Part shown: positions 1 to 64,000 of the stretch, in pieces
Numbering within the stretch: position 1 is the first letter of the stretch
Layout of the letters: each line of letters starts with the position of its first letter
From: Acidimicrobiales bacterium
Lineage (GTDB): Bacteria > Actinomycetota > Acidimicrobiia > Acidimicrobiales > Aldehydirespiratoraceae
Length of the DNA: 64,000 bases
Reading direction: 5' to 3'
Assembly (NCBI GenBank): GCA_040219515.1
Contig: JAVJSI010000018.1
Coordinates: 186,001-250,000 of the forward strand
Made by a program: the position numbers and the translations under genes
The notes under the pieces: generated by a model
Seen by the model: the letters and a program-made list of their open reading frames with translations, nothing else
Told to the model about the DNA's origin: nothing
The model's database searches: none

Positions 1-67
1 ACGCGCCGGCGAGCGGAGCGAAGACCAGAGCGGTGAGGAGCCAGTTGTTGGTGTCTAGTGTGTCCAT
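1..67 (-). CDS. nuoM: NuoM of complex I copy 1, N-terminal fragment cut by the window edge
   Basis: Only the first 22 codons are present, starting at an ATG at 67 and running off the left end. The visible peptide begins MDTLDTNNWLLTALVFAPLA and turns hydrophobic at once, as expected for the first membrane helix of an antiporter-like complex I subunit. It starts 13 bases after the nuoL stop on the same strand, where NuoM always follows NuoL in nuo operons. The identity rests mainly on this position; the residues alone would not prove it. NuoM would be one of the proton-pumping membrane subunits. Confidence 0.75.
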   Translation of the reverse strand, partial: MDTLDTNNWLLTALVFAPLAGA

Positions 68-80
68 TGTTCCGGGATTC

Positions 81-2510
81 CTAGAGGGCGAGAAGGACGA
101 TGAAGGCGCCGGCGAGTACCGCTGCGCCGGCGAAGAGGAGCGCCGCGTAGTTCTGCACGCGACCGGTGTTGATGTGGCGTAGTTCCTGGCCCGTGGCGTC
201 GGAGACCTTGCCCGAGCCGTTGACGAACCCGTCGATCACGCCCTGATCGACCTTGTCGTAGAGGCCACGGCCGATCTTGACCGACGTCTCGCCGACGGTG
301 TCGACCGTGCCGTCGATGATGTTCTGGTTGACCCAGTAGGTGGCGCGAGCCAGTGGGCCCTTGGTGAAGCCGGCGATGACGCCCGTGTAGAGGTGATCGA
401 GGTAGTACTTCTCGACGAGCACCTTGTGGGCGGTGCGGGCCAGCTTGTTGGTGGTGACGAGACCGTTGGGCAGCTCGGTGAGGTGCTGTCCGGTCGCCTT
501 GGCGAGGCCGTCGACCTTCACGAAGTAGTACCAGTAGGCGCCACCGATGCCGAGAACGGCGATGGCGGTGGACACGACGGCGAGCGACCAGCTGGGCGTG
601 CCGTGGGCGATGGCCGGGAAGTAGGACGCCCCGGCCGGTTCGATGAAGTGCTCGAAGCGCAGCTGCAGCGACTCCGGAACCAGCTGGAACCCCTTGGGAA
701 GGTTGAGGAATCCCACGAGGATCGCGAAGCCCGACAGGATGTAGAGCGGCCAGAGGATGCGGGGCCCCGACTCGTGCGGGTCATGGCTGTCGCCGGCATG
801 CGCCGGATCCGCGACCGAATGCGGGTCGTGGGCGTCGTCGTGGGCGTGGTCGTTGCCCCGGTATTCGCCGTGGAAGGTGAGGTAGACGCAGCGGGTCATG
901 TAGGCCGCCGTCAGGGCGGCGCCGACCATGCCCATCAGCAGATGGAAGGTGTAGGCGCCATTGCCACCGGTGCCGCCGAACAGACCCCAGCCACCGGTGC
1001 CCACGAGGATCTCGTCTTTCGACCAGAAACCGGCGAGCGGCGGCAGACCGGCCAGGGCGATCGAGCCGATGATGAAGGTCACATAGGTGCGCGGCATGAA
1101 CTTCTTCATGCCGCCCATCGACTTCTTCATGTCGAAGCTGTGGACCGCGTGGGCCACCGATCCCGACCCGAGGAACAGGTTGGCCTTGAAGAACGCGTGG
1201 GTGAAGAGGTGGAAGACGGCCGCGGTCCAGGCGCCGACCCCGAGCGCCATCGCCATGTAACCGAGCTGGGAGACCGTCGAGTAGGCGAGCACCTTCTTGA
1301 TGTCGGTCTGCACGAACGCGAGCAGCCCCGCGAAGACCAGGGTGACGGCGCCCACGGTGGAGAGCAGGTTGATGCTCGATCCGCCGATCGACATGCCCTC
1401 GAAGAAGACCGGGTAGAGGCGAGCGACCATGAAGATGCCGGCGACGACCATGGTCGCGGCGTGGATCAGCGCAGAGACGGGCGTGGGACCGGCCATGGCG
1501 TCGGGCAGCCAGGTGTGGAGCACGAACTGACCCGACTTCGACATGACCGCGGCCATCAGCGCGGCGGCCGCCACGACGAGTGCGGTGTGGCTGACGACAC
1601 CCTGGTTGATGGCGTTGTTGATCGCCAGTGTGTCGAAGGTCTGGCCACCACCGGCGGCGAAGAAGAGCGTGATCATGCCGACGAGCAGGCCGACATCGCC
1701 CACACGGTTGGTGAGGAACGCCTTCAGCGCCGCGTCGCTGTTGGGCTTCTCTTCCCACCAGTGGCCGATCAGCGCGAATGAACAGACACCCACGAGCTCC
1801 CAGCCCACGATCATCTGCAGGATGTTGTCGCTGAGCACGAAGAAGAGCATCGACGCGGTGAACAACGACAGGAACGCGAAGTAGTGGGTGTAGCGCCGGT
1901 CGCCACCGACATAGTCGGTGGAGTAGATGTGGACCAGCAGCGAGATGAGGGTGACGACGAAGAGCATCATCACCGACAGGCCGTCGACGAGGATGCCGGC
2001 GTTGAACTCGATGCCGCCGGACTGGAACCATTGGGTCGACTTCTGCACGGCGACGTAGGCGTGTTCGCCGCCTTCCTCACCCTCGGCGTCGACGGTCAGC
2101 ACGAGATCGTCGGACGACGAACTGCCGTCCGGTCCGATCACTGCGACCCCCAGCGCCTCCTCGTCGGAGTGCTCGGCGTCGTCATGATGGCCCTCGTCAT
2201 GGTGGCCGTCGTCGGCGTGGGTGGAGGGCGACTCGGCCAGCGGGCCATCGAAGTTGTCGCGATGATCGATCCAGCTGACACCGGTGAGGATGGCGAGCAC
2301 GAAGGCCAGGCCCACGGCGGCGATGCCGAACTCGGCGCCCTTCTTCGGCATGCGCTTGCCGAAGAACAGGATCAGGACGAACGAGACGGCTGGCAGCAGC
2401 GGAATGATCCACGCGTGCTCGAGGAACCAGTTGGCGTCGTTGGTGACGCTCGAGACCTCGGACGGACCCTCGATGAAGAGCGGCAGGGCGGTGGCAAGGA
2501 GTGAACTCAT
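81..2510 (-). CDS. nuoL: NADH-quinone oxidoreductase subunit L (complex I copy 1)
   Basis: This 809-residue, multi-helix membrane protein is the distal proton-pumping subunit of complex I. The Proton_antipo_M core is clear, with the conserved stretches HTWLPDAMAGPTPVSALIHA near residue 331 and the DIKKVLAYSTVSQLGYM loop near 403. It is longer than usual NuoL (about 610-650 residues) because of two hydrophilic insertions: an acidic, His-rich segment at about residues 88-155 and a second His/Asp-rich loop at about 547-581. The long lateral helix and C-terminal anchor typical of NuoL follow. It lies 10 bases after nuoK. The His-rich loops are odd for complex I and may bind metal, which is inference. 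Confidence 0.95.
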   Translation of the reverse strand: MSSLLATALPLFIEGPSEVSSVTNDANWFLEHAWIIPLLPAVSFVLILFFGKRMPKKGAEFGIAAVGLAFVLAILTGVSWIDHRDNFDGPLAESPSTHADDGHHDEGHHDDAEHSDEEALGVAVIGPDGSSSSDDLVLTVDAEGEEGGEHAYVAVQKSTQWFQSGGIEFNAGILVDGLSVMMLFVVTLISLLVHIYSTDYVGGDRRYTHYFAFLSLFTASMLFFVLSDNILQMIVGWELVGVCSFALIGHWWEEKPNSDAALKAFLTNRVGDVGLLVGMITLFFAAGGGQTFDTLAINNAINQGVVSHTALVVAAAALMAAVMSKSGQFVLHTWLPDAMAGPTPVSALIHAATMVVAGIFMVARLYPVFFEGMSIGGSSINLLSTVGAVTLVFAGLLAFVQTDIKKVLAYSTVSQLGYMAMALGVGAWTAAVFHLFTHAFFKANLFLGSGSVAHAVHSFDMKKSMGGMKKFMPRTYVTFIIGSIALAGLPPLAGFWSKDEILVGTGGWGLFGGTGGNGAYTFHLLMGMVGAALTAAYMTRCVYLTFHGEYRGNDHAHDDAHDPHSVADPAHAGDSHDPHESGPRILWPLYILSGFAILVGFLNLPKGFQLVPESLQLRFEHFIEPAGASYFPAIAHGTPSWSLAVVSTAIAVLGIGGAYWYYFVKVDGLAKATGQHLTELPNGLVTTNKLARTAHKVLVEKYYLDHLYTGVIAGFTKGPLARATYWVNQNIIDGTVDTVGETSVKIGRGLYDKVDQGVIDGFVNGSGKVSDATGQELRHINTGRVQNYAALLFAGAAVLAGAFIVLLAL

Positions 2511-2520
2511 CAGCTTCCCC

Positions 2521-2820
2521 TCAGCCCTTCATGAGATCGGCCTCGGAGAGGTCGATGCTTCGGCGGTTGCGGTACATGAGCAAGACGATGGCGAGACCGA
2601 CACCGACCTCGGCGGCGGCCACGGCGATGGTGAAGAGGGCGAAGACTTCGCCACCGACGTCGTCGGTGAGCGCCCCGAAGGCGACCAGGTTGATGTTGAC
2701 CGAGTTGAGGATCAGCTCGATCGACATGAGCACGAGCATGCCGTTCTTGCGAACGAGCACGCCATAGACACCGATGCAGAACAGGGCGGCGGCGAGGAGC
2801 AGGAACTGGTTCAGCAGCAT
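2521..2820 (-). CDS. nuoK: NADH-quinone oxidoreductase subunit K (complex I copy 1)
   Basis: The product is a 99-residue protein with three predicted membrane helices, the normal size for NuoK. The conserved sequence MSIELILNSVNINLVAF carries the Glu of the membrane proton path, and a second acidic residue sits in the AAAEVGVGLAIVLLMYR helix. It starts at an ATG at 2820, 16 bases after the nuoJ stop, with a GGGGA ribosome-binding site, and ends 10 bases before nuoL. NuoK forms part of the membrane arm that carries protons to the antiporter subunits. Confidence 0.96.
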   Translation of the reverse strand: MLLNQFLLLAAALFCIGVYGVLVRKNGMLVLMSIELILNSVNINLVAFGALTDDVGGEVFALFTIAVAAAEVGVGLAIVLLMYRNRRSIDLSEADLMKG

Positions 2821-2836
2821 GAGATCAGGTCCCCTC

Positions 2837-3370
2837 TCAGTCTTTCCGGGCCACGACGATGGCGCCGATCAGGGCGGCGAGGAGCAGCACCGAGATGGCT
2901 TCGAACGGGACGATGTACTGCGAGAAGATCGAGTCGCTGACCTCGGCGACGCGCTGGGGTTCGTCGATCACGATGCGGTCGTCGCTCCACGTGTCGATGA
3001 GGGCGATGGCCATGACCGAGAAGAGCAGGACGCCCACGAACGCGGCCATCGAGCGCTTCTCGCGGGCCACGCTCTCGTCCTCGCCGAGCGAGGCGCGGGT
3101 GAGCATCACACCGAAGAGGAACAGCACGACGACGGCGCCGATGTAGACGAGCACCTGGGTGACGGCGACGAACTCGGCGCCGAGCAGGATGAACTGGGCG
3201 GCGACGCCGGCCAGCACGATCACGAGCCACAGGGCCGCGTGGACGATGTTGTGGGTGGTGACCACCTTGAGCGCCGCGACGATCATCGACACCGCGATGA
3301 TCGCGAAGAAGATGTTCTGGGCGACCATGAGGTCGGTGTCGCTGGAGATCGCAGCGAGGAGTGCGGTCAT
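2837..3370 (-). CDS. nuoJ: NADH-quinone oxidoreductase subunit J (complex I copy 1)
   Basis: This 177-residue membrane protein starts at the ATG at 3370, which overlaps the nuoI stop by four bases (ATGA). The same frame stays open upstream, but that part is only antisense-free shadow of nuoI. It shows the five-helix NuoJ pattern and the conserved [11 protein letters not shown] and [17 protein letters not shown] segments, the second forming the pi-bulge helix near the quinone channel. NuoJ is a membrane-arm subunit between NuoA/NuoH and NuoK. Its length is normal for bacterial NuoJ and there is no long C-terminal tail, unlike copy 2 in this window. Confidence 0.95.
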
Positions 3371-3906
3371 GTCGGCGGCACCTTGAGTTTCTTTGCCTCC
3401 GACCCGGCCTCGTAGTCCTCGAACTCCGGGACGGTCTCCATCCACTCCGAGAGACGCGACTTGTCGTGGAGCAGGTCGGCGATGCGGGGCTCGGAGTACT
3501 CGTACTCGGGGGTCCAGAACAATGCCTCGAACGGGCAGACCTCGACACAGATGCCGCAGTACATGCACAGCGCGAAGTCGATGTCGAACCGGTCGAGCTT
3601 GTTCTTCTGACGAGGCTTGCCGCCGGCGCGACGCGGCGGCGCCTTCTCCTTGTGGCCCTCGATGTAGATGCACCAGTCGGGGCACTCACGCGCGCACAGC
3701 ATGCACGAGGTGCAGTTCTCCTCGTGAAGCGCGATGACGCCACGGGCCCGGGTGGGCGGCAGCTCCTTCTCATGCGGGTACTGCACCGTTTCCGCACCTC
3801 GAGAGGGCGCCGGAATCGGCTTCTTCAACCCGTCGGGGAAGACGGTGCGGAGGATGGTGCCGCCGGTGACACCGAGGCCCTTGATGAGTCCAGGTACGAG
3901 GCCCAT
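3367..3906 (-). CDS. nuoI: NADH-quinone oxidoreductase subunit I, 2x[4Fe-4S] (complex I copy 1)
   Basis: This 179-residue ferredoxin-like subunit carries clusters N6a and N6b in the peripheral arm and passes electrons towards NuoB. Both cysteine motifs are visible, [12 protein letters not shown] near residue 66 and [12 protein letters not shown] near residue 114. The N-terminus begins [16 protein letters not shown], giving the amphipathic anchor helix typical of NuoI. It overlaps nuoJ by four bases and starts one base after the nuoH stop, so it is translated within the operon. The sequence differs clearly from the second NuoI at 25409-26083, so the two operons are old paralogs or separately acquired, not a recent duplication. 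Confidence 0.96.
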
Positions 3907-3907
3907 G

Positions 3908-4942
3908 TCAGATCCAGACCTTGAGGATGGCCGTCACCACGATGTTGGCGAGAGCGAGCGGAATGAGGAACTTCCAGGCGAGGCGCTGCAACTGATCCTC
4001 GCGGAAGCGGGGGAAGGTGAAGCGCACCCAGAAGACGATGAACGTGAGGACGACGATCTTGCCGATGAGCAGCAGCGGGCCCAGCAGGTTCCAGACGTTG
4101 TCGTCGAACTCGAGTCCCGGAATGGGGGCCCACCAGCCGCCGAGGAACAACACTGCAGCAACTGCGGCGAAGACGCCGGCGGTGGCGAATTCGCCGATGA
4201 AGAAGAGCAGGAAGCGCATGCCCGAGTACTCGGTCATGTAGCCCGATACGAGCTCGGACTCGGCGATCGGCATGTCGAACGGCGCCTGTGTGAGCTCGGC
4301 CTGCATGGCGATCATGAAGATCAGGAAGGCGACGCCCTGGGTGAGGATGTAGGGGTTGCCGATGCCGCCCCACCCGAAGATCTCACCCTCGGCCTGGGCG
4401 GCGACGATGCCCTGCATGTTCATCGTGCCCGCCTGGATGACCACGCCGACCACGGCGAGGATCAGCGGGAGTTCGTAGGCGATGAGCTGACCGGTCGCCC
4501 GTAGGCCACCCATGAGCGAGTACTTGTTGGCCGAACCCCAACCGGCCATGAGGATGCCGATGACCGACACCGACGAGACGGCCATCGCGAGGTAGATGCC
4601 GAGGTCGTTGGAGATGAACCAGGCGTCGGGGCCGGCGGGCACCACGACGACCAGGAGGAACGTGCTGGAGAGGATGACGAACGGCGCGGCCGCGAAGACG
4701 AACTTGTCGGCCTTGCGCGGGAAGATGTCTTCCTTCTGGAGGTGCTTGCCGACCTCGGCGAGCAGCTGGAGCGAACCGAACGGGCCCGCTTCCATCGGGC
4801 CGAGGCGGCTCTGCATGAACGACACCATCTTGAACAGGTGCAGGTACACGAGCGTGCCGGCCACGAGCAGGACCCCGGCGAGGCCGCCGACGACGCGCAG
4901 GCTGGTCTGCTGCCAGTAGGACAGTTCTGCGAGCAGGCTCAC
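3908..4942 (-). CDS. nuoH: NADH-quinone oxidoreductase subunit H (complex I copy 1)
   Basis: The start is taken as the GTG at 4942, which overlaps the nuoD stop by four bases (GTGA) and gives a 344-residue protein beginning [10 protein letters not shown]; this matches the normal NuoH length. NuoH is the membrane subunit that forms most of the quinone-binding cavity. The conserved segments [19 protein letters not shown] and [20 protein letters not shown] are present, the latter with the row of Glu residues of the E-channel. About eight membrane helices are apparent. It lies between nuoD and nuoI because nuoE, nuoF and nuoG are missing from this operon. Confidence 0.95.
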
Positions 4943-6111
4943 CGGTCGATGTCTCCGAGAATGAAGTAGAGCGACGCGAGGATCGTGATGATGTCGGGCA
5001 CGTAGACGCCCTTGAGCAACCACGGGGTGATCGACATGTTGTTGAACGACGCCGAGCGGATCTTGACCCGATACGGGACGAGGTCGCCCTTGGAGATGAC
5101 GTAGTAGCCCATCACGCCGAGCGGGTTCTCGGTCTCGACGAAGGCCTCGCCGGCGGGCACCTTGATGATGCGCGGCACCTTGGCCATGACCGGACCCGCC
5201 GGAATCGTGTCGAGGAGTTGATCGACGATCTTGGTGGCCTCGCGCGTCTCCTGGAGGCGCACCCAGCAGCGGCTGAACGAGTCGCCGTCGGGGTGGGTCC
5301 AGACCTTCCAGTCGACCTGGTCGTAGACGAGGCCGCAGGGCTGGTCGCGCCGGACGTCCCAGTCGACGCCCGAACCCCGGATGTTGGCGCCCGAAAGGCC
5401 GTATTGCAGCCCGATGTCGGCCGGGATGACCCCGATGCCACGGGTGCGGGCCTCGAAGATCTCGTTGCCGAAGACCAGCGTCTCGATCTCGTCGCAGAAG
5501 CGCCGCATCTTCTTCATGACCAGCTTGGTCTCGGCGACCCAGCCGGCCGGCAGGTCGTCCTTGAGACCACCGATGCGGTCGAAGTTCGGGTGGAACCGGC
5601 CGCCGGTGACGGCCTCGATCTGGTTGAGGATGTGCTCGCGGTCGCGGAAAGCGAAGAAGGCGGGAGTGACGGCACCGACCTGCACCGCGACATCACCGAG
5701 GAACAGCACCACATTGGCGATGCGGCTCATCTCGAAGAGGATCGTGCGGATCCACTGGGCCCGGGGCGGCGCCTCGACCTCCATCAACTGCTCGGCCGCG
5801 AGGATGAACGGCACTTCGTTGGCGAAGCTGCCCAGCCAGTCGATGCGGTTGATGAGCGTGGTCACCTGCGGATAGGTGCGCACCTCCGTGAGCTTCTCGT
5901 AGCCACGGTGCATGTAGCCCATGACCGGATCGGCCGCGATGACCTGCTCGCCGTCGAGCTTGGCGACGATGCGGAGCGTGCCGTGGGTGGCCGGGTGCTG
6001 CGGGCCGATGTTGAGGGTCATCCCCTCGGTCTCGAGTTCGAGATTGACACGTGCGTCGGCGGCCTGCGCCGCGATGTAGTTCAGCTGCTGACGATCGGTG
6101 ACGTCGGTCAT
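4939..6111 (-). CDS. nuoD: NADH-quinone oxidoreductase subunit D (complex I copy 1)
   Basis: This 390-residue protein is the 49-kDa-type quinone-site subunit, related to the large subunit of NiFe hydrogenases. The motif NIGPQHPATHGTLRIVAKLDG near residue 31 contains the conserved His loop of the quinone head-group site. The C-terminus ends [18 protein letters not shown], the usual NuoD ending. The ATG at 6111 overlaps the nuoC stop as ATGA and the stop overlaps the nuoH start. In a normal operon nuoE would follow; here nuoH follows directly, so no NADH-oxidising module is encoded at this locus. Confidence 0.96.
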   Translation of the reverse strand: MTDVTDRQQLNYIAAQAADARVNLELETEGMTLNIGPQHPATHGTLRIVAKLDGEQVIAADPVMGYMHRGYEKLTEVRTYPQVTTLINRIDWLGSFANEVPFILAAEQLMEVEAPPRAQWIRTILFEMSRIANVVLFLGDVAVQVGAVTPAFFAFRDREHILNQIEAVTGGRFHPNFDRIGGLKDDLPAGWVAETKLVMKKMRRFCDEIETLVFGNEIFEARTRGIGVIPADIGLQYGLSGANIRGSGVDWDVRRDQPCGLVYDQVDWKVWTHPDGDSFSRCWVRLQETREATKIVDQLLDTIPAGPVMAKVPRIIKVPAGEAFVETENPLGVMGYYVISKGDLVPYRVKIRSASFNNMSITPWLLKGVYVPDIITILASLYFILGDIDR

Positions 6112-6803
6112 GAGTCGCTGCTTTCGCCGTCGTCTTCATCGTCGTCGTCGCCGGGCATGGCCTCGACGTCGACGATGCCGGGCCAGGGCTTCACGCGGCG
6201 GGCGAGCAGCGGATAGTCCTTGCGCATCGGATTGCCCTCGAACTCACCGGGCAGGTAGATGTGGCGCAGTCCGGGGTGTTCGGCGAAGGTGATGCCGAAC
6301 ATCTCCCAGGCCTCACGCTCGTGCCAGTTGGCGCCGGCGTAGGTGCCGACCCACGTTGGCACGGTGAGCGAGTCGTCGGGCACGTCGGCCTTGATGGTGA
6401 TGCCCCGGTGCTTCACGACGTCGTTGACGCGAGCGAACACCTGGAAGCGGGTCTCGCCGCCCGCGAGCCCCCAGGTCATCTCCTCGGGCTCTTTCGGCTC
6501 AGTACCGTCGAGAGCAATGTCCACCTGGGAGTCCATGTCACGCCCGAAGGGCGAGGGCTTCCAGTCGATGGCGCTGAGGAAGTTGAAGTAGCCGAAGCCC
6601 ATGCCGGTCTTCAGGAACGCAGCGGTGGTGGCCCACGCGTCGGCCGTCACCCGGATGGTGAGGTCGATGCCGGGCTCGAGATGGCTACCGACGAGGGCAC
6701 CGCCGAGCTCGCCGGTGAGCTGCTCGAGCATCGCCTCGCGAGTCGTGTCGGGCGCCGGGACCTCTTCGACCGCTTCCTCGGTGGGGGTGTCAGTCGACGA
6801 CAA
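6108..6803 (-). CDS. nuoC: NADH-quinone oxidoreductase subunit C (complex I copy 1)
   Basis: This is the 30-kDa-type peripheral subunit that docks NuoD. The conserved signature [21 protein letters not shown] followed by [20 protein letters not shown] is present, and the tail is short and acidic. No ATG lies near the expected start. The TTG at 6803 gives 231 residues and has GAGG and GGAAGG sequences upstream; the GTG at 6812 is an alternative that adds three residues. Either start lies inside the end of nuoB, so the two genes are translationally coupled. The N-terminal 30 residues are acidic and look disordered. Confidence 0.92.
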
Positions 6804-7290
6804 TTGCCTCACCCTTCCAACGCGCGGCCATGTCCTCGTTCTGGATGCGCTCCTGGAGCAGCACGATGCCTTCGAGCAGGGCTTCGGGACGGGGCGGGCA
6901 GCCCGGCACATAGACATCGACGGGAATGATCTGATCGACGCCCTTGGTGACCGAGTAGGAGTCCCAGTAGGGGCCACCGCAGTTGGCGCACGAACCCATC
7001 GAGATGACGTACTTCGGTTCGGGCATCTGTTCGTAGAGACGCTTGATCGCCGGCGCCATCTTGTCGGTGACCGTGCCCGAGATGACCACCAGGTCGGCCT
7101 GGCGGGGGCTGGCCGGCAGTGGGATCACCCCGAGGCGCATCACGTCGTAGCGGGGCGATGCGAAGGCCGCACCCATCTCGATGGCGCAGCAGGCCAGGCC
7201 CCACTGGTAGACCCACAGGCTGTACTTGCGGCTCATGTTGAGCAGCGTCGTGAGGCTCTTCGGGACCTTGCCGGATTCAACGAGACCCAT
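6790..7290 (-). CDS. nuoB: NADH-quinone oxidoreductase subunit B, [4Fe-4S] N2 (complex I copy 1)
   Basis: This 166-residue subunit holds cluster N2, which reduces quinone. All cluster ligands are visible: the tandem cysteines in [10 protein letters not shown], the cysteine in [12 protein letters not shown], and the one in [13 protein letters not shown]. The start is the ATG at 7290, whose first base overlaps the nuoA stop (TGATG). The product is shorter than NuoB copy 2 (197 residues) at both ends. Its neighbours nuoA and nuoC and the intact ligands make this a functional quinone-reducing module. Confidence 0.96.
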
Positions 7291-7655
7291 CAGACCCACC
7301 TGAGCATTCCCTTGCGCCAGGCGTAGACCAGCCCGAGCAGCAAGATGTAGACGAAGATCGCCATTTCGATGAGGCCGAACAGCCCGTAGGCCTCGAGGCG
7401 AGTGGCCCACGGGAAGATGAACACCGCTTCGACGTCGAACATGACGAAGAGCAGGGCGAAGATGTAGTAGCGGATGTTGGACTGCGACCACATGTCGCCG
7501 GTCGGGTCGACACCCGACTCGTAGGTCTCGAGCTTCTGCTCAGTGGGATTCGAGGGTCGCAGAACAGCGCCGAGGCCGAGGAACACCCCAACCAGCGCAA
7601 CGCCTACGAGACCAAAGATCCCGACAGTGAGATAACTACGGAGAAAATCCGACAC
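7290..7655 (-). CDS. nuoA: NADH-quinone oxidoreductase subunit A (complex I copy 1), first gene of the operon
   Basis: This 121-residue membrane protein has three predicted helices. The loop contains the conserved [21 protein letters not shown] stretch that corresponds to the quinone-site loop of NuoA, and the helix [19 protein letters not shown] carries the conserved acidic pair. Translation begins at a GTG at 7655 (MSDFLRSYL). A candidate promoter sits so close upstream that the transcript may start at or within a few bases of this codon. It is the promoter-proximal gene of an operon that lacks nuoEFG. Confidence 0.95.
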
Positions 7656-7663
7656 GAAGGGAA

Positions 7664-7693
7664 AGCCTAGCGATCGTGTTTCGGGCAGAACAA
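7664..7693 (-). promoter_or_regulatory. Candidate promoter of the nuo-1 operon, probably leaderless
   Basis: Reading the minus strand, TTGTTC (7693-7688) is followed after 18 bases by TAGGCT (7669-7664), a fair sigma-70-type pair. The expected transcription start falls around 7657, next to the GTG start codon of nuoA at 7655, and no Shine-Dalgarno sequence lies between. Leaderless transcripts are common in actinobacteria. This is read by eye from one site and remains a candidate. Confidence 0.4.
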
Positions 7694-7836
7694 AGCCGGG
7701 GAAAGATCCGTTCCCGGCGGCCAGAACCTACCGTCAAACGGGGGACCTCGTCGGGATCGGGCCGAAGTCGATTCGGATGCATCGGCCGGACCGCAGGGAA
7801 ATGCTGCGGCGGTTCGACCCGGAGTAGGTTCATGCG

Positions 7837-8838
7837 ATGTTCGCGCGACTCCGAAATCGTCTGACCCGGCACAAGAAGCCGGGTGCGCGCTCGATCCGCT
7901 GGTTCCATCGGGTCAACGACCTCCTGGCGATTCCCCAGCTCACCTACGCTCTCCTGCACGACCGCGCCACCGGAGGCCACTACCCGCTGAGCTGGCGGAA
8001 ACGGTTCCGCCTGGTCGTGCGGATGTACCGCAACACCGGCCGGATCGAGACCGGCACCAGCTTCCGGGCCCACGTGGCGATGGCGTCGAAGATCCTCGCG
8101 ACTCCGCCCCGCGTGGAGGGTTGCCTGGTCGAGTGCGGCGCGTGGAAGGGCGGCACCAGCACGAACCTCTCGCTCATCGCCCACATCGTCGACCGCAAGC
8201 TCGTCGTCTACGACTCGTTCGAGGGACTGCCGGAACCGGCCGAGGGCGACCGATGGGCGGGGGCGCTCGGCACCGGTGCATTCCACGGCGCGCTCGAAGA
8301 GGTCCGGGACAACATCGAGACCCACGGTGAGATCGACGTCTGCGAGTTCCGCAAGGGCTGGTTCAGCGACACACTCCCCCACCATCGCGAACCCGTCGTG
8401 TTCGCATACCTCGACGTGGACTACCAGGACTCGCTCCACGACTGCGTGCTGCACCTCTGGCCGTGTCTGACGTCGCGCGGGTGGGTGTTCATCGACGAAT
8501 ACCTCCGGCTCGACTTCTGTGCGCTCTTCTTCTCCGAGCAGTGGTGGGCCCGCAACTTCGACCGACCCCCGCCGGGCCTGCTCGGCGCCGGAACCGGAGT
8601 GGGTGTCGGTCAGTTGTTCGCCGGACCCATGCGGGGGAACGCTCCCCAGCAGCGGCCGCTGAGCGCGGCCGCCACCCGCAAGGACTTCTATGCGCTCTGG
8701 GATTTCGTTCCCGAGGGACAACCGGACTGGCCGGTCAGCTACGACCCCACCGACTGGACCACGACGACCCGCACGATCGCGGAGATCGAGCGTGGCCATC
8801 TGGACCGGATCTTCGGGCCCGACGCTCAGCCCGGGTAG
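7837..8838 (+). CDS. TylF/MycF-type SAM-dependent O-methyltransferase
   Basis: This 333-residue protein resembles the macrocin O-methyltransferase (TylF) family, which methylates sugar hydroxyls in natural products and surface glycans. The SAM-binding region reads VEGCLVECGAWKGGTS near residue 93, followed by VVYDSFEGLPEP and EFRKGWFSDTLP, all typical of the family. DVDYQDSLHDC and FIDEY near residues 185-222 fit the metal- and substrate-binding part. No glycosyltransferase or biosynthetic cluster adjoins it, so the substrate is unknown. It converges with the SLH gene and their ends overlap by 13 bases. The start ATG at 7837 has only a distant GGAG. Confidence 0.85.
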   Translation: MFARLRNRLTRHKKPGARSIRWFHRVNDLLAIPQLTYALLHDRATGGHYPLSWRKRFRLVVRMYRNTGRIETGTSFRAHVAMASKILATPPRVEGCLVECGAWKGGTSTNLSLIAHIVDRKLVVYDSFEGLPEPAEGDRWAGALGTGAFHGALEEVRDNIETHGEIDVCEFRKGWFSDTLPHHREPVVFAYLDVDYQDSLHDCVLHLWPCLTSRGWVFIDEYLRLDFCALFFSEQWWARNFDRPPPGLLGAGTGVGVGQLFAGPMRGNAPQQRPLSAAATRKDFYALWDFVPEGQPDWPVSYDPTDWTTTTRTIAEIERGHLDRIFGPDAQPG

Positions 8839-9355
8839 GTCCAGTCCGAGTCGGTGGCCATGCGGTAGAGGAACGCCGCCATCTGGCCACGGGTCACCAC
8901 GTCGTTCGGCGAATAGGTACTCGCCGAGGTGCCGGTGGTGATGCCCTGGTCCTTGAGCCATGCCACCGCATCGCGGTAGAACGCGTTCGCGGGCACGTCG
9001 CTGAAGCCATGGCCGGGGTTGTCGTCCGGCGAACCGGCCAGGCGATGCAGGAACGCCGCCATCTGACCACGGGTCACCACGTCGTTCGGCGAGTAGGTGC
9101 TGGCGGTGGTGCCGGTGGTGATGCCTTCGGCCTTCAGCCACGCCACCGCATCGGCGTAGAAGGTGCCGCCGGGCACGTCGCTGAAGCCATGGGCCGGACT
9201 GCCGCCGGGGGTGCCGGCCAGGCGATGCAGGAACGCCGCCATCTGACCACGGGTCACCACGTCGTCCGGTGAATAGGTCGTCGGCGACGTTCCCGTGGTG
9301 ATGCCCTCGGCCTTCAAGAACGCGACGCCCTCGCTGTAGAAGGCGCCGGGGGGCA
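8826..9355 (-). repeat. Three tandem 180-bp repeats encoding SLH modules
   Basis: The block GAACGCCGCC-CATCTG recurs at 8871, 9051 and 9231 (plus-strand positions), a spacing of exactly 180 bases or 60 codons. The copies agree at most bases, including third codon positions, across stretches such as CACGGGTCACCACGTCGT. They therefore look recently duplicated or homogenised by gene conversion. They are coding repeats, not a CRISPR array, because the reading frame continues through all three. Confidence 0.85.
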
Positions 9356-10508
9356 CGTCGGTGAAGCCCGCCGTGCCACTCCCGCCGCCGGATCCGCCGC
9401 CCGTGCTCGAACCGTTGAATCGCGCCAGACTGACCGTGTTGTAGCCGCTGTCGGTCGACGACGTGACGACGCCGCCGTCGCTGGTCGCACTGACGTGACC
9501 TTCCACCGCGGACGCCAACGGCTTGGACCAGCTCTCGAGGGAGCCGGTGCTCGTGAAGCCGCGCAGTGCGGGGCTCGCCCCGCTGGTCGCGGTTGTGAAG
9601 GCCACGATGCTGCCGTCGTTCTCGACATCGATGTCGCCGATGTCGAGCGGCACCGAGGTGTTGGCCCACATGTTGATGCCGAGGAAGCTGAACCGGCCCA
9701 GGTATGCGTCACCGCCCGCGACCACGTCACCGGACGTCGGCGCGATCGCCACTGACAGCGAGGTCACGCCGGGAACCCTGGTTTCCGAGCTCATCGTGCC
9801 GGCGAGCGAGGCGCTCGAGAGCAGACCGCCGGTCGGTCCGACCGCCGTGAAGTAGGCGGCGCCGTACTCCTGGGAGTACGCCATGTCCTCGATGATGTCC
9901 CCCGGCGCGCCGTACGCATAGCGCCACTGTTCGTTGCCGGCGCTGTCGAACCGCAACAGCGCCGGTTGGTCCGAGAAGCTGACGAAGGCGCCGAGGAAGA
10001 CGGACCCGTCGGTGGCCGCCGCCACGCCGAGGCCGGCGTCGTCGTTGTTCGTGCCGTTCTGTCCGATCTGCTCGGCCCACAGGACTGCGCCGGTCGAGGA
10101 GAGCTTGGCCACGAATGCGTCGAAGTCGGTGCCACCGGTGCGGCCACCGATGTCACCGCGGGTTCGTCCGGCCACGACGACGCTGCCGTCGGGGGCCACG
10201 TCGACTGCACTGATGTAGTCCGCCGCTCCTTCGTCGCCGACGAGGGTCTTCCACACTTCGTTGCCGCTGGCGTCGAGCTTGCGCACGACACCATCGGTCT
10301 CGCTGCCCGACTGGTTCCAGCCGGCCAGGACGACCGAACCGTCGGGCCCGGTGGCCGAGTCGAAGTAGCGGACCGAACCACCGCTGCCGACGGAGGCGGT
10401 CCAACCGGGTGTCGGTTCCGCCGCGCCGGCAGGTGACGTCGCGAGGGCGGTCGCCGCCATCGTCATGGCCACCGCAGCTGCGAAGCCGCGGCCGAGAAGC
10501 TTGCTCAT
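8826..10508 (-). CDS. Secreted protein with beta-propeller-like body and three C-terminal SLH repeats
   Basis: The ATG at 10508 is preferred because GAGG lies six bases upstream; another ATG at 10514 is possible. The 560-residue product opens with a signal peptide (SKLLGRGFAAAVAMTMAATA, cleavage after GAA). The middle, about residues 30-380, is made of short repeats such as VAPDGSVVVAGRT and VLWAEQIGQNG, as in SBBP-type beta-propellers. A Gly/Ser-rich linker leads to three S-layer homology modules of 60 residues, each with FSDVP, FY.DAVAWLK.EGITTGT and VTRGQMAAFL. Such modules usually tether proteins to the cell wall or S-layer. No partner gene is obvious nearby. Confidence 0.88.
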   Translation of the reverse strand: MSKLLGRGFAAAVAMTMAATALATSPAGAAEPTPGWTASVGSGGSVRYFDSATGPDGSVVLAGWNQSGSETDGVVRKLDASGNEVWKTLVGDEGAADYISAVDVAPDGSVVVAGRTRGDIGGRTGGTDFDAFVAKLSSTGAVLWAEQIGQNGTNNDDAGLGVAAATDGSVFLGAFVSFSDQPALLRFDSAGNEQWRYAYGAPGDIIEDMAYSQEYGAAYFTAVGPTGGLLSSASLAGTMSSETRVPGVTSLSVAIAPTSGDVVAGGDAYLGRFSFLGINMWANTSVPLDIGDIDVENDGSIVAFTTATSGASPALRGFTSTGSLESWSKPLASAVEGHVSATSDGGVVTSSTDSGYNTVSLARFNGSSTGGGSGGGSGTAGFTDVPPGAFYSEGVAFLKAEGITTGTSPTTYSPDDVVTRGQMAAFLHRLAGTPGGSPAHGFSDVPGGTFYADAVAWLKAEGITTGTTASTYSPNDVVTRGQMAAFLHRLAGSPDDNPGHGFSDVPANAFYRDAVAWLKDQGITTGTSASTYSPNDVVTRGQMAAFLYRMATDSDWTYPG

Positions 10509-10615
10509 CGTCATCCTCGAGTTGCTCGTGTGCGTACGGGCTGTCACTAGCGAACTCGCGCCAACGAATCACCAACAACGGAACAACAACGGCGAGTTCT
10601 TTTCCGCGGAGCTCG

Positions 10616-12385
10616 TCAGGCGTCGGTTCGCCAGGCCACCCCGTCGACGGGCTGGTACGAGCACCGGCGTCCGGTCTCGAGACTCGCGGTGAGGTGGGCC
10701 CCAAGGCCCGGCGACTGCTCACTGATCGTCGAGACTGCACGGCGAATCGCCGTCGTCACGCGCACCCGCGCCTTCTCGATCTCTCTCGACGTCGATGCGG
10801 CGTGGGTCGCCCCGGCCAACTCCTTCAGGAGAAACTCGCGCTCCTCGTCGAGCCGACGGGTCCGAGACGACATCGCGTCGAGCTGATCGAGACGCCGGCG
10901 GTAGACCGTTCGCGCTTCGGCGTCGATCGCCGACTCGACCACCGAGGCCCGCGGGAGGGCCGGATCGACTCGCTCGTCGAGGTCGAGGACGTCGATCGAT
11001 TCACCGGGATGGCGCAGCAACCGGCAGAGGTGGCGAATGCCCACACCGTCGCGCACGTCCGTTCGGCCGCTGGAGTGCGTCAGCGTCCACACACCGCCCT
11101 CGAGCCGGGCGACCGGTCCGCCGTGACCGTCGAGGCGAACGCGATCGGCCAGCGACCGGGCCTCGTCCGCACGGACTCCGAAGCCGAAGCGTCGAAGCGC
11201 CGGTTCGGCCTGCTCCGCGTCGGCCAGCGCACCGACGGGGTCGACTCGTTCACGGCAGGTCGCACGGTCGAGGCGGGCCAGCACCGTCCAGGGCCCCGGC
11301 CCGCGTGTGGAGAGGACGAAGTCGAACCACACCTCGGCCTCGTCGAGGTCGCCGGTCACCGCGGCGAGGAGGCCGGCCACCCGGCCCACCGGCCCGTAGG
11401 ACGCGTAACCGGAGCCGTGTGTGCTGTCGAGCGACGCGTAGGGGCGCAGCTGCTCGAGCAGTTCTGCGGCACGCTCGTGATCGTCCAGGTTCACCGCAAT
11501 GAGCCCGAGCAGATGCATGGACACGAGCCAGTTGAGGTCGCGCGGGACGGGTGCGAACCGGTCACGAGCCAGGGTCTCGAAGATCCGGCGGGCCTCGTCC
11601 AGCTCGCCGATCTCCGACAGAACGAAGGCGAGGCCCACATCCCAGTTCGCCTCCACCCTGGGCGACGAGGCCCGGATGGAACGAATGGCATCGACCACGT
11701 CGGCCAGGCTCCGCCGGAGGTACATGGCGATCGCCATCGTGACCGCCACGTTCTGGAAGGAGAAGGGCGAACCGGCGAGGTCGGCGGTCGATGCGATCGC
11801 GTCCTCGTTGAGCCGCACCGCCTCGTCGAGATTGCCCTCGAGCATCTCGAGGTTCGCACGCCACAGCACCTCTCGACGACGGAACAGCTTCGAGTCGAGC
11901 CCCGCTGATTCGACGAGGAAATCATCGATGCCCCGTCGCACACCGGCGAGGTCACCGGCGTCGAACGACGCCAGCACTTGCCATTCGACGATGCGAACGC
12001 GCAGCTCCTGATCCCGAACCGAGGGACGCACGGCGTTCAGCTCCTCGAGGACCAGCCCCCGCTCGGTCGGGTCCGGCGGGCCCCAGTTCGCGTACAGGCC
12101 GCCCAATGCCGCGGTGGCGATCAGGTCTGCGTCCGCGGACTCGCGTGCGACCTCGATTGCGTGGGCGATGTCGTCCTGGCGATGCCGGGCCGACACCGCC
12201 CACGAGTCGTCCGTCTCGCCGAGCGCAGGGGCCCAGTACCGGGCGAGCGCCCGACCGACGAGAGCGGCGACGCGCTCCCCCGCACCCTTGGCCGATGCCA
12301 CTCGACGAGTCGCTCGGTCGATCATCGCCCGGTCGGCCGACGGCAGCGTCTCGACGATCTCCCAGGGAAGCCGGTCCGGCGTCAT
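10616..12385 (-). CDS. TPR-like regulatory protein with C-terminal actinobacterial ATPase-associated domain
   Basis: This 589-residue protein is soluble and largely helical. Residues 1-400 carry degenerate tetratricopeptide-like pairs (for example LDEARRIFETLARD and DLDEAEVWFDFVLS). From about residue 435 it has a segment WTLTHSSGRTDVRDGVGIRHL then LLRHPGESIDVLDL, a YRRRLDQLD coiled stretch and the end REIEKARVRVTTAIRRAV...GAHLTASLETGRRCSYQP. I recognise this layout from the C-terminus of large actinobacterial AAA/adenylate cyclase-like regulators, but the ATPase part is absent. The divergent gene at 12511 has the same C-terminal domain. The role is probably regulatory; the ligand and target are unknown. 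Confidence 0.6.
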   Translation of the reverse strand: MTPDRLPWEIVETLPSADRAMIDRATRRVASAKGAGERVAALVGRALARYWAPALGETDDSWAVSARHRQDDIAHAIEVARESADADLIATAALGGLYANWGPPDPTERGLVLEELNAVRPSVRDQELRVRIVEWQVLASFDAGDLAGVRRGIDDFLVESAGLDSKLFRRREVLWRANLEMLEGNLDEAVRLNEDAIASTADLAGSPFSFQNVAVTMAIAMYLRRSLADVVDAIRSIRASSPRVEANWDVGLAFVLSEIGELDEARRIFETLARDRFAPVPRDLNWLVSMHLLGLIAVNLDDHERAAELLEQLRPYASLDSTHGSGYASYGPVGRVAGLLAAVTGDLDEAEVWFDFVLSTRGPGPWTVLARLDRATCRERVDPVGALADAEQAEPALRRFGFGVRADEARSLADRVRLDGHGGPVARLEGGVWTLTHSSGRTDVRDGVGIRHLCRLLRHPGESIDVLDLDERVDPALPRASVVESAIDAEARTVYRRRLDQLDAMSSRTRRLDEEREFLLKELAGATHAASTSREIEKARVRVTTAIRRAVSTISEQSPGLGAHLTASLETGRRCSYQPVDGVAWRTDA

Positions 12386-12510
12386 CCATCCTCACTGCGC
12401 ATTGTTGTCCTGGGTGAACCGGGCGGGCGGCCGACGTCACCGGTCATCACACCTAGTGAATAGCACGGGCGACTCGTCGTAGGGCCATCGCCGACCGTAC
12501 GCTCGCGTCG

Positions 12511-13584
12511 ATGAGCGCCGAGCATGACCTGATCGAGCGCGGCATACCCGACCTCACCGATTCGGCCCGCCTCGGGCCGGTGGTCGCGGCGGAGGTCGAC
12601 TTTCTCGCCGGCCGCCACGCATCGTGGATCGAAGAGGGCGAATCGATGGTCCGCGCTCGGGCCTGTGTCCTCGCCGGCGACGAGGCATCGGCCACGTCGC
12701 TGCTCGAGGCGGCGGATCTCACCGCCTGCACCGGTCAAGAACTCACGGCTGCGGCCTGGTCCGTGTCCCGCATCGGGTCGCGGCCCATGGCCGAAGCGCT
12801 GCTGGAGGCGCTCCGCGCACAACCGTCGTTCCTCGTCGAGGGTGACGTCCCGCTCGGCCCCCGAGCGCTCGCGACCGGACCGCTCCTCGCCTCGACGGGC
12901 GATCTCCACGCAGCTGCCGACGTCCTGCGCGAAGCGGTCGTCGCCGGCGACGCCCGCGCTCCCCTGTGGGGCGCGCTGGCCCGGGCGGAACTCGCGCGGG
13001 TCATGCTGTGCGCCGAGGTCGTCGGCGACCCTGCGCCGACCGGCGCGGGTCAAACCGTCGACCAGCTCATCACGGCGGCCGGCCTGTTCTTTCGAGCAGG
13101 CGGTTACCGGGCTCTTCTGGCCCGCACCGCCGACCTGACGCATCCCGACGGCGGCGTCACCGTGCCCCTCGGAGCCCCGATGGTCGGGCGCCTCCGGCCG
13201 GGCCCGACGTGGCAGGTGGGGTTCGGGGTCATGGGTGATGTGACGCTGCGCGCGTCGAAGGGCCTCGGATCGATCCGTCACCTCGTCAGCCATCCCGGGC
13301 AACCGGTTCCCGCCGCCGAACTCGACCGATTGGCCCGCGGGGGCGAACCGGACGAGTCGCTCGGACGAGAGACGATCGGCGACGACGCGAGCGTCGCCGA
13401 GATCAGAGATCGGCTCTTCGACGAATCGGTGCGGTCGCGGGTCGGCAAGCTGATCGCCCGCACCATCTCACGGCTCGAGGACGACCACCCGCTGCTGGGC
13501 CGTCATCTGCACACGACCGTGCGCACGGGGCACCGCTGCCGCTACGACCCGCCGGCCGATCGCCGGGTGATCTGGATCGACTGA
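12511..13584 (+). CDS. Paralogous regulatory protein sharing the C-terminal domain of its divergent neighbour
   Basis: The product has 357 residues. Residues 1-205 are helical and alanine-rich with weak TPR-like character. From about residue 220, WQVGFGVMGDVTLRASKGLGSIRHLVSHPGQPV matches the WTLTHSSGR...GIRHLCRLLRHPGESI segment of the protein at 10616-12385, and the end, RVGKLIARTISRLEDDHPLLGRHL then TVRTGHRCRYDP, matches its C-terminus. The coiled region between them is shorter here. The two genes diverge from a 125-base spacer, and this one ends 4 bases before the convergent SARP gene. No DNA-binding domain is recognised. The function is unknown and a signalling role is an inference. Confidence 0.55.
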   Translation: MSAEHDLIERGIPDLTDSARLGPVVAAEVDFLAGRHASWIEEGESMVRARACVLAGDEASATSLLEAADLTACTGQELTAAAWSVSRIGSRPMAEALLEALRAQPSFLVEGDVPLGPRALATGPLLASTGDLHAAADVLREAVVAGDARAPLWGALARAELARVMLCAEVVGDPAPTGAGQTVDQLITAAGLFFRAGGYRALLARTADLTHPDGGVTVPLGAPMVGRLRPGPTWQVGFGVMGDVTLRASKGLGSIRHLVSHPGQPVPAAELDRLARGGEPDESLGRETIGDDASVAEIRDRLFDESVRSRVGKLIARTISRLEDDHPLLGRHLHTTVRTGHRCRYDPPADRRVIWID

Positions 13585-13588
13585 CTCG

Positions 13589-14470
13589 TCAGGGATCGAC
13601 TCGACGGCGTCGACGACGACCCCGCACCCGACAGTGTCGAACAACTGGATCGTGGAGGCATCGGCCCCGCGACGGTGTGGCCGTCGCCGGAGCCGCGACG
13701 AGACGAGGCACACCCCCGTCGGCCGTGACGTCGATCGGTGTGCCGAGCTTCAACGCCCGGCCCACGTCGATCATGGACGCGCTCGGCTCCACGCCGAACT
13801 GCCCGCGGAGCCGATCCACGTACTCTCGATGGGCGGCGAGCGCTTCGCTCGGTCGTCCGGCCCGTTGGAGGGCGACGAACAGCAACTCCCACGCCCGGTC
13901 GCGATACGGGTCGTCCTCGACCTCGGCGCGCAGTTCGGTGATGCACTGCTCGTAGTCGCGCAACTGGATGCGTCCGGTGGCCAGAAGGTCGGCCGCCCGT
14001 GCTCGTTCCTGCGCGAGCCGGGCCCGCTCGATCTCCGCCGTGTGACTGTCGGTGAGGTCGACGTAGGGCGTCCCCCGCCAGAGATCGAGGGCGCCGGCCA
14101 ACGAGTCGACGGAGGCCCGCGTCAGCGGCGCCGACCGGACCCGGACCAGTGTGCCTTCGAACTGCGCGACATCAGTGGGCCGACCGAGGAGGTACCGGGC
14201 GTGCTCACACACGATCAGGTCGTCACCGTGCAATCGACGCAGGCGCGTCATCTGGTTCTGCAGCGAGGACCGGGCGCTGTTCGGTGGGCGCCCGCCCCAG
14301 ACGCCGTCGGCCAACTCGTCGATGTCGGCCCCCCGCTGACCGGCCAGCGCCAGAGCCGCGATCAGCGCTCGCTGTCGCTGCGTTGCGGACTGCGCGCCGA
14401 TCGTGGCCGGGCCGAGCACCCGCACGCCGGGACCTCGGCCGTCTCCCACCAACTGATCGCCAACCTGCAT
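13589..14470 (-). CDS. SARP/AfsR-type transcriptional regulator (winged helix plus BTAD domain)
   Basis: The ATG at 14470 has a strong GGGGAGGAG sequence seven bases upstream and gives 293 residues; the frame is open further upstream but has no such site. Residues 12-95 form an OmpR-like winged helix (ALIAALALAGQRGADIDELA, then SLQNQMTRLRRLHGDD). Residues 105-255 form the bacterial transcriptional activation domain, with ALDLWRGTPYVDL and WELLFVALQRAGRPSEALAAHREYVDRLR. SARPs activate secondary-metabolite or stress genes by binding direct repeats. The Arg-rich last 30 residues are unusual. Direct repeats with SARP-like spacing lie about 100 bases upstream. Confidence 0.85.
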   Translation of the reverse strand: MQVGDQLVGDGRGPGVRVLGPATIGAQSATQRQRALIAALALAGQRGADIDELADGVWGGRPPNSARSSLQNQMTRLRRLHGDDLIVCEHARYLLGRPTDVAQFEGTLVRVRSAPLTRASVDSLAGALDLWRGTPYVDLTDSHTAEIERARLAQERARAADLLATGRIQLRDYEQCITELRAEVEDDPYRDRAWELLFVALQRAGRPSEALAAHREYVDRLRGQFGVEPSASMIDVGRALKLGTPIDVTADGGVPRLVAAPATATPSRGRCLHDPVVRHCRVRGRRRRRRVDP

Positions 14471-14571
14471 CGATCCACTCCTCCCCGTCTTGTTGGTGAG
14501 ATGTGACATCGGGGCCCGGTACGGGACATTTTCGGTATTCGATCGCGCGTCGAGCGAGATTCGCATCGCCG

Positions 14572-14591
14572 GTTGGCAGCTCGTTGGCAGC
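14572..14591. promoter_or_regulatory. Direct repeats with 11-bp period, candidate SARP-type operator
   Basis: GTTGGCAGC occurs at 14572-14580 and again at 14583-14591, so the two copies are 11 bases apart on the same face of the helix. SARP regulators are known to bind heptamer direct repeats at this period. The site lies 102-121 bases upstream of the SARP start codon at 14470. There are only two copies and no confirmed promoter, so autoregulation is a guess. Confidence 0.35.
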
Positions 14592-14619
14592 GGCGAAACG
14601 TGCCGGCCACGGTCGCCCT

Positions 14620-14656
14620 GAGTTGGGACGGGGGTCTGACCCCGGTGTCCCAACTC
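14620..14656. repeat. REP-like palindromic repeat, copy 1
   Basis: Outer arms GAGTTGGGAC and GTCCCAACTC enclose a centre containing GGGGTCTGACCCC. The 37-base element overlaps the stop codon of the AttH-like gene at 14655. A nearly identical copy lies at 24760-24797 and a diverged one at about 15819-15862. It could fold into a hairpin and act as a terminator or mRNA stabiliser; the dispersed identical copies fit a REP-type mobile repeat better than independent terminators. Confidence 0.7.
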
Positions 14657-15785
14657 AGTCGGCGACGGCGGTGGGGGACGTCCAGCCGAACGGGATGTAG
14701 AGGCCGGCGGCCAGGTTCTCGTGCATGCCGTAGCCGATCCTGCCGTCGTTGGTCTCGTGGCGACAGAGCGTCTCGTTGAGCAGGGCGATGTCGAGCCGTT
14801 CGGTGGGTGCGCCGATCGGCGTGTCGACGCCTTCGACCTTGAGGTCGGCTCCCTGCCAGACCCCGTGACCCCAGTACCCGTCGTACATGTAGCCCGACCC
14901 GGCCTTGAGATAGACGGTGCGCAGTGGTGTCGTCGTGATCCGCAGGTCAGAGGCGCCGTCGCCGCTGAACCAGACCTCGGCCTTCTCGACCTCACGCGTG
15001 CCCGGGAAGTAGGTGATGTCGATCTCGGGGCGGCCGAGATGCTCGGGCTCGCGCTCGTCGCCGAGGTTGTAGAGCTTCACCGCCTCTTCGAGGAGTCGCC
15101 GGCCGGCATGGTCGTTGTCGATCGTGATCTTGACCATGTGGTCGTCGAACTGGATGGGCAACCAGTTGTGGAAGAACCCCATCGACATGTCGGGATGGAT
15201 CTTGGCACCGATCCCCTTGGGCTCCGGCTCGCCGATGCCGTGACGGACGCCCCAGCTGTGGTCGCGGGCTCCCATCCAACGGTCGGGCGTGATGTCGTAG
15301 CGAGTGCCATCGATCTCGAGCCAGCCCTCGTAGGAGCCCACGTGGGCGAGACGGAAGGTGTCCTGGGTCTGGCGTTGCCCGACATGGGTGATCGATTTCG
15401 GCTCGGCCAGCGCCTCGGTCATCGCGGTGAACGTGACGTCGAGCGAGAGGCCCCACTCGTTCTCGTCGCAGGTCAGCCGCAGCTGACGCAGCCCTTCGAT
15501 CACCTCGATCTTCAAGGGACCGACGCTCGTGTCCATCCGATCCGAACCGAGTTCGCGCGAGGCTCGCACGGTCACCTGATGGTCGCCGTGCGACACCGTG
15601 ACGAACGCGTCGGTCACGCCCATGTTGGGGTACTGCCCCATGCCGAACACCATGAACAGCGAGTCGTCCGACCCGTGCATGTTGAAGTAGTAGCGATCGT
15701 AGAAGTGACGATCGCTCGTGAAAACCGTGTCGATCGGCTCGGGAAACTGATGGATGAGGAAGTCGTCACCGGGGCTGAGAGGCAT
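14655..15785 (-). CDS. AttH/CrtC-like (lipocalin-type barrel) protein of unknown substrate
   Basis: This 376-residue soluble protein has no signal peptide or membrane segment. The central segment GWLEIDGTRYDITPDRWMGARDHSWGVR is characteristic of AttH/carotenoid 1,2-hydratase-like double-barrel proteins, in which the W-x-x-RDHSWG strand lines the pocket. Paired Trp, His and Asp residues recur in the second half (GFFHNWLPIQFDDHMVK). Members bind or modify hydrophobic compounds such as terpenoids and steroids. It lies downstream of an MFS transporter and a phosphotransferase on the same strand, suggesting uptake and processing of a small lipophilic molecule, which is inference. Confidence 0.6.
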   Translation of the reverse strand: MPLSPGDDFLIHQFPEPIDTVFTSDRHFYDRYYFNMHGSDDSLFMVFGMGQYPNMGVTDAFVTVSHGDHQVTVRASRELGSDRMDTSVGPLKIEVIEGLRQLRLTCDENEWGLSLDVTFTAMTEALAEPKSITHVGQRQTQDTFRLAHVGSYEGWLEIDGTRYDITPDRWMGARDHSWGVRHGIGEPEPKGIGAKIHPDMSMGFFHNWLPIQFDDHMVKITIDNDHAGRRLLEEAVKLYNLGDEREPEHLGRPEIDITYFPGTREVEKAEVWFSGDGASDLRITTTPLRTVYLKAGSGYMYDGYWGHGVWQGADLKVEGVDTPIGAPTERLDIALLNETLCRHETNDGRIGYGMHENLAAGLYIPFGWTSPTAVAD

Positions 15786-15818
15786 GCCCGCAGTCTGGCC
15801 GTTCCCCCCTCCCCCGGT

Positions 15819-15862
15819 CCAACCGTTGCATCTGGGGTCAGACCCCCGTTGCGGTTGGGATC
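15819..15862. repeat. REP-like palindromic repeat, diverged copy
   Basis: The core GGGGTCAGACCCC is shared with the repeats at 14620 and 24760, here in the opposite orientation. The arms differ: CCAACCG on the left and CGGTTGG on the right. It fills most of the gap between the AttH-like start at 15785 and the MFS stop at 15861, so it sits directly at the end of the MFS gene. It may serve as a terminator hairpin. Confidence 0.55.
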
Positions 15863-17099
15863 AGTGTGCGATCACAGGGGCGGGCGGGTCGATGGCCCGG
15901 TGGCCACCGCCCAGAACGAAGACGAGCGTCACCGCCGCAGCGATCACCCCCGTCGCCATGAGGGCGATCTCGATAGAGGCGACCTCGGCGACGACGCCCT
16001 GCACGATGACCGCCACCGGCGAGACCATGCCGAACCACATCAACCAGAGCGACATCACCCGGCCGCGATACGCGTCCTCGGCGTGGGCCTGCATGGCGGC
16101 GACCACCGTCGAGACGGCAGGAGTGAACGCCACACCGGTCAGGAACAGCACCACCACACCCATCCAGAGTGCGGGCACCATCCCGAGCAGCGTGACGAAC
16201 GCCGACATGACGAACAGCGCCGTGATGACGACCTGGCGATGAGGGAAGTGCTGTTCGATGAACACGAGCACCACCGCGCCGATCAACGCACCGAAGCCGA
16301 ACGACGACGCGAGAACGCCGAACTCACCCTCACCGGTGTCGAAGCCGTCGGTGGCGATGACGGCGATCAGCCAGGTCAGCGGCGCCAGCAGCAAGCCGAC
16401 GATGCCGCCGGCGAGCAGACAGGCGCGGATCCCCGGCGACCTGAAGGCGTAGCGCATGCCGGACCTGATGATCTGCACGAAGCTCTCGCCGGTCCCGGAG
16501 GCCACCGGGCGGGCCGGGATCAGAAAGAGCGCCCCGACCATCACAAGGAAGCTGATGGCATTGATCCAGAACACCCAGACTGCTCCTACCGCGGCGATGA
16601 GTGCGCCGGCCAACAGCGGTCCGATGGCTCGTGACGTGTTCCACTGGCTGGAGTTCAGCGAGATCGCGTTGCGCAGATGCTGCGGCGGCACGAGCTCGGT
16701 GACGATGGCCTGTTGCACGGGTGAGCCCAGCGACGCCACGAAGCCGCCGAGGAGGGAGAGGGCGAACAACAACCAGTACGGGTCGTCGAGCCGCCACACC
16801 ACGACGGCCACGAGCACCGCGAACACCGCTTGGAGGGCCAACGACATCGCCAGCAGATCGCGGCGGCGCATGCGATCGGCGAGTCCTCCACCGATCGGAC
16901 CGGCGACCGCCAGGGGAAGCAGGCCGGCGACGGCAACGAGCGTCACCCGCCACGCGCTGTCGGTCGTTTCCTTGACGACCCACCCCAGCGCGGTGAGCGA
17001 CGCAAGCGAGCCCACGTTCGACACGATGCTGGCGAGCCAGAAGATCCGGTAGTCGCGATAGCCGAGGGCAACGATCGGGGCGGGGGCGGTCGAGGTCAT
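15861..17099 (-). CDS. MFS transporter, EntS-like (DHA3) family
   Basis: This 412-residue protein has about 12 membrane helices. It begins with the segment ALGYRDYRIFWLASIVSNVGS typical of EntS-like efflux permeases, followed by the loop GGGLADRMRRRDLLAMSLA (motif A) after helix 2. The middle loop reads VTELVPPQHLRNAISLNSSQWNTSRAIGP, again family-like. Such carriers export siderophores, drugs or other hydrophobic compounds by proton antiport. It starts at an ATG at 17099, 61 bases after the phosphotransferase, with GGAGGGCAGGAGG further upstream. The substrate cannot be told from sequence; both neighbours suggest a small-molecule function. Confidence 0.85.
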   Translation of the reverse strand: MTSTAPAPIVALGYRDYRIFWLASIVSNVGSLASLTALGWVVKETTDSAWRVTLVAVAGLLPLAVAGPIGGGLADRMRRRDLLAMSLALQAVFAVLVAVVVWRLDDPYWLLFALSLLGGFVASLGSPVQQAIVTELVPPQHLRNAISLNSSQWNTSRAIGPLLAGALIAAVGAVWVFWINAISFLVMVGALFLIPARPVASGTGESFVQIIRSGMRYAFRSPGIRACLLAGGIVGLLLAPLTWLIAVIATDGFDTGEGEFGVLASSFGFGALIGAVVLVFIEQHFPHRQVVITALFVMSAFVTLLGMVPALWMGVVVLFLTGVAFTPAVSTVVAAMQAHAEDAYRGRVMSLWLMWFGMVSPVAVIVQGVVAEVASIEIALMATGVIAAAVTLVFVLGGGHRAIDPPAPVIAH

Positions 17100-17160
17100 G
17101 TCGGCGGGCAGTGTTTCGCCTCCTGCCCTCCGCGTCCAAATGCAACGCCCGAATGCGACG

Positions 17161-18243
17161 CTATTCGGGGACTCGGTCGAGGACGTTCCAGCGGGAGGCG
17201 CAGGCGAACATGCCCGCGGTCATCTTCTCGAAGCGGCGACGGGAGCGGTCCTCGGGGGGCGCGCCGGCGGTGATCACCCCGTTGAGCGTGGATGCCGCCG
17301 AGGTGCAGTGGAACTGCAGACTCGCCGCAGCGTCGTCGAGCAACTCGTCGCGTGACCACTCGGGTCCACCGGCCGCCGCGAGCGCAGCCCGGTAGGTGTC
17401 GAGCAGTGCACCTTCCTCCGCCACCGATTCCTCGGTCGCGCCCAGGCCCAGGAACCAGGCGAGGTCGCCGCCCGGGAAGCTCATCATCGGCGTCTGCCAG
17501 TCGAAGACCACCGGGCCGTCCGGGCTGAAATAGATGTTGTCGAACTCGTAGTCACCATGGATGAAGGTCCACGGACGCTCGGCCACTCGCTCGAGCCACG
17601 TCTCGGTGTCGTTGACCCACGTGCGTTCGAAGAAGTCGAGGATCTCGACGGGCGCGAGGTCGGGGCGGGCCTGGCGAATGGCGGCCCAGTGCTCCTGGAT
17701 GATCGGGATGCCGAGCCGCAACGAGGGCAGGGTCCAGTCGATGGCCCAGTCGAGGTCGCCGTAGCTCGAACTCTCCCAGAACTGACCGTGCATGGTGCCG
17801 AGCTGGGCGACGAGGGTGGCGAACATCTCGATGTCGGGACCCACCAGGATGTCGCCGGGAGTACCGTCGAGCTTCTCGATGAGCAGGACGCTCCGACCCG
17901 TCGCCTCGTCGTACTCGTTGACGTAGGCGCGCGGCACCCGCATCGGCACCTGATCGGCGAGGTCGCGGTAGAACCCGCTCTCACGCTGGTAGGCGTTCAT
18001 CACCGCGTTGTACATCCGAGCCATGTCGTCGTCGAGCGGGCACTTGCCGATGAACTGTGTCGGCAGGTCGGTGACCGACGCGTAGGTCACATCGATGATG
18101 GCCACCTCGCCCATGAGCCCGGTGAAACCGGCGAGTGGACGCACCGCCACCCCGGCGACGTCGACGTCGTGACCCGACGCGGCCAGGCGCTCGGCGACGA
18201 ACGTCGGGGACAGCTCCGTCAGCGACAACGGCAGGTGACTCAT
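17161..18243 (-). CDS. Aminoglycoside phosphotransferase-fold kinase (ecdysteroid kinase-like)
   Basis: The ATG at 18243 is supported by GGAAGG seven bases upstream and gives 360 residues. The protein has the APH/EcKL kinase fold: an N-lobe with TQFIGKCP around residue 70 and the hinge VLLIEKLDG, then the catalytic loop FIHGDYEFDNIYF near residue 240 and VVFDWQ (DFG-like metal ligand). Family members phosphorylate hydroxyl groups of small molecules such as steroids or antibiotics. Its FDWQ followed by PGGDLAWFLG is typical of the EcKL/DUF1679 branch. It is the first gene of a three-gene run with the MFS carrier and the AttH-like protein. Confidence 0.75.
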   Translation of the reverse strand: MSHLPLSLTELSPTFVAERLAASGHDVDVAGVAVRPLAGFTGLMGEVAIIDVTYASVTDLPTQFIGKCPLDDDMARMYNAVMNAYQRESGFYRDLADQVPMRVPRAYVNEYDEATGRSVLLIEKLDGTPGDILVGPDIEMFATLVAQLGTMHGQFWESSSYGDLDWAIDWTLPSLRLGIPIIQEHWAAIRQARPDLAPVEILDFFERTWVNDTETWLERVAERPWTFIHGDYEFDNIYFSPDGPVVFDWQTPMMSFPGGDLAWFLGLGATEESVAEEGALLDTYRAALAAAGGPEWSRDELLDDAAASLQFHCTSAASTLNGVITAGAPPEDRSRRRFEKMTAGMFACASRWNVLDRVPE

Positions 18244-18298
18244 GGGTTGACCTTCCTGTCGAACGACGGCAACGGTAACGCACCCGGAGTGCGCGGGG

Positions 18299-18766
18299 TC
18301 AGGGGCCGGCGAACGGGACGACGCGACGGGCCACCCAGGCCGCGGTGCCACTCAGGAGGGCCGCCGGCCCGGAGAAGCGCAGGATCGTCGGAAAGCGGGT
18401 GAAGAAGTGGCGCACTCCCCCGCTCGAGTCCGAGAACAGGATGTCGAGCGCGGCCAAGAGGGCGACGAGGCAGACGATCGTGCTCACTCCGACCACGGTG
18501 GACCGGAGGCGCGGCGTGACATCGACCGCCGGGGTGGTCGCCACGAGCACGGCCGCCCCCAACACGAAGAGTCCGGTGGTCGGTGTGGCGCCGGTCAGCG
18601 CGCTCCCGAGTCCGGCGCGATCGAGCTGACCGTCGATCACCCGACCGAGGATCGGCGCAACGGTGACGAGCAATGCCGCGAGGGAGAGGACGAGGGCGAC
18701 CAACTCACGCGCCTCGTCCCACGCCACGGGGCCGGATCCGAGGTCGTCGGGCCCGGCGGGCGACAT
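18299..18766 (-). CDS. Small membrane protein of unknown function at the end of the nuo-2 operon
   Basis: This 155-residue protein has about four hydrophobic helices (for example LVALVLSLAALLVTVAPILG and TGLFVLGAAVLVATTPAV). It starts three bases after the nuoN stop, so it is very likely co-transcribed as the last gene of the complex I operon. No family was recognised and no metal- or cofactor-binding motif is seen. It has no recognisable counterpart beside Nuo-1 in this window. It may be an accessory or assembly factor, but its position is the only evidence. Confidence 0.6.
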   Translation of the reverse strand: MSPAGPDDLGSGPVAWDEARELVALVLSLAALLVTVAPILGRVIDGQLDRAGLGSALTGATPTTGLFVLGAAVLVATTPAVDVTPRLRSTVVGVSTIVCLVALLAALDILFSDSSGGVRHFFTRFPTILRFSGPAALLSGTAAWVARRVVPFAGP

Positions 18767-18769
18767 CGC

Positions 18770-20461
18770 TCAGCCGGCCAACGCGAGGATCGCGTCGTTC
18801 GCGAGCGTGTCGATGGGCCCGGGAACGAGACCGAAACCGATCGTGAGGGCCAGCGCCACGCCCACCGCGAATGCGGCGGTCGGATGCACGACGATCGGCT
18901 CCCGATCGTCGTCGGCATCGGCGCCGAGATACATCGACAGCACGATCCGCAGGTAGAGGAAGGCCGAGATGACCGCGGTGATCATGGCCACCACCGCCAG
19001 CCAGAAGGAACGAGCGTCCACGGCCGCGCCGATCACCTCGAACTTGGCGACGAACCCGGTCGTGAGCGGCACGCCGGCCTGACCGAGCAGGAAGAGCGTG
19101 AGCGCGAACGCGAGCATCGGGTTGCTGCGACCGAGACCGTTGAGATCGTCGAGGCTCGTACCGCGATCGCCGCGGCCGGACACGATCGACAGCACGCCGA
19201 ACGAACCGATGGCCATGAACGCGTAGGCCGCCGCGTAGAAGACGACCGCGGCGACACCACGATCGGTGGCGGCCTGCACGCCGACGAGGATGAAGCCGGC
19301 GTGGGAGATCGACGAGTACGCGAGCATGCGCTTCGCGTCGCGCTGGACCACGGCGAGCACCGAGCCGACGACCAGCGTGGCGACGGCGAGCGCGTAGATG
19401 GCCGGCTGCCAGTCGGCGCGATAGTCGAGGAATGTGAGGTAGAAGACACGCAGGAGGGCGGCGAAACCGGCAGCCTTCACGGCCGAGGCCATGAACGCGA
19501 CCACCGGCGTGGGCGCGCCCTGGTAGACGTCGGGCGTCCACGCGTGGAACGGCACCGCCGCCACCTTGAACCCGAACCCGACGAGCATCAGCGCGAAGCC
19601 GGCCAGCAGCATCGCGTTGTTGGTGATGACCACCGCGTCGAGATAGCTGCGGATCTCCACGAGGTTCAGCGAGCCGGTTGCACCGTAGACGAGCGCGATG
19701 CCGTAGAGCAGGAAGGCCGAAGAGAAGGCGCCGAGGACGAAGTACTTGAGACCGGCCTCCAGCGACTCTGACCGGCGACTGTGCATGGCGGCCATCACGT
19801 AGACGGCGATCGACAGGGTCTCCAGACCGAGGAACAGCACGATCAGGTCGTTGGCACCGGCCATGAGCAGACCACCGGCGGCCGACAACATCAACAGGAC
19901 GTACATCTCCACGCCGTCGATGCCCTCTCGACGCAGATAGTTGTCGAGAAGCAGCGCAGTGAGCGCCACGGACAACGCGATCACGCCACCGACGACGAGC
20001 GCGAATCCGTCGACCCCGTACTGGGCACCGAACGCCGCGATGGGCTGACCGGCGACCCGGAACGAGTCGGTCCACAGCTCGACCGACGACACGAACGACA
20101 CGAGCGCGACGCCGACGGTGAAGGCGGCGTCGAAACCGATGTCGAGTGACCGCACGAAGGCGGACGACAGCACGAGGACGGCGATCAGGCCCAGGTAGAA
20201 CAGCGGCTCCCCGATGTCGTCGCGCACGCCGGCGAGGGGCACGTCGTTGCCCACGAGTCCACCGACGATCCACATGGCGAGCACCGTCACCGGACCGATC
20301 GCCGTAGTGGCGGCCACATCGAAATCGGCCGGCATCCGCTTCACGATCGAGCGGAACATGATGAGTAGAACCGCACCGACGGCCAGCGCGATCACCGGGG
20401 CGAGGCCGGCCCAGATGACCTCGGGGGTCTCGACGGGGTCAGCGATCTGGAACAGCCTCAC
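18770..20461 (-). CDS. nuoN: NADH-quinone oxidoreductase subunit N (complex I copy 2)
   Basis: This 563-residue antiporter-like membrane subunit has about 14-16 helices. The Proton_antipo_M core is visible: PFHAWTPDVYQGAPTPVVAF near residue 274 and DAKRMLAYSSISHAGFILVG near residue 345. The ATG at 20461 overlaps the nuoM stop by four bases. NuoN sits between NuoM and NuoK in the membrane arm and pumps one proton per cycle. The length is slightly above the usual 480-500 residues because of extra N-terminal helices. It ends the fourteen-gene set, followed only by a small unknown membrane protein. Confidence 0.95.
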   Translation of the reverse strand: MRLFQIADPVETPEVIWAGLAPVIALAVGAVLLIMFRSIVKRMPADFDVAATTAIGPVTVLAMWIVGGLVGNDVPLAGVRDDIGEPLFYLGLIAVLVLSSAFVRSLDIGFDAAFTVGVALVSFVSSVELWTDSFRVAGQPIAAFGAQYGVDGFALVVGGVIALSVALTALLLDNYLRREGIDGVEMYVLLMLSAAGGLLMAGANDLIVLFLGLETLSIAVYVMAAMHSRRSESLEAGLKYFVLGAFSSAFLLYGIALVYGATGSLNLVEIRSYLDAVVITNNAMLLAGFALMLVGFGFKVAAVPFHAWTPDVYQGAPTPVVAFMASAVKAAGFAALLRVFYLTFLDYRADWQPAIYALAVATLVVGSVLAVVQRDAKRMLAYSSISHAGFILVGVQAATDRGVAAVVFYAAAYAFMAIGSFGVLSIVSGRGDRGTSLDDLNGLGRSNPMLAFALTLFLLGQAGVPLTTGFVAKFEVIGAAVDARSFWLAVVAMITAVISAFLYLRIVLSMYLGADADDDREPIVVHPTAAFAVGVALALTIGFGLVPGPIDTLANDAILALAG

Positions 20462-22092
20462 TGATCCCCCTCCTCGGATTCGTCATCGCCGGACTCGCCG
20501 CCGTGATCCTCGTGCTCCTCGGGCACCGGCGCGATGATGTCGGCGGTCGGCTCCACGAAGTCGGTGTGCCGCTCGACGTGCTCGATGAGCGCATCGACAG
20601 CCGGCTCCATACGATCGATCACCGGCTTCGGGTAGATGCCCATGAAGACGATGCCCACGAGGAACGGCGTCATGATGAGGCCTTCCCGGAAGGTGAGGTC
20701 CTTCATGGTGGCGTTCTCGCCCTCGGCCGGTCCGTGGAAGACACGCTGGTAGGCCCACAACAGATAGAGGGCGGCGATGATGACCCCGGAGGCCGCAACG
20801 ACGGCCCACCAGCGATGGGCCGCAAATGCGCCGAGGAGCGTAAGGAACTCGCCGACGAAGCCGTTGAGACCGGGCAGGCCGATCGAGGAGAGCATGACCA
20901 CCATGAACACGCCGGCGAAGATCGGGGCCGGCTTCTGGAGACCGCCGAGTTCGCTGATCTGACGGGTGTGACGACGGTCGTAGATCCAGCCGACGAGGAG
21001 GAACAGCGCGCCGGTGGAGAGTCCGTGATTGACCATCTGGAGGATGCCACCCTCGAGGCCTTCGGTGTTGATCGAGAAGATGCCGATCACGATGAAGCCG
21101 AGGTGAGCGACGGACGAGTAGGCGACGAGACGTTTGAGGTCGCGTTGCATCGTGGCCGCGATGGCGCCGTAGATGATCCCGATCGTGCCGAGCGTGACCA
21201 GCATCGGTGCGAAGTGGACGGCGGCTTCGGGGAACAGATAGATGCCGAAGCGCAGGAATCCGTAGGTGCCCAGCTTGAGCATGACCGCCGCGAGGATGAC
21301 CGAGCCGGCGGTGGGCGCGTTGGTGTGGGCGTCGGGTAGCCAGGTGTGGACCGGGAAGAGCGGCACCTTCACCGCGAACGCCAGCGCGAACGAGAGGAAG
21401 ATCCAGCGGGCGGTGGTGGTGGCGATCGCCTGTGACTCGGCCAACTCGACCAGGTTGAAGGTGAGCACGCCGGTCTCGGCCTCGTTGAGGAAGGCCAGCG
21501 AGAGGATGCCGACCAGCATGAGGGCCGAGCCGAACATCGTGTAGATGAAGAACTTCGTCGCCGCGTAGGCCCGTTCGCCGTGGCCCCACTTGCCGATGAG
21601 GAAGTACATCGGCACGAGCACGATCTCGAAGAACACGAAGAAGGCGAACAGATCGAGCGCCAGGAACACGCCCATACACCCGGCCTCGAGCACGAGCAGC
21701 CAGCCGAAGTAGGCCTTGGGGTCGTGTTCGGCGTCGATGGCCACGATGGCGATCGGGAAGATGAACCCGGTGAGCACGACGAGCCAGAGGGAGATGCCGT
21801 CGACGCCGAGCGTCCACGAGATGCCCAGACTCTCGATCCAGGTGTGGGTGTCGACGAGCTGGAACTCGGCCGCCTGGGAGGTCTGGAAGTCGGTGAGCAC
21901 CCAGAGCGCCAACGCACCGGTGGCGGCGGAGACGAGGAAGGCGACCTGCTTGAAGTGTTCGGGACGACTGTTGGGCAACAGCAGGAGGAACACCGCCCCG
22001 ATGACGGGAAGGAGCACCAGCGCGGACAGCACGGGGAACGAGGCGGCGGCGACGGCCTCGGTCGCTTCGGTGGCGAGCAGTACGGCAGACAT
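20458..22092 (-). CDS. nuoM: NADH-quinone oxidoreductase subunit M (complex I copy 2)
   Basis: This 544-residue antiporter-like subunit shows the NuoM pattern VFFEIVLVPMYFLIGKWG and FPVHTWLPDAHTNAPTAGSVILA, with the key Glu and Lys of the proton channel. RDLKRLVAYSSVAHLGFI follows. Its ATG at 22092 shares one base with the nuoL stop. The final 40 residues form an acidic tail rich in Glu, Asp and His (VPEEHEDHGGESGDDESEE) beyond the last helix, not usual in NuoM. The acidic tail would face the cytoplasm or the outside depending on helix count, and its role is unknown. Confidence 0.95.
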   Translation of the reverse strand: MSAVLLATEATEAVAAASFPVLSALVLLPVIGAVFLLLLPNSRPEHFKQVAFLVSAATGALALWVLTDFQTSQAAEFQLVDTHTWIESLGISWTLGVDGISLWLVVLTGFIFPIAIVAIDAEHDPKAYFGWLLVLEAGCMGVFLALDLFAFFVFFEIVLVPMYFLIGKWGHGERAYAATKFFIYTMFGSALMLVGILSLAFLNEAETGVLTFNLVELAESQAIATTTARWIFLSFALAFAVKVPLFPVHTWLPDAHTNAPTAGSVILAAVMLKLGTYGFLRFGIYLFPEAAVHFAPMLVTLGTIGIIYGAIAATMQRDLKRLVAYSSVAHLGFIVIGIFSINTEGLEGGILQMVNHGLSTGALFLLVGWIYDRRHTRQISELGGLQKPAPIFAGVFMVVMLSSIGLPGLNGFVGEFLTLLGAFAAHRWWAVVAASGVIIAALYLLWAYQRVFHGPAEGENATMKDLTFREGLIMTPFLVGIVFMGIYPKPVIDRMEPAVDALIEHVERHTDFVEPTADIIAPVPEEHEDHGGESGDDESEEGDQ

Positions 22093-24410
22093 CAGAAGTT
22101 CGCCCTCGAGAGGAACCAGACGAGCAGGGCGATCGCCCCGATCGCGACCATGGCGGCATAGGACCGGACGAGACCGGACTGGAGTCGCCGGAGCTGGCCG
22201 CCGCCGTCACGAACGACGCGGCCGACGCCGTTGACCGCGCCGTCGACGAAGGTGGCGTCGAACCAGGCGACCAGATCGAAGCTCTTGCGACCCGGGCCGC
22301 CCATGAAGCTGGTGATCGACTCGTCGTAGCGCCAGCCTCGGGCCAGGATCGGCAGCTCGACCTTGGCGGCCGGGAAGCGGCCCCTCAGATAGATGGCCAC
22401 CGCCGCGCCGATACCCACCAGACCGCCCATGACGGCGACGATCGCGAGGATCCACTTGACGCTGGCCGAGCTCTCGAGATGGGCCGGATGCACGAGCGTC
22501 GGCTCGAGCCAATGATCGAGGAAGTGCAGGTCGCTGGTGAACGGCAGGTTCATCACGCCGGCGACGATCGCCGCGCCGGCCAGCACGACGAGCGGCAGGG
22601 TCATCTGCCAGGGCGACTCGTGGGGGTGGTACTCACGGCGCGCTCGCACGGCGTTGGGTAGCTCGTCGTCGGTCAGGTTGCCGACGTCGGGCGCACGGAA
22701 CAGATCGAAGTCGATCGAGCCGCTGCCCATCGACGAGGCGGCGACCGTGGCCACCTGCGCCTGGGCGGTGCGCACGGCGTCGCGCGCGGCCTCGACGGCG
22801 GTGGTCGCTTCCTCGAGCGCGAGGGTGGCCTTCTCGACGCCGTCCTTCGCCTTGTCGAGGTTCTTCGTCGCCTTGTCGACCGCCTTCTCGTCGGTCGGAT
22901 CGGCCTCGGCCATCTCCGTCTCGCGGGTGACCAGCTTCTCTTGGGCCTTGTCGAGCTTCTCCTGGGCCTTGACCACGGCGTCCTCGGCCTCGCCGATGCT
23001 TGCTTCGGCCTCGGTTGCGGCGGCCTCGGCCGCCTCCACCTTCATCGCCGCCATGGCCTCGAGCTCTTCGCCTCGCACATCGGCGAAGCGGTAGCGGCCG
23101 AAGAAGGTCATGAACACCTGACGGCTCATGTAGAACGCGGTGAGGATGGCGGTGATGAAGCCGACGGCCCACAACGCCACGTTGTCTTCCCACGCAAAGG
23201 CGAGGATCTCGTCCTTCGACCAGAAGCCGGCAAAGGGCGGCACGCCGGCGATGGCCAGCCAGCCGATGATGAAGGTGACCGAGGTGATCGGCATCAGCTT
23301 GCGGAGCCCGCCGTAGTGCCGCATGTCCTGGTCGTTGTCCATCCCGTGGATGACCGAGCCGGAGCCGAGGAACAGGAGTGCCTTGAAGAAGGCGTGGGTG
23401 ATCATGTGGAAGATGGCGGCCACATAGGCACCCGTGCCGATGGCGAGGAACATGTAGCCGAGCTGACTGACCGTCGAGTAGGCCAGCACCTTCTTGATGT
23501 CGTTCTGGGCGACGGCGATGGTGGCGGCGAACAATGCCGTCGCGGCGCCGACCCACGCGATGGTGGTGGGCGCCCAGGCGGCCGAAACGTCGATCACGCC
23601 GTTCATGCGGGTGAGCAGGTAGACGCCCGAGGTGACCATGGTGGCCGCGTGAATGAGTGCCGACACGGGGGTCGGGCCGGCCATGGCGTCGGGCAGCCAC
23701 ACGAACAGTGGAATCTGGGCCGACTTGCCGGCGGCGCCGACGAGGAGCAGCAGGGTGATCGCCGTCGCGGTGGTCTCGGTGAGTCCGGCGTCGGCCGCGA
23801 AGATGTCGACGTACTGGATCGAACCGATCGTCGTGAACGTGAGGAACATGGCGACCATGAAGCCCCAGTCACCGATGCGGTTGGTGACGAACGCCTTCTT
23901 GCCGGCCGAGGCGTTGGCCTCGTCGGTGAACCAGAACGAGATGAGGAAGTACGAGCACGCCCCCACGCCCTCCCACCCGAGGAAGGTGAGGAGCATGTTG
24001 TCGCCCAGCACCAACATCAGCATCGAGAAGGCGAACAGGTTCAGGTAGAGGAAGAACTTCGAGAACTTCGGGTCACCGTGCATGTACCCGATCGAGTACA
24101 GGTGGATGAGCGCACCGACGCCGGTGATGAACAACGTCATCGTGACCGACAGCGGGTCGACGAGGAAGCCGACGTCGACCTGGAAGTCGCCGGCCGGCAC
24201 CCACTCGAAGAGCGTCTGGACGAACTGGCGTTCTTCCTCCTCCTTGCCGACGAGACCGAAGAAGACGACGACGGCCGAGACGAACGAGCCGCCCATCGCG
24301 AGCGTTGCGACCCATCCGGCCCGCGGCTCGCCGAGCTTCGGGCCCGCGAGGAGCAGGAAGAGGAACCCGGCGAGCGGGAAGGCAGGAATCAACCAGACTG
24401 CTTCGACCAT
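22092..24410 (-). CDS. nuoL: NADH-quinone oxidoreductase subunit L with a coiled-coil insertion (complex I copy 2)
   Basis: The product has 772 residues. Residues 1-445 are a normal NuoL core, with TFLGWEGVGACSYFLISFWF, FVWLPDAMAGPTPVSALIHA near 236 and NDIKKVLAYSTVSQLGYMFL near 303. Between about 446 and 555 is an Ala/Glu/Lys-rich stretch without hydrophobic helices (KAQEKLDKAQEKL, DKATKNLDKAKDGVEKATLA) that looks like a helical hairpin or coiled coil. The membrane core then resumes at WQMTLPLVVLAGAAIVAG, with the C-terminal lateral helix and anchor. The frame is intact throughout. The insertion has no counterpart in NuoL copy 1. Confidence 0.93.
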   Translation of the reverse strand: MVEAVWLIPAFPLAGFLFLLLAGPKLGEPRAGWVATLAMGGSFVSAVVVFFGLVGKEEEERQFVQTLFEWVPAGDFQVDVGFLVDPLSVTMTLFITGVGALIHLYSIGYMHGDPKFSKFFLYLNLFAFSMLMLVLGDNMLLTFLGWEGVGACSYFLISFWFTDEANASAGKKAFVTNRIGDWGFMVAMFLTFTTIGSIQYVDIFAADAGLTETTATAITLLLLVGAAGKSAQIPLFVWLPDAMAGPTPVSALIHAATMVTSGVYLLTRMNGVIDVSAAWAPTTIAWVGAATALFAATIAVAQNDIKKVLAYSTVSQLGYMFLAIGTGAYVAAIFHMITHAFFKALLFLGSGSVIHGMDNDQDMRHYGGLRKLMPITSVTFIIGWLAIAGVPPFAGFWSKDEILAFAWEDNVALWAVGFITAILTAFYMSRQVFMTFFGRYRFADVRGEELEAMAAMKVEAAEAAATEAEASIGEAEDAVVKAQEKLDKAQEKLVTRETEMAEADPTDEKAVDKATKNLDKAKDGVEKATLALEEATTAVEAARDAVRTAQAQVATVAASSMGSGSIDFDLFRAPDVGNLTDDELPNAVRARREYHPHESPWQMTLPLVVLAGAAIVAGVMNLPFTSDLHFLDHWLEPTLVHPAHLESSASVKWILAIVAVMGGLVGIGAAVAIYLRGRFPAAKVELPILARGWRYDESITSFMGGPGRKSFDLVAWFDATFVDGAVNGVGRVVRDGGGQLRRLQSGLVRSYAAMVAIGAIALLVWFLSRANF

Positions 24411-24414
24411 CGCC

Positions 24415-24720
24415 CTAGCCCCTCAACACCGAGATGTCGTCGGCGGTTGCGCCTTCGCGGCGGCGGTTGATGGCCACCACGAGGGCGAGACCCACGACCA
24501 CTTCGACCGCAGCGACCACGAGCACGAAGAACACGGCGATCTGGCCGCCCACGTCGTTGAGTTCGGTGCCGATCGCCACGAACGTGACGTTGACGGCGTT
24601 GAGCATCAGCTCGACGCACATGAACATGACCAGCGGGTTGCGCCGGATCAGCAGCCCGACCGCGCCGATGGCGAACAGGACGGCCGACAGCACCAGGTAC
24701 CACTCGGAGGTGACTTCCAT
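24415..24720 (-). CDS. nuoK: NADH-quinone oxidoreductase subunit K (complex I copy 2)
   Basis: The product has 101 residues and three membrane helices, the standard NuoK form. The conserved MFMCVELMLNAVNVTFVA segment carries the membrane Glu, and VAAVEVVVGLALVVAI the second. The ATG at 24720 shares one base with the nuoJ stop and the stop is four bases before nuoL, so expression is coupled. Compared with copy 1 (99 residues) the sequence is clearly divergent outside the conserved helices. Confidence 0.96.
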   Translation of the reverse strand: MEVTSEWYLVLSAVLFAIGAVGLLIRRNPLVMFMCVELMLNAVNVTFVAIGTELNDVGGQIAVFFVLVVAAVEVVVGLALVVAINRRREGATADDISVLRG

Positions 24721-25412
24721 CAGTCGCCACCTCCATCGTCGGCGGCCTCGACATCATCCGAGTTGGGACGGGGGTCTGACCCCGGGTGTCCCAACTCGTG
24801 GTGGTCGCTGTCGTTGGCGCCGAAGGGGGCGGCGGGGGGCAGGGCCATCGAGGCGGGTTCGAGATCCTCGAGTTCGTCCTCTCGTCGCACGCTGCGGGTG
24901 AGCACCACTGCGGCGATGACGGCGATGGTCAACAGTCCGGCGGTGATCTCGAAGGAGAGGGCGTAGTCGCTGAAGAGCACGCGGCCGATGCGTTCGACGT
25001 CGGTGTACTCGCTGGTGAGGGCCTTGTCGCCCACCCCGCGGACCTTGCCGCTGAGGCCGTCGGTGGCGATGATCGTGACCACGACGCCGAGGCCCAGCAG
25101 GGCCGCACCGATGACCGCGGCCAGCGGTTGTTGGCCGGCGATGGGTTCCTTGAGCTGCCATTCCTCGGTCTTGTCGACGCCGAGCAGCATGATCACGAAG
25201 AGGAAGAGGATGACGATGGCGCCCGCGTAGACGATGATCTGCACGGCCGCGAGGAAGTGGGCCTCCTGCACGACGAACAGCAGGGCGACGCCCATGAGCG
25301 TCTGTACGAGGAACAGGGCGGAGTGGACCGGGTTCTTCGATGCCACGACACCGATGCCACCGGTGAGCACGATGAGCGCGCCGACGACGAATGTGATGGT
25401 CTCGGCCGTCAT
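24720..25412 (-). CDS. nuoJ: NADH-quinone oxidoreductase subunit J with repeat-derived C-terminal tail (complex I copy 2)
   Basis: This 230-residue protein has the five-helix NuoJ core: [20 protein letters not shown] and [20 protein letters not shown] near residues 27-80. The core ends near residue 190. The remaining tail is hydrophilic, and residues of the segment [15 protein letters not shown] are encoded by a palindromic repeat at 24760-24797 that also occurs in non-coding DNA at 14620. The repeat therefore seems to have inserted into the end of the gene in frame, lengthening the tail. The start overlaps nuoI by four bases and the stop overlaps nuoK. Confidence 0.94.
24760..24797. repeat. 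REP-like palindromic repeat inside the 3' end of nuoJ-2, copy 2
   Basis: This 38-base palindrome has the same arms GAGTTGGGAC and GTCCCAACTC and the same core GGGGTCTGACCCC as the intergenic copy at 14620-14656, with one extra G near the centre. It lies in frame in the last 13-26 codons of nuoJ. Being in a coding region, it cannot be a normal terminator, which supports its being a mobile or dispersed repeat. Confidence 0.8.
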
Positions 25413-26083
25413 GTGTCGCTCCCCTCCGACCGATCAGCGGCTGCGGACTGCCCGATCTCGGGGTCTCGCACGCCGTAGCCCAGCTCGCCGGCCCAGTGCA
25501 CGACGCCTTCGTAGCGATGGTCGCCCGACGGCGACGTGGCCCGCAGCCAACCCGAGGTCATCTTGTCGTCGCCGTCGCGCCAGTCCTCCCACGGCATCTT
25601 CTGGGGCATGCCGTCGTCGGCGACGACGAGTTCGTCCTTGGTGTAGATCGCGTCGGTGCGGTTGGTGAAGGAGAACTCGAAGAGCTTCGATTCGGTGATG
25701 GCCTCGGTGGGACACGCCTCGACACACAGGTCGCAGTGGATGCAGCGCAGGTAGTTGATCTCGTAGACGTAGCCGAAGCGTTCGCCGGGTGAGGTGGGCG
25801 CTTCGGGATCGTTGTCGGCGCCGCGCACATAGATGCACTTGGCCGGGCAGACACCCGCGCACAGCTCGCAGCCGATGCACTTCTCCATGCCGTCTTCGTA
25901 GCGGTTGAGCACGTGGCGGCCGTGGAGACGCTCGGTCTTGACCCGCTTCTCGTCGTGCTTGTCGCCCTCCTTCTTGCCGCCGCGATAGTCGACGGTGACG
26001 GTCTTGCCCGTGTCGGATCCCTTGAAGAGCGCCTTCTTGAAGGTGACGGCGAAGCCGCGGAAGTAGTCGGCGATGTCAGCCAT
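25409..26083 (-). CDS. nuoI: NADH-quinone oxidoreductase subunit I, 2x[4Fe-4S] (complex I copy 2)
   Basis: This 224-residue subunit carries clusters N6a and N6b. The motifs [12 protein letters not shown] near residue 72 and [12 protein letters not shown] near residue 119 are complete. The N-terminus [20 protein letters not shown] forms the amphipathic helix that docks NuoI to the membrane arm. The C-terminal 60 residues are hydrophilic and longer than in copy 1. It overlaps nuoH by eight bases upstream and nuoJ by four downstream. It passes electrons from NuoG to NuoB. Confidence 0.96.
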
Positions 26084-27329
26084 GATCGACTCCTTCTCGT
26101 TCGAGACGTTCTTGACGAGCAGTGCGGATCGCCGCCGTCAGCAAGCCCGCCATCACCAGGCACACGGCCATGAAGCCGAGTACGAACGCCGTGGTCTGGG
26201 CGTCGCTCCAGTCGTTCTCGTTGCCGACCCTGATACCGGCGAGGAGCAGGAACCACGCGAGGGCCAGCGGGATCAGCAGCTTCCAGCCCAGGTCCATCAG
26301 CTGGTCGTAGCGGAAGCGGGGCAGCGTGGCCCGGACCCAGACGAGGGCCCAGAGGAACACCATGGTCTTGGCGAAGAACCAGACCATGCCCCAGATCCAG
26401 TCGGGACCGAACAGCACTGGGCCGGCCGGTCCGCCGAGGAAGAGGGTGACCGCGATCGCCGACATGGTGATCTGGTTCATGAACTCAGCCAGGAAGAAGA
26501 GCGCGAAGCGGATCGACGAGTACTCGGTGTGGAAGCCACCGACGAGTTCCTGCTCGGCCTCGACGAGATCGAAGGGCGGATGGTTGAGTTCAGCGGTGCC
26601 GGCGATGAGGAAGATCACGAACGGCACGAAGCCGGTGACGATCAGGTTCCAGTTGGGCACGAAACCCCAATAGCCCTCGCCGGCCTGCTGGGCCACGATC
26701 TCGTTGGTGGAGAGGGAGCCGCTCATCAGCACGACGGCGGCGATGGCGAGTCCGAGGGCGGCCTCGTAGGAGACCATCTGGGCCGACGCCCGTACCGACC
26801 CGAGCAGCGGGTACTTCGAGCCGGACGACCAGCCGGCGAGCATGACGCCGTAGATGGCGAGCGAGGACATGGCGAGGAAGAACAGGATGCCGACGGGCGG
26901 GTCGGCTACCTGGAGGAAGGTGACATTGTCGCCCCAGCCGAAGGCGCCGGTCACGACGGTGCCGTCGTCGAGCACCTTGCTCTCGTTGAAGTTGCCGCCC
27001 AATGGCACGATGGCGAAGACGAGGAACGCGGGGACGAGCGAGAGGTAGGGGGCCAGCTTGAAGACGAACCGATCGGCCTTGTCGGGGATCAGGTCTTCCT
27101 TCATGAAGAGCTTGATGCCGTCGGCCAGACTCTGGAGGATGCCCCACGGACCGGCCATGTTCGGGCCGATGCGGTTCTGGAAGTCGGCGATGACCTTGCG
27201 CAGGAACCAGATGTTGAGCATCACGGCCACGAGCAGGAACGCGAACGCGACGACGACCTTGAGCAGGACGAACCCGAAGTCGCCGAGATCGACACCGTCG
27301 GTGAAGAGCGGATCGAGACCGAGGATCAT
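26076..27329 (-). CDS. nuoH: NADH-quinone oxidoreductase subunit H (complex I copy 2)
   Basis: This 417-residue membrane subunit shapes the quinone cavity. [22 protein letters not shown] near residue 48 and [20 protein letters not shown] near residue 244, then [13 protein letters not shown], are the conserved quinone-site and E-channel segments. It is about 70 residues longer than copy 1, with extra sequence around [19 protein letters not shown] and at the C-terminus. Both ends overlap neighbouring genes by a few bases. The order nuoG-nuoH-nuoI is that of a full 14-subunit operon. Confidence 0.96.
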
Positions 27330-29809
27330 GGCCGCTCCACCCTGACGTCGGTGACCGCGGCGCCGCTGTCGATGAGCGCGTTGGCGGCCCAGCCGTCGAC
27401 GGAGAAGGGAATGGCGGCGGAACCGGCGGGCACACCGGGGTCGACGGCCACCGGCGCGAGCAGGTGACCGCGTGACGACTCGAGCTTGACGACGGTGCCC
27501 TGGTCGATACCGAGCTTGTCGAAGTCGATCGGGTTCAGGCGCACCTGGATCGAGCGGGCGAGCCCGGCGCTGGCCGGGCTGTGACGCAGGAACACACCGT
27601 CGTCGTACATCTTGCGGGTGGCGACGAGGCGCAGTGAGTAGGCGTCGTTGGCGGGACTGGCGGTGCCGGACGCGGTCGGCGCCGCGATGTCGCCGTTGCC
27701 GGTGATCAACACGCCCTCGACGCGGCCGTCGTCGAGCGCGGCCTCGGTGAGGTCGCTGTGCACCGCGGAGACGGCGGCCAACTCGGCCCGGATCGTCTCC
27801 GGCGAATCGACACCGAGGTCGGCGCCGAGGCGCAGAGCGATCTCGGCCGCGATCATCCAGTCGGCACGCGCCGTGCCGGCCGGGGTGACCTTCTGCTCAC
27901 AGACGCTCACGCGGCCCTCGAGGTTGGTGAACGTGCCGCTGGACTCGGTGGGGCCCGCGGCCGCGAGCACCGTGTTCGCGTAGCTGTCGGTCGAGTCGTT
28001 GGGCAGCATGTCGACCGCGACGACGTAGCCGGCGCCTTCGAGGCCCGCCTTGGCGAGGTCGCGATCCGGGAGGTCGTTGAGTGGGTCACAGCCCAACAGG
28101 ACGAGCACGTCGATCTTGCCGTCGCGAGCGGCTTCGAGAATGCCGATCGCGTCGAGACCCGCCGACGCGGGCACCGACGGCCAGGCATCGGCGAAACGGG
28201 CGGCGCCGGCACCGAGGGTGGTTCGTCCGGGCAGCAGGCCGGGGGCGAGACCGTTGTCGAGCGCGCCGTGCACGTTGCCACGACGCAGCGCCGAGAGGAA
28301 CGACACGCCGGGAAGCGCGGCGAGCGCATTCGCCGCGGCCACGGTGCCGGCCGACGACTCGGCCAGGCAGGCCCGGCCGAGGACGACCGTGACAGGTCCT
28401 TCGATCGAGGCGGCGGCTGCGGCGATGGCGTCGGCGTCGATGCCGCCCGCGGCAGCGGCGGAACCGGATGTGGCGGCCACGAGCGCGGCGGCGACGTCGC
28501 CGACCTCGCCGGGGCGGGGGTGCAGCGAGTGGGCGGCGATACCGCTCAGCCCACCCCGGTGGGGGATGAGCTCGATCAGCGTGGCGCCGTCTTCGACGAC
28601 GGCGTGGCGGAGACGGAGGTAGAGCGCGCCGAGCTCTTCCTTGGGGTCGGGGCCGACCAGGATGATGGTGCCGCCGGCCCGGCAGGCCTCGTCGATCGTG
28701 GCGCGGGGAAGGCCGAGCACGACCTCGGGCGGGAGACCGTCGGCGAGCTGCGCATCGACGTGGTCGGTACCGATCACGCCCTTCATCAGCTTGGCCCAGG
28801 CGTACTGGGCCTCGTTGGTCATGCGGGCGCCGCCGAGCACGGCGACGCGGGCGGGATCGGCTCCCTGGAGCGCGTCGATCACGTTGCCGAGCGCACCGGC
28901 CCACCCCGTCGGCGCGAGATCGCCGGTGACGCCATGGCGCTCCATGGGCGTCTCGAAGCGGGCCTCGGAGTTGATCGCCTCGAAGGCGAAGCGCTCCTTG
29001 TCGGACAGCCAGCCCCAGTTCACGGCATCTGCATCGACCCCGAGCAGGCGCAGGACCTGGTTGCGCGAGGACTGCACAGAGATACGCGAACCCACGGAAT
29101 CGATCCAGGCCGTGGAGATCGTCTCCTCGAGGTCCCACGGACGGGCCTTGAAGCGGTAGGGCTTGGCGGTGAGGGCGCCGACCGGGCAGATCTGCACGGT
29201 GTTGCCCGAGAAGTAGGAGGCGAACGGTTCGTCGGGGAACGTGTTGACCTGGGTGTTGTTGCCGCGATCCATGAAGTGGATCAGCGTGTCGCCGGCCACC
29301 TCGTCGGCGAAACGGGTGCAGCGATCGCACAGGATGCAGCGCTCACGGTCGAGATAGACGGTGTCGCTGATGGCGATCGGCTTCTCGAAGTGGCGCTTCT
29401 CCTCGATCATGCGCGACTCGCCGGGGCCGTAGGCCATCGTCTGGTCCTGCAAGGGGCACTCGCCGCCCTTGTCGCAGACCGGGCAGTCGAGCGGATGGTT
29501 GATGAGCAGGAACTCGAGAACGCCGTCCTGGGCCTTCTTGACCGTGTCGGTCTCGGTGTGGACCGTCATGCCGTCGGCCACCGGGGCCATGCAACTCGGC
29601 TGGAGGGCCGGACCGCGGCCGGTGTCGACCTCGACGAGACACATCCGGCACATGCCCACCGGGTTCATGCGCGAGTGGTGACAGAACCGAGGGATGTACG
29701 TGCCGTGGCGCTCGGCTGCGTCGATGAGCAGCTCGCCGGGGTTGGCCTGGATCTCGACCCCGTCGATGGTGACCGAGACCGTGCTGACTTCCGGATCCGT
29801 CGCCGTCAT
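27326..29809 (-). CDS. nuoG: NADH-quinone oxidoreductase subunit G (complex I copy 2)
   Basis: This 827-residue peripheral-arm protein starts with a [2Fe-2S] ferredoxin domain (FCHHSRMNPVGMCRMC, then PSCM). It continues with the His/Cys cluster region HPLDCPVCDKGGECPLQD and the [4Fe-4S] motif CILCDRCTRF near residue 157, all in the first 230 residues. A degenerate molybdopterin-oxidoreductase-like domain follows, with the Ala-rich character usual in actinobacteria, and a C-terminal molydop-binding-like part (LNPIDFDKLGIDQGTVVKL). NuoG relays electrons from NuoF to NuoI. It overlaps nuoF and nuoH by four bases each. No counterpart exists in the first nuo operon. Confidence 0.95.
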   Translation of the reverse strand: MTATDPEVSTVSVTIDGVEIQANPGELLIDAAERHGTYIPRFCHHSRMNPVGMCRMCLVEVDTGRGPALQPSCMAPVADGMTVHTETDTVKKAQDGVLEFLLINHPLDCPVCDKGGECPLQDQTMAYGPGESRMIEEKRHFEKPIAISDTVYLDRERCILCDRCTRFADEVAGDTLIHFMDRGNNTQVNTFPDEPFASYFSGNTVQICPVGALTAKPYRFKARPWDLEETISTAWIDSVGSRISVQSSRNQVLRLLGVDADAVNWGWLSDKERFAFEAINSEARFETPMERHGVTGDLAPTGWAGALGNVIDALQGADPARVAVLGGARMTNEAQYAWAKLMKGVIGTDHVDAQLADGLPPEVVLGLPRATIDEACRAGGTIILVGPDPKEELGALYLRLRHAVVEDGATLIELIPHRGGLSGIAAHSLHPRPGEVGDVAAALVAATSGSAAAAGGIDADAIAAAAASIEGPVTVVLGRACLAESSAGTVAAANALAALPGVSFLSALRRGNVHGALDNGLAPGLLPGRTTLGAGAARFADAWPSVPASAGLDAIGILEAARDGKIDVLVLLGCDPLNDLPDRDLAKAGLEGAGYVVAVDMLPNDSTDSYANTVLAAAGPTESSGTFTNLEGRVSVCEQKVTPAGTARADWMIAAEIALRLGADLGVDSPETIRAELAAVSAVHSDLTEAALDDGRVEGVLITGNGDIAAPTASGTASPANDAYSLRLVATRKMYDDGVFLRHSPASAGLARSIQVRLNPIDFDKLGIDQGTVVKLESSRGHLLAPVAVDPGVPAGSAAIPFSVDGWAANALIDSGAAVTDVRVERP

Positions 29810-31233
29810 GACTCACCCTCCATCGCTCGGGCCATCACCGGGGCGGCGCTCACGGGAATGCTGTCGCGCTTGGTGATCTTCGCCTCGTATTCGTGTCGGA
29901 AGCGGCGGATGGTCGAGGTGATGGGCGCAACGGAGGAGGGGCCGAGCGGACAGATCGTGGTCTGCTTCGGTGGGAACGGCACGGCGTCGAGCCCCTGGGC
30001 CGGATCGGCCGCGTTGGGATACGGACCGGGTGAGATGTTGTCGGCGATGTCGAGGAGCATGTCGATGTCGCTCGGACGGCCCTCACCGTCGAGGATGCGC
30101 TGGAGCACACGCTCTTCCCAGGTCGTGCCTTCACGACACGGCGTGCACTTGCCACACGATTCGCGGGCGTAGAACCGCACCAGCCGCAGGGCGGCCTTGA
30201 CCGCATCGGTGGTCTCGTCCATCACGATGATGGCGCCGGAGCCGAGCATCGAGCCGGCTGCGCCCACGTCTTTCGCCTCGAGGGGCAGGTCGACCTGCTC
30301 GGGAAAGAACCACGGCGCCGAACCGCCACCGGGCACGAACATCTTGAGTTCGTGGCCCTCGCGGATGCCCTGGCAGAAGTTGTCGCCGTAGAAGAGGTCG
30401 CGGAAGGTGGTGACCCCCTGCTCGATCTCGTAGACGCCGGGCCGCTGCACGTGACCCGACACCGCAACGAGGCGGGTGCCGGGCGACGCCTCGGAGCCGT
30501 AGGTCTTGTATTGCGCCGCGCCGTTGAGCATGAGCCACGGCAGGTTGGCCAGTGTCTCGACGTTGTTGACGATCGTGGGCTGGCCGTAGAGGCCGATCGC
30601 CGCCGGGAAGTAGGGCGGCTTCAGCCGGGGCATGCCCCGGTTGCCCTCGAGCGACTCGATGAGGGCGGTCTCCTCACCGACGATGTAGGCGCCCGCGCCC
30701 CAGGTGAGGGTGATGTCGACGCTGAACTCGGTGCCCATGATGTTCTTGCCGACGTAGCCCTTGGCGTAGGCGTCGTTGAGGGCCTGGGCGATGCGCTCCT
30801 GGGCCAGGGCCATCTCGCCGCGGACGTAGAGGAAGCACTGGGCCAGACCGAGCGCGTAGCACGCGATGAGACAGCCCTCGATGAGCTGATGCGGGTCGCG
30901 CTCCATGAGGAGACGGTCCTTGTAGGTGCCCGGCTCGGACTCGTCGCCGTTGACCACGAGGTAGTACGGGAACTTGCCGGGGGGCATGAAGCCCCACTTC
31001 ACGCCGGCCGGGAACCCGGCACCGCCACGACCGAGCACTGTCGCTTCGCGCACCTCGCCGTGGACGTCGGCGGGCTTCTTGTCGAGCGCGGCCCGCAGTC
31101 CGTCGTAGGCCCCGGTGGCCTCGGCGCGCGCCAGCGTGAACGAGTCCTCGTGGGGGAAACGCGAGGTGACGATCTTGGGGCCGTCGTTGTCGACGTAGCC
31201 GGGAGCGTGGGGAACGTAGGCGTGGGTCGGCAT
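29806..31233 (-). CDS. nuoF: NADH-quinone oxidoreductase subunit F, NADH/FMN site (complex I copy 2)
   Basis: This 475-residue catalytic subunit oxidises NADH. The FMN/NADH region GRGGAGFPAGVKWGFMPP near residue 70, the second loop GAGAYIVGEETALIESLEG near 177, and the N3 cluster motif ESCGKCTPCREGT near 353 are all intact. The start ATG at 31233 shares a base with the nuoE stop; the frame is open beyond this, but that part lies over nuoE. It gives Nuo-2 an NADH-dependent input that Nuo-1 in this window lacks. Confidence 0.97.
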   Translation of the reverse strand: MPTHAYVPHAPGYVDNDGPKIVTSRFPHEDSFTLARAEATGAYDGLRAALDKKPADVHGEVREATVLGRGGAGFPAGVKWGFMPPGKFPYYLVVNGDESEPGTYKDRLLMERDPHQLIEGCLIACYALGLAQCFLYVRGEMALAQERIAQALNDAYAKGYVGKNIMGTEFSVDITLTWGAGAYIVGEETALIESLEGNRGMPRLKPPYFPAAIGLYGQPTIVNNVETLANLPWLMLNGAAQYKTYGSEASPGTRLVAVSGHVQRPGVYEIEQGVTTFRDLFYGDNFCQGIREGHELKMFVPGGGSAPWFFPEQVDLPLEAKDVGAAGSMLGSGAIIVMDETTDAVKAALRLVRFYARESCGKCTPCREGTTWEERVLQRILDGEGRPSDIDMLLDIADNISPGPYPNAADPAQGLDAVPFPPKQTTICPLGPSSVAPITSTIRRFRHEYEAKITKRDSIPVSAAPVMARAMEGES

Positions 31234-31871
31234 CAGGCATCTGCCTTGCTGTCGCCGCCGTCGGCGACGTCGTTGCGGGCGAGCCACACCGGCGCGTCGC
31301 GAGCCAGCTCGGGCGCCACGATGCCGGCGCCTCGATCGGCGGGAATCGCCTGGCGGGTCTGGGCGAGGGTGCCGTGCTCGGGAATGTCGGTGGACTTGCC
31401 GCTGCGCAGATCGGCGATCATCGCGTCGAACTCGCCATGGGAGATGCGCAGCTTGTAGCGATAGTTGACCTGCAGGCAGGGCGCCTCGGTGCAGGCGGCG
31501 ATGCACTCGACGTCCTCGAGGGTGAACATGCCGTCGGCGGTCGTACCGCCGGCCTTCACGCCGAGGGTCTGTTCGGCGTGGTCGAGGAGTTCCTCGCCAC
31601 CGAGCAGTTGACACGACAGGTTCGTACACACGTTGACCATGTACTTGCCCACGGGATGGAACTTGAACATCTCGTAGAACGAGCCGGTGCCCTTGACCTC
31701 GGCCGGCGTGGTGCCGGTGAGCTCGGCGATGTGGCGCATGGCGTCGTCGGTGACCCAACCGTCCTGCTCCTGGGCCAGGTGCAACAACGGGATCAGGGCC
31801 GACTTCGGGCGCGGGTAGCGCGAGATGATGTCGTGGGCGATCGACAGGTTGGTGTCGGAGAAACGGGCCAT
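31233..31871 (-). CDS. nuoE: NADH-quinone oxidoreductase subunit E, [2Fe-2S] (complex I copy 2)
   Basis: This 212-residue thioredoxin-like subunit carries cluster N1a. The ligands are visible as VCTNLSCQLLGG near residue 81 and VECIAACTEAPCLQVN near residue 122. The start ATG at 31871 shares one base with the nuoD stop. The 45 residues after about 165 are an acidic and Ala-rich extension beyond the usual NuoE fold. NuoE and NuoF together form the NADH-dehydrogenase tip of complex I. Confidence 0.96.
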   Translation of the reverse strand: MARFSDTNLSIAHDIISRYPRPKSALIPLLHLAQEQDGWVTDDAMRHIAELTGTTPAEVKGTGSFYEMFKFHPVGKYMVNVCTNLSCQLLGGEELLDHAEQTLGVKAGGTTADGMFTLEDVECIAACTEAPCLQVNYRYKLRISHGEFDAMIADLRSGKSTDIPEHGTLAQTRQAIPADRGAGIVAPELARDAPVWLARNDVADGGDSKADA

Positions 31872-33139
31872 CAGCGATCCACCTCGCCCATGATCGGGTC
31901 GACGGAGGAGATGATCGCGACACCGTCGGCGATCAGTCCGTCCTTCATCAGGTGCGGCATGGTCTGGAGGTTGATGAAGCTCGGTCCCCGCACGTGCATG
32001 CGGTAGGGCGTGGCGCTGCCATCGCTCACGATGTAGACGCCCAGCTCGCCGCGGGGCGATTCGACGGCGCAATAGGCCTCGCCCACCGGCACCTTGAAGC
32101 CCTCGGTGAAGATCTTGAAGTGATGGATGAGCGCTTCCATCGACTGGTCGATCCGCACGCGGGGCGGCGGCGTGACCTTCTTGTCCTGGATGCGATAGTC
32201 ACCACTCGGCATCTTCTCGAGGATCTGGCGGACGATCCGCATCGACTCGCGGATCTCGTTGAGACGAATCGCGAATCGGTCGTAGCAGTCGCCGTAGCTG
32301 CCCACGAGCACGTCGAAGTCGACCTGGTCGTAGGCCAGGTAGGGCTCGCTGCGGCGCAGGTCCCACGCGAAGCCGGTGGACCGCAGCAGCGGGCCGGTGG
32401 CGGAGAGGGCGAGGGCCTCGTCGGTGTTGAGCACGCCCACGCCCTGGAGGCGCTCACGCCAGATCGGCTGGCCGGTCATGAGGATGTCGTACTCGTCGAG
32501 GCGGGGAGCGGTGATGTCGAGGATGCGCTCGACCTGTTCCTCCCAGCCGTCGGGCAGGTCGGCGGCCACACCGCCGGGGCGGATGTAGTTGTGGTTCATG
32601 CGCAGCCCGGTGACCATCTCGAAGAAGCGCAGGACTTCCTCGCGTTCACGCCAGCCGTAGATCATCATGCCGACCGCGCCGAGGTCCATCCCGTTGGTGG
32701 CCATGAAGAGCAGGTGTGAGGACATGCGGTTGAGCTCGCACATGAGCATGCGGATCCACACGGCCCGCTCGGGCACCTCGATGCCCAACAGCTTCTCGGT
32801 GGTGAGCGAGAACGCGAGCTCGCTGAACAGCGGCGCTGCGTAGTCCATGCGGGTGACGTTCGTCGCGCCCTGGAGATAGGTGAGCTGCTCGGCCTGCTTC
32901 TCCATGCCGGTGTGGAGGTAGCCCACGACCGGCTTGGACCGCAGGACGGTCTCGCCCTCCATCTCGAGCATCAGCCGCAGCACGCCGTGGGTCGACGGAT
33001 GCGACGGGCCCATGTTGAGCAGCACCCGTTGGTCGTCGGCCGCGGTGGTCGGATCGTTGCCGATCTCCGCGGCCGCCGCCTCGGAGAGACGGAGCACGGC
33101 GGAATCATCCCCGCGACGGAGCACGCGTTCCGCGGTCAT
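31871..33139 (-). CDS. nuoD: NADH-quinone oxidoreductase subunit D (complex I copy 2)
   Basis: This 422-residue quinone-site subunit starts at the ATG at 33139, which overlaps the nuoC stop as ATGA. The motif LLNMGPSHPSTHGVLRLMLEMEG near residue 40 holds the quinone-loop His, where copy 1 reads GPQHPATHGT. The end, SVDPIMGEVDR, is typical of NuoD. It is about 30 residues longer than copy 1, partly from an N-terminal acidic leader. The GPSHP form is the more common in NADH-linked actinobacterial complex I. Confidence 0.96.
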   Translation of the reverse strand: MTAERVLRRGDDSAVLRLSEAAAAEIGNDPTTAADDQRVLLNMGPSHPSTHGVLRLMLEMEGETVLRSKPVVGYLHTGMEKQAEQLTYLQGATNVTRMDYAAPLFSELAFSLTTEKLLGIEVPERAVWIRMLMCELNRMSSHLLFMATNGMDLGAVGMMIYGWREREEVLRFFEMVTGLRMNHNYIRPGGVAADLPDGWEEQVERILDITAPRLDEYDILMTGQPIWRERLQGVGVLNTDEALALSATGPLLRSTGFAWDLRRSEPYLAYDQVDFDVLVGSYGDCYDRFAIRLNEIRESMRIVRQILEKMPSGDYRIQDKKVTPPPRVRIDQSMEALIHHFKIFTEGFKVPVGEAYCAVESPRGELGVYIVSDGSATPYRMHVRGPSFINLQTMPHLMKDGLIADGVAIISSVDPIMGEVDR

Positions 33140-33678
33140 CGGATATTGCTCGCGGCCTTGAACTGCACAGGGATCGCGCCGACGGCGTAGTCCTTGCGGA
33201 GCGGATGACCGACCCACTCCTCGGGCATGAGGATGCGGCTCATGTCGGGATGATCGGCGAACTCGATGCCGAACATGTCGAAGGCCTCGCGTTCGAGTGC
33301 CTCGCTGCCGGGCCAGAGATCGAAGAGCGAGGACACGACGGCCTCGTCACCCGGCACCTGCACCCGCACACGCAGGCGCTCGCCACTCCCGTGGTTGATG
33401 AGCTGGGCGACGACCTCGAATCGTTCGGGGTCGATGCCGGTGGGCAGGCCGCGCGGCGCCGAGAACGCGAGATAATCCACGGCGGTGAGGTCGATCAGCT
33501 GATCGAAACCGTCGTCACGGGCCGCGGTCATGGTCTCGAGGTAGCCCGCGGCGGTGGGGTGCAGCACCACATCGCCGAGCGAGTCGGTCACGACGGCGTG
33601 GTAACGAAGTTCGGCTTCCGGCCGGGCCACATCGGCGTTGTCGGCGTCGTCCGCCGGTGTCTGCTCGTCGTCGCTCAC
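33136..33678 (-). CDS. nuoC: NADH-quinone oxidoreductase subunit C (complex I copy 2)
   Basis: The GTG at 33678 is the preferred start, two bases after the nuoB stop, with GGGGGC five bases upstream; it gives 180 residues beginning VSDDEQTPADDADNADV. The conserved part GSEALEREAFDMFGIEFADHP and LMPEEWVGHPLRKDYAVG is clear. The WHEREA of canonical NuoC is replaced here by ALEREAFDMFG, a normal variant. NuoC couples NuoD to NuoB and NuoI in the peripheral arm. Its stop overlaps nuoD. Confidence 0.94.
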   Translation of the reverse strand: MSDDEQTPADDADNADVARPEAELRYHAVVTDSLGDVVLHPTAAGYLETMTAARDDGFDQLIDLTAVDYLAFSAPRGLPTGIDPERFEVVAQLINHGSGERLRVRVQVPGDEAVVSSLFDLWPGSEALEREAFDMFGIEFADHPDMSRILMPEEWVGHPLRKDYAVGAIPVQFKAASNIR

Positions 33679-33680
33679 CG

Positions 33681-34274
33681 TCAGCCCCCGATGGTGAGGC
33701 CGGCGCTCTGGCCGTCGCGCTGCTCGATCACGATGCCGGCGCCGCCGCCGTTCTCGTCGCGACGCTTGAGGATCTCCTGGTTCTCGATCTGCTCGTGCAG
33801 CGTGAAGATCGCGTGCATCAGCGTCTCGGGACCGGGCGGGCAGCCGGGGGCATAGACATCCACGGGGACGACCTGATCGACACCCTGCACGATGGCGTAG
33901 TTGTTGAACATGCCGCCACTCGATGCGCACACACCCATGGAGATGACCCACTTGGGTTCCATCATCTGGTCGTAGACCTGGCGCAGGACGGGAGCCATCT
34001 TCTGGCTCACCCGACCGGCGACGATCATCAGGTCGGCCTGACGGGGCGAAGCCCGGAAGGTCTCCATGCCGTAGCGGGCGAGGTCGTAGTGCGCGGCGCC
34101 GGTGGCCATCATCTCGAGGGCGCAGCAGGCGAGACCGAACGTGGCGGGCCAGGTGGATCGCTTGCGGGCCCAGTTGATCAGGTTCTCGACATTGCCGGTG
34201 ATGAAGTTGTGCTCGAGCCCGCCGAGCCCGTCGTTGGCGATGTCGGTGGTGTCGCCGATCTTGGGGAGGTACAT
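33681..34274 (-). CDS. nuoB: NADH-quinone oxidoreductase subunit B, [4Fe-4S] N2 (complex I copy 2)
   Basis: This 197-residue protein starts at the ATG at 34274, which shares a base with the nuoA stop. The ligands of cluster N2 are present: [10 protein letters not shown], the cysteine in [12 protein letters not shown], and [13 protein letters not shown]. The C-terminal 25 residues ([20 protein letters not shown]) extend past the usual end. Like copy 1, it retains all ligands and is expected to be active. Confidence 0.96.
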
Positions 34275-34753
34275 CAGGCCGCCTCGTTCGCATCGGCGAC
34301 CGGAGGATCGCGGTCTTCGAGACCCACCCGACGAATCGTCGACTCGAGGGTGCGCTCGGGCGAGGTCATCTCCGACGTGGCGGCCGAGTGCTTGAGGGGG
34401 CCCCATTCGAGGGCGCCGTTGCCGATGAGATAGACGAAGGACTCGAACACGGCGAGCGAGAACACCATGATGAGTACGAGGCCGAAGATGCCGAGTCCGC
34501 CCTGGGCAACGGCCCACGGGTAGAAGAAGATGATCTCGATGTCGAAGACGATGAAGATCATCGCCACGAGGAAGAAGCGCACCGGGAACCGCTCCGGCGT
34601 CTCTCGCGTGGGCACGATGCCGCACTCGTAGGGCGCCCTCTTCGCGGCCGACGGGTCTCGCGGCGCGAACAGACCGGACGCCAGAAAGCTTCCCGCGGCG
34701 AACGCAGCAGCGACGACGAAGAGCGCCAGCAGAGGCAGGTACTGGCCGAGCAT
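34274..34753 (-). CDS. nuoA: NADH-quinone oxidoreductase subunit A (complex I copy 2)
   Basis: This 159-residue membrane protein has three helices and the conserved loop [20 protein letters not shown], the NuoA signature with its Cys, followed by [13 protein letters not shown]. The C-terminus has 35 hydrophilic residues beyond the last helix ([20 protein letters not shown]). It begins only four bases after the stop of the unknown membrane-protein gene at 34758, so complex I copy 2 has no separate promoter space of its own and is probably read from the cytochrome-complex genes upstream. Confidence 0.95.
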
Positions 34754-34757
34754 CGGA

Positions 34758-35879
34758 CTACGAAGCCCCGCCGACGGCCGCCTGGCGTGCCATCGAGACC
34801 TTGTCGCGTTCGTGGAGCATGTAGCAGAAGGCGAGGAACAGCAGCAGCGAGCCGATGGTGACCATGGCCGGCAGCTGGCGGAGGTTGCCGAGGTTGCGGA
34901 TCATGATGACCGAGACCACGGGTTCGTCGGTGTCGACGATCGGTCGCTGCGGGGCGGTGCCGGGCAGGTTGTCGAGGGACTCGGCCGTGACCGCCTGGAC
35001 CTGGATCAGGGCGTAGCCGGTGGGGTGGCCGAGCGTGAGCGCCGACTTGAACTGGGTGTAGATGCGATCCCAGCGGCTCGGGTCGTCGGGCAGGCCCTCC
35101 TTGCCGCCGGAGGCGTAGCCGTTGAGGATCTTGAACTCGGCCTGGGAGTCGAAGCTGTACTCGCCGCTCTCGAGCAGGAAGGCGATGGCCGACGCCTGCG
35201 CCTCGCCCATCTCGGCGGTGGAGAGGAGTCGCCAGTCGCCCAGCTCGGGCAGTGGATCGGGCACCAGATCAGGTGCCACCGCGGCCAGCTCGGACAGCGT
35301 CGTGTCCTGGTTCCTCGCGTCTTCCTCGATGGCCAGCGCCTCGATCTCGGCGTCGGTCAGGCCCTCGACCTGGTCGGCCGTGAGCTCGTCGGGAGTGACG
35401 CGCCCGTAGTCGAACCAGGCGGTGCGGACCTCGGCGATCCGGGCACGATCGCTCGCTGGCACGAGCGACTCCCAGTTGTCGCCGAAGACGTCCTCACCGT
35501 ACTGGTCGACGGCGGCATCGTGGGCCGCGATCACCAGCTCATAGGCGTCGGGCAGGTTCTCGGACCGCAGGGTCTCGGCCGTGTCGTTGGCCGCGAGATC
35601 GAGATGCCCGGCCTCGTCGGCGTCGACGATCTCGAGCTGCTCGAAGACCGGGCTGTCACCCGCATAGCCGATGCCGTAGATCCACCAGACGGATCCCATG
35701 ATGGCCATCCAGCCGAAGAATCCGGCGCCGGCCAGCAGCGAGCCGAGACGGGTGCCGCTGTTGGTCGACAGGATCAGCCACACCGAGCCCATGAGGACGA
35801 CGACGCCGACGAGCACGGCCATGAAGCCACGGATCTCGGGGTCCCAGGCGAGACCGGCGATGAGATGGATCATCTGCAT
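34758..35879 (-). CDS. Unknown membrane protein between the cytochrome complex and nuoA
   Basis: This 373-residue protein has two N-terminal membrane helices (about residues 17-38 and 46-72), a large acidic extramembrane domain of roughly 240 residues without Cys or heme motifs, and one C-terminal helix (MVTIGSLLLFLAFCYMLHE). The ATG at 35879 shares a base with the stop of the diheme cytochrome gene, and the stop is four bases before nuoA, so it is translated as part of the same operon. I recognise no family. Its place between a cytochrome c and complex I suggests a structural or assembly subunit of the quinol:cytochrome c complex. Confidence 0.65.
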   Translation of the reverse strand: MQMIHLIAGLAWDPEIRGFMAVLVGVVVLMGSVWLILSTNSGTRLGSLLAGAGFFGWMAIMGSVWWIYGIGYAGDSPVFEQLEIVDADEAGHLDLAANDTAETLRSENLPDAYELVIAAHDAAVDQYGEDVFGDNWESLVPASDRARIAEVRTAWFDYGRVTPDELTADQVEGLTDAEIEALAIEEDARNQDTTLSELAAVAPDLVPDPLPELGDWRLLSTAEMGEAQASAIAFLLESGEYSFDSQAEFKILNGYASGGKEGLPDDPSRWDRIYTQFKSALTLGHPTGYALIQVQAVTAESLDNLPGTAPQRPIVDTDEPVVSVIMIRNLGNLRQLPAMVTIGSLLLFLAFCYMLHERDKVSMARQAAVGGAS

Positions 35880-37465
35880 CAGAGGTTCCTCTCGAACGCC
35901 ACGACGGCATCGATCTGATCAGAGGTGAGCAGGGCCGGATAGTCGAACTCGTCGTCGGCGCCCACGGTCGGGCCCACGGCGTCGGACTCTGTCCGGGCGG
36001 CGAAACCGGGCATCTGCCCGTTGCCGCCCGAGCCACCGCGTCCGTACGGCTGACCGATGGTCTGACCGGTCTCGATGAACTGGGCGTGGGTACGGGCCGT
36101 CTCGAACTGGTTGCGGGTGGAGTCAGCGGTCAGCGGCGGGCCGAAGTAGCCGCCGCCCTGGTCGTAGCCATCGGGCAGGATCGATTCGGTGGTGCCGTTG
36201 GCCCGCACGGTGAAGCGCTCGGCCGCGTCGTAGCTGAACCCGAAGGTGTGGCAACGGGCGCAGCTGTAGGTGCCCTGGACCGCAGGGTTCGTGAAGATGA
36301 ACTCGCCGTAGCGGATGTAGTCCTCGACGTTGGGCACGTCGGAATCCTCGGCGGTCAGGAGGTCGAGGGCCGCCCAACGCAGCGGGAGGTTCTGGCCGTC
36401 GGCCCCGACGTTCGCCGGGTCATCGAGCGACGGGTCGTCGGCCAACGCCATTTCGCGGGCGGTCTCGGCCACGCCCTCGGCGTTGGCCAGCCATTCGATC
36501 GCGTCGGCTTCGAGCTGGTCGGCGCCCTCGGTCGTGGCCAGGGTCAGGGCGTCGTTGCTCACCTTGAGGGTGTCGCAGAGCTCGAAGCCCTCGATCTCTT
36601 CGTCGGATGCCGCTGCCAGGAACTGCTCGACGTCGAGGATCGCTGATTCCGGCGAGGCCTCGGACGCGGCCTCGGGGAAGTCCGTGCAATCGATGTCGGG
36701 GGTCTCGACGGCGATCGTGGCGGAGAGCTGCGCCGCTTGGGCGTCTCGGATGGCGGTGAGGTACGGGGCGTCCCACTCCTCGGTGTCGTCGACGATCCAC
36801 TCCTGGACTCGCTGCATCACGCCGCCGGCGACCTCGCTGCGGATCTGCTCCTCGTCGATCTGGATCGATCGCATGTAGAACACGACCTCTTCGAGTTGCT
36901 GGTCGGTCAGCGGACCACCACCGGCGCCACCCCAGGCCGGCATGACGCCGTTTCGCCCGAAGTTGAGGGTGTGGAGGATCTCGTCCTCGGAATGGCGCGA
37001 CAGCACGGTGTTGAGCGCCGGGGCCTGCCAGACGACCTGAGCGACGAAGCCGCCGTCGTCGTCGGTGATCGACGTGGTGACGGAGCCGCCGGCGCCGGCC
37101 GCGCCGTGGCAGTTCACGCACTGCGCGCCCTCGACGTAGATGTTCTCGCCGCGGTTGGTGAAGATGCGATCGGTGTCGACGTTGCGGCCGTCCTCACGTC
37201 CGGGCTCGCCCAGCCAGTAGAAGGGCAGGGCGATGGCGATGATCGTGAGCATCGCGAGATTGCCGAGCAGGGCGAGATCGAGGCGACGGCCCTCGAGGTC
37301 CTCGTCGAGCAGCGCCGGGCTGCGGTTGGCCGCCAGCTCGAGCTCCGAGCCCACCTCGGGCTTGGCCGAGCGGATGTTGAAGAAGAGATAGACGATGCCA
37401 CCGATGAAGACGATCGCCAGGATGGCGAAGCCGATGGTTCGTTGAGTAGATGCGGCAAGCAGCAT
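35879..37465 (-). CDS. Membrane-anchored diheme cytochrome c of the quinol:cytochrome c reductase
   Basis: This 528-residue protein has two N-terminal membrane helices (about residues 10-30 and 66-86) and two class I cytochrome c domains. CVNCH lies at residues 116-120, with a likely Met ligand in NGVMPAW near 174. CARCH lies at 402-406, with a late GQMPGF as possible Met ligand. About 200 residues separate the two domains, including acidic helical sequence unlike ordinary QcrC. Diheme cytochrome c is the electron acceptor from the Rieske protein in actinobacteria. It follows the Rieske gene by 51 bases. The order of domains differs from tandem fused QcrC and the long linker is unusual. Confidence 0.85.
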   Translation of the reverse strand: MLLAASTQRTIGFAILAIVFIGGIVYLFFNIRSAKPEVGSELELAANRSPALLDEDLEGRRLDLALLGNLAMLTIIAIALPFYWLGEPGREDGRNVDTDRIFTNRGENIYVEGAQCVNCHGAAGAGGSVTTSITDDDGGFVAQVVWQAPALNTVLSRHSEDEILHTLNFGRNGVMPAWGGAGGGPLTDQQLEEVVFYMRSIQIDEEQIRSEVAGGVMQRVQEWIVDDTEEWDAPYLTAIRDAQAAQLSATIAVETPDIDCTDFPEAASEASPESAILDVEQFLAAASDEEIEGFELCDTLKVSNDALTLATTEGADQLEADAIEWLANAEGVAETAREMALADDPSLDDPANVGADGQNLPLRWAALDLLTAEDSDVPNVEDYIRYGEFIFTNPAVQGTYSCARCHTFGFSYDAAERFTVRANGTTESILPDGYDQGGGYFGPPLTADSTRNQFETARTHAQFIETGQTIGQPYGRGGSGGNGQMPGFAARTESDAVGPTVGADDEFDYPALLTSDQIDAVVAFERNL

Positions 37466-37516
37466 GCGCGTGGAAAAGGTTCTCGAGATAGACGGTACGG
37501 GAACGGACGGAGGTTA

Positions 37517-38395
37517 CTAGTGCGAGGACTGACCGATGCAGTTGGGCCCTTCGGCTTCCTGCCCGGTTGTGTTCGTCCCGATGGCGGGACCCTGGATGAT
37601 GGTGCCGGTGTCGACGGTCAGTGAGCCGTCGGAGCCGATGGTCATGGCGAAACGATCCATGCCGCGAGGGGCGGGTCCACCACGCTTCTCGCCGACCTGG
37701 TTGTACTGCGAACCATGGCAGGGGCACTCGAACCACTGTGACGTGCCGCACTCGGGAACACGACAACCGAGGTGGGGACACTTCTGGTAGAGAGCGACGA
37801 TGCCGCCGTCGAGCCCGAGCTGGAGGCCGGCCGTCATGCCGCTGAGCTCGTTGGCCGAGTAGACGGCGTTGGCCTTCTCGACGGCGCTGTTGGGGTATTC
37901 GGTGAGCCACATGCGGCCCTCGGCGCGGTAGAGGAAGCCGTTGGCGCCGCGGATCTGGCCGAGCAGGTCGCTCACCAGGCCGACCTTGATGGCCGAACCG
38001 AAGCCACCGCCGAGCTGCGGCCAGAGGAAGGCGATGCAGGCGGCGCCGAAGCTGGACAGACCGAGGGTGAACATCAACACGATCGACCGGTTGAAGAACT
38101 GACGACGGGTGACGCCGATCATCTCCGGGTCCGGCGGGACATAGGGCGCGGGCGGCGCGCCGGCGCCGGCGCGGACGAGTTCCTTGGACGCGGTCTTGCG
38201 TTCGATGACCGCAGCCCGCTCGACCTGCTTGCCGGTGAGCTCGGACTCCGAGCCGAGCGCGCTCGTGGACGCGTCGCGCTTCTGCGTCTCTCGCGAGAGC
38301 ATGCCGACCGCCTGGTCGGTCTGGCGCGAGCGCATGGCCGCGACGACCGCGACCACGGCCAGGACGGCGATGAGGATGATTCCGGCTACCAGCAT
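37517..38395 (-). CDS. qcrA: Rieske [2Fe-2S] protein of the quinol:cytochrome c reductase
   Basis: This 292-residue protein has an N-terminal helix (residues 3-22), a charged linker, and a second helix preceded by TRRQFFNRS at 96-104, which resembles the twin-arginine signal used for the last helix of actinobacterial Rieske proteins. The cluster ligands are CPHLGC (206-211) and CPCHG (224-228), including the two disulfide cysteines. It takes electrons from quinol and hands them to the cytochrome c. An AGGAGG site at 38402-38407 lies six bases before the start. It sits after the cytochrome b subunits and before the diheme cytochrome gene. Confidence 0.93.
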   Translation of the reverse strand: MLVAGIILIAVLAVVAVVAAMRSRQTDQAVGMLSRETQKRDASTSALGSESELTGKQVERAAVIERKTASKELVRAGAGAPPAPYVPPDPEMIGVTRRQFFNRSIVLMFTLGLSSFGAACIAFLWPQLGGGFGSAIKVGLVSDLLGQIRGANGFLYRAEGRMWLTEYPNSAVEKANAVYSANELSGMTAGLQLGLDGGIVALYQKCPHLGCRVPECGTSQWFECPCHGSQYNQVGEKRGGPAPRGMDRFAMTIGSDGSLTVDTGTIIQGPAIGTNTTGQEAEGPNCIGQSSH

Positions 38396-38408
38396 GATGA
38401 GCCTCCTG

Positions 38409-39182
38409 TCAGAGTTCGAAGAACAGTCCGGCTTCCCAGGGGAAGACGAAGTTGAAGCCGGGACCGCGGAAGAACGAACCGATCATGGTGAGAACCGCCC
38501 AGAACATCAGGTGGATCGTCATGAGCGACACCGCGAACTTGCGGTCTTCGGGCTTGTTGGACGGGTTCTTGTCGATGTAGGGCGCCAGGATCAGCACGAA
38601 CAGACCCATACCCGGGATGGTCACACCGGCCACCATCGGGTGGAACATCGTGAGCAGTTCCTGCAGACCGAGGAAGTACCAGGGGGCCTTCGACGGGTTC
38701 GGTGTCTCGTTGAAGTTGGCCAGCTCGAGGAGCGGTGCGTTCACGAAGATCGAGAAGATCAGCGTGAAGGCCGTGATGAACAGCGCGGCGGCGAACTCGA
38801 TGACCAGCAGGTGGGGCCAGACGTGGACCTTGTCCTGCGGCACCGCCTTGACGTCCTGGATCGAACCGGACTTGACCACGGTGAGCAGACGCTGGGTGTG
38901 GCCGCCGGGCCCGGTGGCCAGGGGCGCCGCCGCAGCGGCAGCCGGCGCGGCCGACGCGGTGGCCGTGGCCACGGCACCGCCGGAGTCGCCACCGTCGGCC
39001 TTGGACTTGGCGGCCTTTGAGCGTTCGAGAAGGTGGGCCGGGATCTTGGACGCGGCTTCCTGTTGCTCGGCCGTGAGTTCGGTCTCGCCGCCGGCAGAAT
39101 CGTCGGCGCCGGCCTTGGCGGCCGCGGCTTTGGCCCGGGCCTCTTCGGCTCGCTTGCGGAGATGCTCTGGTACTTCGGTCAT
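38409..39182 (-). CDS. Cytochrome b C-terminal domain (subunit IV/PetD-like) with long N-terminal extension
   Basis: This 257-residue protein matches the C-terminal half of cytochrome b. The Qo-site motif KAPWYFLGLQELLTMFHPM is present near residue 166 and three helices follow. The first 95 residues are hydrophilic and Ala/Lys/Glu-rich; they contain PEHLRKRAEEARAKA at the start and a second copy, IPAHLLERSKAAKSKA, at 47-62. The same motif opens the cytochrome c at 41168. It is encoded 27 bases after the cytochrome b6-like gene, so the cytochrome b of this complex is split into two chains, as in b6f and Firmicutes complexes. Confidence 0.88.
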   Translation of the reverse strand: MTEVPEHLRKRAEEARAKAAAAKAGADDSAGGETELTAEQQEAASKIPAHLLERSKAAKSKADGGDSGGAVATATASAAPAAAAAAPLATGPGGHTQRLLTVVKSGSIQDVKAVPQDKVHVWPHLLVIEFAAALFITAFTLIFSIFVNAPLLELANFNETPNPSKAPWYFLGLQELLTMFHPMVAGVTIPGMGLFVLILAPYIDKNPSNKPEDRKFAVSLMTIHLMFWAVLTMIGSFFRGPGFNFVFPWEAGLFFEL

Positions 39183-39209
39183 CGATCCTCCTTCTCGTCC
39201 AGCCCTGGC

Positions 39210-40007
39210 CTACAGCGGACCCGAGATGCCGCCGTCCTTGCGCACCCGCCAGAAGTGGATCGCCATGAAGATGACGATCACGAACGGGAGCATGAGGACA
39301 TGCAACACATACCAACGAAGCAGGGTGTCGGTGCCGATCTCGACGCCGCCGAGCAGCACGAACCTCACCTGGTCACCGAAGACGGGCGTGTAGCCCATCA
39401 TGTTCGTGCCCACGGTCACCGCCCAGAGCGCGAGCTGATCCCACGGCAGTAGGTAGCCGGTGAACGAGAGCAGGAGGGTGAGCATCAACAAGATGACGCC
39501 GATCACCCAGTTGAACTCGCGCGGCGGCTTGTAGGCGCCGTGATAGAAGACGCGCGCCATGTGGAGGAACACGGTGAGCACCATCAGGTGCGCACCCCAT
39601 CTGTGCATGTTGCGCACCAGCAGGCCGAAGGTGACCGAGGTCTGGAGCGTGTAGATGTCGTCCCAGGCGGCCGCGGCGGTGGGCCGGTAGAAGAACATCA
39701 AGAAGATGCCCGTGACGGTGAGCAGGATGAAGAGGAAGAAGCTCAGCCCACCGAGGCAGAGGGTGTAGCTGACCTTGACGGCGTGACGCTTCACCTTCAC
39801 GGGGTGGAGGTGGTACATCACCGAGTTCATGATGACGTAGGACCGGTTTCGCGGGCTGTCGGTGTAGCCCTTCCGGAAGATCGATCCGGGCCGGAAGATC
39901 GAGTTCCACGCCTGGCTCGAGACGATGTCGTCGCCGAGCTGCGACATGGAGTCCTGCATCCGCTGCGGGAGCGGCTTTTGGATCTCGTCGTCGGTGTCGT
40001 TCGCCAT
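39210..40007 (-). CDS. qcrB: Cytochrome b6-like N-terminal subunit of the quinol:cytochrome c reductase
   Basis: This 265-residue, four-helix cytochrome b has heme-ligand pairs H135/H149 (MHRWGAHLMVLTVFLHMARV) and H236/H251 (YVLHVLMLPFVIVIFMAIHF), with the 14- and 15-residue spacings of cytochrome b6. The end, RKDGGISGPL, is the b6/QcrB ending. Cys84 lies directly before LGGLSF, the position where cytochrome b6 and Bacillus QcrB bind an extra covalent c-type heme. An N-terminal hydrophilic stretch of about 60 residues precedes the first helix. The gene follows the ferredoxin by 28 bases. Confidence 0.92.
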   Translation of the reverse strand: MANDTDDEIQKPLPQRMQDSMSQLGDDIVSSQAWNSIFRPGSIFRKGYTDSPRNRSYVIMNSVMYHLHPVKVKRHAVKVSYTLCLGGLSFFLFILLTVTGIFLMFFYRPTAAAAWDDIYTLQTSVTFGLLVRNMHRWGAHLMVLTVFLHMARVFYHGAYKPPREFNWVIGVILLMLTLLLSFTGYLLPWDQLALWAVTVGTNMMGYTPVFGDQVRFVLLGGVEIGTDTLLRWYVLHVLMLPFVIVIFMAIHFWRVRKDGGISGPL

Positions 40008-40035
40008 GATGCGTCTTTCTCCTGCGTCGCCCGGC

Positions 40036-40452
40036 TCAGCCGAGGCGCATTCCGTATCCGTAGCCGTGTGAGTTGGTTCGTTGGTGGGAGTCGCCGGCCG
40101 CGGCGGGGTCGCCGATCTTGCCGAGGATGATCACACCGGTGGGGCAGCGATCGACGCACAGCGCGCAGCGGGTGCAGACGTCGTCGTCGATCGTGAAGAT
40201 CACGTGGTCGTTGGGGTCGGTGCCGGGAAGTTCGGTGCCGATGGCCTCGTCGATGGCATCGGGGCGCACCATGAAGATGCACTTCCACGGGCAGATGTCG
40301 ACACAGCCCTCGCACATGATGCACTCGGCCTGGTCGATGTGGATGAACTGCTTGGGCTTGACCGCCTGGCTGAGCCAGGCCGCGTCGACCTCCTGGAGGA
40401 CGTAGTCGTCGCGAAACACCGGCATGGGTGGGTTGGCATCTGTGGTGGTCAT
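40036..40452 (-). CDS. 8Fe ferredoxin encoded within the quinol:cytochrome c reductase operon
   Basis: This 138-residue protein has two [4Fe-4S] motifs, CIMCEGCVDICP near residue 44 and CTRCALCVDRCP near residue 89, in one ferredoxin fold with no membrane helix. The ATG at 40452 overlaps the upstream membrane-protein gene by four bases. Between the motifs lies an insert of about 30 residues (VRPDAIDEAIGTELPGTDP). The bc1 and b6f complexes have no such subunit, so it could be an electron donor or sensor, or it might link to Nuo-1, which lacks the NADH module. That link is inference. Confidence 0.88.
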   Translation of the reverse strand: MTTTDANPPMPVFRDDYVLQEVDAAWLSQAVKPKQFIHIDQAECIMCEGCVDICPWKCIFMVRPDAIDEAIGTELPGTDPNDHVIFTIDDDVCTRCALCVDRCPTGVIILGKIGDPAAAGDSHQRTNSHGYGYGMRLG

Positions 40453-40901
40453 GTCGCCGAGCCCTCCTTCACGAGTGGGCGGCCGAAGGTCGAACGGGCC
40501 GGAGCCTTTTCCTCCTGGCCCTTTCCACGATTCTGCCAGACTCCCCACAGCCAGATGTTTCCCCCCAGCATCACGCCGTAGATGCCCACGGCGATGAGGT
40601 GCTCGATGACCTGGTAGTTGAGGGTGATGGGGTTCCATCCGCCCTGGGGTTGGGGCTTGAGGAAGCCGCCCCAACCGATGAGGAACTTGTCGGTCCGCCA
40701 GTTGAGCTCGTTCTCGGCCCACACGAGCCACTGATGGGGCACGACGCCGTAGACCCAGAACATGAGGAAGAAGACCACGAACGCGCCGAGCATCGCCTCA
40801 CCCCAGGTGTGGGGTTGACCGACAGGGCGCCGCTTCGAGTACGCGACGATACCGCCGACGATGATGGCGGTGATGATGACAGACAGGGTGAAAGCAACCA
40901 C
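40449..40901 (-). CDS. Small membrane protein, first gene of the cytochrome complex operon
   Basis: This 150-residue protein has three predicted helices: residues 4-22, 38-54 (MLGAFVVFFLMFWVYGVVPH) and 101-121. The middle has conserved-looking aromatic sequence HQWLVWAENELNWRTDKFLI and a Pro/Trp-rich part. There is no heme or metal motif. It leads the operon, overlaps the ferredoxin start by four bases, and has 266 bases of non-coding DNA upstream, so it is probably promoter-proximal. Family unknown. The context suggests a structural subunit of the quinol:cytochrome c complex. Confidence 0.65.
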   Translation of the reverse strand: MVAFTLSVIITAIIVGGIVAYSKRRPVGQPHTWGEAMLGAFVVFFLMFWVYGVVPHQWLVWAENELNWRTDKFLIGWGGFLKPQPQGGWNPITLNYQVIEHLIAVGIYGVMLGGNIWLWGVWQNRGKGQEEKAPARSTFGRPLVKEGSAT

Positions 40902-41167
40902 GAGCGGCTCCTAGTGGAGTCGTGAATCCATGAAGTTCGTGAATTCACGCACAAGTGTAGACCCGAGAGGACGCACCACTCGGGTTGGCCGAAGGTTTAC
41001 CACGGGAAAAGTCGGCCGGACCCAATCCGGCGCCAGAGAAATCTGATCCCGGAGCGATTCCCGGCCCAAGTTGCTTGAACGTGCGACACTGCATCTATCC
41101 TCCACACGGTCTGTACCCGTACTGACCCCTGAAACCCGCACAGTCCTCACCCGCACCGGAGACCACG
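40902..41167. promoter_or_regulatory. Divergent control region between cytochrome complex operon and cytochrome c gene
   Basis: This is the longest gene-free stretch of the window, 266 bases, and it is less GC-rich than its flanks. It holds the palindrome CGTGAATTCACG at 40938-40949 and a direct repeat TCGTGAAT at 40920-40927 and 40937-40944. Towards the plus-strand gene, TTGAAC at 41075-41080 followed by TATCCT at 41096-41101 is a poor promoter candidate because the gap is only 15 bases. No riboswitch or attenuator structure was recognised. Confidence 0.5.
40938..40949. promoter_or_regulatory. Palindromic operator candidate CGTGAATTCACG
   Basis: This perfect 12-base palindrome lies 37 bases upstream of the first gene of the cytochrome-complex operon. 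Its left half repeats at 40920. It resembles a Rex site (GTGAA...TTCAC) but has no 4-base spacer, so Rex is not the obvious binder. A dimeric regulator is likely, its identity unknown. Confidence 0.4.
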
Positions 41168-41989
41168 GTGACCGAAATACCCGAGCACCTGCTCAAGAAG
41201 GCCGCAGAAGCCCGTGCCCGCCTCACCGGCGAGGGTGGCGACGACGCGTCCGCGTCCGACGCGCCGGCCACCGACGCGGCACCGGCATCCACGGCCCCCG
41301 CTGTTGCGGCCAGCGCCGTGCCCGCCGAGCCCGAGCCCGAACCCGAGCCGATCCCCGACACCGAGTGGGTCGCCGCGGCGAAGGCCCGCAAGACCATCCC
41401 CGTGTGGGTCATGCCCGTCCTGCTCTTCCTGCCGATCTGGGCCATCTACTACGTCGGCTATCTCGAACGTCCGCCGGTCGAAGGCGGTCTGGCCTTCGAA
41501 GGCGAGGAGATCTACGCCCAGTGCGCCGGCTGCCACGGCGCCGGTGGCGGTGGCGGCACCGGCCGTCAGCTCAACAACGGCGAGGTCACCCTCACGTTCC
41601 CCACCGGCATCACCGACGGCGGCTACGACGGCCTCGCCGGTCAGATCGCCTGGATCGCCAACGGTTCCACCGGCACCCGCGATCTCGAGGGCGGACCCAA
41701 CTATGGCGATCCCGATCGTCCCGGCGGCGCCCACGTCATCGGTGGCGGCGGCGTGATGGCCGGCTTCGCCGCCGGCCTCGACGTCGAGACCCTCGGCGCG
41801 GTCACGTTCCACGAACGTGCCCAGTTCGGCAACCTCGAGCCCGACGCCGTCATCGCGGAGCTCGAGCTCATCGAAACGTGGATCGAGGTCGTCGAAGAAG
41901 AAGGCGTCGACATCGTCGGCATCACCTACGACACGGTGCACGAGACACTCGAGACCGCCCGAGCCGAACTCGGCGGCGCCGAGGGCTGA
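41168..41989 (+). CDS. Membrane-anchored monoheme cytochrome c, divergent from the cytochrome complex
   Basis: This 273-residue protein begins with MTEIPEHLLKKAAEARARL, the same motif as the subunit IV-like protein, followed by an Ala/Pro/Glu-rich stretch, one helix at residues 77-97 and the heme motif CAGCH at 119-123 with Gly-rich sequence after it. A later GGGVMAGF may supply the Met ligand. It is likely to carry electrons from the reductase to a terminal oxidase. It lies divergent from the operon at 40901, and its stop is three bases before the convergent gene at 41993. Confidence 0.85.
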   Translation: MTEIPEHLLKKAAEARARLTGEGGDDASASDAPATDAAPASTAPAVAASAVPAEPEPEPEPIPDTEWVAAAKARKTIPVWVMPVLLFLPIWAIYYVGYLERPPVEGGLAFEGEEIYAQCAGCHGAGGGGGTGRQLNNGEVTLTFPTGITDGGYDGLAGQIAWIANGSTGTRDLEGGPNYGDPDRPGGAHVIGGGGVMAGFAAGLDVETLGAVTFHERAQFGNLEPDAVIAELELIETWIEVVEEEGVDIVGITYDTVHETLETARAELGGAEG

Positions 41990-41992
41990 CGC

Positions 41993-42799
41993 TCAGGTTC
42001 CCGGTTCGTCCGTCCGGGCCAACAACCGCGTCCGCAGCGCGTCGGCCAACGACGACAGCTGCGGGTCGGCGGCCAACAGTTCGATCTTCGCCTCGATGAC
42101 CGGGCCCTCGACCGGCCAACCGAGGGTCCACGCGGTGAACGTCTCTGCGAGATCCTCGTGGGCCGCCGTCATCGCATAGACGTTGACGAAGTCGCCGTCG
42201 GCGCCGACCGCAGTGCCATCGGGCCAGAAGCGGTCGGCGAAGTCGGCGAGGACCGTGTCGGGCGCCGCGCATCCGAGTTCGATCGCCGTGCCGGCACAGC
42301 CGTCGACCTGGTTGAACGTGAAGACCTCCCGGTCGAGCGTGACCACGTGGGAGAGTTCGTGGACGATCGTCTCCTCGATCAGCACCCGATCGGGCAGGTC
42401 AGCCAGGTCGAGGCTGAGGATCCACCCAGCGGTGCCCGAGGGGTGCACCACACCGACCAGACCGCGCGGGGCCTCGCGCACCACCGAGAGCTGGGCGAGT
42501 TCGCCGCGGAGATCGTCGGGCCAGACCGCGTCGACGATCTCCCAGACCTCGGCCAGCTCCGGGGCGAGTTCGCCAACTGGTCGGCCGTCGTCCACGATGA
42601 CGTCACCCACACGCTCGACTTCCTGGCGATAGGTGACCCGTTCGACCGCTCTTGCGGTGTCGTCACCGAGGGCGATCCCGGCCGTGCCGACCCGAGTGGG
42701 CGGCACCCCGTCGTCCCAGGGACGCACGATGTTCACCGTCGCGACGAGGCCCACGGCCACCGATAGTGCAGCGATTCGAGCGCGTGTACTGAGCATCAT
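41993..42799 (-). CDS. Exported or membrane-anchored putative zinc metallopeptidase (HEXXH)
   Basis: This 268-residue protein has one N-terminal hydrophobic segment (residues 8-25) that could be a signal or anchor. The HELSH motif at 147-151 (ETIVHELSHVVTLD) and a downstream AAHEDLAETF at 211-220, offering a third Glu ligand, fit a zincin-type peptidase. The pair of Cys in GCAGTAIELGC may form a disulfide. I recognise no specific family. It is convergent with the cytochrome c gene and faces pgi across a short divergent spacer. Activity and target are unknown. Confidence 0.65.
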   Translation of the reverse strand: MMLSTRARIAALSVAVGLVATVNIVRPWDDGVPPTRVGTAGIALGDDTARAVERVTYRQEVERVGDVIVDDGRPVGELAPELAEVWEIVDAVWPDDLRGELAQLSVVREAPRGLVGVVHPSGTAGWILSLDLADLPDRVLIEETIVHELSHVVTLDREVFTFNQVDGCAGTAIELGCAAPDTVLADFADRFWPDGTAVGADGDFVNVYAMTAAHEDLAETFTAWTLGWPVEGPVIEAKIELLAADPQLSSLADALRTRLLARTDEPGT

Positions 42800-42935
42800 C
42801 TCCGTCCGCCTCCGAGATTAGAGACTCGGCCGCGTGCTCGTATGGGCCAGACGCACCACTCCACCAGCCAGACTGCATGCGCACGACTTCCCGACCCCGC
42901 ATCTCAACCCTGCGGGAACGCTTCCGGAGACCCAC

Positions 42936-44579
42936 ATGGTGGACATCACCCTGACCGACGAATGGGCGGCCGTCACCGCCCGGGCCACCGACTTCGAGCA
43001 GCTCGAACTGAGGGCGCTGTTCGCCGACGATCCCGCTCGCGCCGAGACCCTGACGCACACGGTCGGCGATCTCGTCGTCGACATGTCGAAGCACCGCGTC
43101 ACCCACGCCGTGCTCGAGGACCTCGTCGCACTGGCCCGGCGCGCCGGACTCCCCGAGCGCATCGAGGCGATGCTGCGCGGCGACCGCATCAACACGACCG
43201 AGGACCGCGCCGTGCTCCACGTCGCGCTGCGCGCGCCGAGCGACCGGACGATCGAGGTCGACGACGACGGCGGCGTACGGGTCGACGTCGTCCCTGCGGT
43301 GCACGAGGTGCTCGCCCAGATGGCGGTGTTCGCCGACCGCTTACGCGACGGCGAGTGGAAGGGCCACACCGGCGAAGCGATCGAGACCGTGGTCAACATC
43401 GGCATCGGTGGCTCGGACCTCGGCCCGGTGATGGCCTACGAGGCGCTCGCGGCCCACCACCACCCCCGGGTGCGCTGCCGATTCGTCTCCAATGTCGACG
43501 GCAGTGATCTCTACGAGGCGCTGCGCGACCTCGACCCGGCGACGACCCTGTTCGTCGTCGCATCGAAGACCTTCACCACCCAGGAGACGTTGACGAACGC
43601 CCGCTCGGCCCGACGTTGGCTCACGGGCGTCCTCGGTGACGATGCCGTGGCCGCGCACTTCGTGGCCGTTTCCACCAACGCCGACGAGGTCCGCTCGTTC
43701 GGCATCGACACCGACAACATGTTCGGCTTCTGGGACTGGGTGGGTGGCCGCTACTCGGTCGATTCCGCCATCGGTCTGTCGCTCATGGTCGCCATCGGCG
43801 CCGACGCGTTCGCCGACTTCCTCGATGGATTCCGCATCGTCGACGACCACTTCGCCGGGCAGGAACTTGACCACAACGTGCCGGTCCTGCTCGGTCTGAT
43901 CGAGATCTGGTACCGCACCTTCAACGACCTCCCCACCCGGGCGGTACTCCCCTACTCACGACTCCTGCACCGTTTCCCGGCCTACCTCCAGCAGCTCGAC
44001 ATGGAGAGCAACGGCAAACGGGTGCGAGCCGATGGCACCCCGGTCACCTACGAGACCGGACCGATCGTGTGGGGCGAGCCCGGCACCAACGGCCAACACT
44101 CGTTCCACCAACTCCTCCACCAGGGCACCACCATCGTGCCGGCCGACTTCATCGTCATGGCCCGGCCCGACCGTCGCGATGGCGACTTCCCGGGCATCGA
44201 GGCCCACCACGACCTGCTGGTCGCGAACTGCTTCGCCCAGTCCGAGGCGCTCGCCTTCGGCAAGACGACCGACGAAGTGGCCGAGACCGAAACCGACCCG
44301 GCCCTGGTGCCGCATCGCACCTTTCCCGGCAACCGACCGTCCACGACCATCCTCGCGCCCGCGCTCACCCCGTCGGTGCTCGGCCAGCTGATCGCGCTCT
44401 ACGAGCACCAGGTCTTCACACAGGGCGTGGTCTGGGGCGTGAACTCGTTCGACCAGTGGGGCGTCGAACTCGGCAAGGTCCTCGCCCGGGCGATCGTCCC
44501 CGAGCTCACCGACACCGATGCGCCGCTCGACCACGACGCATCCACGAACTCCCTCATCGCCCGTTATCGAGCCCGCTGA
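42936..44579 (+). CDS. pgi: Glucose-6-phosphate isomerase
   Basis: This enzyme interconverts glucose-6-phosphate and fructose-6-phosphate. The ATG at 42936 has GGAG six bases upstream and gives 547 residues, the usual length; the frame is open for 34 more codons upstream but without a ribosome-binding site. Both family signatures are present, [21 protein letters not shown] near residue 206 and [14 protein letters not shown] near residue 499, and the [13 protein letters not shown] phosphate loop is intact. The gene stands alone on the plus strand, facing the YceI gene, from which it is separated by an inverted repeat. Confidence 0.97.
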
Positions 44580-44611
44580 CCCCGCTGGCCAGGGTCAACC
44601 GGGTCAGCGGG
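44572..44611. terminator. Inverted repeat between convergent pgi and YceI genes, likely bidirectional terminator
   Basis: The 11-base arms CCCGCTGACCC (44572-44582) and GGGTCAGCGGG (44601-44611) pair perfectly around an 18-base loop. The repeat covers the stop codons of both convergent genes. There is no run of T, so it would be a GC-rich terminator of the kind common in actinobacteria. Confidence 0.6.
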
Positions 44612-45389
44612 CGACGATGAGTTGGAACTCGACGGTGCCCTCGTCGGCGATGGAGACGACGATCGGGGCGGAGGGCGGGGTGACGCCGAAGTCCTCCCAG
44701 ACGATCTCGGTGCTGCCGACGATGACGCCGAAGCCGTCGTCGCGGACGTTGGCATCGATGGTGAAGGTGGCCGGGTTGGTCACGCCGGCCACCGTGAGGT
44801 CGCCCTCGATGGTGAACGTCTGAGAGGCGCCACCCACCTCGATGGCCGACACGTCGACGCCACCGTCGAAGGTGAAGGTGGCGTCGGGGAACTCGCTCGC
44901 GTTGACGGCCCGACGAATCGCGCTCTCGCGGCGACTGTCGTTGGAGATGATCGAGTCCATGCCGACCGTGACCTCGGCGCCCGTGAGCGTGCCGTCGGCG
45001 ATCGTGACCGAGCCGTTCACATCGCCCGAACGGCCGACTGCGGTGACCTCTCCCACGGTGAGCTCCTCGGCGACGCGGAAACCGGCAAAGCTCCCGGTGG
45101 CGGATTCGAACGTGAGCTCGCCGAACTCGTCGTCGATCACCCAGACACCGTCGATGCCGTCGACCGCGGGCGCCGGCTCGTCACCAGCGGGGTCCGCACC
45201 GGCATCCGCATCGTCCGTGACGGCATCGTCCGTGTCGGCGGCGTCGGCGAGCACCTGATCGACCGCGTCGTTGGCTGCGTCGTTGGTCGCCGCGTCGGGT
45301 GCGTCGTCCTTGAAGAAGACGAACCATGCGGCAACCGCGACCGCGATCACCACCACGAGTGCGCCACCGGCCAGGTACTTCTTGTTCAT
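44604..45389 (-). CDS. Membrane-anchored YceI-family lipid-binding protein
   Basis: This 261-residue protein has an N-terminal anchor helix (AGGALVVVIAVAVAAWFVFF, residues 7-26), an Asp/Ala-rich low-complexity linker to about residue 75, then a YceI-type lipocalin-like barrel. Typical features are GVWVIDDEFGELTFESATGS, SIISNDSRRESAIRR and EFPDATFTFDG. Family members bind polyisoprenoids or other lipids in the envelope. The acidic linker suggests exposure outside the cell. It lies downstream in orientation of hemL but has its own 41-base spacer, and no functional link to heme synthesis is seen. Confidence 0.88.
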   Translation of the reverse strand: MNKKYLAGGALVVVIAVAVAAWFVFFKDDAPDAATNDAANDAVDQVLADAADTDDAVTDDADAGADPAGDEPAPAVDGIDGVWVIDDEFGELTFESATGSFAGFRVAEELTVGEVTAVGRSGDVNGSVTIADGTLTGAEVTVGMDSIISNDSRRESAIRRAVNASEFPDATFTFDGGVDVSAIEVGGASQTFTIEGDLTVAGVTNPATFTIDANVRDDGFGVIVGSTEIVWEDFGVTPPSAPIVVSIADEGTVEFQLIVAR

Positions 45390-45430
45390 TGCTGCTCCTC
45401 GTTGCCGATCGGGGTCTTCCGATCGAGGGA

Positions 45431-46693
45431 TCAGAGGGTCGCCGCCACCCGGCGAACCGCACCGATTGTGGCCGCTACGACGTCACTATCGTGGGCAAGG
45501 GACGGAAACAGCGCTTCGTAGGCACCAGGGGCGAGGGCCACACCGGCCTCGAGCATCCCGTGGAAGAAGCGTTCGTACACCCCGTTCTCGCAGATCGCCT
45601 TGGCCGAATCGAAGTCGGTCGGCAGGGACTCACCGAAGAACAGACCGAGCAACGGACCGACCCGCGGCACCTGGGCAACGACCCCGGCGTCGGCGAACGC
45701 GCCACGCATGCCGTCCTGCAGGGTCGTCGCCGTTGCGGTGAGCTGCTCGTAGGCCGCGGGCGTGAGCTCGCTCAGCTGGGCGAGGCCGGCGGCCATCGCG
45801 AGCGGGTTCCCCGACAGCGTGCCCGCCTGGTACACCGGCCCGAGCGGCGCCAGGTGCGACATGATCTCGCGTGACGCACCGAACGCGCCCACCGGCAGTC
45901 CCCCGCCGATGACCTTGCCGAAGCACCAGATGTCGGGCTGCACCCCGGACCACTCGGCCGCGCCGCCACGGGACAGCCGGAAGCCGGTGATGACCTCATC
46001 GAACATCAGCAGCGCGCCCACGGCGTCGCAGGCGTCCCTCAGTCCGGCCAGGAACCCGGGGTTCGGTGCGATGAGACCCATGTTGGCCGCCACCGGTTCG
46101 ACGATCACCGCGGCGACCGTCTCGTCGAGATCCGGCACCACGTTGTAGGGCGCCACGACCGTGTCGGCCACCGCGCCGGCGGTGACGCCTTCGGAACCCT
46201 TGAGCCCCTGCTGCGCGACGCCCGACCCTCCGGCCACGAGCAACGCATCGGAGTGGCCGTGGTAGTTGCCGGCGAACTTCACGATGCGATCACGACCGGT
46301 CGCGCCGCGGGCGAGACGGATCGCGGTCATGGTCGCCTCGGTGCCCGACGACACCATGCGCACCATCTCCATGCCGTCGATGCGGGCGCACATCTCCTCG
46401 GCCAGCAACACCTCGGCTTCGGTCGGGGCGCCATAACTGGTGCCCTTCACCGCCGCTGCGTGCACCGCCGCGGTGACGGTCGGATGGGCGTGGCCGAGAA
46501 TGCCCGGGCCGTAACTCATCACGTAGTCGATGTAGCGATTGCCTTCGACATCGTAGATGTGGGGGCCCTCGGCCCGGTCCACGAAGTAGGGCGTGCCCCC
46601 GACCGATCCGAACGCCCGCACCGGCGAGTTCACCCCACCCGGGATGACCGCCTGGGCCCGAGCGAACAGCTCGTCGTTGGTGAGCGCGCTCAC
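45431..46693 (-). CDS. hemL: Glutamate-1-semialdehyde 2,1-aminomutase
   Basis: This 420-residue PLP enzyme makes 5-aminolevulinate, the heme precursor, from the semialdehyde produced by HemA. It starts at a GTG at 46693 (VSALTNDELFARAQAVIPGG), with AAGGG five bases upstream. DIWCFGKVIGGGLPVGAFG holds the PLP lysine near residue 262, and LMFDEVITGFR and YQAGTLSGNPLAMAAG are family-specific. It ends the heme operon. The spacer to hemB includes a duplicated 18-base segment, described separately. Confidence 0.97.
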   Translation of the reverse strand: MSALTNDELFARAQAVIPGGVNSPVRAFGSVGGTPYFVDRAEGPHIYDVEGNRYIDYVMSYGPGILGHAHPTVTAAVHAAAVKGTSYGAPTEAEVLLAEEMCARIDGMEMVRMVSSGTEATMTAIRLARGATGRDRIVKFAGNYHGHSDALLVAGGSGVAQQGLKGSEGVTAGAVADTVVAPYNVVPDLDETVAAVIVEPVAANMGLIAPNPGFLAGLRDACDAVGALLMFDEVITGFRLSRGGAAEWSGVQPDIWCFGKVIGGGLPVGAFGASREIMSHLAPLGPVYQAGTLSGNPLAMAAGLAQLSELTPAAYEQLTATATTLQDGMRGAFADAGVVAQVPRVGPLLGLFFGESLPTDFDSAKAICENGVYERFFHGMLEAGVALAPGAYEALFPSLAHDSDVVAATIGAVRRVAATL

Positions 46694-46744
46694 TGCATGC
46701 CCTTTCGCGGGGTCATTTCGTTCGCTGCGCTCACTGCATGCCCT
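46686..46744. repeat. 41-bp-period duplication at the hemB/hemL junction
   Basis: An 18-base segment, GCGCTCACTGCATGCCCT, occurs at 46686-46703 and again at 46727-46744. On the coding strand one copy contains the hemB stop and the other the hemL GTG start. In the hemL copy a TGA overlaps the GTG as GTGA. The pattern suggests an ancestral 4-base overlap between the genes, later split by a tandem duplication. Confidence 0.75.
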
Positions 46745-47711
46745 CGGCCAGCAGACGGGCGAAGTAGGTGAGGATCAGATCGGCGCCGGCTCGCTTGATG
46801 GCCAGGGTGTGTTCGAACGCGACGGCGTCGAGATCGACCCACCCTCGTTCGGCGGCGGCGTGGACCATCGCGTACTCGCCACTCACGTGATAGGCGGCGA
46901 TCGGGATGTCGACCTCGGCCCGGGCCCGGGCGATCACGTCGAGATACGGCAACGCGGGTTTGACCATCACGATGTCGGCGCCCTCGGCGATGTCCTCGCG
47001 GATCTCCTCCATCGCTTCGCGGGCGTTGGCCACGTCCTGCTGGTACCCCTTGCGGTCGCCACCGCCCACGATCGTGACGTCGACGGCGTCGCGGAACGGG
47101 CCGTAGAGCGCGGTGGCGTACTTGGCCGCGTAGGCGAGGATCGCGGTGTCGTCGAAGCCGGCGTCGTCGAGCGCCTCGCGGATCGCGAACACCTGGCCGT
47201 CCATCATCCCCGACGGCGCCACGATGTCGGCCCCCGCGGTGGCCTGGGCGACGGCGATCCGTTCGTAGAGCTCGAGGGTGGCGTCGTTGTCGGGCTGGCC
47301 GGTGTCGTCGAGCACGCCGCAGTGGCCATGGTCGGTGTATTCGTCGACGCACAGATCGGCGATGAGTACGAGATCGTCGCCGTGATCGTCACGAAGGTCC
47401 TGCAACGCGACCTGCACGATGCCGTCGGGGTTCCAGGCCTCGGAGCCTTCGGCGTCCTTGCGCTCGGGAATGCCGAACAGCACGACGGCGGGCACACCCA
47501 GGTCGGCGAGCTGGCGGACCTCTTCTCGCAGCGACGCCCGCGAGTGTTGGAACTGGCCGGGCAGCGATTCGATCGGGCGGGGCTCGTCGGCTCCCTCGCG
47601 CACGAAGAGCGGTGCGATCAGGTCGTCGGGATGGAGGCGGGTCTCGGTCACCATGCGCCGGAGCACAGGAGTTCGACGGAGACGCCGGAGACGCCGCTGG
47701 GGAAAGGTCAC
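46731..47711 (-). CDS. hemB: Porphobilinogen synthase (delta-aminolevulinate dehydratase)
   Basis: This 326-residue enzyme condenses two 5-aminolevulinate molecules to porphobilinogen. Active-site lysines sit in AILAYAAKYATALYGPFRDA near residue 200 and IVMVKPALPYLDVI near residue 253. The metal region reads DLCVDEYTDHGHCG near residue 124, with Cys and His like the metal-type variants. It begins at a GTG at 47711 with a basic leader before TRLHPDDLIAPLFVREG, the usual HemB N-terminus. It lies between a small unknown gene and hemL. Confidence 0.97.
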   Translation of the reverse strand: MTFPQRRLRRLRRTPVLRRMVTETRLHPDDLIAPLFVREGADEPRPIESLPGQFQHSRASLREEVRQLADLGVPAVVLFGIPERKDAEGSEAWNPDGIVQVALQDLRDDHGDDLVLIADLCVDEYTDHGHCGVLDDTGQPDNDATLELYERIAVAQATAGADIVAPSGMMDGQVFAIREALDDAGFDDTAILAYAAKYATALYGPFRDAVDVTIVGGGDRKGYQQDVANAREAMEEIREDIAEGADIVMVKPALPYLDVIARARAEVDIPIAAYHVSGEYAMVHAAAERGWVDLDAVAFEHTLAIKRAGADLILTYFARLLAEGMQ

Positions 47712-47767
47712 TCCGAGAGGCTACCGAGGACTGCGATCCCGACCCGCCCTGTGTCGGGCCTACGAAC

Positions 47768-48103
47768 TCAGAACCGCGGGTCGGTCTCGGCCCGGAGTTG
47801 TGTGGCCATAGTGAACGCCGCGCCGCGCAGGGTGCGCAGCCGATCGTTCACGGACCGCACCCGCGACTCGTCGATGTCGTGTCCGTTGACCGGGTGGATC
47901 GTCAGGTCGCGGAGGTTGCCGGCACCGCCGAACGCGGCGAGCAGGTGCCCGAGGGAGTCCGGATGGCCGTTCTCGATCAGACGGCGGTCACGCTCGATCC
48001 ACTCGGCCCAACGCGCCTCGTCCCAGGCGCGGAGTAGACCGGAGAGCTCGTCGAGAACTCGGAGCAACTCGTCGCGCTCGGGCGTGGCGTCGATGCGGGC
48101 CAT
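47768..48103 (-). CDS. Unknown 111-residue protein in the heme operon
   Basis: This small, soluble, acidic protein begins MARIDATPERDELLRVLDELSG at the ATG at 48103 (a TTG six bases upstream is an alternative start). It is predicted helical with Trp-rich middle sequence (AWDEARWAEWIERDRRLIENG) and a conserved-looking segment FGGAGNLRDLTIHP. No Cys or metal motif appears. I recognise no family with certainty. It sits between the hemD fusion and hemB on the same strand, but nothing in its sequence points to heme synthesis. Confidence 0.6.
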   Translation of the reverse strand: MARIDATPERDELLRVLDELSGLLRAWDEARWAEWIERDRRLIENGHPDSLGHLLAAFGGAGNLRDLTIHPVNGHDIDESRVRSVNDRLRTLRGAAFTMATQLRAETDPRF

Positions 48104-48142
48104 GCACAAGAGTGGCGCATCGCGTCGCGGCGTGGGCGGCAG

Positions 48143-49354
48143 TCAGTCGAAATCGAGTGCGAACCAGTGATCGGCGTGGGGTTCCTCGTTGAAGGCCGGC
48201 ACCTCCACGAAGCCCTCCGCCTGGTACAGGGCGACCGCCTCCGTGAGGGCCCGGTTGGTCTCCAACTGCACGCGCCGCAGACCCAGGGCGCGCCCTTCGG
48301 CGACGAGGCGGCGCAGGAGACGACGACCGACGCCGCGCCCACGCACCCGGTCGCTGACCCACATGCGTTTGATGTCGGCCACGCCGGGTTCGACGATCTT
48401 CAGCACCCCGCAGGCCACCGGCGCGCCGGCCAGACGACCGGCGACGAAAAGTCCGTTGGGCGGGCTGATCTCGGCCGGTTCCGTGGTGAGTGCGGCGGCT
48501 CGGTCGAGCCCGGACTCGAACCGTGCGTCGAGTTCGACGAAGTACTGCTCCAGCATCCATTGCGAATCAGCGGCCGCGGCGGGCTCGGGTCGCAACAGGA
48601 CCGTCTGGGGGATCGCCGTCGCGATGGCTTCGGCGAAGCCGGGGATCGTGTGCTCTCGCGACTCGATGTCGATGTGGAGACCGAGCTCGACGGCCTGCTC
48701 GCTCGTGGCCGGCCCGATCGAGGCCAGTACCGGCGGGAGGCTGTCTCGGCCGACGCCGGCGAGCAGGTGCCGCACCGTGGACGCGGAAGTGAAGGCGACC
48801 GCATCCGCGTGGCGACAGGCGACGACATCCTCGGCCGATACGGGCACGCTGACGGTGCGGTAGGCGGCGACGTCGATGACGGTCCACCCCCGCTTGCGCA
48901 GACCCTCGGGCAGGACCGCGCGCGCCTCTTCGGCCCGAGCCAGCAGCATGCGTCCACCGCCCGCGCCGGGCGGACCCGGCAGGAACTCGAGCAGGCCCTC
49001 GGCGATGGAGTCCTCGGGCATCGCGTCGACCGACAGGCCGACTTCCTCGGCGCGTGCTCGCGTGCCTGGACCGATCACCGCGAGCGAGACGCCCGGTCGC
49101 AACGGACGCCCGTCGAGCGCGTCGGCCACCCGTACCGCACCGTTGGGGCTGCTCAGTACGACCCAGTCGCCATGGCCCAGCTCGGCGAGGCCGGCCCGGA
49201 GCGCCGCCCCACCGTCGGGCGGATCGGCGATCTCGATCACCGGCACCGCAACGGTGTCGGCTCCCTCGGCTTCGAGCGCGTCGAGCAGCGCGGCCGACTG
49301 TTCGCGTGGGCGGGTGACGACGACGCGCACACCCTCTAGTCGTCCGCCACTCAT
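48143..49354 (-). CDS. hemD: Uroporphyrinogen-III synthase fused to a GNAT acetyltransferase domain
   Basis: This 403-residue protein has two parts in one intact frame. Residues 1-245 form HemD, with GVRVVVTRPREQSAALLDALE, VVLSSPNGAVRVADAL and DAVAFTSASTVRHLL; it closes the linear tetrapyrrole to uroporphyrinogen III. Residues 255-403 are a GNAT domain with the acetyl-CoA loop VRGRGVGRRLLRRLV at about 337-351 and VQLETNRALTEAVALYQAEGF. The ATG at 49354 overlaps the hemC stop by four bases. The partner substrate of the GNAT domain is unknown. Other HemD proteins are fused to methyltransferases or DNA-binding domains; this GNAT fusion is new to me. Confidence 0.9.
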   Translation of the reverse strand: MSGGRLEGVRVVVTRPREQSAALLDALEAEGADTVAVPVIEIADPPDGGAALRAGLAELGHGDWVVLSSPNGAVRVADALDGRPLRPGVSLAVIGPGTRARAEEVGLSVDAMPEDSIAEGLLEFLPGPPGAGGGRMLLARAEEARAVLPEGLRKRGWTVIDVAAYRTVSVPVSAEDVVACRHADAVAFTSASTVRHLLAGVGRDSLPPVLASIGPATSEQAVELGLHIDIESREHTIPGFAEAIATAIPQTVLLRPEPAAAADSQWMLEQYFVELDARFESGLDRAAALTTEPAEISPPNGLFVAGRLAGAPVACGVLKIVEPGVADIKRMWVSDRVRGRGVGRRLLRRLVAEGRALGLRRVQLETNRALTEAVALYQAEGFVEVPAFNEEPHADHWFALDFD

Positions 49355-50241
49355 CGTGCGTCCGCCAGGAGATCGGTGCCGCCGGCGTCGTCGAGCAGGA
49401 ACCGGGCCACCGAGCGGCCGAGGGCCTCGGGGACGGTGCCGGTGCGTCGCTCGCGGATCAACACCCGTCCGTCGAGGGTGGCGAGCATGCCGACGAGTTC
49501 GATCTCGTCGTCGTGCAACACGGCGTGCGCGCCGGCCGGAAGATCGCAGTCGCCGCCCAGCTCCGAGAGGAAGGCCCGCTCGGCATCGAAGGCGCGCCGG
49601 GAGGCGGCATCCTCGATGGCGCGGAGTCGTTCGATCGTCGCCGAGTCGTCGGCGCGGCACTCGATGGCGAGCGCGCCCTGCGCGACCTGCGGCACCATCA
49701 CCGACGGGTCGAGTCGATCGATGACCGGCGCGTCGATCTCCAGCCGGTCGATGGCGGCCGAAGCCACCACGATCGCATCGAAGTCGACGGCCTTCTCCAT
49801 ACGGGTGGGCACATTGCCCCGCAGCTCCGAGAAGCGGAGGTCGGGACGCAGCCAGGCCATCTGCGAACGCCGTCGGACGGAACCGGTGGCGACATGAGCA
49901 CCCGGCGGCAACCCGTCCCAGGTGCATCCGACCAGCGCGTCGCGGGCGTCACCCCGAACCGGCACGGCGACGAGCACCAGTTCCTCAGGTGTCTCGGCCG
50001 GGAGATCCTTGCCCGAGTGCACGGCGATGTCGGCACGGCCGTCGAGCACTGCGGCCTGCACTTCCTTCACGAAGACGCCCTTGCCACCGATCTCGTGCAG
50101 CGGCGTGGACTTGTCCCGATCACCGAGCGTCGACACGATCACCTCGTCGACCCCCTCGCCGTGTCGATCCGCCAGCAATGCGCTCACGTGTTGCGTCTGC
50201 CATCGCGCGAGTGCGCTGCCCCGGGTTGCGGCCCGCAGCAT
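49351..50241 (-). CDS. hemC: Hydroxymethylbilane synthase (porphobilinogen deaminase)
   Basis: This 296-residue enzyme polymerises four porphobilinogens. The cofactor-binding Cys lies in FLSELGGDCDLPAGAHAV near residue 237, and the N-terminus reads ATRGSALARWQTQHV. DIAVHSGKDLPAETPEELVL near residue 76 is the active-site loop; the second residue of the usual HSxKDxP is Gly here. The ATG at 50241 is 36 bases after the hemA stop, and the stop overlaps hemD. It is part of the rex-hemACD order seen in actinobacteria. Confidence 0.97.
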   Translation of the reverse strand: MLRAATRGSALARWQTQHVSALLADRHGEGVDEVIVSTLGDRDKSTPLHEIGGKGVFVKEVQAAVLDGRADIAVHSGKDLPAETPEELVLVAVPVRGDARDALVGCTWDGLPPGAHVATGSVRRRSQMAWLRPDLRFSELRGNVPTRMEKAVDFDAIVVASAAIDRLEIDAPVIDRLDPSVMVPQVAQGALAIECRADDSATIERLRAIEDAASRRAFDAERAFLSELGGDCDLPAGAHAVLHDDEIELVGMLATLDGRVLIRERRTGTVPEALGRSVARFLLDDAGGTDLLADAR

Positions 50242-50277
50242 CAGCGTGGACCGATCGATGCGGTCATGGGTGGGCGG

Positions 50278-51537
50278 TCAGAGATCGAAGAGGTCACGGA
50301 GCGATTCGGCGAGACGATCGCCGCGGGCGCGACCTGCCGCGTCCTTGAGTCGAACTGTGGGCTCGTGGAGGAGCTTGTTGACGATGCCCTTGGTGAGTGC
50401 CTCGACGGCGGCCCGTTCGCCGGGTTCGAGCTCGGAGAGCTTGGCCGCGAACCGGGCGAGCTCGGTCTCGCGCGTCGCTTCGGCGCTCGACCGCAGGTCG
50501 GCGATGAGCGGCGCGACTTCGCGAGCGGAGACCATCGCCTGGTAGCGCTCGACCTCGGCATCGACGATGGCCCGCACGCTGGCGACCTCGGTGTTGCGAC
50601 CCTCGAGGCCCCGATCGACGAATGCCCCGATGTCGTCCATGTCGAGCAGCGTGACCCCGGGGATCTGCCGGGCGGCCGGATCGACGTCGCGAGGGACGGC
50701 CACGTCGACGATCACGAGACCGCGCCGATCGCGGCGAGCAGCCAGCGCGTCGACATCGGCGGCTTCGAGGATGAGATCCTGTGCGCCGGTGGTGGTGACG
50801 AGAACGTCGATCATCGCGAGTGCGTCGCTCAGCTCGTCGAGCGGCACGGCTCGCCCGCCACACGCTCCCGCCAACGAAACGGCTCGTTCCCAGGTGCGGT
50901 TGGCCACGAGCACCTCGGCGGCACCGGCCTTGGCCAACGACTTCACGGTGCCCTCGGCCATCTCGCCGGCCCCGACCACCAGCACGGTGCGTCCTTCGAT
51001 GCCGCCGGTGCGATCGTCGGCCAACGCCACGGCAGCCTGCGAGACCGATGCGATGCCGCGAGCGATGGCCGTCTCGGTGCGGGCCCGCTTGCCGGTCTCG
51101 ACCGCGTGACGGAAGAGCCCGCCGAGCGCCGAACCGACCGTGCCTTCGTCGCGGGCGGTCTCCCACGCATCGCGGATCTGACCGAGGATCTCGTGTTCGC
51201 CGACCACGGCCGAGTCGAGTCCGGCGGCGACCGAGAAGAGGTGACGCACGGCCTCGGCGTCGTGGTGGGCGTAGAGATGGTCGGCGACCTCTTCGGGCGC
51301 CAGTCCGGCCTGACGGGCCAGGAACTCGCGCACGTCCTGGTAGCCGCCGTGGAAGCGTTCCGCGAACGCGTAGACCTCGATGCGGTTGCACGTGGACACG
51401 ACGACGACCTCGGAGAGATGGTCGGCCTCGCCGAGCCCGGAGAGCGCCTTGGCCATGTCGTCGGGCGCGATGGTCATCCGCTCGAGTTTGGCGAGCGGGG
51501 TCGACCGGTGGTTACAACCGATGGCGACGATCGACAC
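50278..51537 (-). CDS. hemA: Glutamyl-tRNA reductase
   Basis: This 419-residue enzyme reduces Glu-tRNA(Glu) to glutamate-1-semialdehyde, the first committed step of heme synthesis by the C5 route. The catalytic Cys lies in VVVSTCNRIEVYAF near residue 50. NADPH binding is at VLVVGAGEMAEGTVKSLAKAG near 185, and the dimerisation helix follows. It starts at a GTG at 51537 beginning VSIVAIGCNHRSTPLAKLER. It lies 108 bases after the rex stop, and HemL at 45431 supplies the next step. Confidence 0.97.
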   Translation of the reverse strand: MSIVAIGCNHRSTPLAKLERMTIAPDDMAKALSGLGEADHLSEVVVVSTCNRIEVYAFAERFHGGYQDVREFLARQAGLAPEEVADHLYAHHDAEAVRHLFSVAAGLDSAVVGEHEILGQIRDAWETARDEGTVGSALGGLFRHAVETGKRARTETAIARGIASVSQAAVALADDRTGGIEGRTVLVVGAGEMAEGTVKSLAKAGAAEVLVANRTWERAVSLAGACGGRAVPLDELSDALAMIDVLVTTTGAQDLILEAADVDALAARRDRRGLVIVDVAVPRDVDPAARQIPGVTLLDMDDIGAFVDRGLEGRNTEVASVRAIVDAEVERYQAMVSAREVAPLIADLRSSAEATRETELARFAAKLSELEPGERAAVEALTKGIVNKLLHEPTVRLKDAAGRARGDRLAESLRDLFDL

Positions 51538-51645
51538 GACGTGAACCTTGCTGCGACAGGGATGCGGGGAAGGCCCCCGACCTGACTCCAGAGTGACGGA
51601 TATCCCACCCTTTTGCCAACCTCTGGGACGACGTGGCGACCAGTG

Positions 51646-52293
51646 TCACATCGGGCCGCCGGGGAGCACGTCGCGTTGCAGGTGAAAGCCGAGGATCTGG
51701 AGCTCGGTGGAGAGGTCCACCATGCGCACCTCGACGTGGTCGGGCACGTTCACGACCGTCGGGCTGAAGTCGAGTATCGAGCGCACGCCCGCGGCCACGA
51801 GAAGGTCGGCGGTCTGCTGCGCAGCGGAGGCCGGGGTGGTGATGACACCGATCGCGACACCGAGCGAGGCGACCAGGTCGCCGAGCCGCTCGGGCGCGTG
51901 GATGGCCACCCCGTCGACCGTCGTGCCGATCAGGTCGGGATCGACATCGACGGCCGCCACGATCGGAAACCCCCGTTCGGTGAAACCCGTGTGGTTGGCC
52001 AGCGCACGACCGAGGTTTCCCAGCCCACACACCACGACGGGCCAGGTGTTGGCCACGCCGAGCGCGCGGCTGACCTCGAACGTGAGGTGACGGACGTCGT
52101 AGCCCACCCCCCGTGTGCCGTGGGTACCGAGGTAGCTCAGATCCTTGCGCACCTTGGCCGCGTTGACCCCCGCTCGTTCGGCCAGGACATCCGACGACGT
52201 GGTGGCTTCGCCCGCTGCCGCGAGATCGGTGAGGCTGCGCAGGTACACGGGCAGACGGGCCACGGTTGCCTCGGGAATGTGTCCGGTTGCCAC
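51646..52293 (-). CDS. rex: Redox-sensing transcriptional repressor Rex
   Basis: This 215-residue repressor has an N-terminal winged helix (residues 5-75; LAERAGVNAAKVRKDLSYLGTHGTRGVGYDV) and a Rossmann domain with VVCGLGNLGRALANHTG near residue 87 and VGVITTPASAAQQTADLLV. Rex binds DNA when NADH is low and leaves it when NADH rises. The DNA-contacting residues KVRKDLS and GTRGVGY are those of Streptomyces and Bacillus Rex. It starts at a GTG at 52293. A good Rex operator lies 19 bases upstream, so it is probably autoregulated and controls the heme genes that follow. Confidence 0.96.
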   Translation of the reverse strand: MATGHIPEATVARLPVYLRSLTDLAAAGEATTSSDVLAERAGVNAAKVRKDLSYLGTHGTRGVGYDVRHLTFEVSRALGVANTWPVVVCGLGNLGRALANHTGFTERGFPIVAAVDVDPDLIGTTVDGVAIHAPERLGDLVASLGVAIGVITTPASAAQQTADLLVAAGVRSILDFSPTVVNVPDHVEVRMVDLSTELQILGFHLQRDVLPGGPM

Positions 52294-52299
52294 GGCCCT

Positions 52300-52329
52300 A
52301 AGCTACGGAACTCGTGAACGTTTTCACAA
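52300..52329 (-). promoter_or_regulatory. Candidate rex promoter overlapping the Rex operator, probably leaderless
   Basis: Reading the minus strand, TTGTGA (52329-52324) and TAGCTT (52305-52300) are separated by 18 bases. The predicted start of transcription, about 52293, coincides with the GTG start codon of rex, and no ribosome-binding site lies before it. The -35 element is inside the Rex operator. By-eye prediction only. Confidence 0.5.
52312..52329. promoter_or_regulatory. Rex operator upstream of rex
   Basis: The 18-base site TCGTGAACGTTTTCACAA matches the consensus TTGTGAA-N4-TTCACAA at all but one position. It lies 19-36 bases upstream of the rex GTG. On the coding strand its left half provides a -35-like TTGTGA, so bound Rex would block the promoter. 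Confidence 0.85.
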
Positions 52330-52366
52330 GCGCACGAGCAGGTTGTTCGGTTCTTCCGGTCGGGAT

Positions 52367-53860
52367 CTACCGGAGCTCGCGGCGCAGGACCTTGCCGCTC
52401 ATGCCCCGGGGGATCTCGTCGACCACGTCGATCTTCGTCGGGCACTTGTAGCGGGCGAGCTCGGTGGCACACCACTCGATCAGCTCGTCCTCTTCGACGG
52501 CACGGTCCGGTTCGGCCACGACGAACGCCTTCACCGCTTCACCGCTGTGGGGATGCGGAAGGCCGACCACACCCGCCTCGGCCACTGCGGGATGGGCCAC
52601 GAGCACCCGTTCGACCTCGGCCGGGTACACGTTGAATCCGCTGACGATGATGAGGTCCTTCGCCCGGTCGACCAACGACAGCCGTCCTTCTTCGTCGACC
52701 ACCGCGATGTCGCCGGTGCGCAGCCAACCGTCGTCGTCGAGCACGCGGGCCGTGGCCTCCGGGTCGTCGTAGTAGCCGAGGAACACGTTGGGACCGCGAA
52801 CGAGGATCTCGCCCGGGTCGCCGATGTACACGTCGTCGCCGACCTCATCGACGAGGCGCACCTCGACGCCGGGGATCGGTCGCCCGATCGACCCGACGGG
52901 ATCGTCGCCCGACGCGACCGACACGGACGGGCTGGCCTCGGTCAGGCCGTAGCCCTCGTGGATACGGAAACCGAACCGACCCATGGCGTCCTCGACGATG
53001 CGATCGGGAATCGCGGCGGCCCCCGAGATGGCGAGCCGCAGCGTGGCGAACGACGAGGCCGACACATCGTCGATCTGCGTGAGTGCCGCCCACATCGTGG
53101 GTGGACCGGCCAGCACGGTGACCTTCTCGTGCTCGAGCACGTCGATCATCGACATGGGGTCGAAGCGCTCGACCAGCACCAGGGTGGACCCGACCCACAT
53201 GGCCAGGTTGAGAATCGAGTTCAGCCCCAGCACATGGAACATGGGGACGACACAGACCGAGACATCGTCGGGGCGGGTGACCTGATCGGGTCGCGACATC
53301 AGCTGGCGGAGATTCGCGGCGAAGTTGCCGTGGCTGAGCATCGCCGCTTTCGGGCTGCCGGCCGTGCCACTCGTGAAGAGCAGCGCGCAGAGGTCATCGT
53401 CGTCGCGAGGGACGATGGCGGCACCGTTGTCGAGCTGCATCGCCTCGTCGAGGTCGACCGCACCCTCGAGCTCGCTGCCGGCCGGGGCGAAGACGTGTTC
53501 GAGCGTCGGGACCTTCGTTCGATCGAGGGTGGAGAGCGCCGCGACACCGGCCGGACCGGCGATCACCACGCGCACCGCCGCCGCGGAGAGCTCGCGTTCG
53601 ACCTCGGCCGCCGGGGCCTGCGGGTTCAGCGGCACGGCGACGAATCCGGCGCCGATGATGGCGAACCAGGCCCGCACGAAACGGGGATTCGTGCCGCACA
53701 GGATCGCGATGCGATCACCCTCGTCGAGGCCGAGGCGGCTGAGCACGCCCCGGGTGGCGTCGATCTCGTCACGCAGTCGTCCGTAGCTGATCCGGTCGCC
53801 GCCCGCGACGAGCGCCGTCCGGTCGCCGGGATGGTCTTCGAGAAGGGTCGCCAAGTTCAC
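52367..53860 (-). CDS. AMP-dependent acyl-CoA ligase (fatty acid-CoA ligase type)
   Basis: This 497-residue adenylating enzyme activates a carboxylic acid with ATP and CoA. The AMP-binding loop LLFTSGTAGSPKAAMLSHGN near residue 160, the GYGLTEASPSVSV segment near 292 and the hinge region LRTGDIAVVDEEGRLSLVDRAKD near 375 are present. The C-terminal lid ends with the catalytic Lys region, IPRGMSGKVLRREL, at the very end. Start is a GTG at 53860. The acid used cannot be told; medium- or long-chain fatty acids are usual. It ends 37 bases before the Rex operator and is on the same strand, but rex has its own promoter. Confidence 0.9.
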   Translation of the reverse strand: MNLATLLEDHPGDRTALVAGGDRISYGRLRDEIDATRGVLSRLGLDEGDRIAILCGTNPRFVRAWFAIIGAGFVAVPLNPQAPAAEVERELSAAAVRVVIAGPAGVAALSTLDRTKVPTLEHVFAPAGSELEGAVDLDEAMQLDNGAAIVPRDDDDLCALLFTSGTAGSPKAAMLSHGNFAANLRQLMSRPDQVTRPDDVSVCVVPMFHVLGLNSILNLAMWVGSTLVLVERFDPMSMIDVLEHEKVTVLAGPPTMWAALTQIDDVSASSFATLRLAISGAAAIPDRIVEDAMGRFGFRIHEGYGLTEASPSVSVASGDDPVGSIGRPIPGVEVRLVDEVGDDVYIGDPGEILVRGPNVFLGYYDDPEATARVLDDDGWLRTGDIAVVDEEGRLSLVDRAKDLIIVSGFNVYPAEVERVLVAHPAVAEAGVVGLPHPHSGEAVKAFVVAEPDRAVEEDELIEWCATELARYKCPTKIDVVDEIPRGMSGKVLRRELR

Positions 53861-53942
53861 GGTGGGAATGATGCCACGGTCATGCCGTCGGGCCCTCGGT
53901 GGGCCTCAAGGATCGCTCAGGGGCGCCGATGGGATCAGTGAC

Positions 53943-54629
53943 ATGAACCGCGCCCAGGAACCCCGCCTCGACCCCATCCGGCGCCGAGTTGCATTCGTCG
54001 TCGCCGTCACCCTCGCGGTGGTCGGCTCACTGCTCTGGTCGGGCCCCGATCCGGTCGCCGCGTCGGCCGACGACGAAGCCGCGTTCGTCGCGGCGCTCAA
54101 CCAGGTCCGGGCGAACGAGGGGCTCCCCCCGTTCACGGTCGACGCCGAGCTCTCGAACCTCGCCCGCGGTCACGCCCAGGTGATGGCCGACGCCGGCGAG
54201 ATCTTCCACGCCAACCCGATCAGCGGTGGCTACAGCGGCGACTGGTCGAAGTTCGGCGAGAACGTCGGCGTCGGTGCCAATGTGCAGGTCCTTGTCGACG
54301 CCTTCGTCGCGAGCCCCGGTCATTTCGCGAACATCATCGATCCCGCGTTCACCGAGATCGGCGTGGGCGTGGTCTGGAAGGACTCGGCGCTCTACACGAC
54401 CCATCGGTTCCTCCAGCCGCCCAGCGCGGTACCGACCACCACGGCGCCGCCGCCGGCCACCACCGCGCCACCGCCGACGGTCGCTCCGCCGTCGACGACC
54501 GAGCCCACTGTCCCGACCACGACCCTGCCCGTCGTGACCACCACGACGGTTGCGCCCCTGCCTCGGCCGTCGATCGCCGCGGAACGGGTCGTCGCCCTGT
54601 TCGCGATGCTCGATCAGGTCGGCACCTGA
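53943..54629 (+). CDS. Secreted CAP-domain (SCP/PR1-like) protein with Pro/Thr-rich tail
   Basis: The ATG at 53943 gives 228 residues. A signal peptide covers about residues 16-40 (RRVAFVVAVTLAVVGSLLW). A CAP domain follows at 45-160: FVAALNQVRANEGLPPFTVDAELSNLARGHAQVMADAG, then GENVGVG and SPGHFANIIDPAFTEIGVGV, with the conserved His and Glu pattern of the family. The C-terminal 60 residues are a Thr/Pro repeat (TTTAPPPATTAPPPT) resembling a cell-wall-spanning or glycosylated stalk. CAP proteins act outside the cell, some binding lipids or peptides. No sortase motif is visible. Confidence 0.88.
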   Translation: MNRAQEPRLDPIRRRVAFVVAVTLAVVGSLLWSGPDPVAASADDEAAFVAALNQVRANEGLPPFTVDAELSNLARGHAQVMADAGEIFHANPISGGYSGDWSKFGENVGVGANVQVLVDAFVASPGHFANIIDPAFTEIGVGVVWKDSALYTTHRFLQPPSAVPTTTAPPPATTAPPPTVAPPSTTEPTVPTTTLPVVTTTTVAPLPRPSIAAERVVALFAMLDQVGT

Positions 54630-54633
54630 GTCC

Positions 54634-55593
54634 ATGACGGCGTCGGACCACGCGTCGATCACCACCCGCGCCCTCTCCCGTTCGTTCGACGATCGGATCG
54701 CGGTCGATGGCCTCGATCTCGACGTGCACCGTGGCGAGGTCCTCGCGCTGCTCGGCCCCAACGGCGCCGGCAAGACGACGACCGTCCGCATGCTCAACGG
54801 CGTACTCACACCCGATCGCGGCGAGGTGCGGGTGCTCGGCCTCGACCCCACCGTCGACGGTGACGAGGTGCGCCGCCGTACCGGCGTGCTCACCGAGAAC
54901 GCCGGGCTCGACGACCGACTGACCGCCCGGGAGAACCTCGAGTACACCGCCCGGATGCGGGGCTACTCGAACGCCGAGTCCCGGAGCCGGGTCGACGCCC
55001 AGCTCGGCCGCTTCGACATGTCGGACATGGCCGACCTCCGCACCGCCGGGTTCTCGACCGGTCAGCGCAAGCGGTTGGCGCTGGCGCGAGCGCTGTTGCA
55101 CGACCCGGAGATCCTCTTTCTCGACGAGCCCACCTCGGGCCTCGACCCCGCGGCCACCCGGGACGTGACCGACCTGATCGGCAGCCTGGCCCGCGAGCAC
55201 GGTCGCACCGTGCTGCTCGCCACCCACTTCCTCGGGGAGGCCGGCCGGGTGGCCGACCGGATGGCGGTGCTGGACCGTGGCCGCCTCCGCGCCCTCGGCA
55301 AGCCCGACGACCTCGCCGCCGAACTGTGGGACGGCGTGCCCGCCGATCTCGACTTCGGCGGACCGGTGGCCCAGACCATCCTCGATCTCGTCGACAGCGT
55401 CGAAGGCGTCCTGCGCACCGAGGCCCGCGCGACCGGCGCGACCGTGGCCATCCGCGACCGCCGGACGATGGCCGCGATCCTCTCCACCCTGGCCGCCCAC
55501 GAGATCGACGTGTTCGGGGCGACCGTGCGCCAGGCCTCGATGGAGGACGTGTACTTCGCCCTCGAATCCAGCTTCGTCGCGGAGCGCGCATGA
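54634..55593 (+). CDS. ABC exporter ATP-binding protein (NatA/DrrA type)
   Basis: This 319-residue ATPase has Walker A (LLGPNGAGKTTTVRML) at about residues 39-54, the signature FSTGQRKRLALARALL near 140 and Walker B LFLDEPTSGLDPAA near 162. The C-terminal 90 residues beyond the nucleotide domain (ending ASMEDVYFALESSF) are those of daunorubicin/sodium-type exporters. The ATG at 54634 lies 5 bases after the CAP-protein stop, and the stop overlaps the permease by four bases. Substrate unknown. Its signature reads STGQ in place of the usual SGGQ. Confidence 0.9.
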   Translation: MTASDHASITTRALSRSFDDRIAVDGLDLDVHRGEVLALLGPNGAGKTTTVRMLNGVLTPDRGEVRVLGLDPTVDGDEVRRRTGVLTENAGLDDRLTARENLEYTARMRGYSNAESRSRVDAQLGRFDMSDMADLRTAGFSTGQRKRLALARALLHDPEILFLDEPTSGLDPAATRDVTDLIGSLAREHGRTVLLATHFLGEAGRVADRMAVLDRGRLRALGKPDDLAAELWDGVPADLDFGGPVAQTILDLVDSVEGVLRTEARATGATVAIRDRRTMAAILSTLAAHEIDVFGATVRQASMEDVYFALESSFVAERA

Positions 55594-56414
55594 GCACCTT
55601 CGTCGCGCCCGACACCCACGCCATCCGGGCGATCATCGCGCGGGACCTGCGAGCCGTTCGCCGCAGCAAGGCGGTCATCATCCCGATGCTCTCCGTGCCG
55701 GTGATCCTGATGGTCGTGCTGCCCCTCGTGGTCGGCTACGCGGCGCGCCGGGCCAGCCGCACGGGTGGCCGCATCGAGTTCCTCGACTCGCTGCCCTCGC
55801 AACTGGCCGAGCCGATCGCCTCGCTGCCCCAGGAGGAGCAACTGCTCACGCTCGTGCTCGGTTTTCTGCTCGCGCCCCTTTTCCTCATCGTGCCGCTGAT
55901 GGTGTCGGCCGTCCTGGCCGCCGACGCGTTCGCGGGCGAGAAGGAGCGGCGGACCATGGAAACACTGCTGCACCTTCCGATCGCCGACCGCGACATGTTC
56001 ATCGCGAAGTTCCTGACCGGCTTCCTCCCGGCCGTCGCCATCTCGTGGATCGGCTTTGCCGCCTTCACCGTCGTGGCCAACACCGTGTCCTACGGCATCG
56101 TCGACGGCCTCGTGGTGCCCAACGGGCTGTGGCTGATCGTGATCTTCTGGGTCGCGCCGGCCGTCGCCACGCTGGGACTCGGCATCATGGTGCGCGTGTC
56201 GGCCCGGTGCCGCACCACCCAGGAAGCGAACCAGTTGGGCGGTGCCGTGATCCTGCCGCTGGTGTTCGTGGCGGTCGGTCAATCCACGGGACTCCTCCTG
56301 GTCGACGCCGCCCTCGCGTTCACCATCGGCGCGGGCATCTGGGTCGTCGCCCTCCTGCTCGTGGTTCGCGGTGCCACCCGTTTCACCCGCGATCGGGTGG
56401 CGGGCGACAACTAG
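55590..56414 (+). CDS. ABC-2 type exporter permease (NatB-like)
   Basis: This 274-residue membrane protein has about six helices, the permease half of the exporter. It starts at the ATG at 55590 overlapping the ATPase stop. After the first helix (SVPVILMVVLPLVVGYA) lies an extracytoplasmic loop of some 45 residues. The segment AFAGEKERRTMETLLHLPIADRDMFIAKFLTGFLPA is the conserved cytoplasmic coupling helix of NatB/ABC-2 permeases. It is followed by the minus-strand small-peptide gene, whose stop overlaps the end of this gene by four bases. The substrate is unknown. Confidence 0.88.
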   Translation: MSTFVAPDTHAIRAIIARDLRAVRRSKAVIIPMLSVPVILMVVLPLVVGYAARRASRTGGRIEFLDSLPSQLAEPIASLPQEEQLLTLVLGFLLAPLFLIVPLMVSAVLAADAFAGEKERRTMETLLHLPIADRDMFIAKFLTGFLPAVAISWIGFAAFTVVANTVSYGIVDGLVVPNGLWLIVIFWVAPAVATLGLGIMVRVSARCRTTQEANQLGGAVILPLVFVAVGQSTGLLLVDAALAFTIGAGIWVVALLLVVRGATRFTRDRVAGDN

Positions 56415-56500
56415 CGCGTCAGCAGGAAGAACTGCAGCGCGCCGGCCGCGAGAATCGCGAACAGCAAGAACGCGATCACCAGCGTCGTGCCACTTCTCAT
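56411..56500 (-). CDS. 29-residue single-helix membrane peptide
   Basis: This short reading frame starts at an ATG at 56500 with GAGGGG six bases upstream and encodes 29 residues, almost all in one helix (TTLVIAFLLFAILAAGALQF) with Arg at both ends. It begins 11 bases after the SAM hydrolase-family gene on the same strand, so it may share its transcript. Small one-helix proteins of this kind are widespread in actinobacteria and often modulate larger complexes. Its stop overlaps the convergent ABC permease end. Support is the ribosome-binding site and the composition only. Confidence 0.5.
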   Translation of the reverse strand: MRSGTTLVIAFLLFAILAAGALQFFLLTR

Positions 56501-56510
56501 GCCAGTCCCC

Positions 56511-57383
56511 TCATGACGGTCGCTTTCCCAGTTGGACCGATGTGACGGCGCCCGGATTCGGGTTGCCGTCGAGCGCGGAGATGCGCACCTCGTCGCCCTC
56601 GGCCAGACCGAACTCGGCCGCCGCCGATGACCGGGCGACCGCAATCGACAGAAGGCCGCTCGAGTCGACCACCAGGCCCACGCGGCCGGTCGGCACGTCG
56701 TCGTAGGCGGCGGCCAACACGGCGACGCGCTCATCGCCACCGATGTTCACCATGAGGTGTTCGCCGAACAGGGCCACGTCGATCGGGTCGACATTGATCT
56801 GGCAGTTGCCGAAGCGGTCGACCCACAGGACTTCGCACACGAGGCTGTCGTTCTCGACCTGGCTGACAGGCAGGAGACCGGGCATGAGTCCGGCCGGTTC
56901 GATCTCGGGGCCGAGATCGGTGATCGATACTCCGTTGCAGAGATGGGCCGCGGCCGGGGCGAACACGTCGCGTCCGTCGAACGTGGCGCCGCCCGCAGTG
57001 TCGAGTCGGTGCTCGGGCGACGTGAGCTCCACGGCGCGCGTGGCGCCACCCACGAGTCCGACCGCCGGTGCGAGCAGGCCGTTGTCGGGGCCGACGAGAT
57101 AGGACGCACCGTCGCCCACCTCGATCACGATCGGCCGGCGGCTCGTGCCGACCCCCGGATCGACCACGGCTACGACGACCCCCGGACACAGGTAGTTCGC
57201 GGCGCGGGCGAGCGCGAGCCCACCGGCGCGGGTGTCGAACGGCGCAATGCCGTGGGTGACGTCGACCACGGTCACGTGGGGGGCGATCGACCGCACGACC
57301 GAGTGAACGACGCCGACGAACTCGTCACCGTGCCCGAAGTCGGACAGGAAGGAGACGGTGTCGAATCGCGGATTCACCCCCAC
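56511..57383 (-). CDS. SAM hydrolase/SAM-dependent halogenase family protein (DUF62)
   Basis: The family hydrolyses S-adenosylmethionine to adenosine and methionine. The expected N-terminal motif FLSDFGHGDEFVGVVHSVV, then VTVVDVTHGIAPFD, AVVDPGVGTSRRPI and YLVGPDNGLLAPAVG are all present in the N-domain. The C-domain carries WVDRFGNCQINV. Asp and His of the active site lie in the N-domain motifs. The start is uncertain: GTG at 57383 gives 290 residues, with GTG at 57377 and 57431 as alternatives; the last would overlap proC by 20 bases. The family's biological role in actinobacteria is unclear. Confidence 0.85.
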   Translation of the reverse strand: MGVNPRFDTVSFLSDFGHGDEFVGVVHSVVRSIAPHVTVVDVTHGIAPFDTRAGGLALARAANYLCPGVVVAVVDPGVGTSRRPIVIEVGDGASYLVGPDNGLLAPAVGLVGGATRAVELTSPEHRLDTAGGATFDGRDVFAPAAAHLCNGVSITDLGPEIEPAGLMPGLLPVSQVENDSLVCEVLWVDRFGNCQINVDPIDVALFGEHLMVNIGGDERVAVLAAAYDDVPTGRVGLVVDSSGLLSIAVARSSAAAEFGLAEGDEVRISALDGNPNPGAVTSVQLGKRPS

Positions 57384-57411
57384 GACGCTACCGGCGGGAC
57401 CGCGACGGTGG

Positions 57412-58203
57412 TCAGTCGGCCCCGAGCTCACGCGAGCGAGCAGCCGACGCCTTCACCACCTCACCGACGAGTCCGAGGAAGTCGGCGGCGGCGAACACGG
57501 CCAGGCCGGCCGCGGTGGTGCCGCCCTTCGAGGTCACGTTGGTCCGCAACACGGCCGGATCCTCGCCCGTCTCCGAGAGCAGCGCGGCCGCACCCAGCAG
57601 CGTCTGGCGGGCCAGGGCGTCGGCCGTCGCGGGCGGCAGCCCTTCGGCGATGCCGGCGGCGATCAGGGCCTCGGCCAGGTGGAACACGTAGGCCGGCCCC
57701 GAACCCGACAAACCGGTGACCGCGTCGAGTTGCTCCTCGTCGACGGTCACCACGAGCCCGACGGCGGCGAGGATGCCCGACGCCCAGGCGATGTCGTCAT
57801 CCGTGGTGTGGGTGCCACCGGCGATGGCGGCCGCGCCCTTGCCCACGAGGGCCGGCGTGTTCGGCATGCACCGCACCACCGCGACGCCGTCACGTAGCCC
57901 CGCCTCGATCGCGGCAATGCGCACGCCGGCCGCGATCGACAGCACCCGCGACACGCCGGCGTCGGCCAGCCCGGGCAGCACGGCCGTCACCACATCGGGC
58001 TTCACCGCGATGACTGCGTCGACGCCGGCAAGCGGTGTCTCGCCGATCGAGAGGTCGGGCCATGACGTGGCGAGTTCGGCCCGCCGGCCGGCGCGCGGTT
58101 CGACGACATGGAACTCGTCGGCTCGTGCCCGACCCTGCTCGATCATTCCGCCGAGGAGCGCCTCGGCCATCTTTCCGCCGCCGATCATCTGGAGCTTCGT
58201 CAC
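57412..58203 (-). CDS. proC: Pyrroline-5-carboxylate reductase
   Basis: This enzyme makes the last step of proline synthesis with NADPH. The GTG at 58203 gives 263 residues beginning VTKLQMIGGGKMAEALLGG, which puts the Rossmann glycines at the usual distance from the start; a GTG at 58212 is also open. The substrate loop DAVTGLSGSGPAYVFHLAEAL near residue 155 and the C-terminal NVTSKGGTTAAGLAVF are diagnostic. The gene stands in the same direction as its neighbours with a 149-base spacer behind it that carries a likely terminator of the preceding gene. Confidence 0.95.
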   Translation of the reverse strand: MTKLQMIGGGKMAEALLGGMIEQGRARADEFHVVEPRAGRRAELATSWPDLSIGETPLAGVDAVIAVKPDVVTAVLPGLADAGVSRVLSIAAGVRIAAIEAGLRDGVAVVRCMPNTPALVGKGAAAIAGGTHTTDDDIAWASGILAAVGLVVTVDEEQLDAVTGLSGSGPAYVFHLAEALIAAGIAEGLPPATADALARQTLLGAAALLSETGEDPAVLRTNVTSKGGTTAAGLAVFAAADFLGLVGEVVKASAARSRELGAD

Positions 58204-58316
58204 ACGGCGCACCGTAGGCCAGAACGTGAACGACCCGGTGGGAGCAAGATCAGCGCACTTCCCCGAGCGCCTCGCACCCCCACCGGGTCTGAAACGAAAC
58301 TACACGAAACTTACTG

Positions 58317-58335
58317 AAAAGCAAGCCCCTCTTGC
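58317..58335 (-). terminator. Candidate intrinsic terminator downstream of the YbjN gene
   Basis: On the minus strand GCAAG-AGGGG-CTTGC (58335-58321) is followed by TTTT. The 5-base stem is short, but a second palindrome, GTTCAA-CCC-TTGAAC at 58352-58366, lies just before it over the stop codon of the YbjN gene. Together they separate mshA-ybjN from proC. Confidence 0.45.
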
Positions 58336-58353
58336 GAAGTACCGTCGCATTGT

Positions 58354-58818
58354 TCAACCCTTGAACCGGGATGCATAGCCGAGCCGCATGGCCGGTCGGA
58401 AGATCAGTTCGACGGCGGCCCACATCGAGCCGAGGATGCGGTCGAGTTCGGCGTCGTTCACCGCCGCGACGGGGAGCGAGCCGCGCAGGTAGACGGCTTC
58501 CTCCTCACCGATCTCGAGATGAAGGCCGGTCAGCTTGCGATTGCGGCGCAGCAGGTGGGCGTAGAACTCGACCTCGTTCTCTTCCGGCGCCGGCATGAGG
58601 AAGGTCTCGTAGGAAAGGGTGCGCTGACCGAGCGTCCACCACGCGGTCCACACGTCCTTCTCCTCGCCCCGCAGGCGCACGAACCAGCGGACGATGTCGT
58701 CCTCGGAACGCTCGACCGCTTCGAGCGCCGGATTCTCCGCCATCTCGCCGGCGAGCCATTCGTCGATGTGCGCTTCGAGCGTGGCGAGTTCCTCGGGACT
58801 CGCGGGCGGTGACTGCAC
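58354..58818 (-). CDS. YbjN-domain protein downstream of mshA
   Basis: This 154-residue protein has the YbjN fold, related to type III secretion chaperones: DDIVRWFVRLRGEEKDVWTAWWTLGQRTLSYETFLMPAPEE and a C-terminal DAELDRILGSMWAAVELI helix. The protein starts at an ATG at 58818, three bases after the mshA stop, so the two genes are co-transcribed. The same pair, mshA followed by a YbjN protein, occurs in mycobacteria (Rv0486-Rv0487). The function is not known; the gene order suggests a link with mycothiol synthesis. Confidence 0.8.
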   Translation of the reverse strand: MQSPPASPEELATLEAHIDEWLAGEMAENPALEAVERSEDDIVRWFVRLRGEEKDVWTAWWTLGQRTLSYETFLMPAPEENEVEFYAHLLRRNRKLTGLHLEIGEEEAVYLRGSLPVAAVNDAELDRILGSMWAAVELIFRPAMRLGYASRFKG

Positions 58819-58821
58819 GCG

Positions 58822-60033
58822 TCAGGCCAGACAGTCGACGGGCGCGCGTCGGCCGAGGTCGAGATAGACCCGCCGCAGACGGGCGGCCATCGTGGTCCAC
58901 GTGTAGGACAGCGCCGCGTCGGCCGCGTGACGGGACATCTCGTCGGCCAGCAGCGGCGAATCGAGGATGCGGCGCGTGGCCGCTGCGAAGTCGCGAGGAT
59001 CGCGGCCGCTGATGCGGAATCCGGTGCGCCCTTCCTCGATGAGCGTGCGGAGCCCGCCCACGTCGGCAGCCACGACGGGTGTGCCACACGCGGCGGCCTC
59101 GAGGGCGACGAGGCCGAAGGACTCACTGCGCGACGGCACGAGACACACGTCGGCGGCCCGGTAGTAGGTCGACAGCACATGGTGGGGCTGCGGCGGAATC
59201 ATGTCGACACGATCGGTGAGGCCCCGATCGGCGATGAGCTTCTCGATCTTGCGCACCTCGTCGTCGCCGTCGTTGCCGCTCGCACCGCCGACGATCAGCA
59301 GGCGCGCGTCGTCGTGTCCGAGCTCGGCCAACGCCTCGACGGCGACGTCGACACCCTTGAGCGGCTGGATACGACCGACGAACAGCAGCAGGGGCTCGGC
59401 GCCCAGACCGAGTGCGGTGCGGGCGCCGTCACGGGCACCCGGAGAGAAAAATGCATGGTCGACACCGGGGGGAACCACCTCGACGCGGTCGGGGTCGGCC
59501 CCGTAGTGGGTGACGAGCTCGTGGAGTTCGGTGACCGAATTCGCGGTGATGACGTCCGCGCAGCGGATGACCTCGGACTCGGCGTGGATTCGGCGCTGCG
59601 GCTCGGCGTCGCCCGTCTCGGCCTTGACTCGGGCCAGCGTGTGGAACGTGGTGACCAGCGGCAGGTCGAGCTGATGCTTGAGCCGGTGACCGGCCACGCC
59701 GGAGAGCCAGTAGTTCGCGTGGATCACGTCGGCCGGACGCTCGGCCAGGTCGCGCCCGACCGCGTCGGTGAACTCGTCGACGATGTCGGGGAGTTCTTCC
59801 TTGGCCATCCCGATCGGGCCCGCGTCGATGTGGACCACGCGGAACCCCGGTTCCACGTCGACGACCTCGGGCAGATCGTGGGTCCAGCGGCGGACGTAGA
59901 CGGTTGCGTCGGTGCCGGCCTGCGCCAGCGACGACACGAGCTCGCGGATGTAGACGTTCATGCCCCCGGCATCGCCGTGGCCCGGCTGGACCAGGGGCGA
60001 CGTGTGCAGGGAGAGGACCGCGACTCGACTCAC
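58822..60033 (-). CDS. mshA: D-inositol-3-phosphate glycosyltransferase, mycothiol synthesis
   Basis: MshA transfers N-acetylglucosamine from UDP-GlcNAc to inositol-3-phosphate, the first step of mycothiol. The GTG at 60033, with GGAG six bases upstream, gives 403 residues and places RVAVLSLHTSPLVQPGHGDAGGMNVYI at the start, the family N-terminus. GRIQPLKGVDVAVEALAEL near residue 218 and SRSESFGLVALEAAACGTPVV near 307 are the GT4 nucleotide-sugar site. Mycothiol is the main low-molecular thiol of actinobacteria, which supports the assignment of the host. YbjN follows after three bases. Confidence 0.93.
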   Translation of the reverse strand: MSRVAVLSLHTSPLVQPGHGDAGGMNVYIRELVSSLAQAGTDATVYVRRWTHDLPEVVDVEPGFRVVHIDAGPIGMAKEELPDIVDEFTDAVGRDLAERPADVIHANYWLSGVAGHRLKHQLDLPLVTTFHTLARVKAETGDAEPQRRIHAESEVIRCADVITANSVTELHELVTHYGADPDRVEVVPPGVDHAFFSPGARDGARTALGLGAEPLLLFVGRIQPLKGVDVAVEALAELGHDDARLLIVGGASGNDGDDEVRKIEKLIADRGLTDRVDMIPPQPHHVLSTYYRAADVCLVPSRSESFGLVALEAAACGTPVVAADVGGLRTLIEEGRTGFRISGRDPRDFAAATRRILDSPLLADEMSRHAADAALSYTWTTMAARLRRVYLDLGRRAPVDCLA

Positions 60034-60094
60034 GTCATGCTCCAACGCGCGAGACCGGGACGACATTCCCGGCCCCGTCGCAGGTCGAGCATGA

Positions 60095-60622
60095 TCACGC
60101 CGGGGTGGCGGGCGGCTCTCCCGCTGCAATCCGACGGGCGAGTTCGCCGTTGAGCGCGTCGATGGTGGTGTGGAGCGACCGGCGGCTGCTCGAGAGTCGT
60201 TTCTCGAAGTCCCGCAGGCCGTGGATGGCGGTCGCGAGATCGTCGTCGCTCAGGCTGACGACGTCGGACATGACCGACGCGCTGACGACGTCGTCGAGCA
60301 CGGCGCTCAACGGCACGACCACGTCGTCGGGCGGATCGAGCTCCTGCTCCACGCGGCCCGAGCCCGGCGCGCGGACACCGTCGCTCAGCAGTTCGGGGAG
60401 CCGCGCCACGAGGTCGGCCAGGTCGCCGCCGCCACCGTCGGCTCGGCGCTGGGTCTCCGCGACGATCACGTCGAGGCGACCCTGGGTCAACCGACGGACA
60501 TAGGAGACGCCGTTCTCGAGGTCGGTGCACCTCGCTCGCTTGGCCCGGAGGTCGTTGGTCGCAACATCGGCCAGACCCGAGAGGAACTCGGGATCCAACA
60601 CGTGTTGCAGATCAGGGATCAT
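60095..60622 (-). CDS. rsiG: RsiG-like protein with two copies of the c-di-GMP-binding motif
   Basis: This 175-residue helical protein contains E36-S40-R43-Q47-D51 in [16 protein letters not shown], which exactly matches the E-x3-S-x2-R-x3-Q-x3-D motif of RsiG, the anti-sigma factor that binds c-di-GMP and holds sigma WhiG in Streptomyces. A second copy, E140-S144-R147-H151-D155 in [16 protein letters not shown], differs only by His for Gln. Two helices joined by a variable, acidic linker (60-135) fit RsiG. Its gene lies between mshA and a MoaD-like gene and is 61 bases from mshA. No sigma gene is nearby, so the target is not known. Confidence 0.75.
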
Positions 60623-60646
60623 TCTTCGGCTCTCGACCTTCTGCGT

Positions 60647-60676
60647 CGTCGAATTCTCTGTCGTCGAATTCTCTGT
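60647..60676. repeat. 15-bp tandem duplication upstream of rsiG
   Basis: CGTCGAATTCTCTGT is repeated twice in tandem (60647-60661, 60662-60676) in the 77-base spacer between the RsiG-like start and the MoaD-like stop. It may lie in the rsiG promoter region, but no clear -10/-35 pair was seen with it. Confidence 0.8.
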
Positions 60677-60699
60677 CTTCGATCACTGTCGGCGGCAGC

Positions 60700-60960
60700 C
60701 TACCGGGACCGGCGCGGCCCGCCGGACCCGCCCGAGACGGGGGGCAGCACCGCCACCTCGTCGTCGTCGGAAACGGGGTGGCTCCGCTCCGTGGCTTCCC
60801 CGTTGCACCACACCGCGGCGGTGTCGAGCACGCCCGCGAACACTTCGCCGTACTCGGCCACTGCCGCGTCGAGCACCTCCCCCACGGTGGCACCGGCGAA
60901 CTCGTCGGCTTTCGTACCGGCCGCCTCGCGGGCGGATGCGAACAAGCGAAGCTGTGCCAT
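60700..60960 (-). CDS. MoaD/ThiS-family sulfur carrier with C-terminal extension
   Basis: This 86-residue ubiquitin-like protein begins [20 protein letters not shown] and ends [18 protein letters not shown]. The family ends in Gly-Gly, which is adenylated and thiocarboxylated. Here the usual PPVxGG end falls at residues 73-78 but eight more residues follow, including a second Gly-Gly. The protein may need trimming, or the second Gly-Gly pair may not be used. The ATG at 60960 lies 66 bases from the divergent phosphatase. No other molybdopterin gene is present in the window. Confidence 0.8.
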
Positions 60961-61026
60961 CGGACGCCACGGTAGCGGCGCCATCCCCACCGGTGTCAGT
61001 GCGCGCCGATACGGTCGGCATCGATC

Positions 61027-61620
61027 ATGTTGAACGTGCTCCTCGCCCGACACGGGCAGTCCGAATGGAACGCGGCCGGCCGTTGGCAGGGGCAGGCCGA
61101 CCCCCCGTTGTCCGACCTCGGCCGCGCCCAGGCCGCCGGCGCCGCCGACCAGCTCGGCAGCTTCGACGCGATCATCGCGAGCGACCTCGACCGGGCCCTC
61201 ACCACCGCCATGATCATCGCCGACCGCCTCGGCGTCGGCCCGGTGCTCGTGGAGCCCGCCTTTCGCGAACGCCACGCCGGCGAGTACGAGGGCCTCACCC
61301 GCGAAGAGATCGACGAGCGCTTCCCCGGCAACCTCGACAACGGCATCTGGCCGCCGGGCTGGGAGCTCGACACCGACGTGCACGCGCGCGTGGCCGATGC
61401 CCTCGAGCGGGTCCGCGCCGAGATCGGCAGCGGCGACGTGCTGATCGTGTCGCACGGCGGAGTGATCTACAGCCTCGAGGGCCACCACGGCGCGCCCTAC
61501 CAACGCATCGCCAACCTCGGCGCCCGCTGGTTCCACCACGACGACCGCGGCTGGCGCCTCGGCGAGCGCGTCCAGCTCTCGCCCGACGACGTCACCATCG
61601 AGAACCAGGACATCCTCTAG
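61027..61620 (+). CDS. Histidine phosphatase family protein (phosphoglycerate mutase-like)
   Basis: This 197-residue protein has the RHG motif [21 protein letters not shown] near residue 6, with the catalytic His. The Glu acid is in [16 protein letters not shown] near 80, and the second His lies in [15 protein letters not shown] near 143. The length is typical of small cofactor-dependent phosphatases, not of glycolytic mutase (about 250). The partner gene for mutase in mycobacteria, gpm1, also lies near mshA. It is followed two bases later by the metallopeptidase gene. The substrate is not determined. Confidence 0.85.
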
Positions 61621-61622
61621 CG

Positions 61623-62192
61623 ATGATGTCGTCTCGCTATCCCGTCGAGGTGATCCGGTCCGAGAAGCGGGTCAAGACCGTCTCGGCCCGCATCGTCGAC
61701 GGGGTCATCCGCGTGCGTATCCCGTCGTGGATGTCGGCCGCCGATGAGCAGAAGTTCGTGGCCGACGTCGTCGAGCGCATCGAGCAGGAGCGTCGGTCGC
61801 ACGCCATCGACCTGACCACCCGGGCCGCGGCGCTCGCCGAGCGTTTCGAGCTCCCCACCCCCGAGTCGATCCGGTGGTCCAAGACCCAACGCCAGCGCTG
61901 GGGGTCGTGCTCGGTGCATCGCGGCGACATCCGCATCTCCGACCGTCTCGTCGACGTGCCGCCCTGGGTGCTCGATCACGTCATCGTGCACGAGCTCGCC
62001 CATCTCGTCGTGGCCGACCACTCCCCCGCGTTCGAGGCGCTCGTCAACCGCAACCCGCTCGCCGAACGGGCCACCGGCTATCTCCTCGCCGTGAGCGAAC
62101 GACTCGACCGCATCGATCAGACCGGTGCGGCCCCGGCCAGTGCTGATCAGGCCGGGGCCGACGACTACGACGAACTCGACGCCGCCGGCTGA
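61623..62192 (+). CDS. YgjP/SprT-like (M48-type) metallopeptidase domain protein
   Basis: This 189-residue soluble protein has the YgjP-family pattern: [25 protein letters not shown] near residue 87, then [20 protein letters not shown] with HELAH at 123-127 and the third His at 133. The family is a zinc-dependent hydrolase group; the substrate in most members is unknown. The ATG at 61623 is two bases after the phosphatase stop, so the two genes are co-transcribed. A further Met codon follows directly. Its end overlaps the convergent AarF kinase by 28 bases. Confidence 0.85.
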
Positions 62193-63640
62193 TCATCGCG
62201 GCGGCCGGCCAACCAGCCGGCCTCTTCAACGCCCAGCGGTGTGCTCGGCGGAGCATCGGTCCACACCCAGAGTTCCTCGGAGATCGCCCGCCAGTTCGCG
62301 GTGGCCCTCAGCTGACCGAGGATCGAGAACAGTCCCAGGTTGATTCGCTGGATCAGCGCGAACGTGGGCGGCACATTGGTGTGGCGAAGGATCTCGTGGG
62401 TCTTGGCGTCGAACGTCTGCCGCAACAGGCGGGCGCTGTACTCCGGTGTGACCGTGACCGGCTCGTTGTCGAGAATGAGCTCGTAGTAGGCGGCGAACCA
62501 GTCGAAGATCTCCTGGTCGGTGAACGGCGCACCCGGGCGCAGGACTTCCTGCGACTCGGCCGCGTCGCGGAACTGGGCGGGGTCACGGTCGATCATCGCC
62601 CTGATGAGCACCGCGAACTGATCGACCTCCTCGGCGGCGAAGTGCTTGACCAACCCGAAATCGAGGAAGGCGACCCGACCGTCGTCGGCCAGCATGTAGT
62701 TGCCGGGATGCGGGTCGCCGTTGAACACGTACTGGCGATTGAGGCTGCGGAAGACGAAGCGGTAGACGATCTCCGCGACCCGCTGGCGCTCCTCGAGCTC
62801 GGAGGTGAACGCGTCCTCGAACGGTCGCCCGGCCACGAACTCCGTCGTGAGCACGTTGCCCGTCGAGAGCTCCTCGATCACGGCCGGCACCCAGACGTGG
62901 GGGTGGCCCGCGTAGTAGTCGCAGAACAGTCGCTGGTTGGCGGCCTCCTGGCGATAGTCGAGCTCCTCGTTGATGCGATCCCGAAGCTCGGCGACCAGTT
63001 CGTCGGGGTTGAGGCCCGGGTAGACCATCCCGAGCAGCATCGCCAGCCGTTCGGTGTTGTCGAGATCTGCCGCGATGGCCTCGGCGATGCCCGGGTACTG
63101 GACCTTCACCGCCACTTCGCGGCCATCGAGGGTCGTCGCCCGATGGACCTGTCCTATCGACGCAGCTGCGATCGGCTCTGGCTGCACATCGGCGAAGAGC
63201 TCGTGGAGGGGGCGACCGAGCGAGCGTTCGATCTCGGTGAGGGCCAGATCCGACGGCATCGGCGGGGCGTCGGCGCGCAGCGTGGCCAGCGCCACGCGCA
63301 TCGGCTCGGGCATGCCGTCGTCGAGATAGCTCGCCATCTGGCCGAGCTTCATCAACGCACCCTTCATCTCGCCGAGAGCGCCGACCACGTCGTCGGCCTC
63401 GCGCCGTTCGAGTTCGGCCTGGAGCCGACGCCGTGTCTCGTCCGAGGCAAGACGAGAACGAGCCCTCGTGACGCCGCGGTCCGTCGCGCGACGGGCGACG
63501 AGACGTCCCATCGCCACGCGGCGGCGGCCCTTGCTGACGGCGCTGATCGGCGATTCGCCGGCCGGCTGTCGCACCCGCCGCCACGCCAGGGCGCCGAGCA
63601 CGACACCCATGAGCGCAGCGACGGGGGCCAGCCGCTTCAT
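62165..63640 (-). CDS. AarF/ABC1/UbiB-family atypical protein kinase
   Basis: This 491-residue protein starts at the ATG at 63640, one base after the stop of the small gene behind it. After an N-terminal helix it has the ABC1 motif [16 protein letters not shown] near residue 93, then the Ala-rich loop [25 protein letters not shown] near 160 with the catalytic Lys. [27 protein letters not shown] near 308 contains the metal-binding Asp residues. The family includes UbiB and COQ8, which support quinone or lipid transport and synthesis. The genes of quinone synthesis are not in the window, so the link to the respiratory operons is only thematic. Confidence 0.92.
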
Positions 63641-63641
63641 G

Positions 63642-63845
63642 TCAGACCGGGTCGGTCGGGACATCGCTGCTTGGTTCAACAGTGTCCAGACCGGCCACGA
63701 GGGCTTCGGCGGCGTCGAGGTCGTCGGCGTCGAGCGCCTCCAGCGCCCCGGCAACGCTGTCGAGGTCGGCCTCGAACCCGTCGAGCGTCTCCTCGCCGGC
63801 GAGGGCGGGGGCGGCCGGCACGTCGTCGGACTGGGAGTTGGACAC
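63642..63845 (-). CDS. Small acidic protein of unknown function upstream of aarF
   Basis: The GTG at 63845 has AGGAG six bases upstream and gives 67 residues (VSNSQSDDVPAAPALAGEETL...); an ATG at 63860 would add five. The protein is very acidic and Ala-rich with LDSVAGALEALDADDLDAAEALVAGLDTVE, which looks like a helix repeat of about 15 residues. No family is recognised. Its stop is one base before the AarF start, so the two genes are coupled. It may be a small regulatory or disordered protein. Confidence 0.55.
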   Translation of the reverse strand: MSNSQSDDVPAAPALAGEETLDGFEADLDSVAGALEALDADDLDAAEALVAGLDTVEPSSDVPTDPV

Positions 63846-63948
63846 CTCGTGCTCCTGCATCCCGGCGAGACTAGCGAGCACCCGGGTCACTCGGCATCGG
63901 CCCCGACGGTTTGGCCACGACCCGACCGAGCGGGGCACAGTGGCACCC

Positions 63949-64000
63949 ATGACCCTCGCCTCCGACGACGCCCGGCATCCCCACGCCGGCCTGCCCTTCA
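63949..64000 (+). CDS. Start of an unknown gene, cut by the window edge
   Basis: An open frame begins at the ATG at 63949 and runs off the end after 17 codons (MTLASDDARHPHAGLPF). It diverges from the small acidic gene with 103 bases between. The visible residues do not identify a family. The call rests on the divergent arrangement and open frame only. Confidence 0.4.
   Translation, partial: MTLASDDARHPHAGLPF

What the first reader, a model, noticed from the sequence alone, without database searches (positions are those of the whole stretch)
60095..60622. RsiG-like c-di-GMP-binding protein with a degenerate second motif
The first motif fits E-x3-S-x2-R-x3-Q-x3-D exactly and the second differs only by His for Gln. 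In Streptomyces RsiG both motifs grip a c-di-GMP dimer and tether sigma WhiG. Its presence here, beside mshA and without a nearby sigma factor, would extend this signalling system to a deep actinobacterial lineage that does not make Streptomyces-type spores.
Basis: partly seen in the sequence, partly recalled or inferred. Interest (0 to 1): 0.6.

Follow-up and report, generated by a model that had tools for sequence, protein, structure and literature searches.

The report
Twin-motif RsiG anti-sigma factor gene
The gene encodes an ordinary member of a known family of signal-dependent brakes on a sigma factor, already reported from this group of bacteria, and its supposedly damaged second motif is the normal form there.

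Summary
The 175-aa ORF at 60095-60622 (minus strand) is a real gene and a twin-motif RsiG: Pfam RsiG E 4.6e-27; closest solved structure S. venezuelae RsiG. The second motif is not degenerate: His at that position is the norm in the lineage (68 of 80 loci), and a His-motif RsiG (Conexibacter) has measured c-di-GMP binding (PMC8325347). A WhiG sigma factor is present but unlinked, 273.7 bits, with the c-di-GMP-contact residues. Over 41 genomes WhiG occurs in 24 of 27 with RsiG and 0 of 14 without; one WhiG-less genome has a broken rsiG. The claimed extension to a deep lineage is already in print: Acidimicrobiales, 3 of 4 species. Linkage to mshA is conserved, 74 of 80 loci. Most likely the protein holds WhiG inactive when c-di-GMP is high. 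What WhiG controls here is unknown: no flagellin or PilM match in this genome, no enrichment of the flagellar promoter consensus. A second, single-motif RsiG in the assembly lies beyond an rRNA operon on a probably chimeric contig.

The parts
60095..60622 (-). rsiG: twin-motif RsiG anti-sigma factor, 175 aa
   Evidence: Pfam RsiG PF22802 E 4.6e-27, two stretches; start MIP[DE]L shared by close homologues
60470..60517 (-). motif 1, E36-x3-S40-x2-R43-x3-Q47-x3-D51, on the first long helix
   Evidence: S40, R43, Q47, D51 invariant in 26 aligned sequences
60158..60205 (-). motif 2, E140-x3-S144-x2-R147-x3-H151-x3-D155, on the last long helix
   Evidence: E140, S144, R147 invariant in 26 aligned sequences; position 151 is H in 68, F in 10, Q in 1, gap in 1 of 80 loci
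60440..60559 (-). predicted long helix, residues 22-61, first arm of the coiled coil
   Evidence: AlphaFold2 model, mean pLDDT 87.3, pTM 0.79
60125..60247 (-). predicted long helix, residues 126-166, second arm of the coiled coil
58822..60066 (-). mshA-like glycosyltransferase, next gene downstream (start chosen by eye)
   Evidence: TIGR03449 E 3.2e-118, 395.1 bits, below its cut-off of 462.5; co-directional downstream of rsiG in 74 of 80 loci
60700..60960 (-). ThiS/MoaD-like gene, next gene upstream
   Evidence: Pfam ThiS E 1.2e-14; a homologue was found somewhere in 62 of 80 loci and directly upstream in 37

Best explanation
The gene encodes a monomeric twin-motif RsiG. Its two motif-bearing helices form an antiparallel coiled coil that holds a dimer of c-di-GMP, with Gln47 stacking on one guanine and His151 on the other. 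When c-di-GMP is high, the loaded protein clamps the genome's unlinked WhiG sigma factor and keeps it inactive; when c-di-GMP falls, WhiG is freed. Shown here: family, predicted fold, motif conservation, presence of WhiG with the contact residues, and co-occurrence. Inferred from the Streptomyces and Rubrobacter work: ligand binding, complex formation and direction of control. Unknown: the WhiG regulon in this organism.
For: Pfam RsiG E 4.6e-27 with two stretches. phmmer to 6pfj RsiG E 1.6e-12 and to the single-motif RsiG entries 7lq2, 7lq3, 7lq4 E 0.0003-0.0007. AlphaFold2 model pLDDT 87.3; the only four Foldseek matches at E<=0.001 are RsiG chains; VIA-align Z 14.5 and 14.2 for RsiG, next row 8.2. 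WhiG in the genome at 273.7 bits, phmmer to S. venezuelae WhiG E 2.4e-87. Contact residues K57 24 of 24, G61 22 of 24, R62 24 of 24 WhiG sequences; seven lower-scoring FliA/WhiG-like sigmas, the own one on contig 12 among them, have neither the G nor the R. WhiG in 24 of 27 RsiG-bearing and 0 of 14 RsiG-less genomes, Fisher p 1.9e-8 without correction for kinship. G008 has neither an intact rsiG nor a WhiG match above 255 bits. 30 GGDEF match rows in the genome. His-motif RsiG of Conexibacter bound c-di-GMP, Kd 25 uM alone and 1.7 uM with WhiG (PMC8325347 section 7).
Against: No binding or interaction was measured for this protein. Two genomes with an intact rsiG lack a WhiG match above 255 bits: G005 (81% complete) and G012 (94% complete, 840 contigs). 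In two of the 24 WhiG genomes, G001 and G002, the WhiG match holds an in-frame TAG. The 255-bit line was drawn after seeing the gap in scores (259.5 to 204.8). The flagellar/WhiG promoter consensus is not enriched in this genome (24 places against 26 for the reversed control) or in 198 genomes of the class (72 listed against 69 by my hand count of the control columns). Helical bundles can give Z near 13 without kinship (note), so the fold evidence leans on the sequence evidence.
Confidence: 0.9

Rival explanations
1. RsiG fold retained but the second motif has lost ligand binding through Q to H, so the protein binds WhiG without c-di-GMP, or binds one c-di-GMP only (the 'degenerate' reading).
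For: H151 differs from the Gln of the family consensus; 10 of 80 related loci carry Phe there.
Against: His at 151 is conserved in 68 of 80 loci, with D155 in 75 of 80 and R147 in every row that is in frame. PMC8325347 calls His suitable for the stacking contact and measured binding by a His-motif RsiG.
Confidence: 0.05
2. An RsiG that has changed partner, for example to the other FliA/WhiG-like sigma on contig 12, or to a role tied to mycothiol synthesis, given its conserved place beside mshA.
For: rsiG lies co-directionally upstream of an mshA homologue in 74 of 80 loci; a second sigma above the TIGR02479 cut-off exists at G000:C12:80739-81401.
Against: The second sigma has neither the G61 nor the R62 contact, and close relatives of it occur in RsiG-less genomes (G026 80% and G040 67% identical), while WhiG tracks RsiG. 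In 41 genomes no second twin-motif rsiG was listed.
Confidence: 0.04
3. A chance coiled coil that fits the motif by accident.
For: Coiled-coil proteins are rich in E, R and Q (general knowledge).
Against: Pfam E 4.6e-27; homologues in 27 of 41 genomes, own included; 0 of 14 control genomes matched by the family model.
Confidence: 0.01

Closest known systems
Streptomyces venezuelae RsiG (PDB 6pfj, 6pfv; molecule named AmfC protein in the PDB table)
   Same: Twin motifs on two long helices, similar length, 31% identity over 145 aligned residues, WhiG present
   Different: His instead of Gln in motif 2; the regulon here is unknown and need not be sporulation
Twin-motif RsiG of Acidimicrobiales (PMC8325347, 3 of 4 species)
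   Same: Same lineage and architecture
   Different: The sections I read give no sequence or regulon for these; I did not see the supplement
Single-motif RsiG of Rubrobacteria and Thermoleophilia (PDB 7lq2, 7lq3, 7lq4; that all three are Rubrobacter entries is recalled)
   Same: Same motif, one copy; Conexibacter RsiG has His at the Gln position
   Different: Homodimer with one motif per chain; the gene here has both motifs in one chain

Membership tests
RsiG (twin-motif) | Matches the RsiG family model over the curated cut-off | tested here: met
   PF22802, 93.9 bits against 27, two stretches
RsiG (twin-motif) | Two E-x3-S-x2-R-x3-[Q/H]-x3-D motifs | tested here: met
   Both present, Q in the first and H in the second; the [Q/H] form is given in PMC8325347 section 5
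RsiG (twin-motif) | Antiparallel coiled coil with one motif on each long helix | tested here: met
   Predicted helices 22-61 and 126-166; the model superposes on RsiG chains, Z 14.5 and 14.2
RsiG (twin-motif) | WhiG sigma factor encoded in the same genome | tested here: met
   G000:C9:283536-284207, 273.7 bits; E 2.4e-87 to 6pfj WhiG
RsiG (twin-motif) | WhiG partner keeps the c-di-GMP-contacting K57, G61, R62 | tested here: met
   K, G, R at the aligned positions of the own WhiG
RsiG (twin-motif) | Binds a c-di-GMP dimer and WhiG in a ligand-dependent complex | not testable with these tools
   Needs purified proteins
RsiG (single-motif, homodimeric) | Only one motif per chain | tested here: not met
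   Two motifs in one chain

The most novel reading that the evidence does not exclude
In this part of the Acidimicrobiia the c-di-GMP/RsiG/WhiG switch runs a regulon that is neither spores, nor flagella, nor type IV pili: a third use of the same switch, possibly with a changed promoter preference.
Probability: 0.35. Interest if true: 0.5.

Novelty: new member of a known kind. Interest (0 to 1): 0.2.

Why it matters
As a member of a described family in an order where it is already reported, it matters little by itself. It adds detail: His in the second motif is normal in this lineage, RsiG tracks WhiG and is broken in the one well-covered WhiG-less genome that still carries its remains, and twin-motif rsiG sits beside mshA in most loci looked at. 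The open question is what WhiG transcribes in Acidimicrobiia, since marker genes of the two known non-spore outputs were not found in this genome.

Tried and rejected
Promoter search: TAAA-N15-GCCGATAA (-35 and -10 taken from PMC8325347; the spacer length is recalled). One mismatch: 0 in the own genome, 4 places in 7 genomes of the genus against 5 in the control columns. Two mismatches in the own genome: 24 against 26 for the reversed control. Exact with spacers 13-17 in 198 genomes of the class: 72 listed places against 69 by my hand count of the control columns. No enrichment, so no regulon could be proposed; the consensus is AT-rich in a GC-rich genome, the class sample was not limited to WhiG-bearing genomes, and the test is weak.

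Output markers: PilM_2 had no match in the own genome and is over cut-off in 12 of 41 genomes, 11 of them RsiG-bearing; Flagellin_N none in the own genome, 4 of 41 overall, 3 of them RsiG-bearing. Neither accounts for WhiG in the own genome. Divergent pilus or flagellar proteins could be missed; other pilus types were not tested.

Second RsiG in the genome: the single-motif hit at G000:C4:242490-242699 looked like a single-motif RsiG inside Acidimicrobiia. I rejected it as most likely a chimeric contig.

Counts and dropped rows: of 28 places the two G008 fragments were left out of alignment A1 (26 rows, own protein included). One search kept the best 80 of 286 confirmed stretches, so the 80 loci are the nearer relatives only; their titles mostly say Acidimicrobiia, Acidimicrobiales or Actinobacteria/Actinomycetes/Actinomycetota, but L085 says Acidobacteria and L090 and L103 say Bifidobacterium breve, and I did not check class for each. 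In one search all 80 were counted; motif-1 S, R and Q there are fixed by the scan pattern and carry no weight; L128 is the broken G008 gene, out of frame, and gives the gap at position 151. Some records are the same as genomes, so the two sets are not independent.

Literature: searches for Acidimicrob with WhiG, with RsiG, and with c-di-GMP plus sigma factor listed no paper that by its title and abstract treats the WhiG regulon in Acidimicrobiia. Seen of PMC8325347: abstract, sections 5, 7, 13, 14, 25 and passages; its supplement was not seen. PMC4255298: passages. PMC13232838: search listing only.

Full report
What is there. On the minus strand at 60095-60622 lies an ATG-started ORF of 175 aa. 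Pfam's RsiG family matches it at E 4.6e-27 with two stretches; NCBIfam gave only one sub-threshold match, E 0.083 to another family. By sequence the closest solved structure is S. venezuelae RsiG (6pfj, E 1.6e-12, residues 22-170), then three entries of single-motif RsiG, 7lq2, 7lq3 and 7lq4.

Whose genome. Six genomes of its genus include contigs whose lengths equal those of records titled Acidimicrobiales or Acidimicrobiia (for example G005 contig 369 and BQJV01000369.1, both 4064 bases), so I place it in the Acidimicrobiia by inference.

Fold. With an alignment of 26 sequences AlphaFold2 gives mean pLDDT 87.3 and pTM 0.79, with long helices at 22-61 and 126-166 carrying one motif each. The only Foldseek matches in the PDB at E<=0.001 are four RsiG chains. 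VIA-align gives Z 14.5 (rmsd 3.7, 155 aligned) and 14.2 (rmsd 3.1, 145 aligned) for RsiG, and 8.2 for the next, unrelated row.

The second motif is not degenerate. In the 26 aligned sequences position 151 is His in 23 and Phe in 3. In 80 loci, the best of 286 found in named genome records, it is His in 68, Phe in 10, Gln in 1 and a gap in 1, the gap being the broken G008 gene; D155 is kept in 75, and R147 in all rows, the out-of-frame row of L128 aside. Position 47 in motif 1 is Gln in all 26 sequences that were not selected by that motif. PMC8325347 writes the motif as E(X)3S(X)2R(X)3[Q/H](X)3D, says His often replaces Gln in the first motif and can make the same stacking contact, and measured c-di-GMP binding by Conexibacter RsiG, which has His: Kd 25 uM alone and 1.7 uM with WhiG, against 12 and 0.9 uM for the Gln-bearing Rubrobacter protein. 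The arrangement here, Gln first and His second, is the mirror of the substitution that paper describes. In the 14 twin-motif loci among 30 taken from elsewhere in the phylum the second-motif residue, read by eye, is Q in 8, H in 2 and F, L, M or I in one each, so this position is variable in general.

The partner. The genome has a WhiG at G000:C9:283536-284207, 273.7 bits to TIGR02479, best PDB match S. venezuelae WhiG at E 2.4e-87. It lies between a phage-integrase-family recombinase followed by dprA on one side and an M23 peptidase, rpsB and tsf on the other. PMC4255298 notes that whiG-like genes of actinobacteria show local synteny (passage). Residues matching WhiG K57, G61 and R62, which touch c-di-GMP in the known structures, are K in 24 of 24, G in 22 of 24 and R in 24 of 24 WhiG sequences; the second FliA/WhiG-like sigma of this genome, on contig 12, and six lower-scoring sigmas of other genomes have neither the G nor the R.

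Co-occurrence. Of 41 genomes, own included, 27 have RsiG. A WhiG above 255 bits is in 24 of these 27 and in 0 of the 14 others; Fisher p 1.9e-8, not corrected for kinship. The score line was drawn in the gap between 259.5 and 204.8 bits. In two of the 24, G001 and G002, the WhiG match holds an in-frame TAG. The three exceptions are G005 (81% complete), G012 (94%, 840 contigs) and G008 (96%). In G008 rsiG is broken: the reading frame changes, and compared with its congener G017 about a hundred bases are missing near the 5' end and there are further small gaps; the residue at the place of R147 reads Cys. So the one well-covered WhiG-less genome with traces of rsiG has lost the use of both. This is one case, but it fits a gene that is useful only with WhiG. 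The genome of the window has 30 GGDEF match rows, so c-di-GMP signalling is well provided for.

Surroundings. The order on the minus strand is ThiS/MoaD-like, rsiG, mshA-like, YbjN-like, proC, with 77 and 28 bases between the first three, probably one transcription unit (inference). In 74 of 80 loci an mshA homologue lies downstream in the same direction, at most about 2.7 kb away; of the 6 without, two records end within 300 bases. So 'beside mshA' is a trait of the lineage. Its meaning is unknown.

How it most likely works. By the published work on Streptomyces and Rubrobacter (PMC8325347), c-di-GMP-loaded RsiG binds WhiG and blocks it. I infer the same here. Family, predicted fold, motifs, partner and co-occurrence are shown; ligand binding, complex formation and physiology are not.

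What it controls. In Streptomyces the output is sporulation and in Rubrobacter type IV pili. In this genome I found no match to Flagellin_N or PilM_2, and the flagellar-type promoter consensus is not enriched here (24 against 26 control) or in 198 genomes of the class (72 against 69). The regulon is therefore open.

Novelty. RsiG in Acidimicrobiales was reported in 2021, 3 of 4 species. My sampling finds the family model matched in 140 of 197 genomes of the phylum. The find is a new member of a known kind.

A trap in the assembly. The RsiG model also matches G000:C4:242490-242699, a single-motif RsiG of about 95 aa. It would be notable, since PMC8325347 found single-motif forms only in Rubrobacteria and Thermoleophilia. 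But on contig C4 the 10-kb GC values go from 0.67-0.70 before to 0.71-0.75 after a complete rRNA operon at about 200.9-205.9 kb, a second, divergent apt gene lies beyond it, and the assembly is rated 4.96% contaminated. Of the 30 loci from elsewhere in the phylum, all 16 single-motif ones have homologues of its FHA and MerR neighbours beside rsiG and none of the 14 twin-motif ones does (flanks of about 1.5 kb). It is most likely a chimeric join at a ribosomal operon.

Noticed in passing
L059 8461-8748 (own genome, contig C4:242460-242747): Single-motif RsiG in the same assembly, beyond an rRNA operon where 10-kb GC goes from 0.67-0.70 to 0.71-0.75 and a second apt gene appears; contig C4 is probably a chimera of two actinobacteria.
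   Followed up: yes
L249-L278, with L059 8461-9940: In 30 loci from across the phylum, the 16 single-motif rsiG genes all have FHA and MerR homologues beside them and the 14 twin-motif ones none, while twin-motif rsiG of Acidimicrobiia sits beside mshA: two different conserved contexts for the two forms.
   Followed up: partly
L028 and L023 (genome G008, same contig as L128): rsiG broken by a deletion and frame changes in a genome without a WhiG match, while two congeners (G017, G023) keep both genes.
   Followed up: yes
L155 8563-9510 (own genome; family match C12:80739-81401): A second sigma over the FliA/WhiG cut-off (202 bits), 37% identical to WhiG, with close relatives in RsiG-less genomes and without two of the c-di-GMP contact residues; its neighbours were looked at as ORFs only, not searched by family.
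   Followed up: partly
window 58822-60066: The mshA-like gene scores below the curated MshA cut-off (395.1 against 462.5 bits), so the mycothiol assignment rests on a sub-threshold match.
   Followed up: no
L046 and L052 (genomes G001 and G002): The WhiG match of two congeners of the window's genome holds an in-frame TAG; decay or sequencing error was not decided.
   Followed up: no
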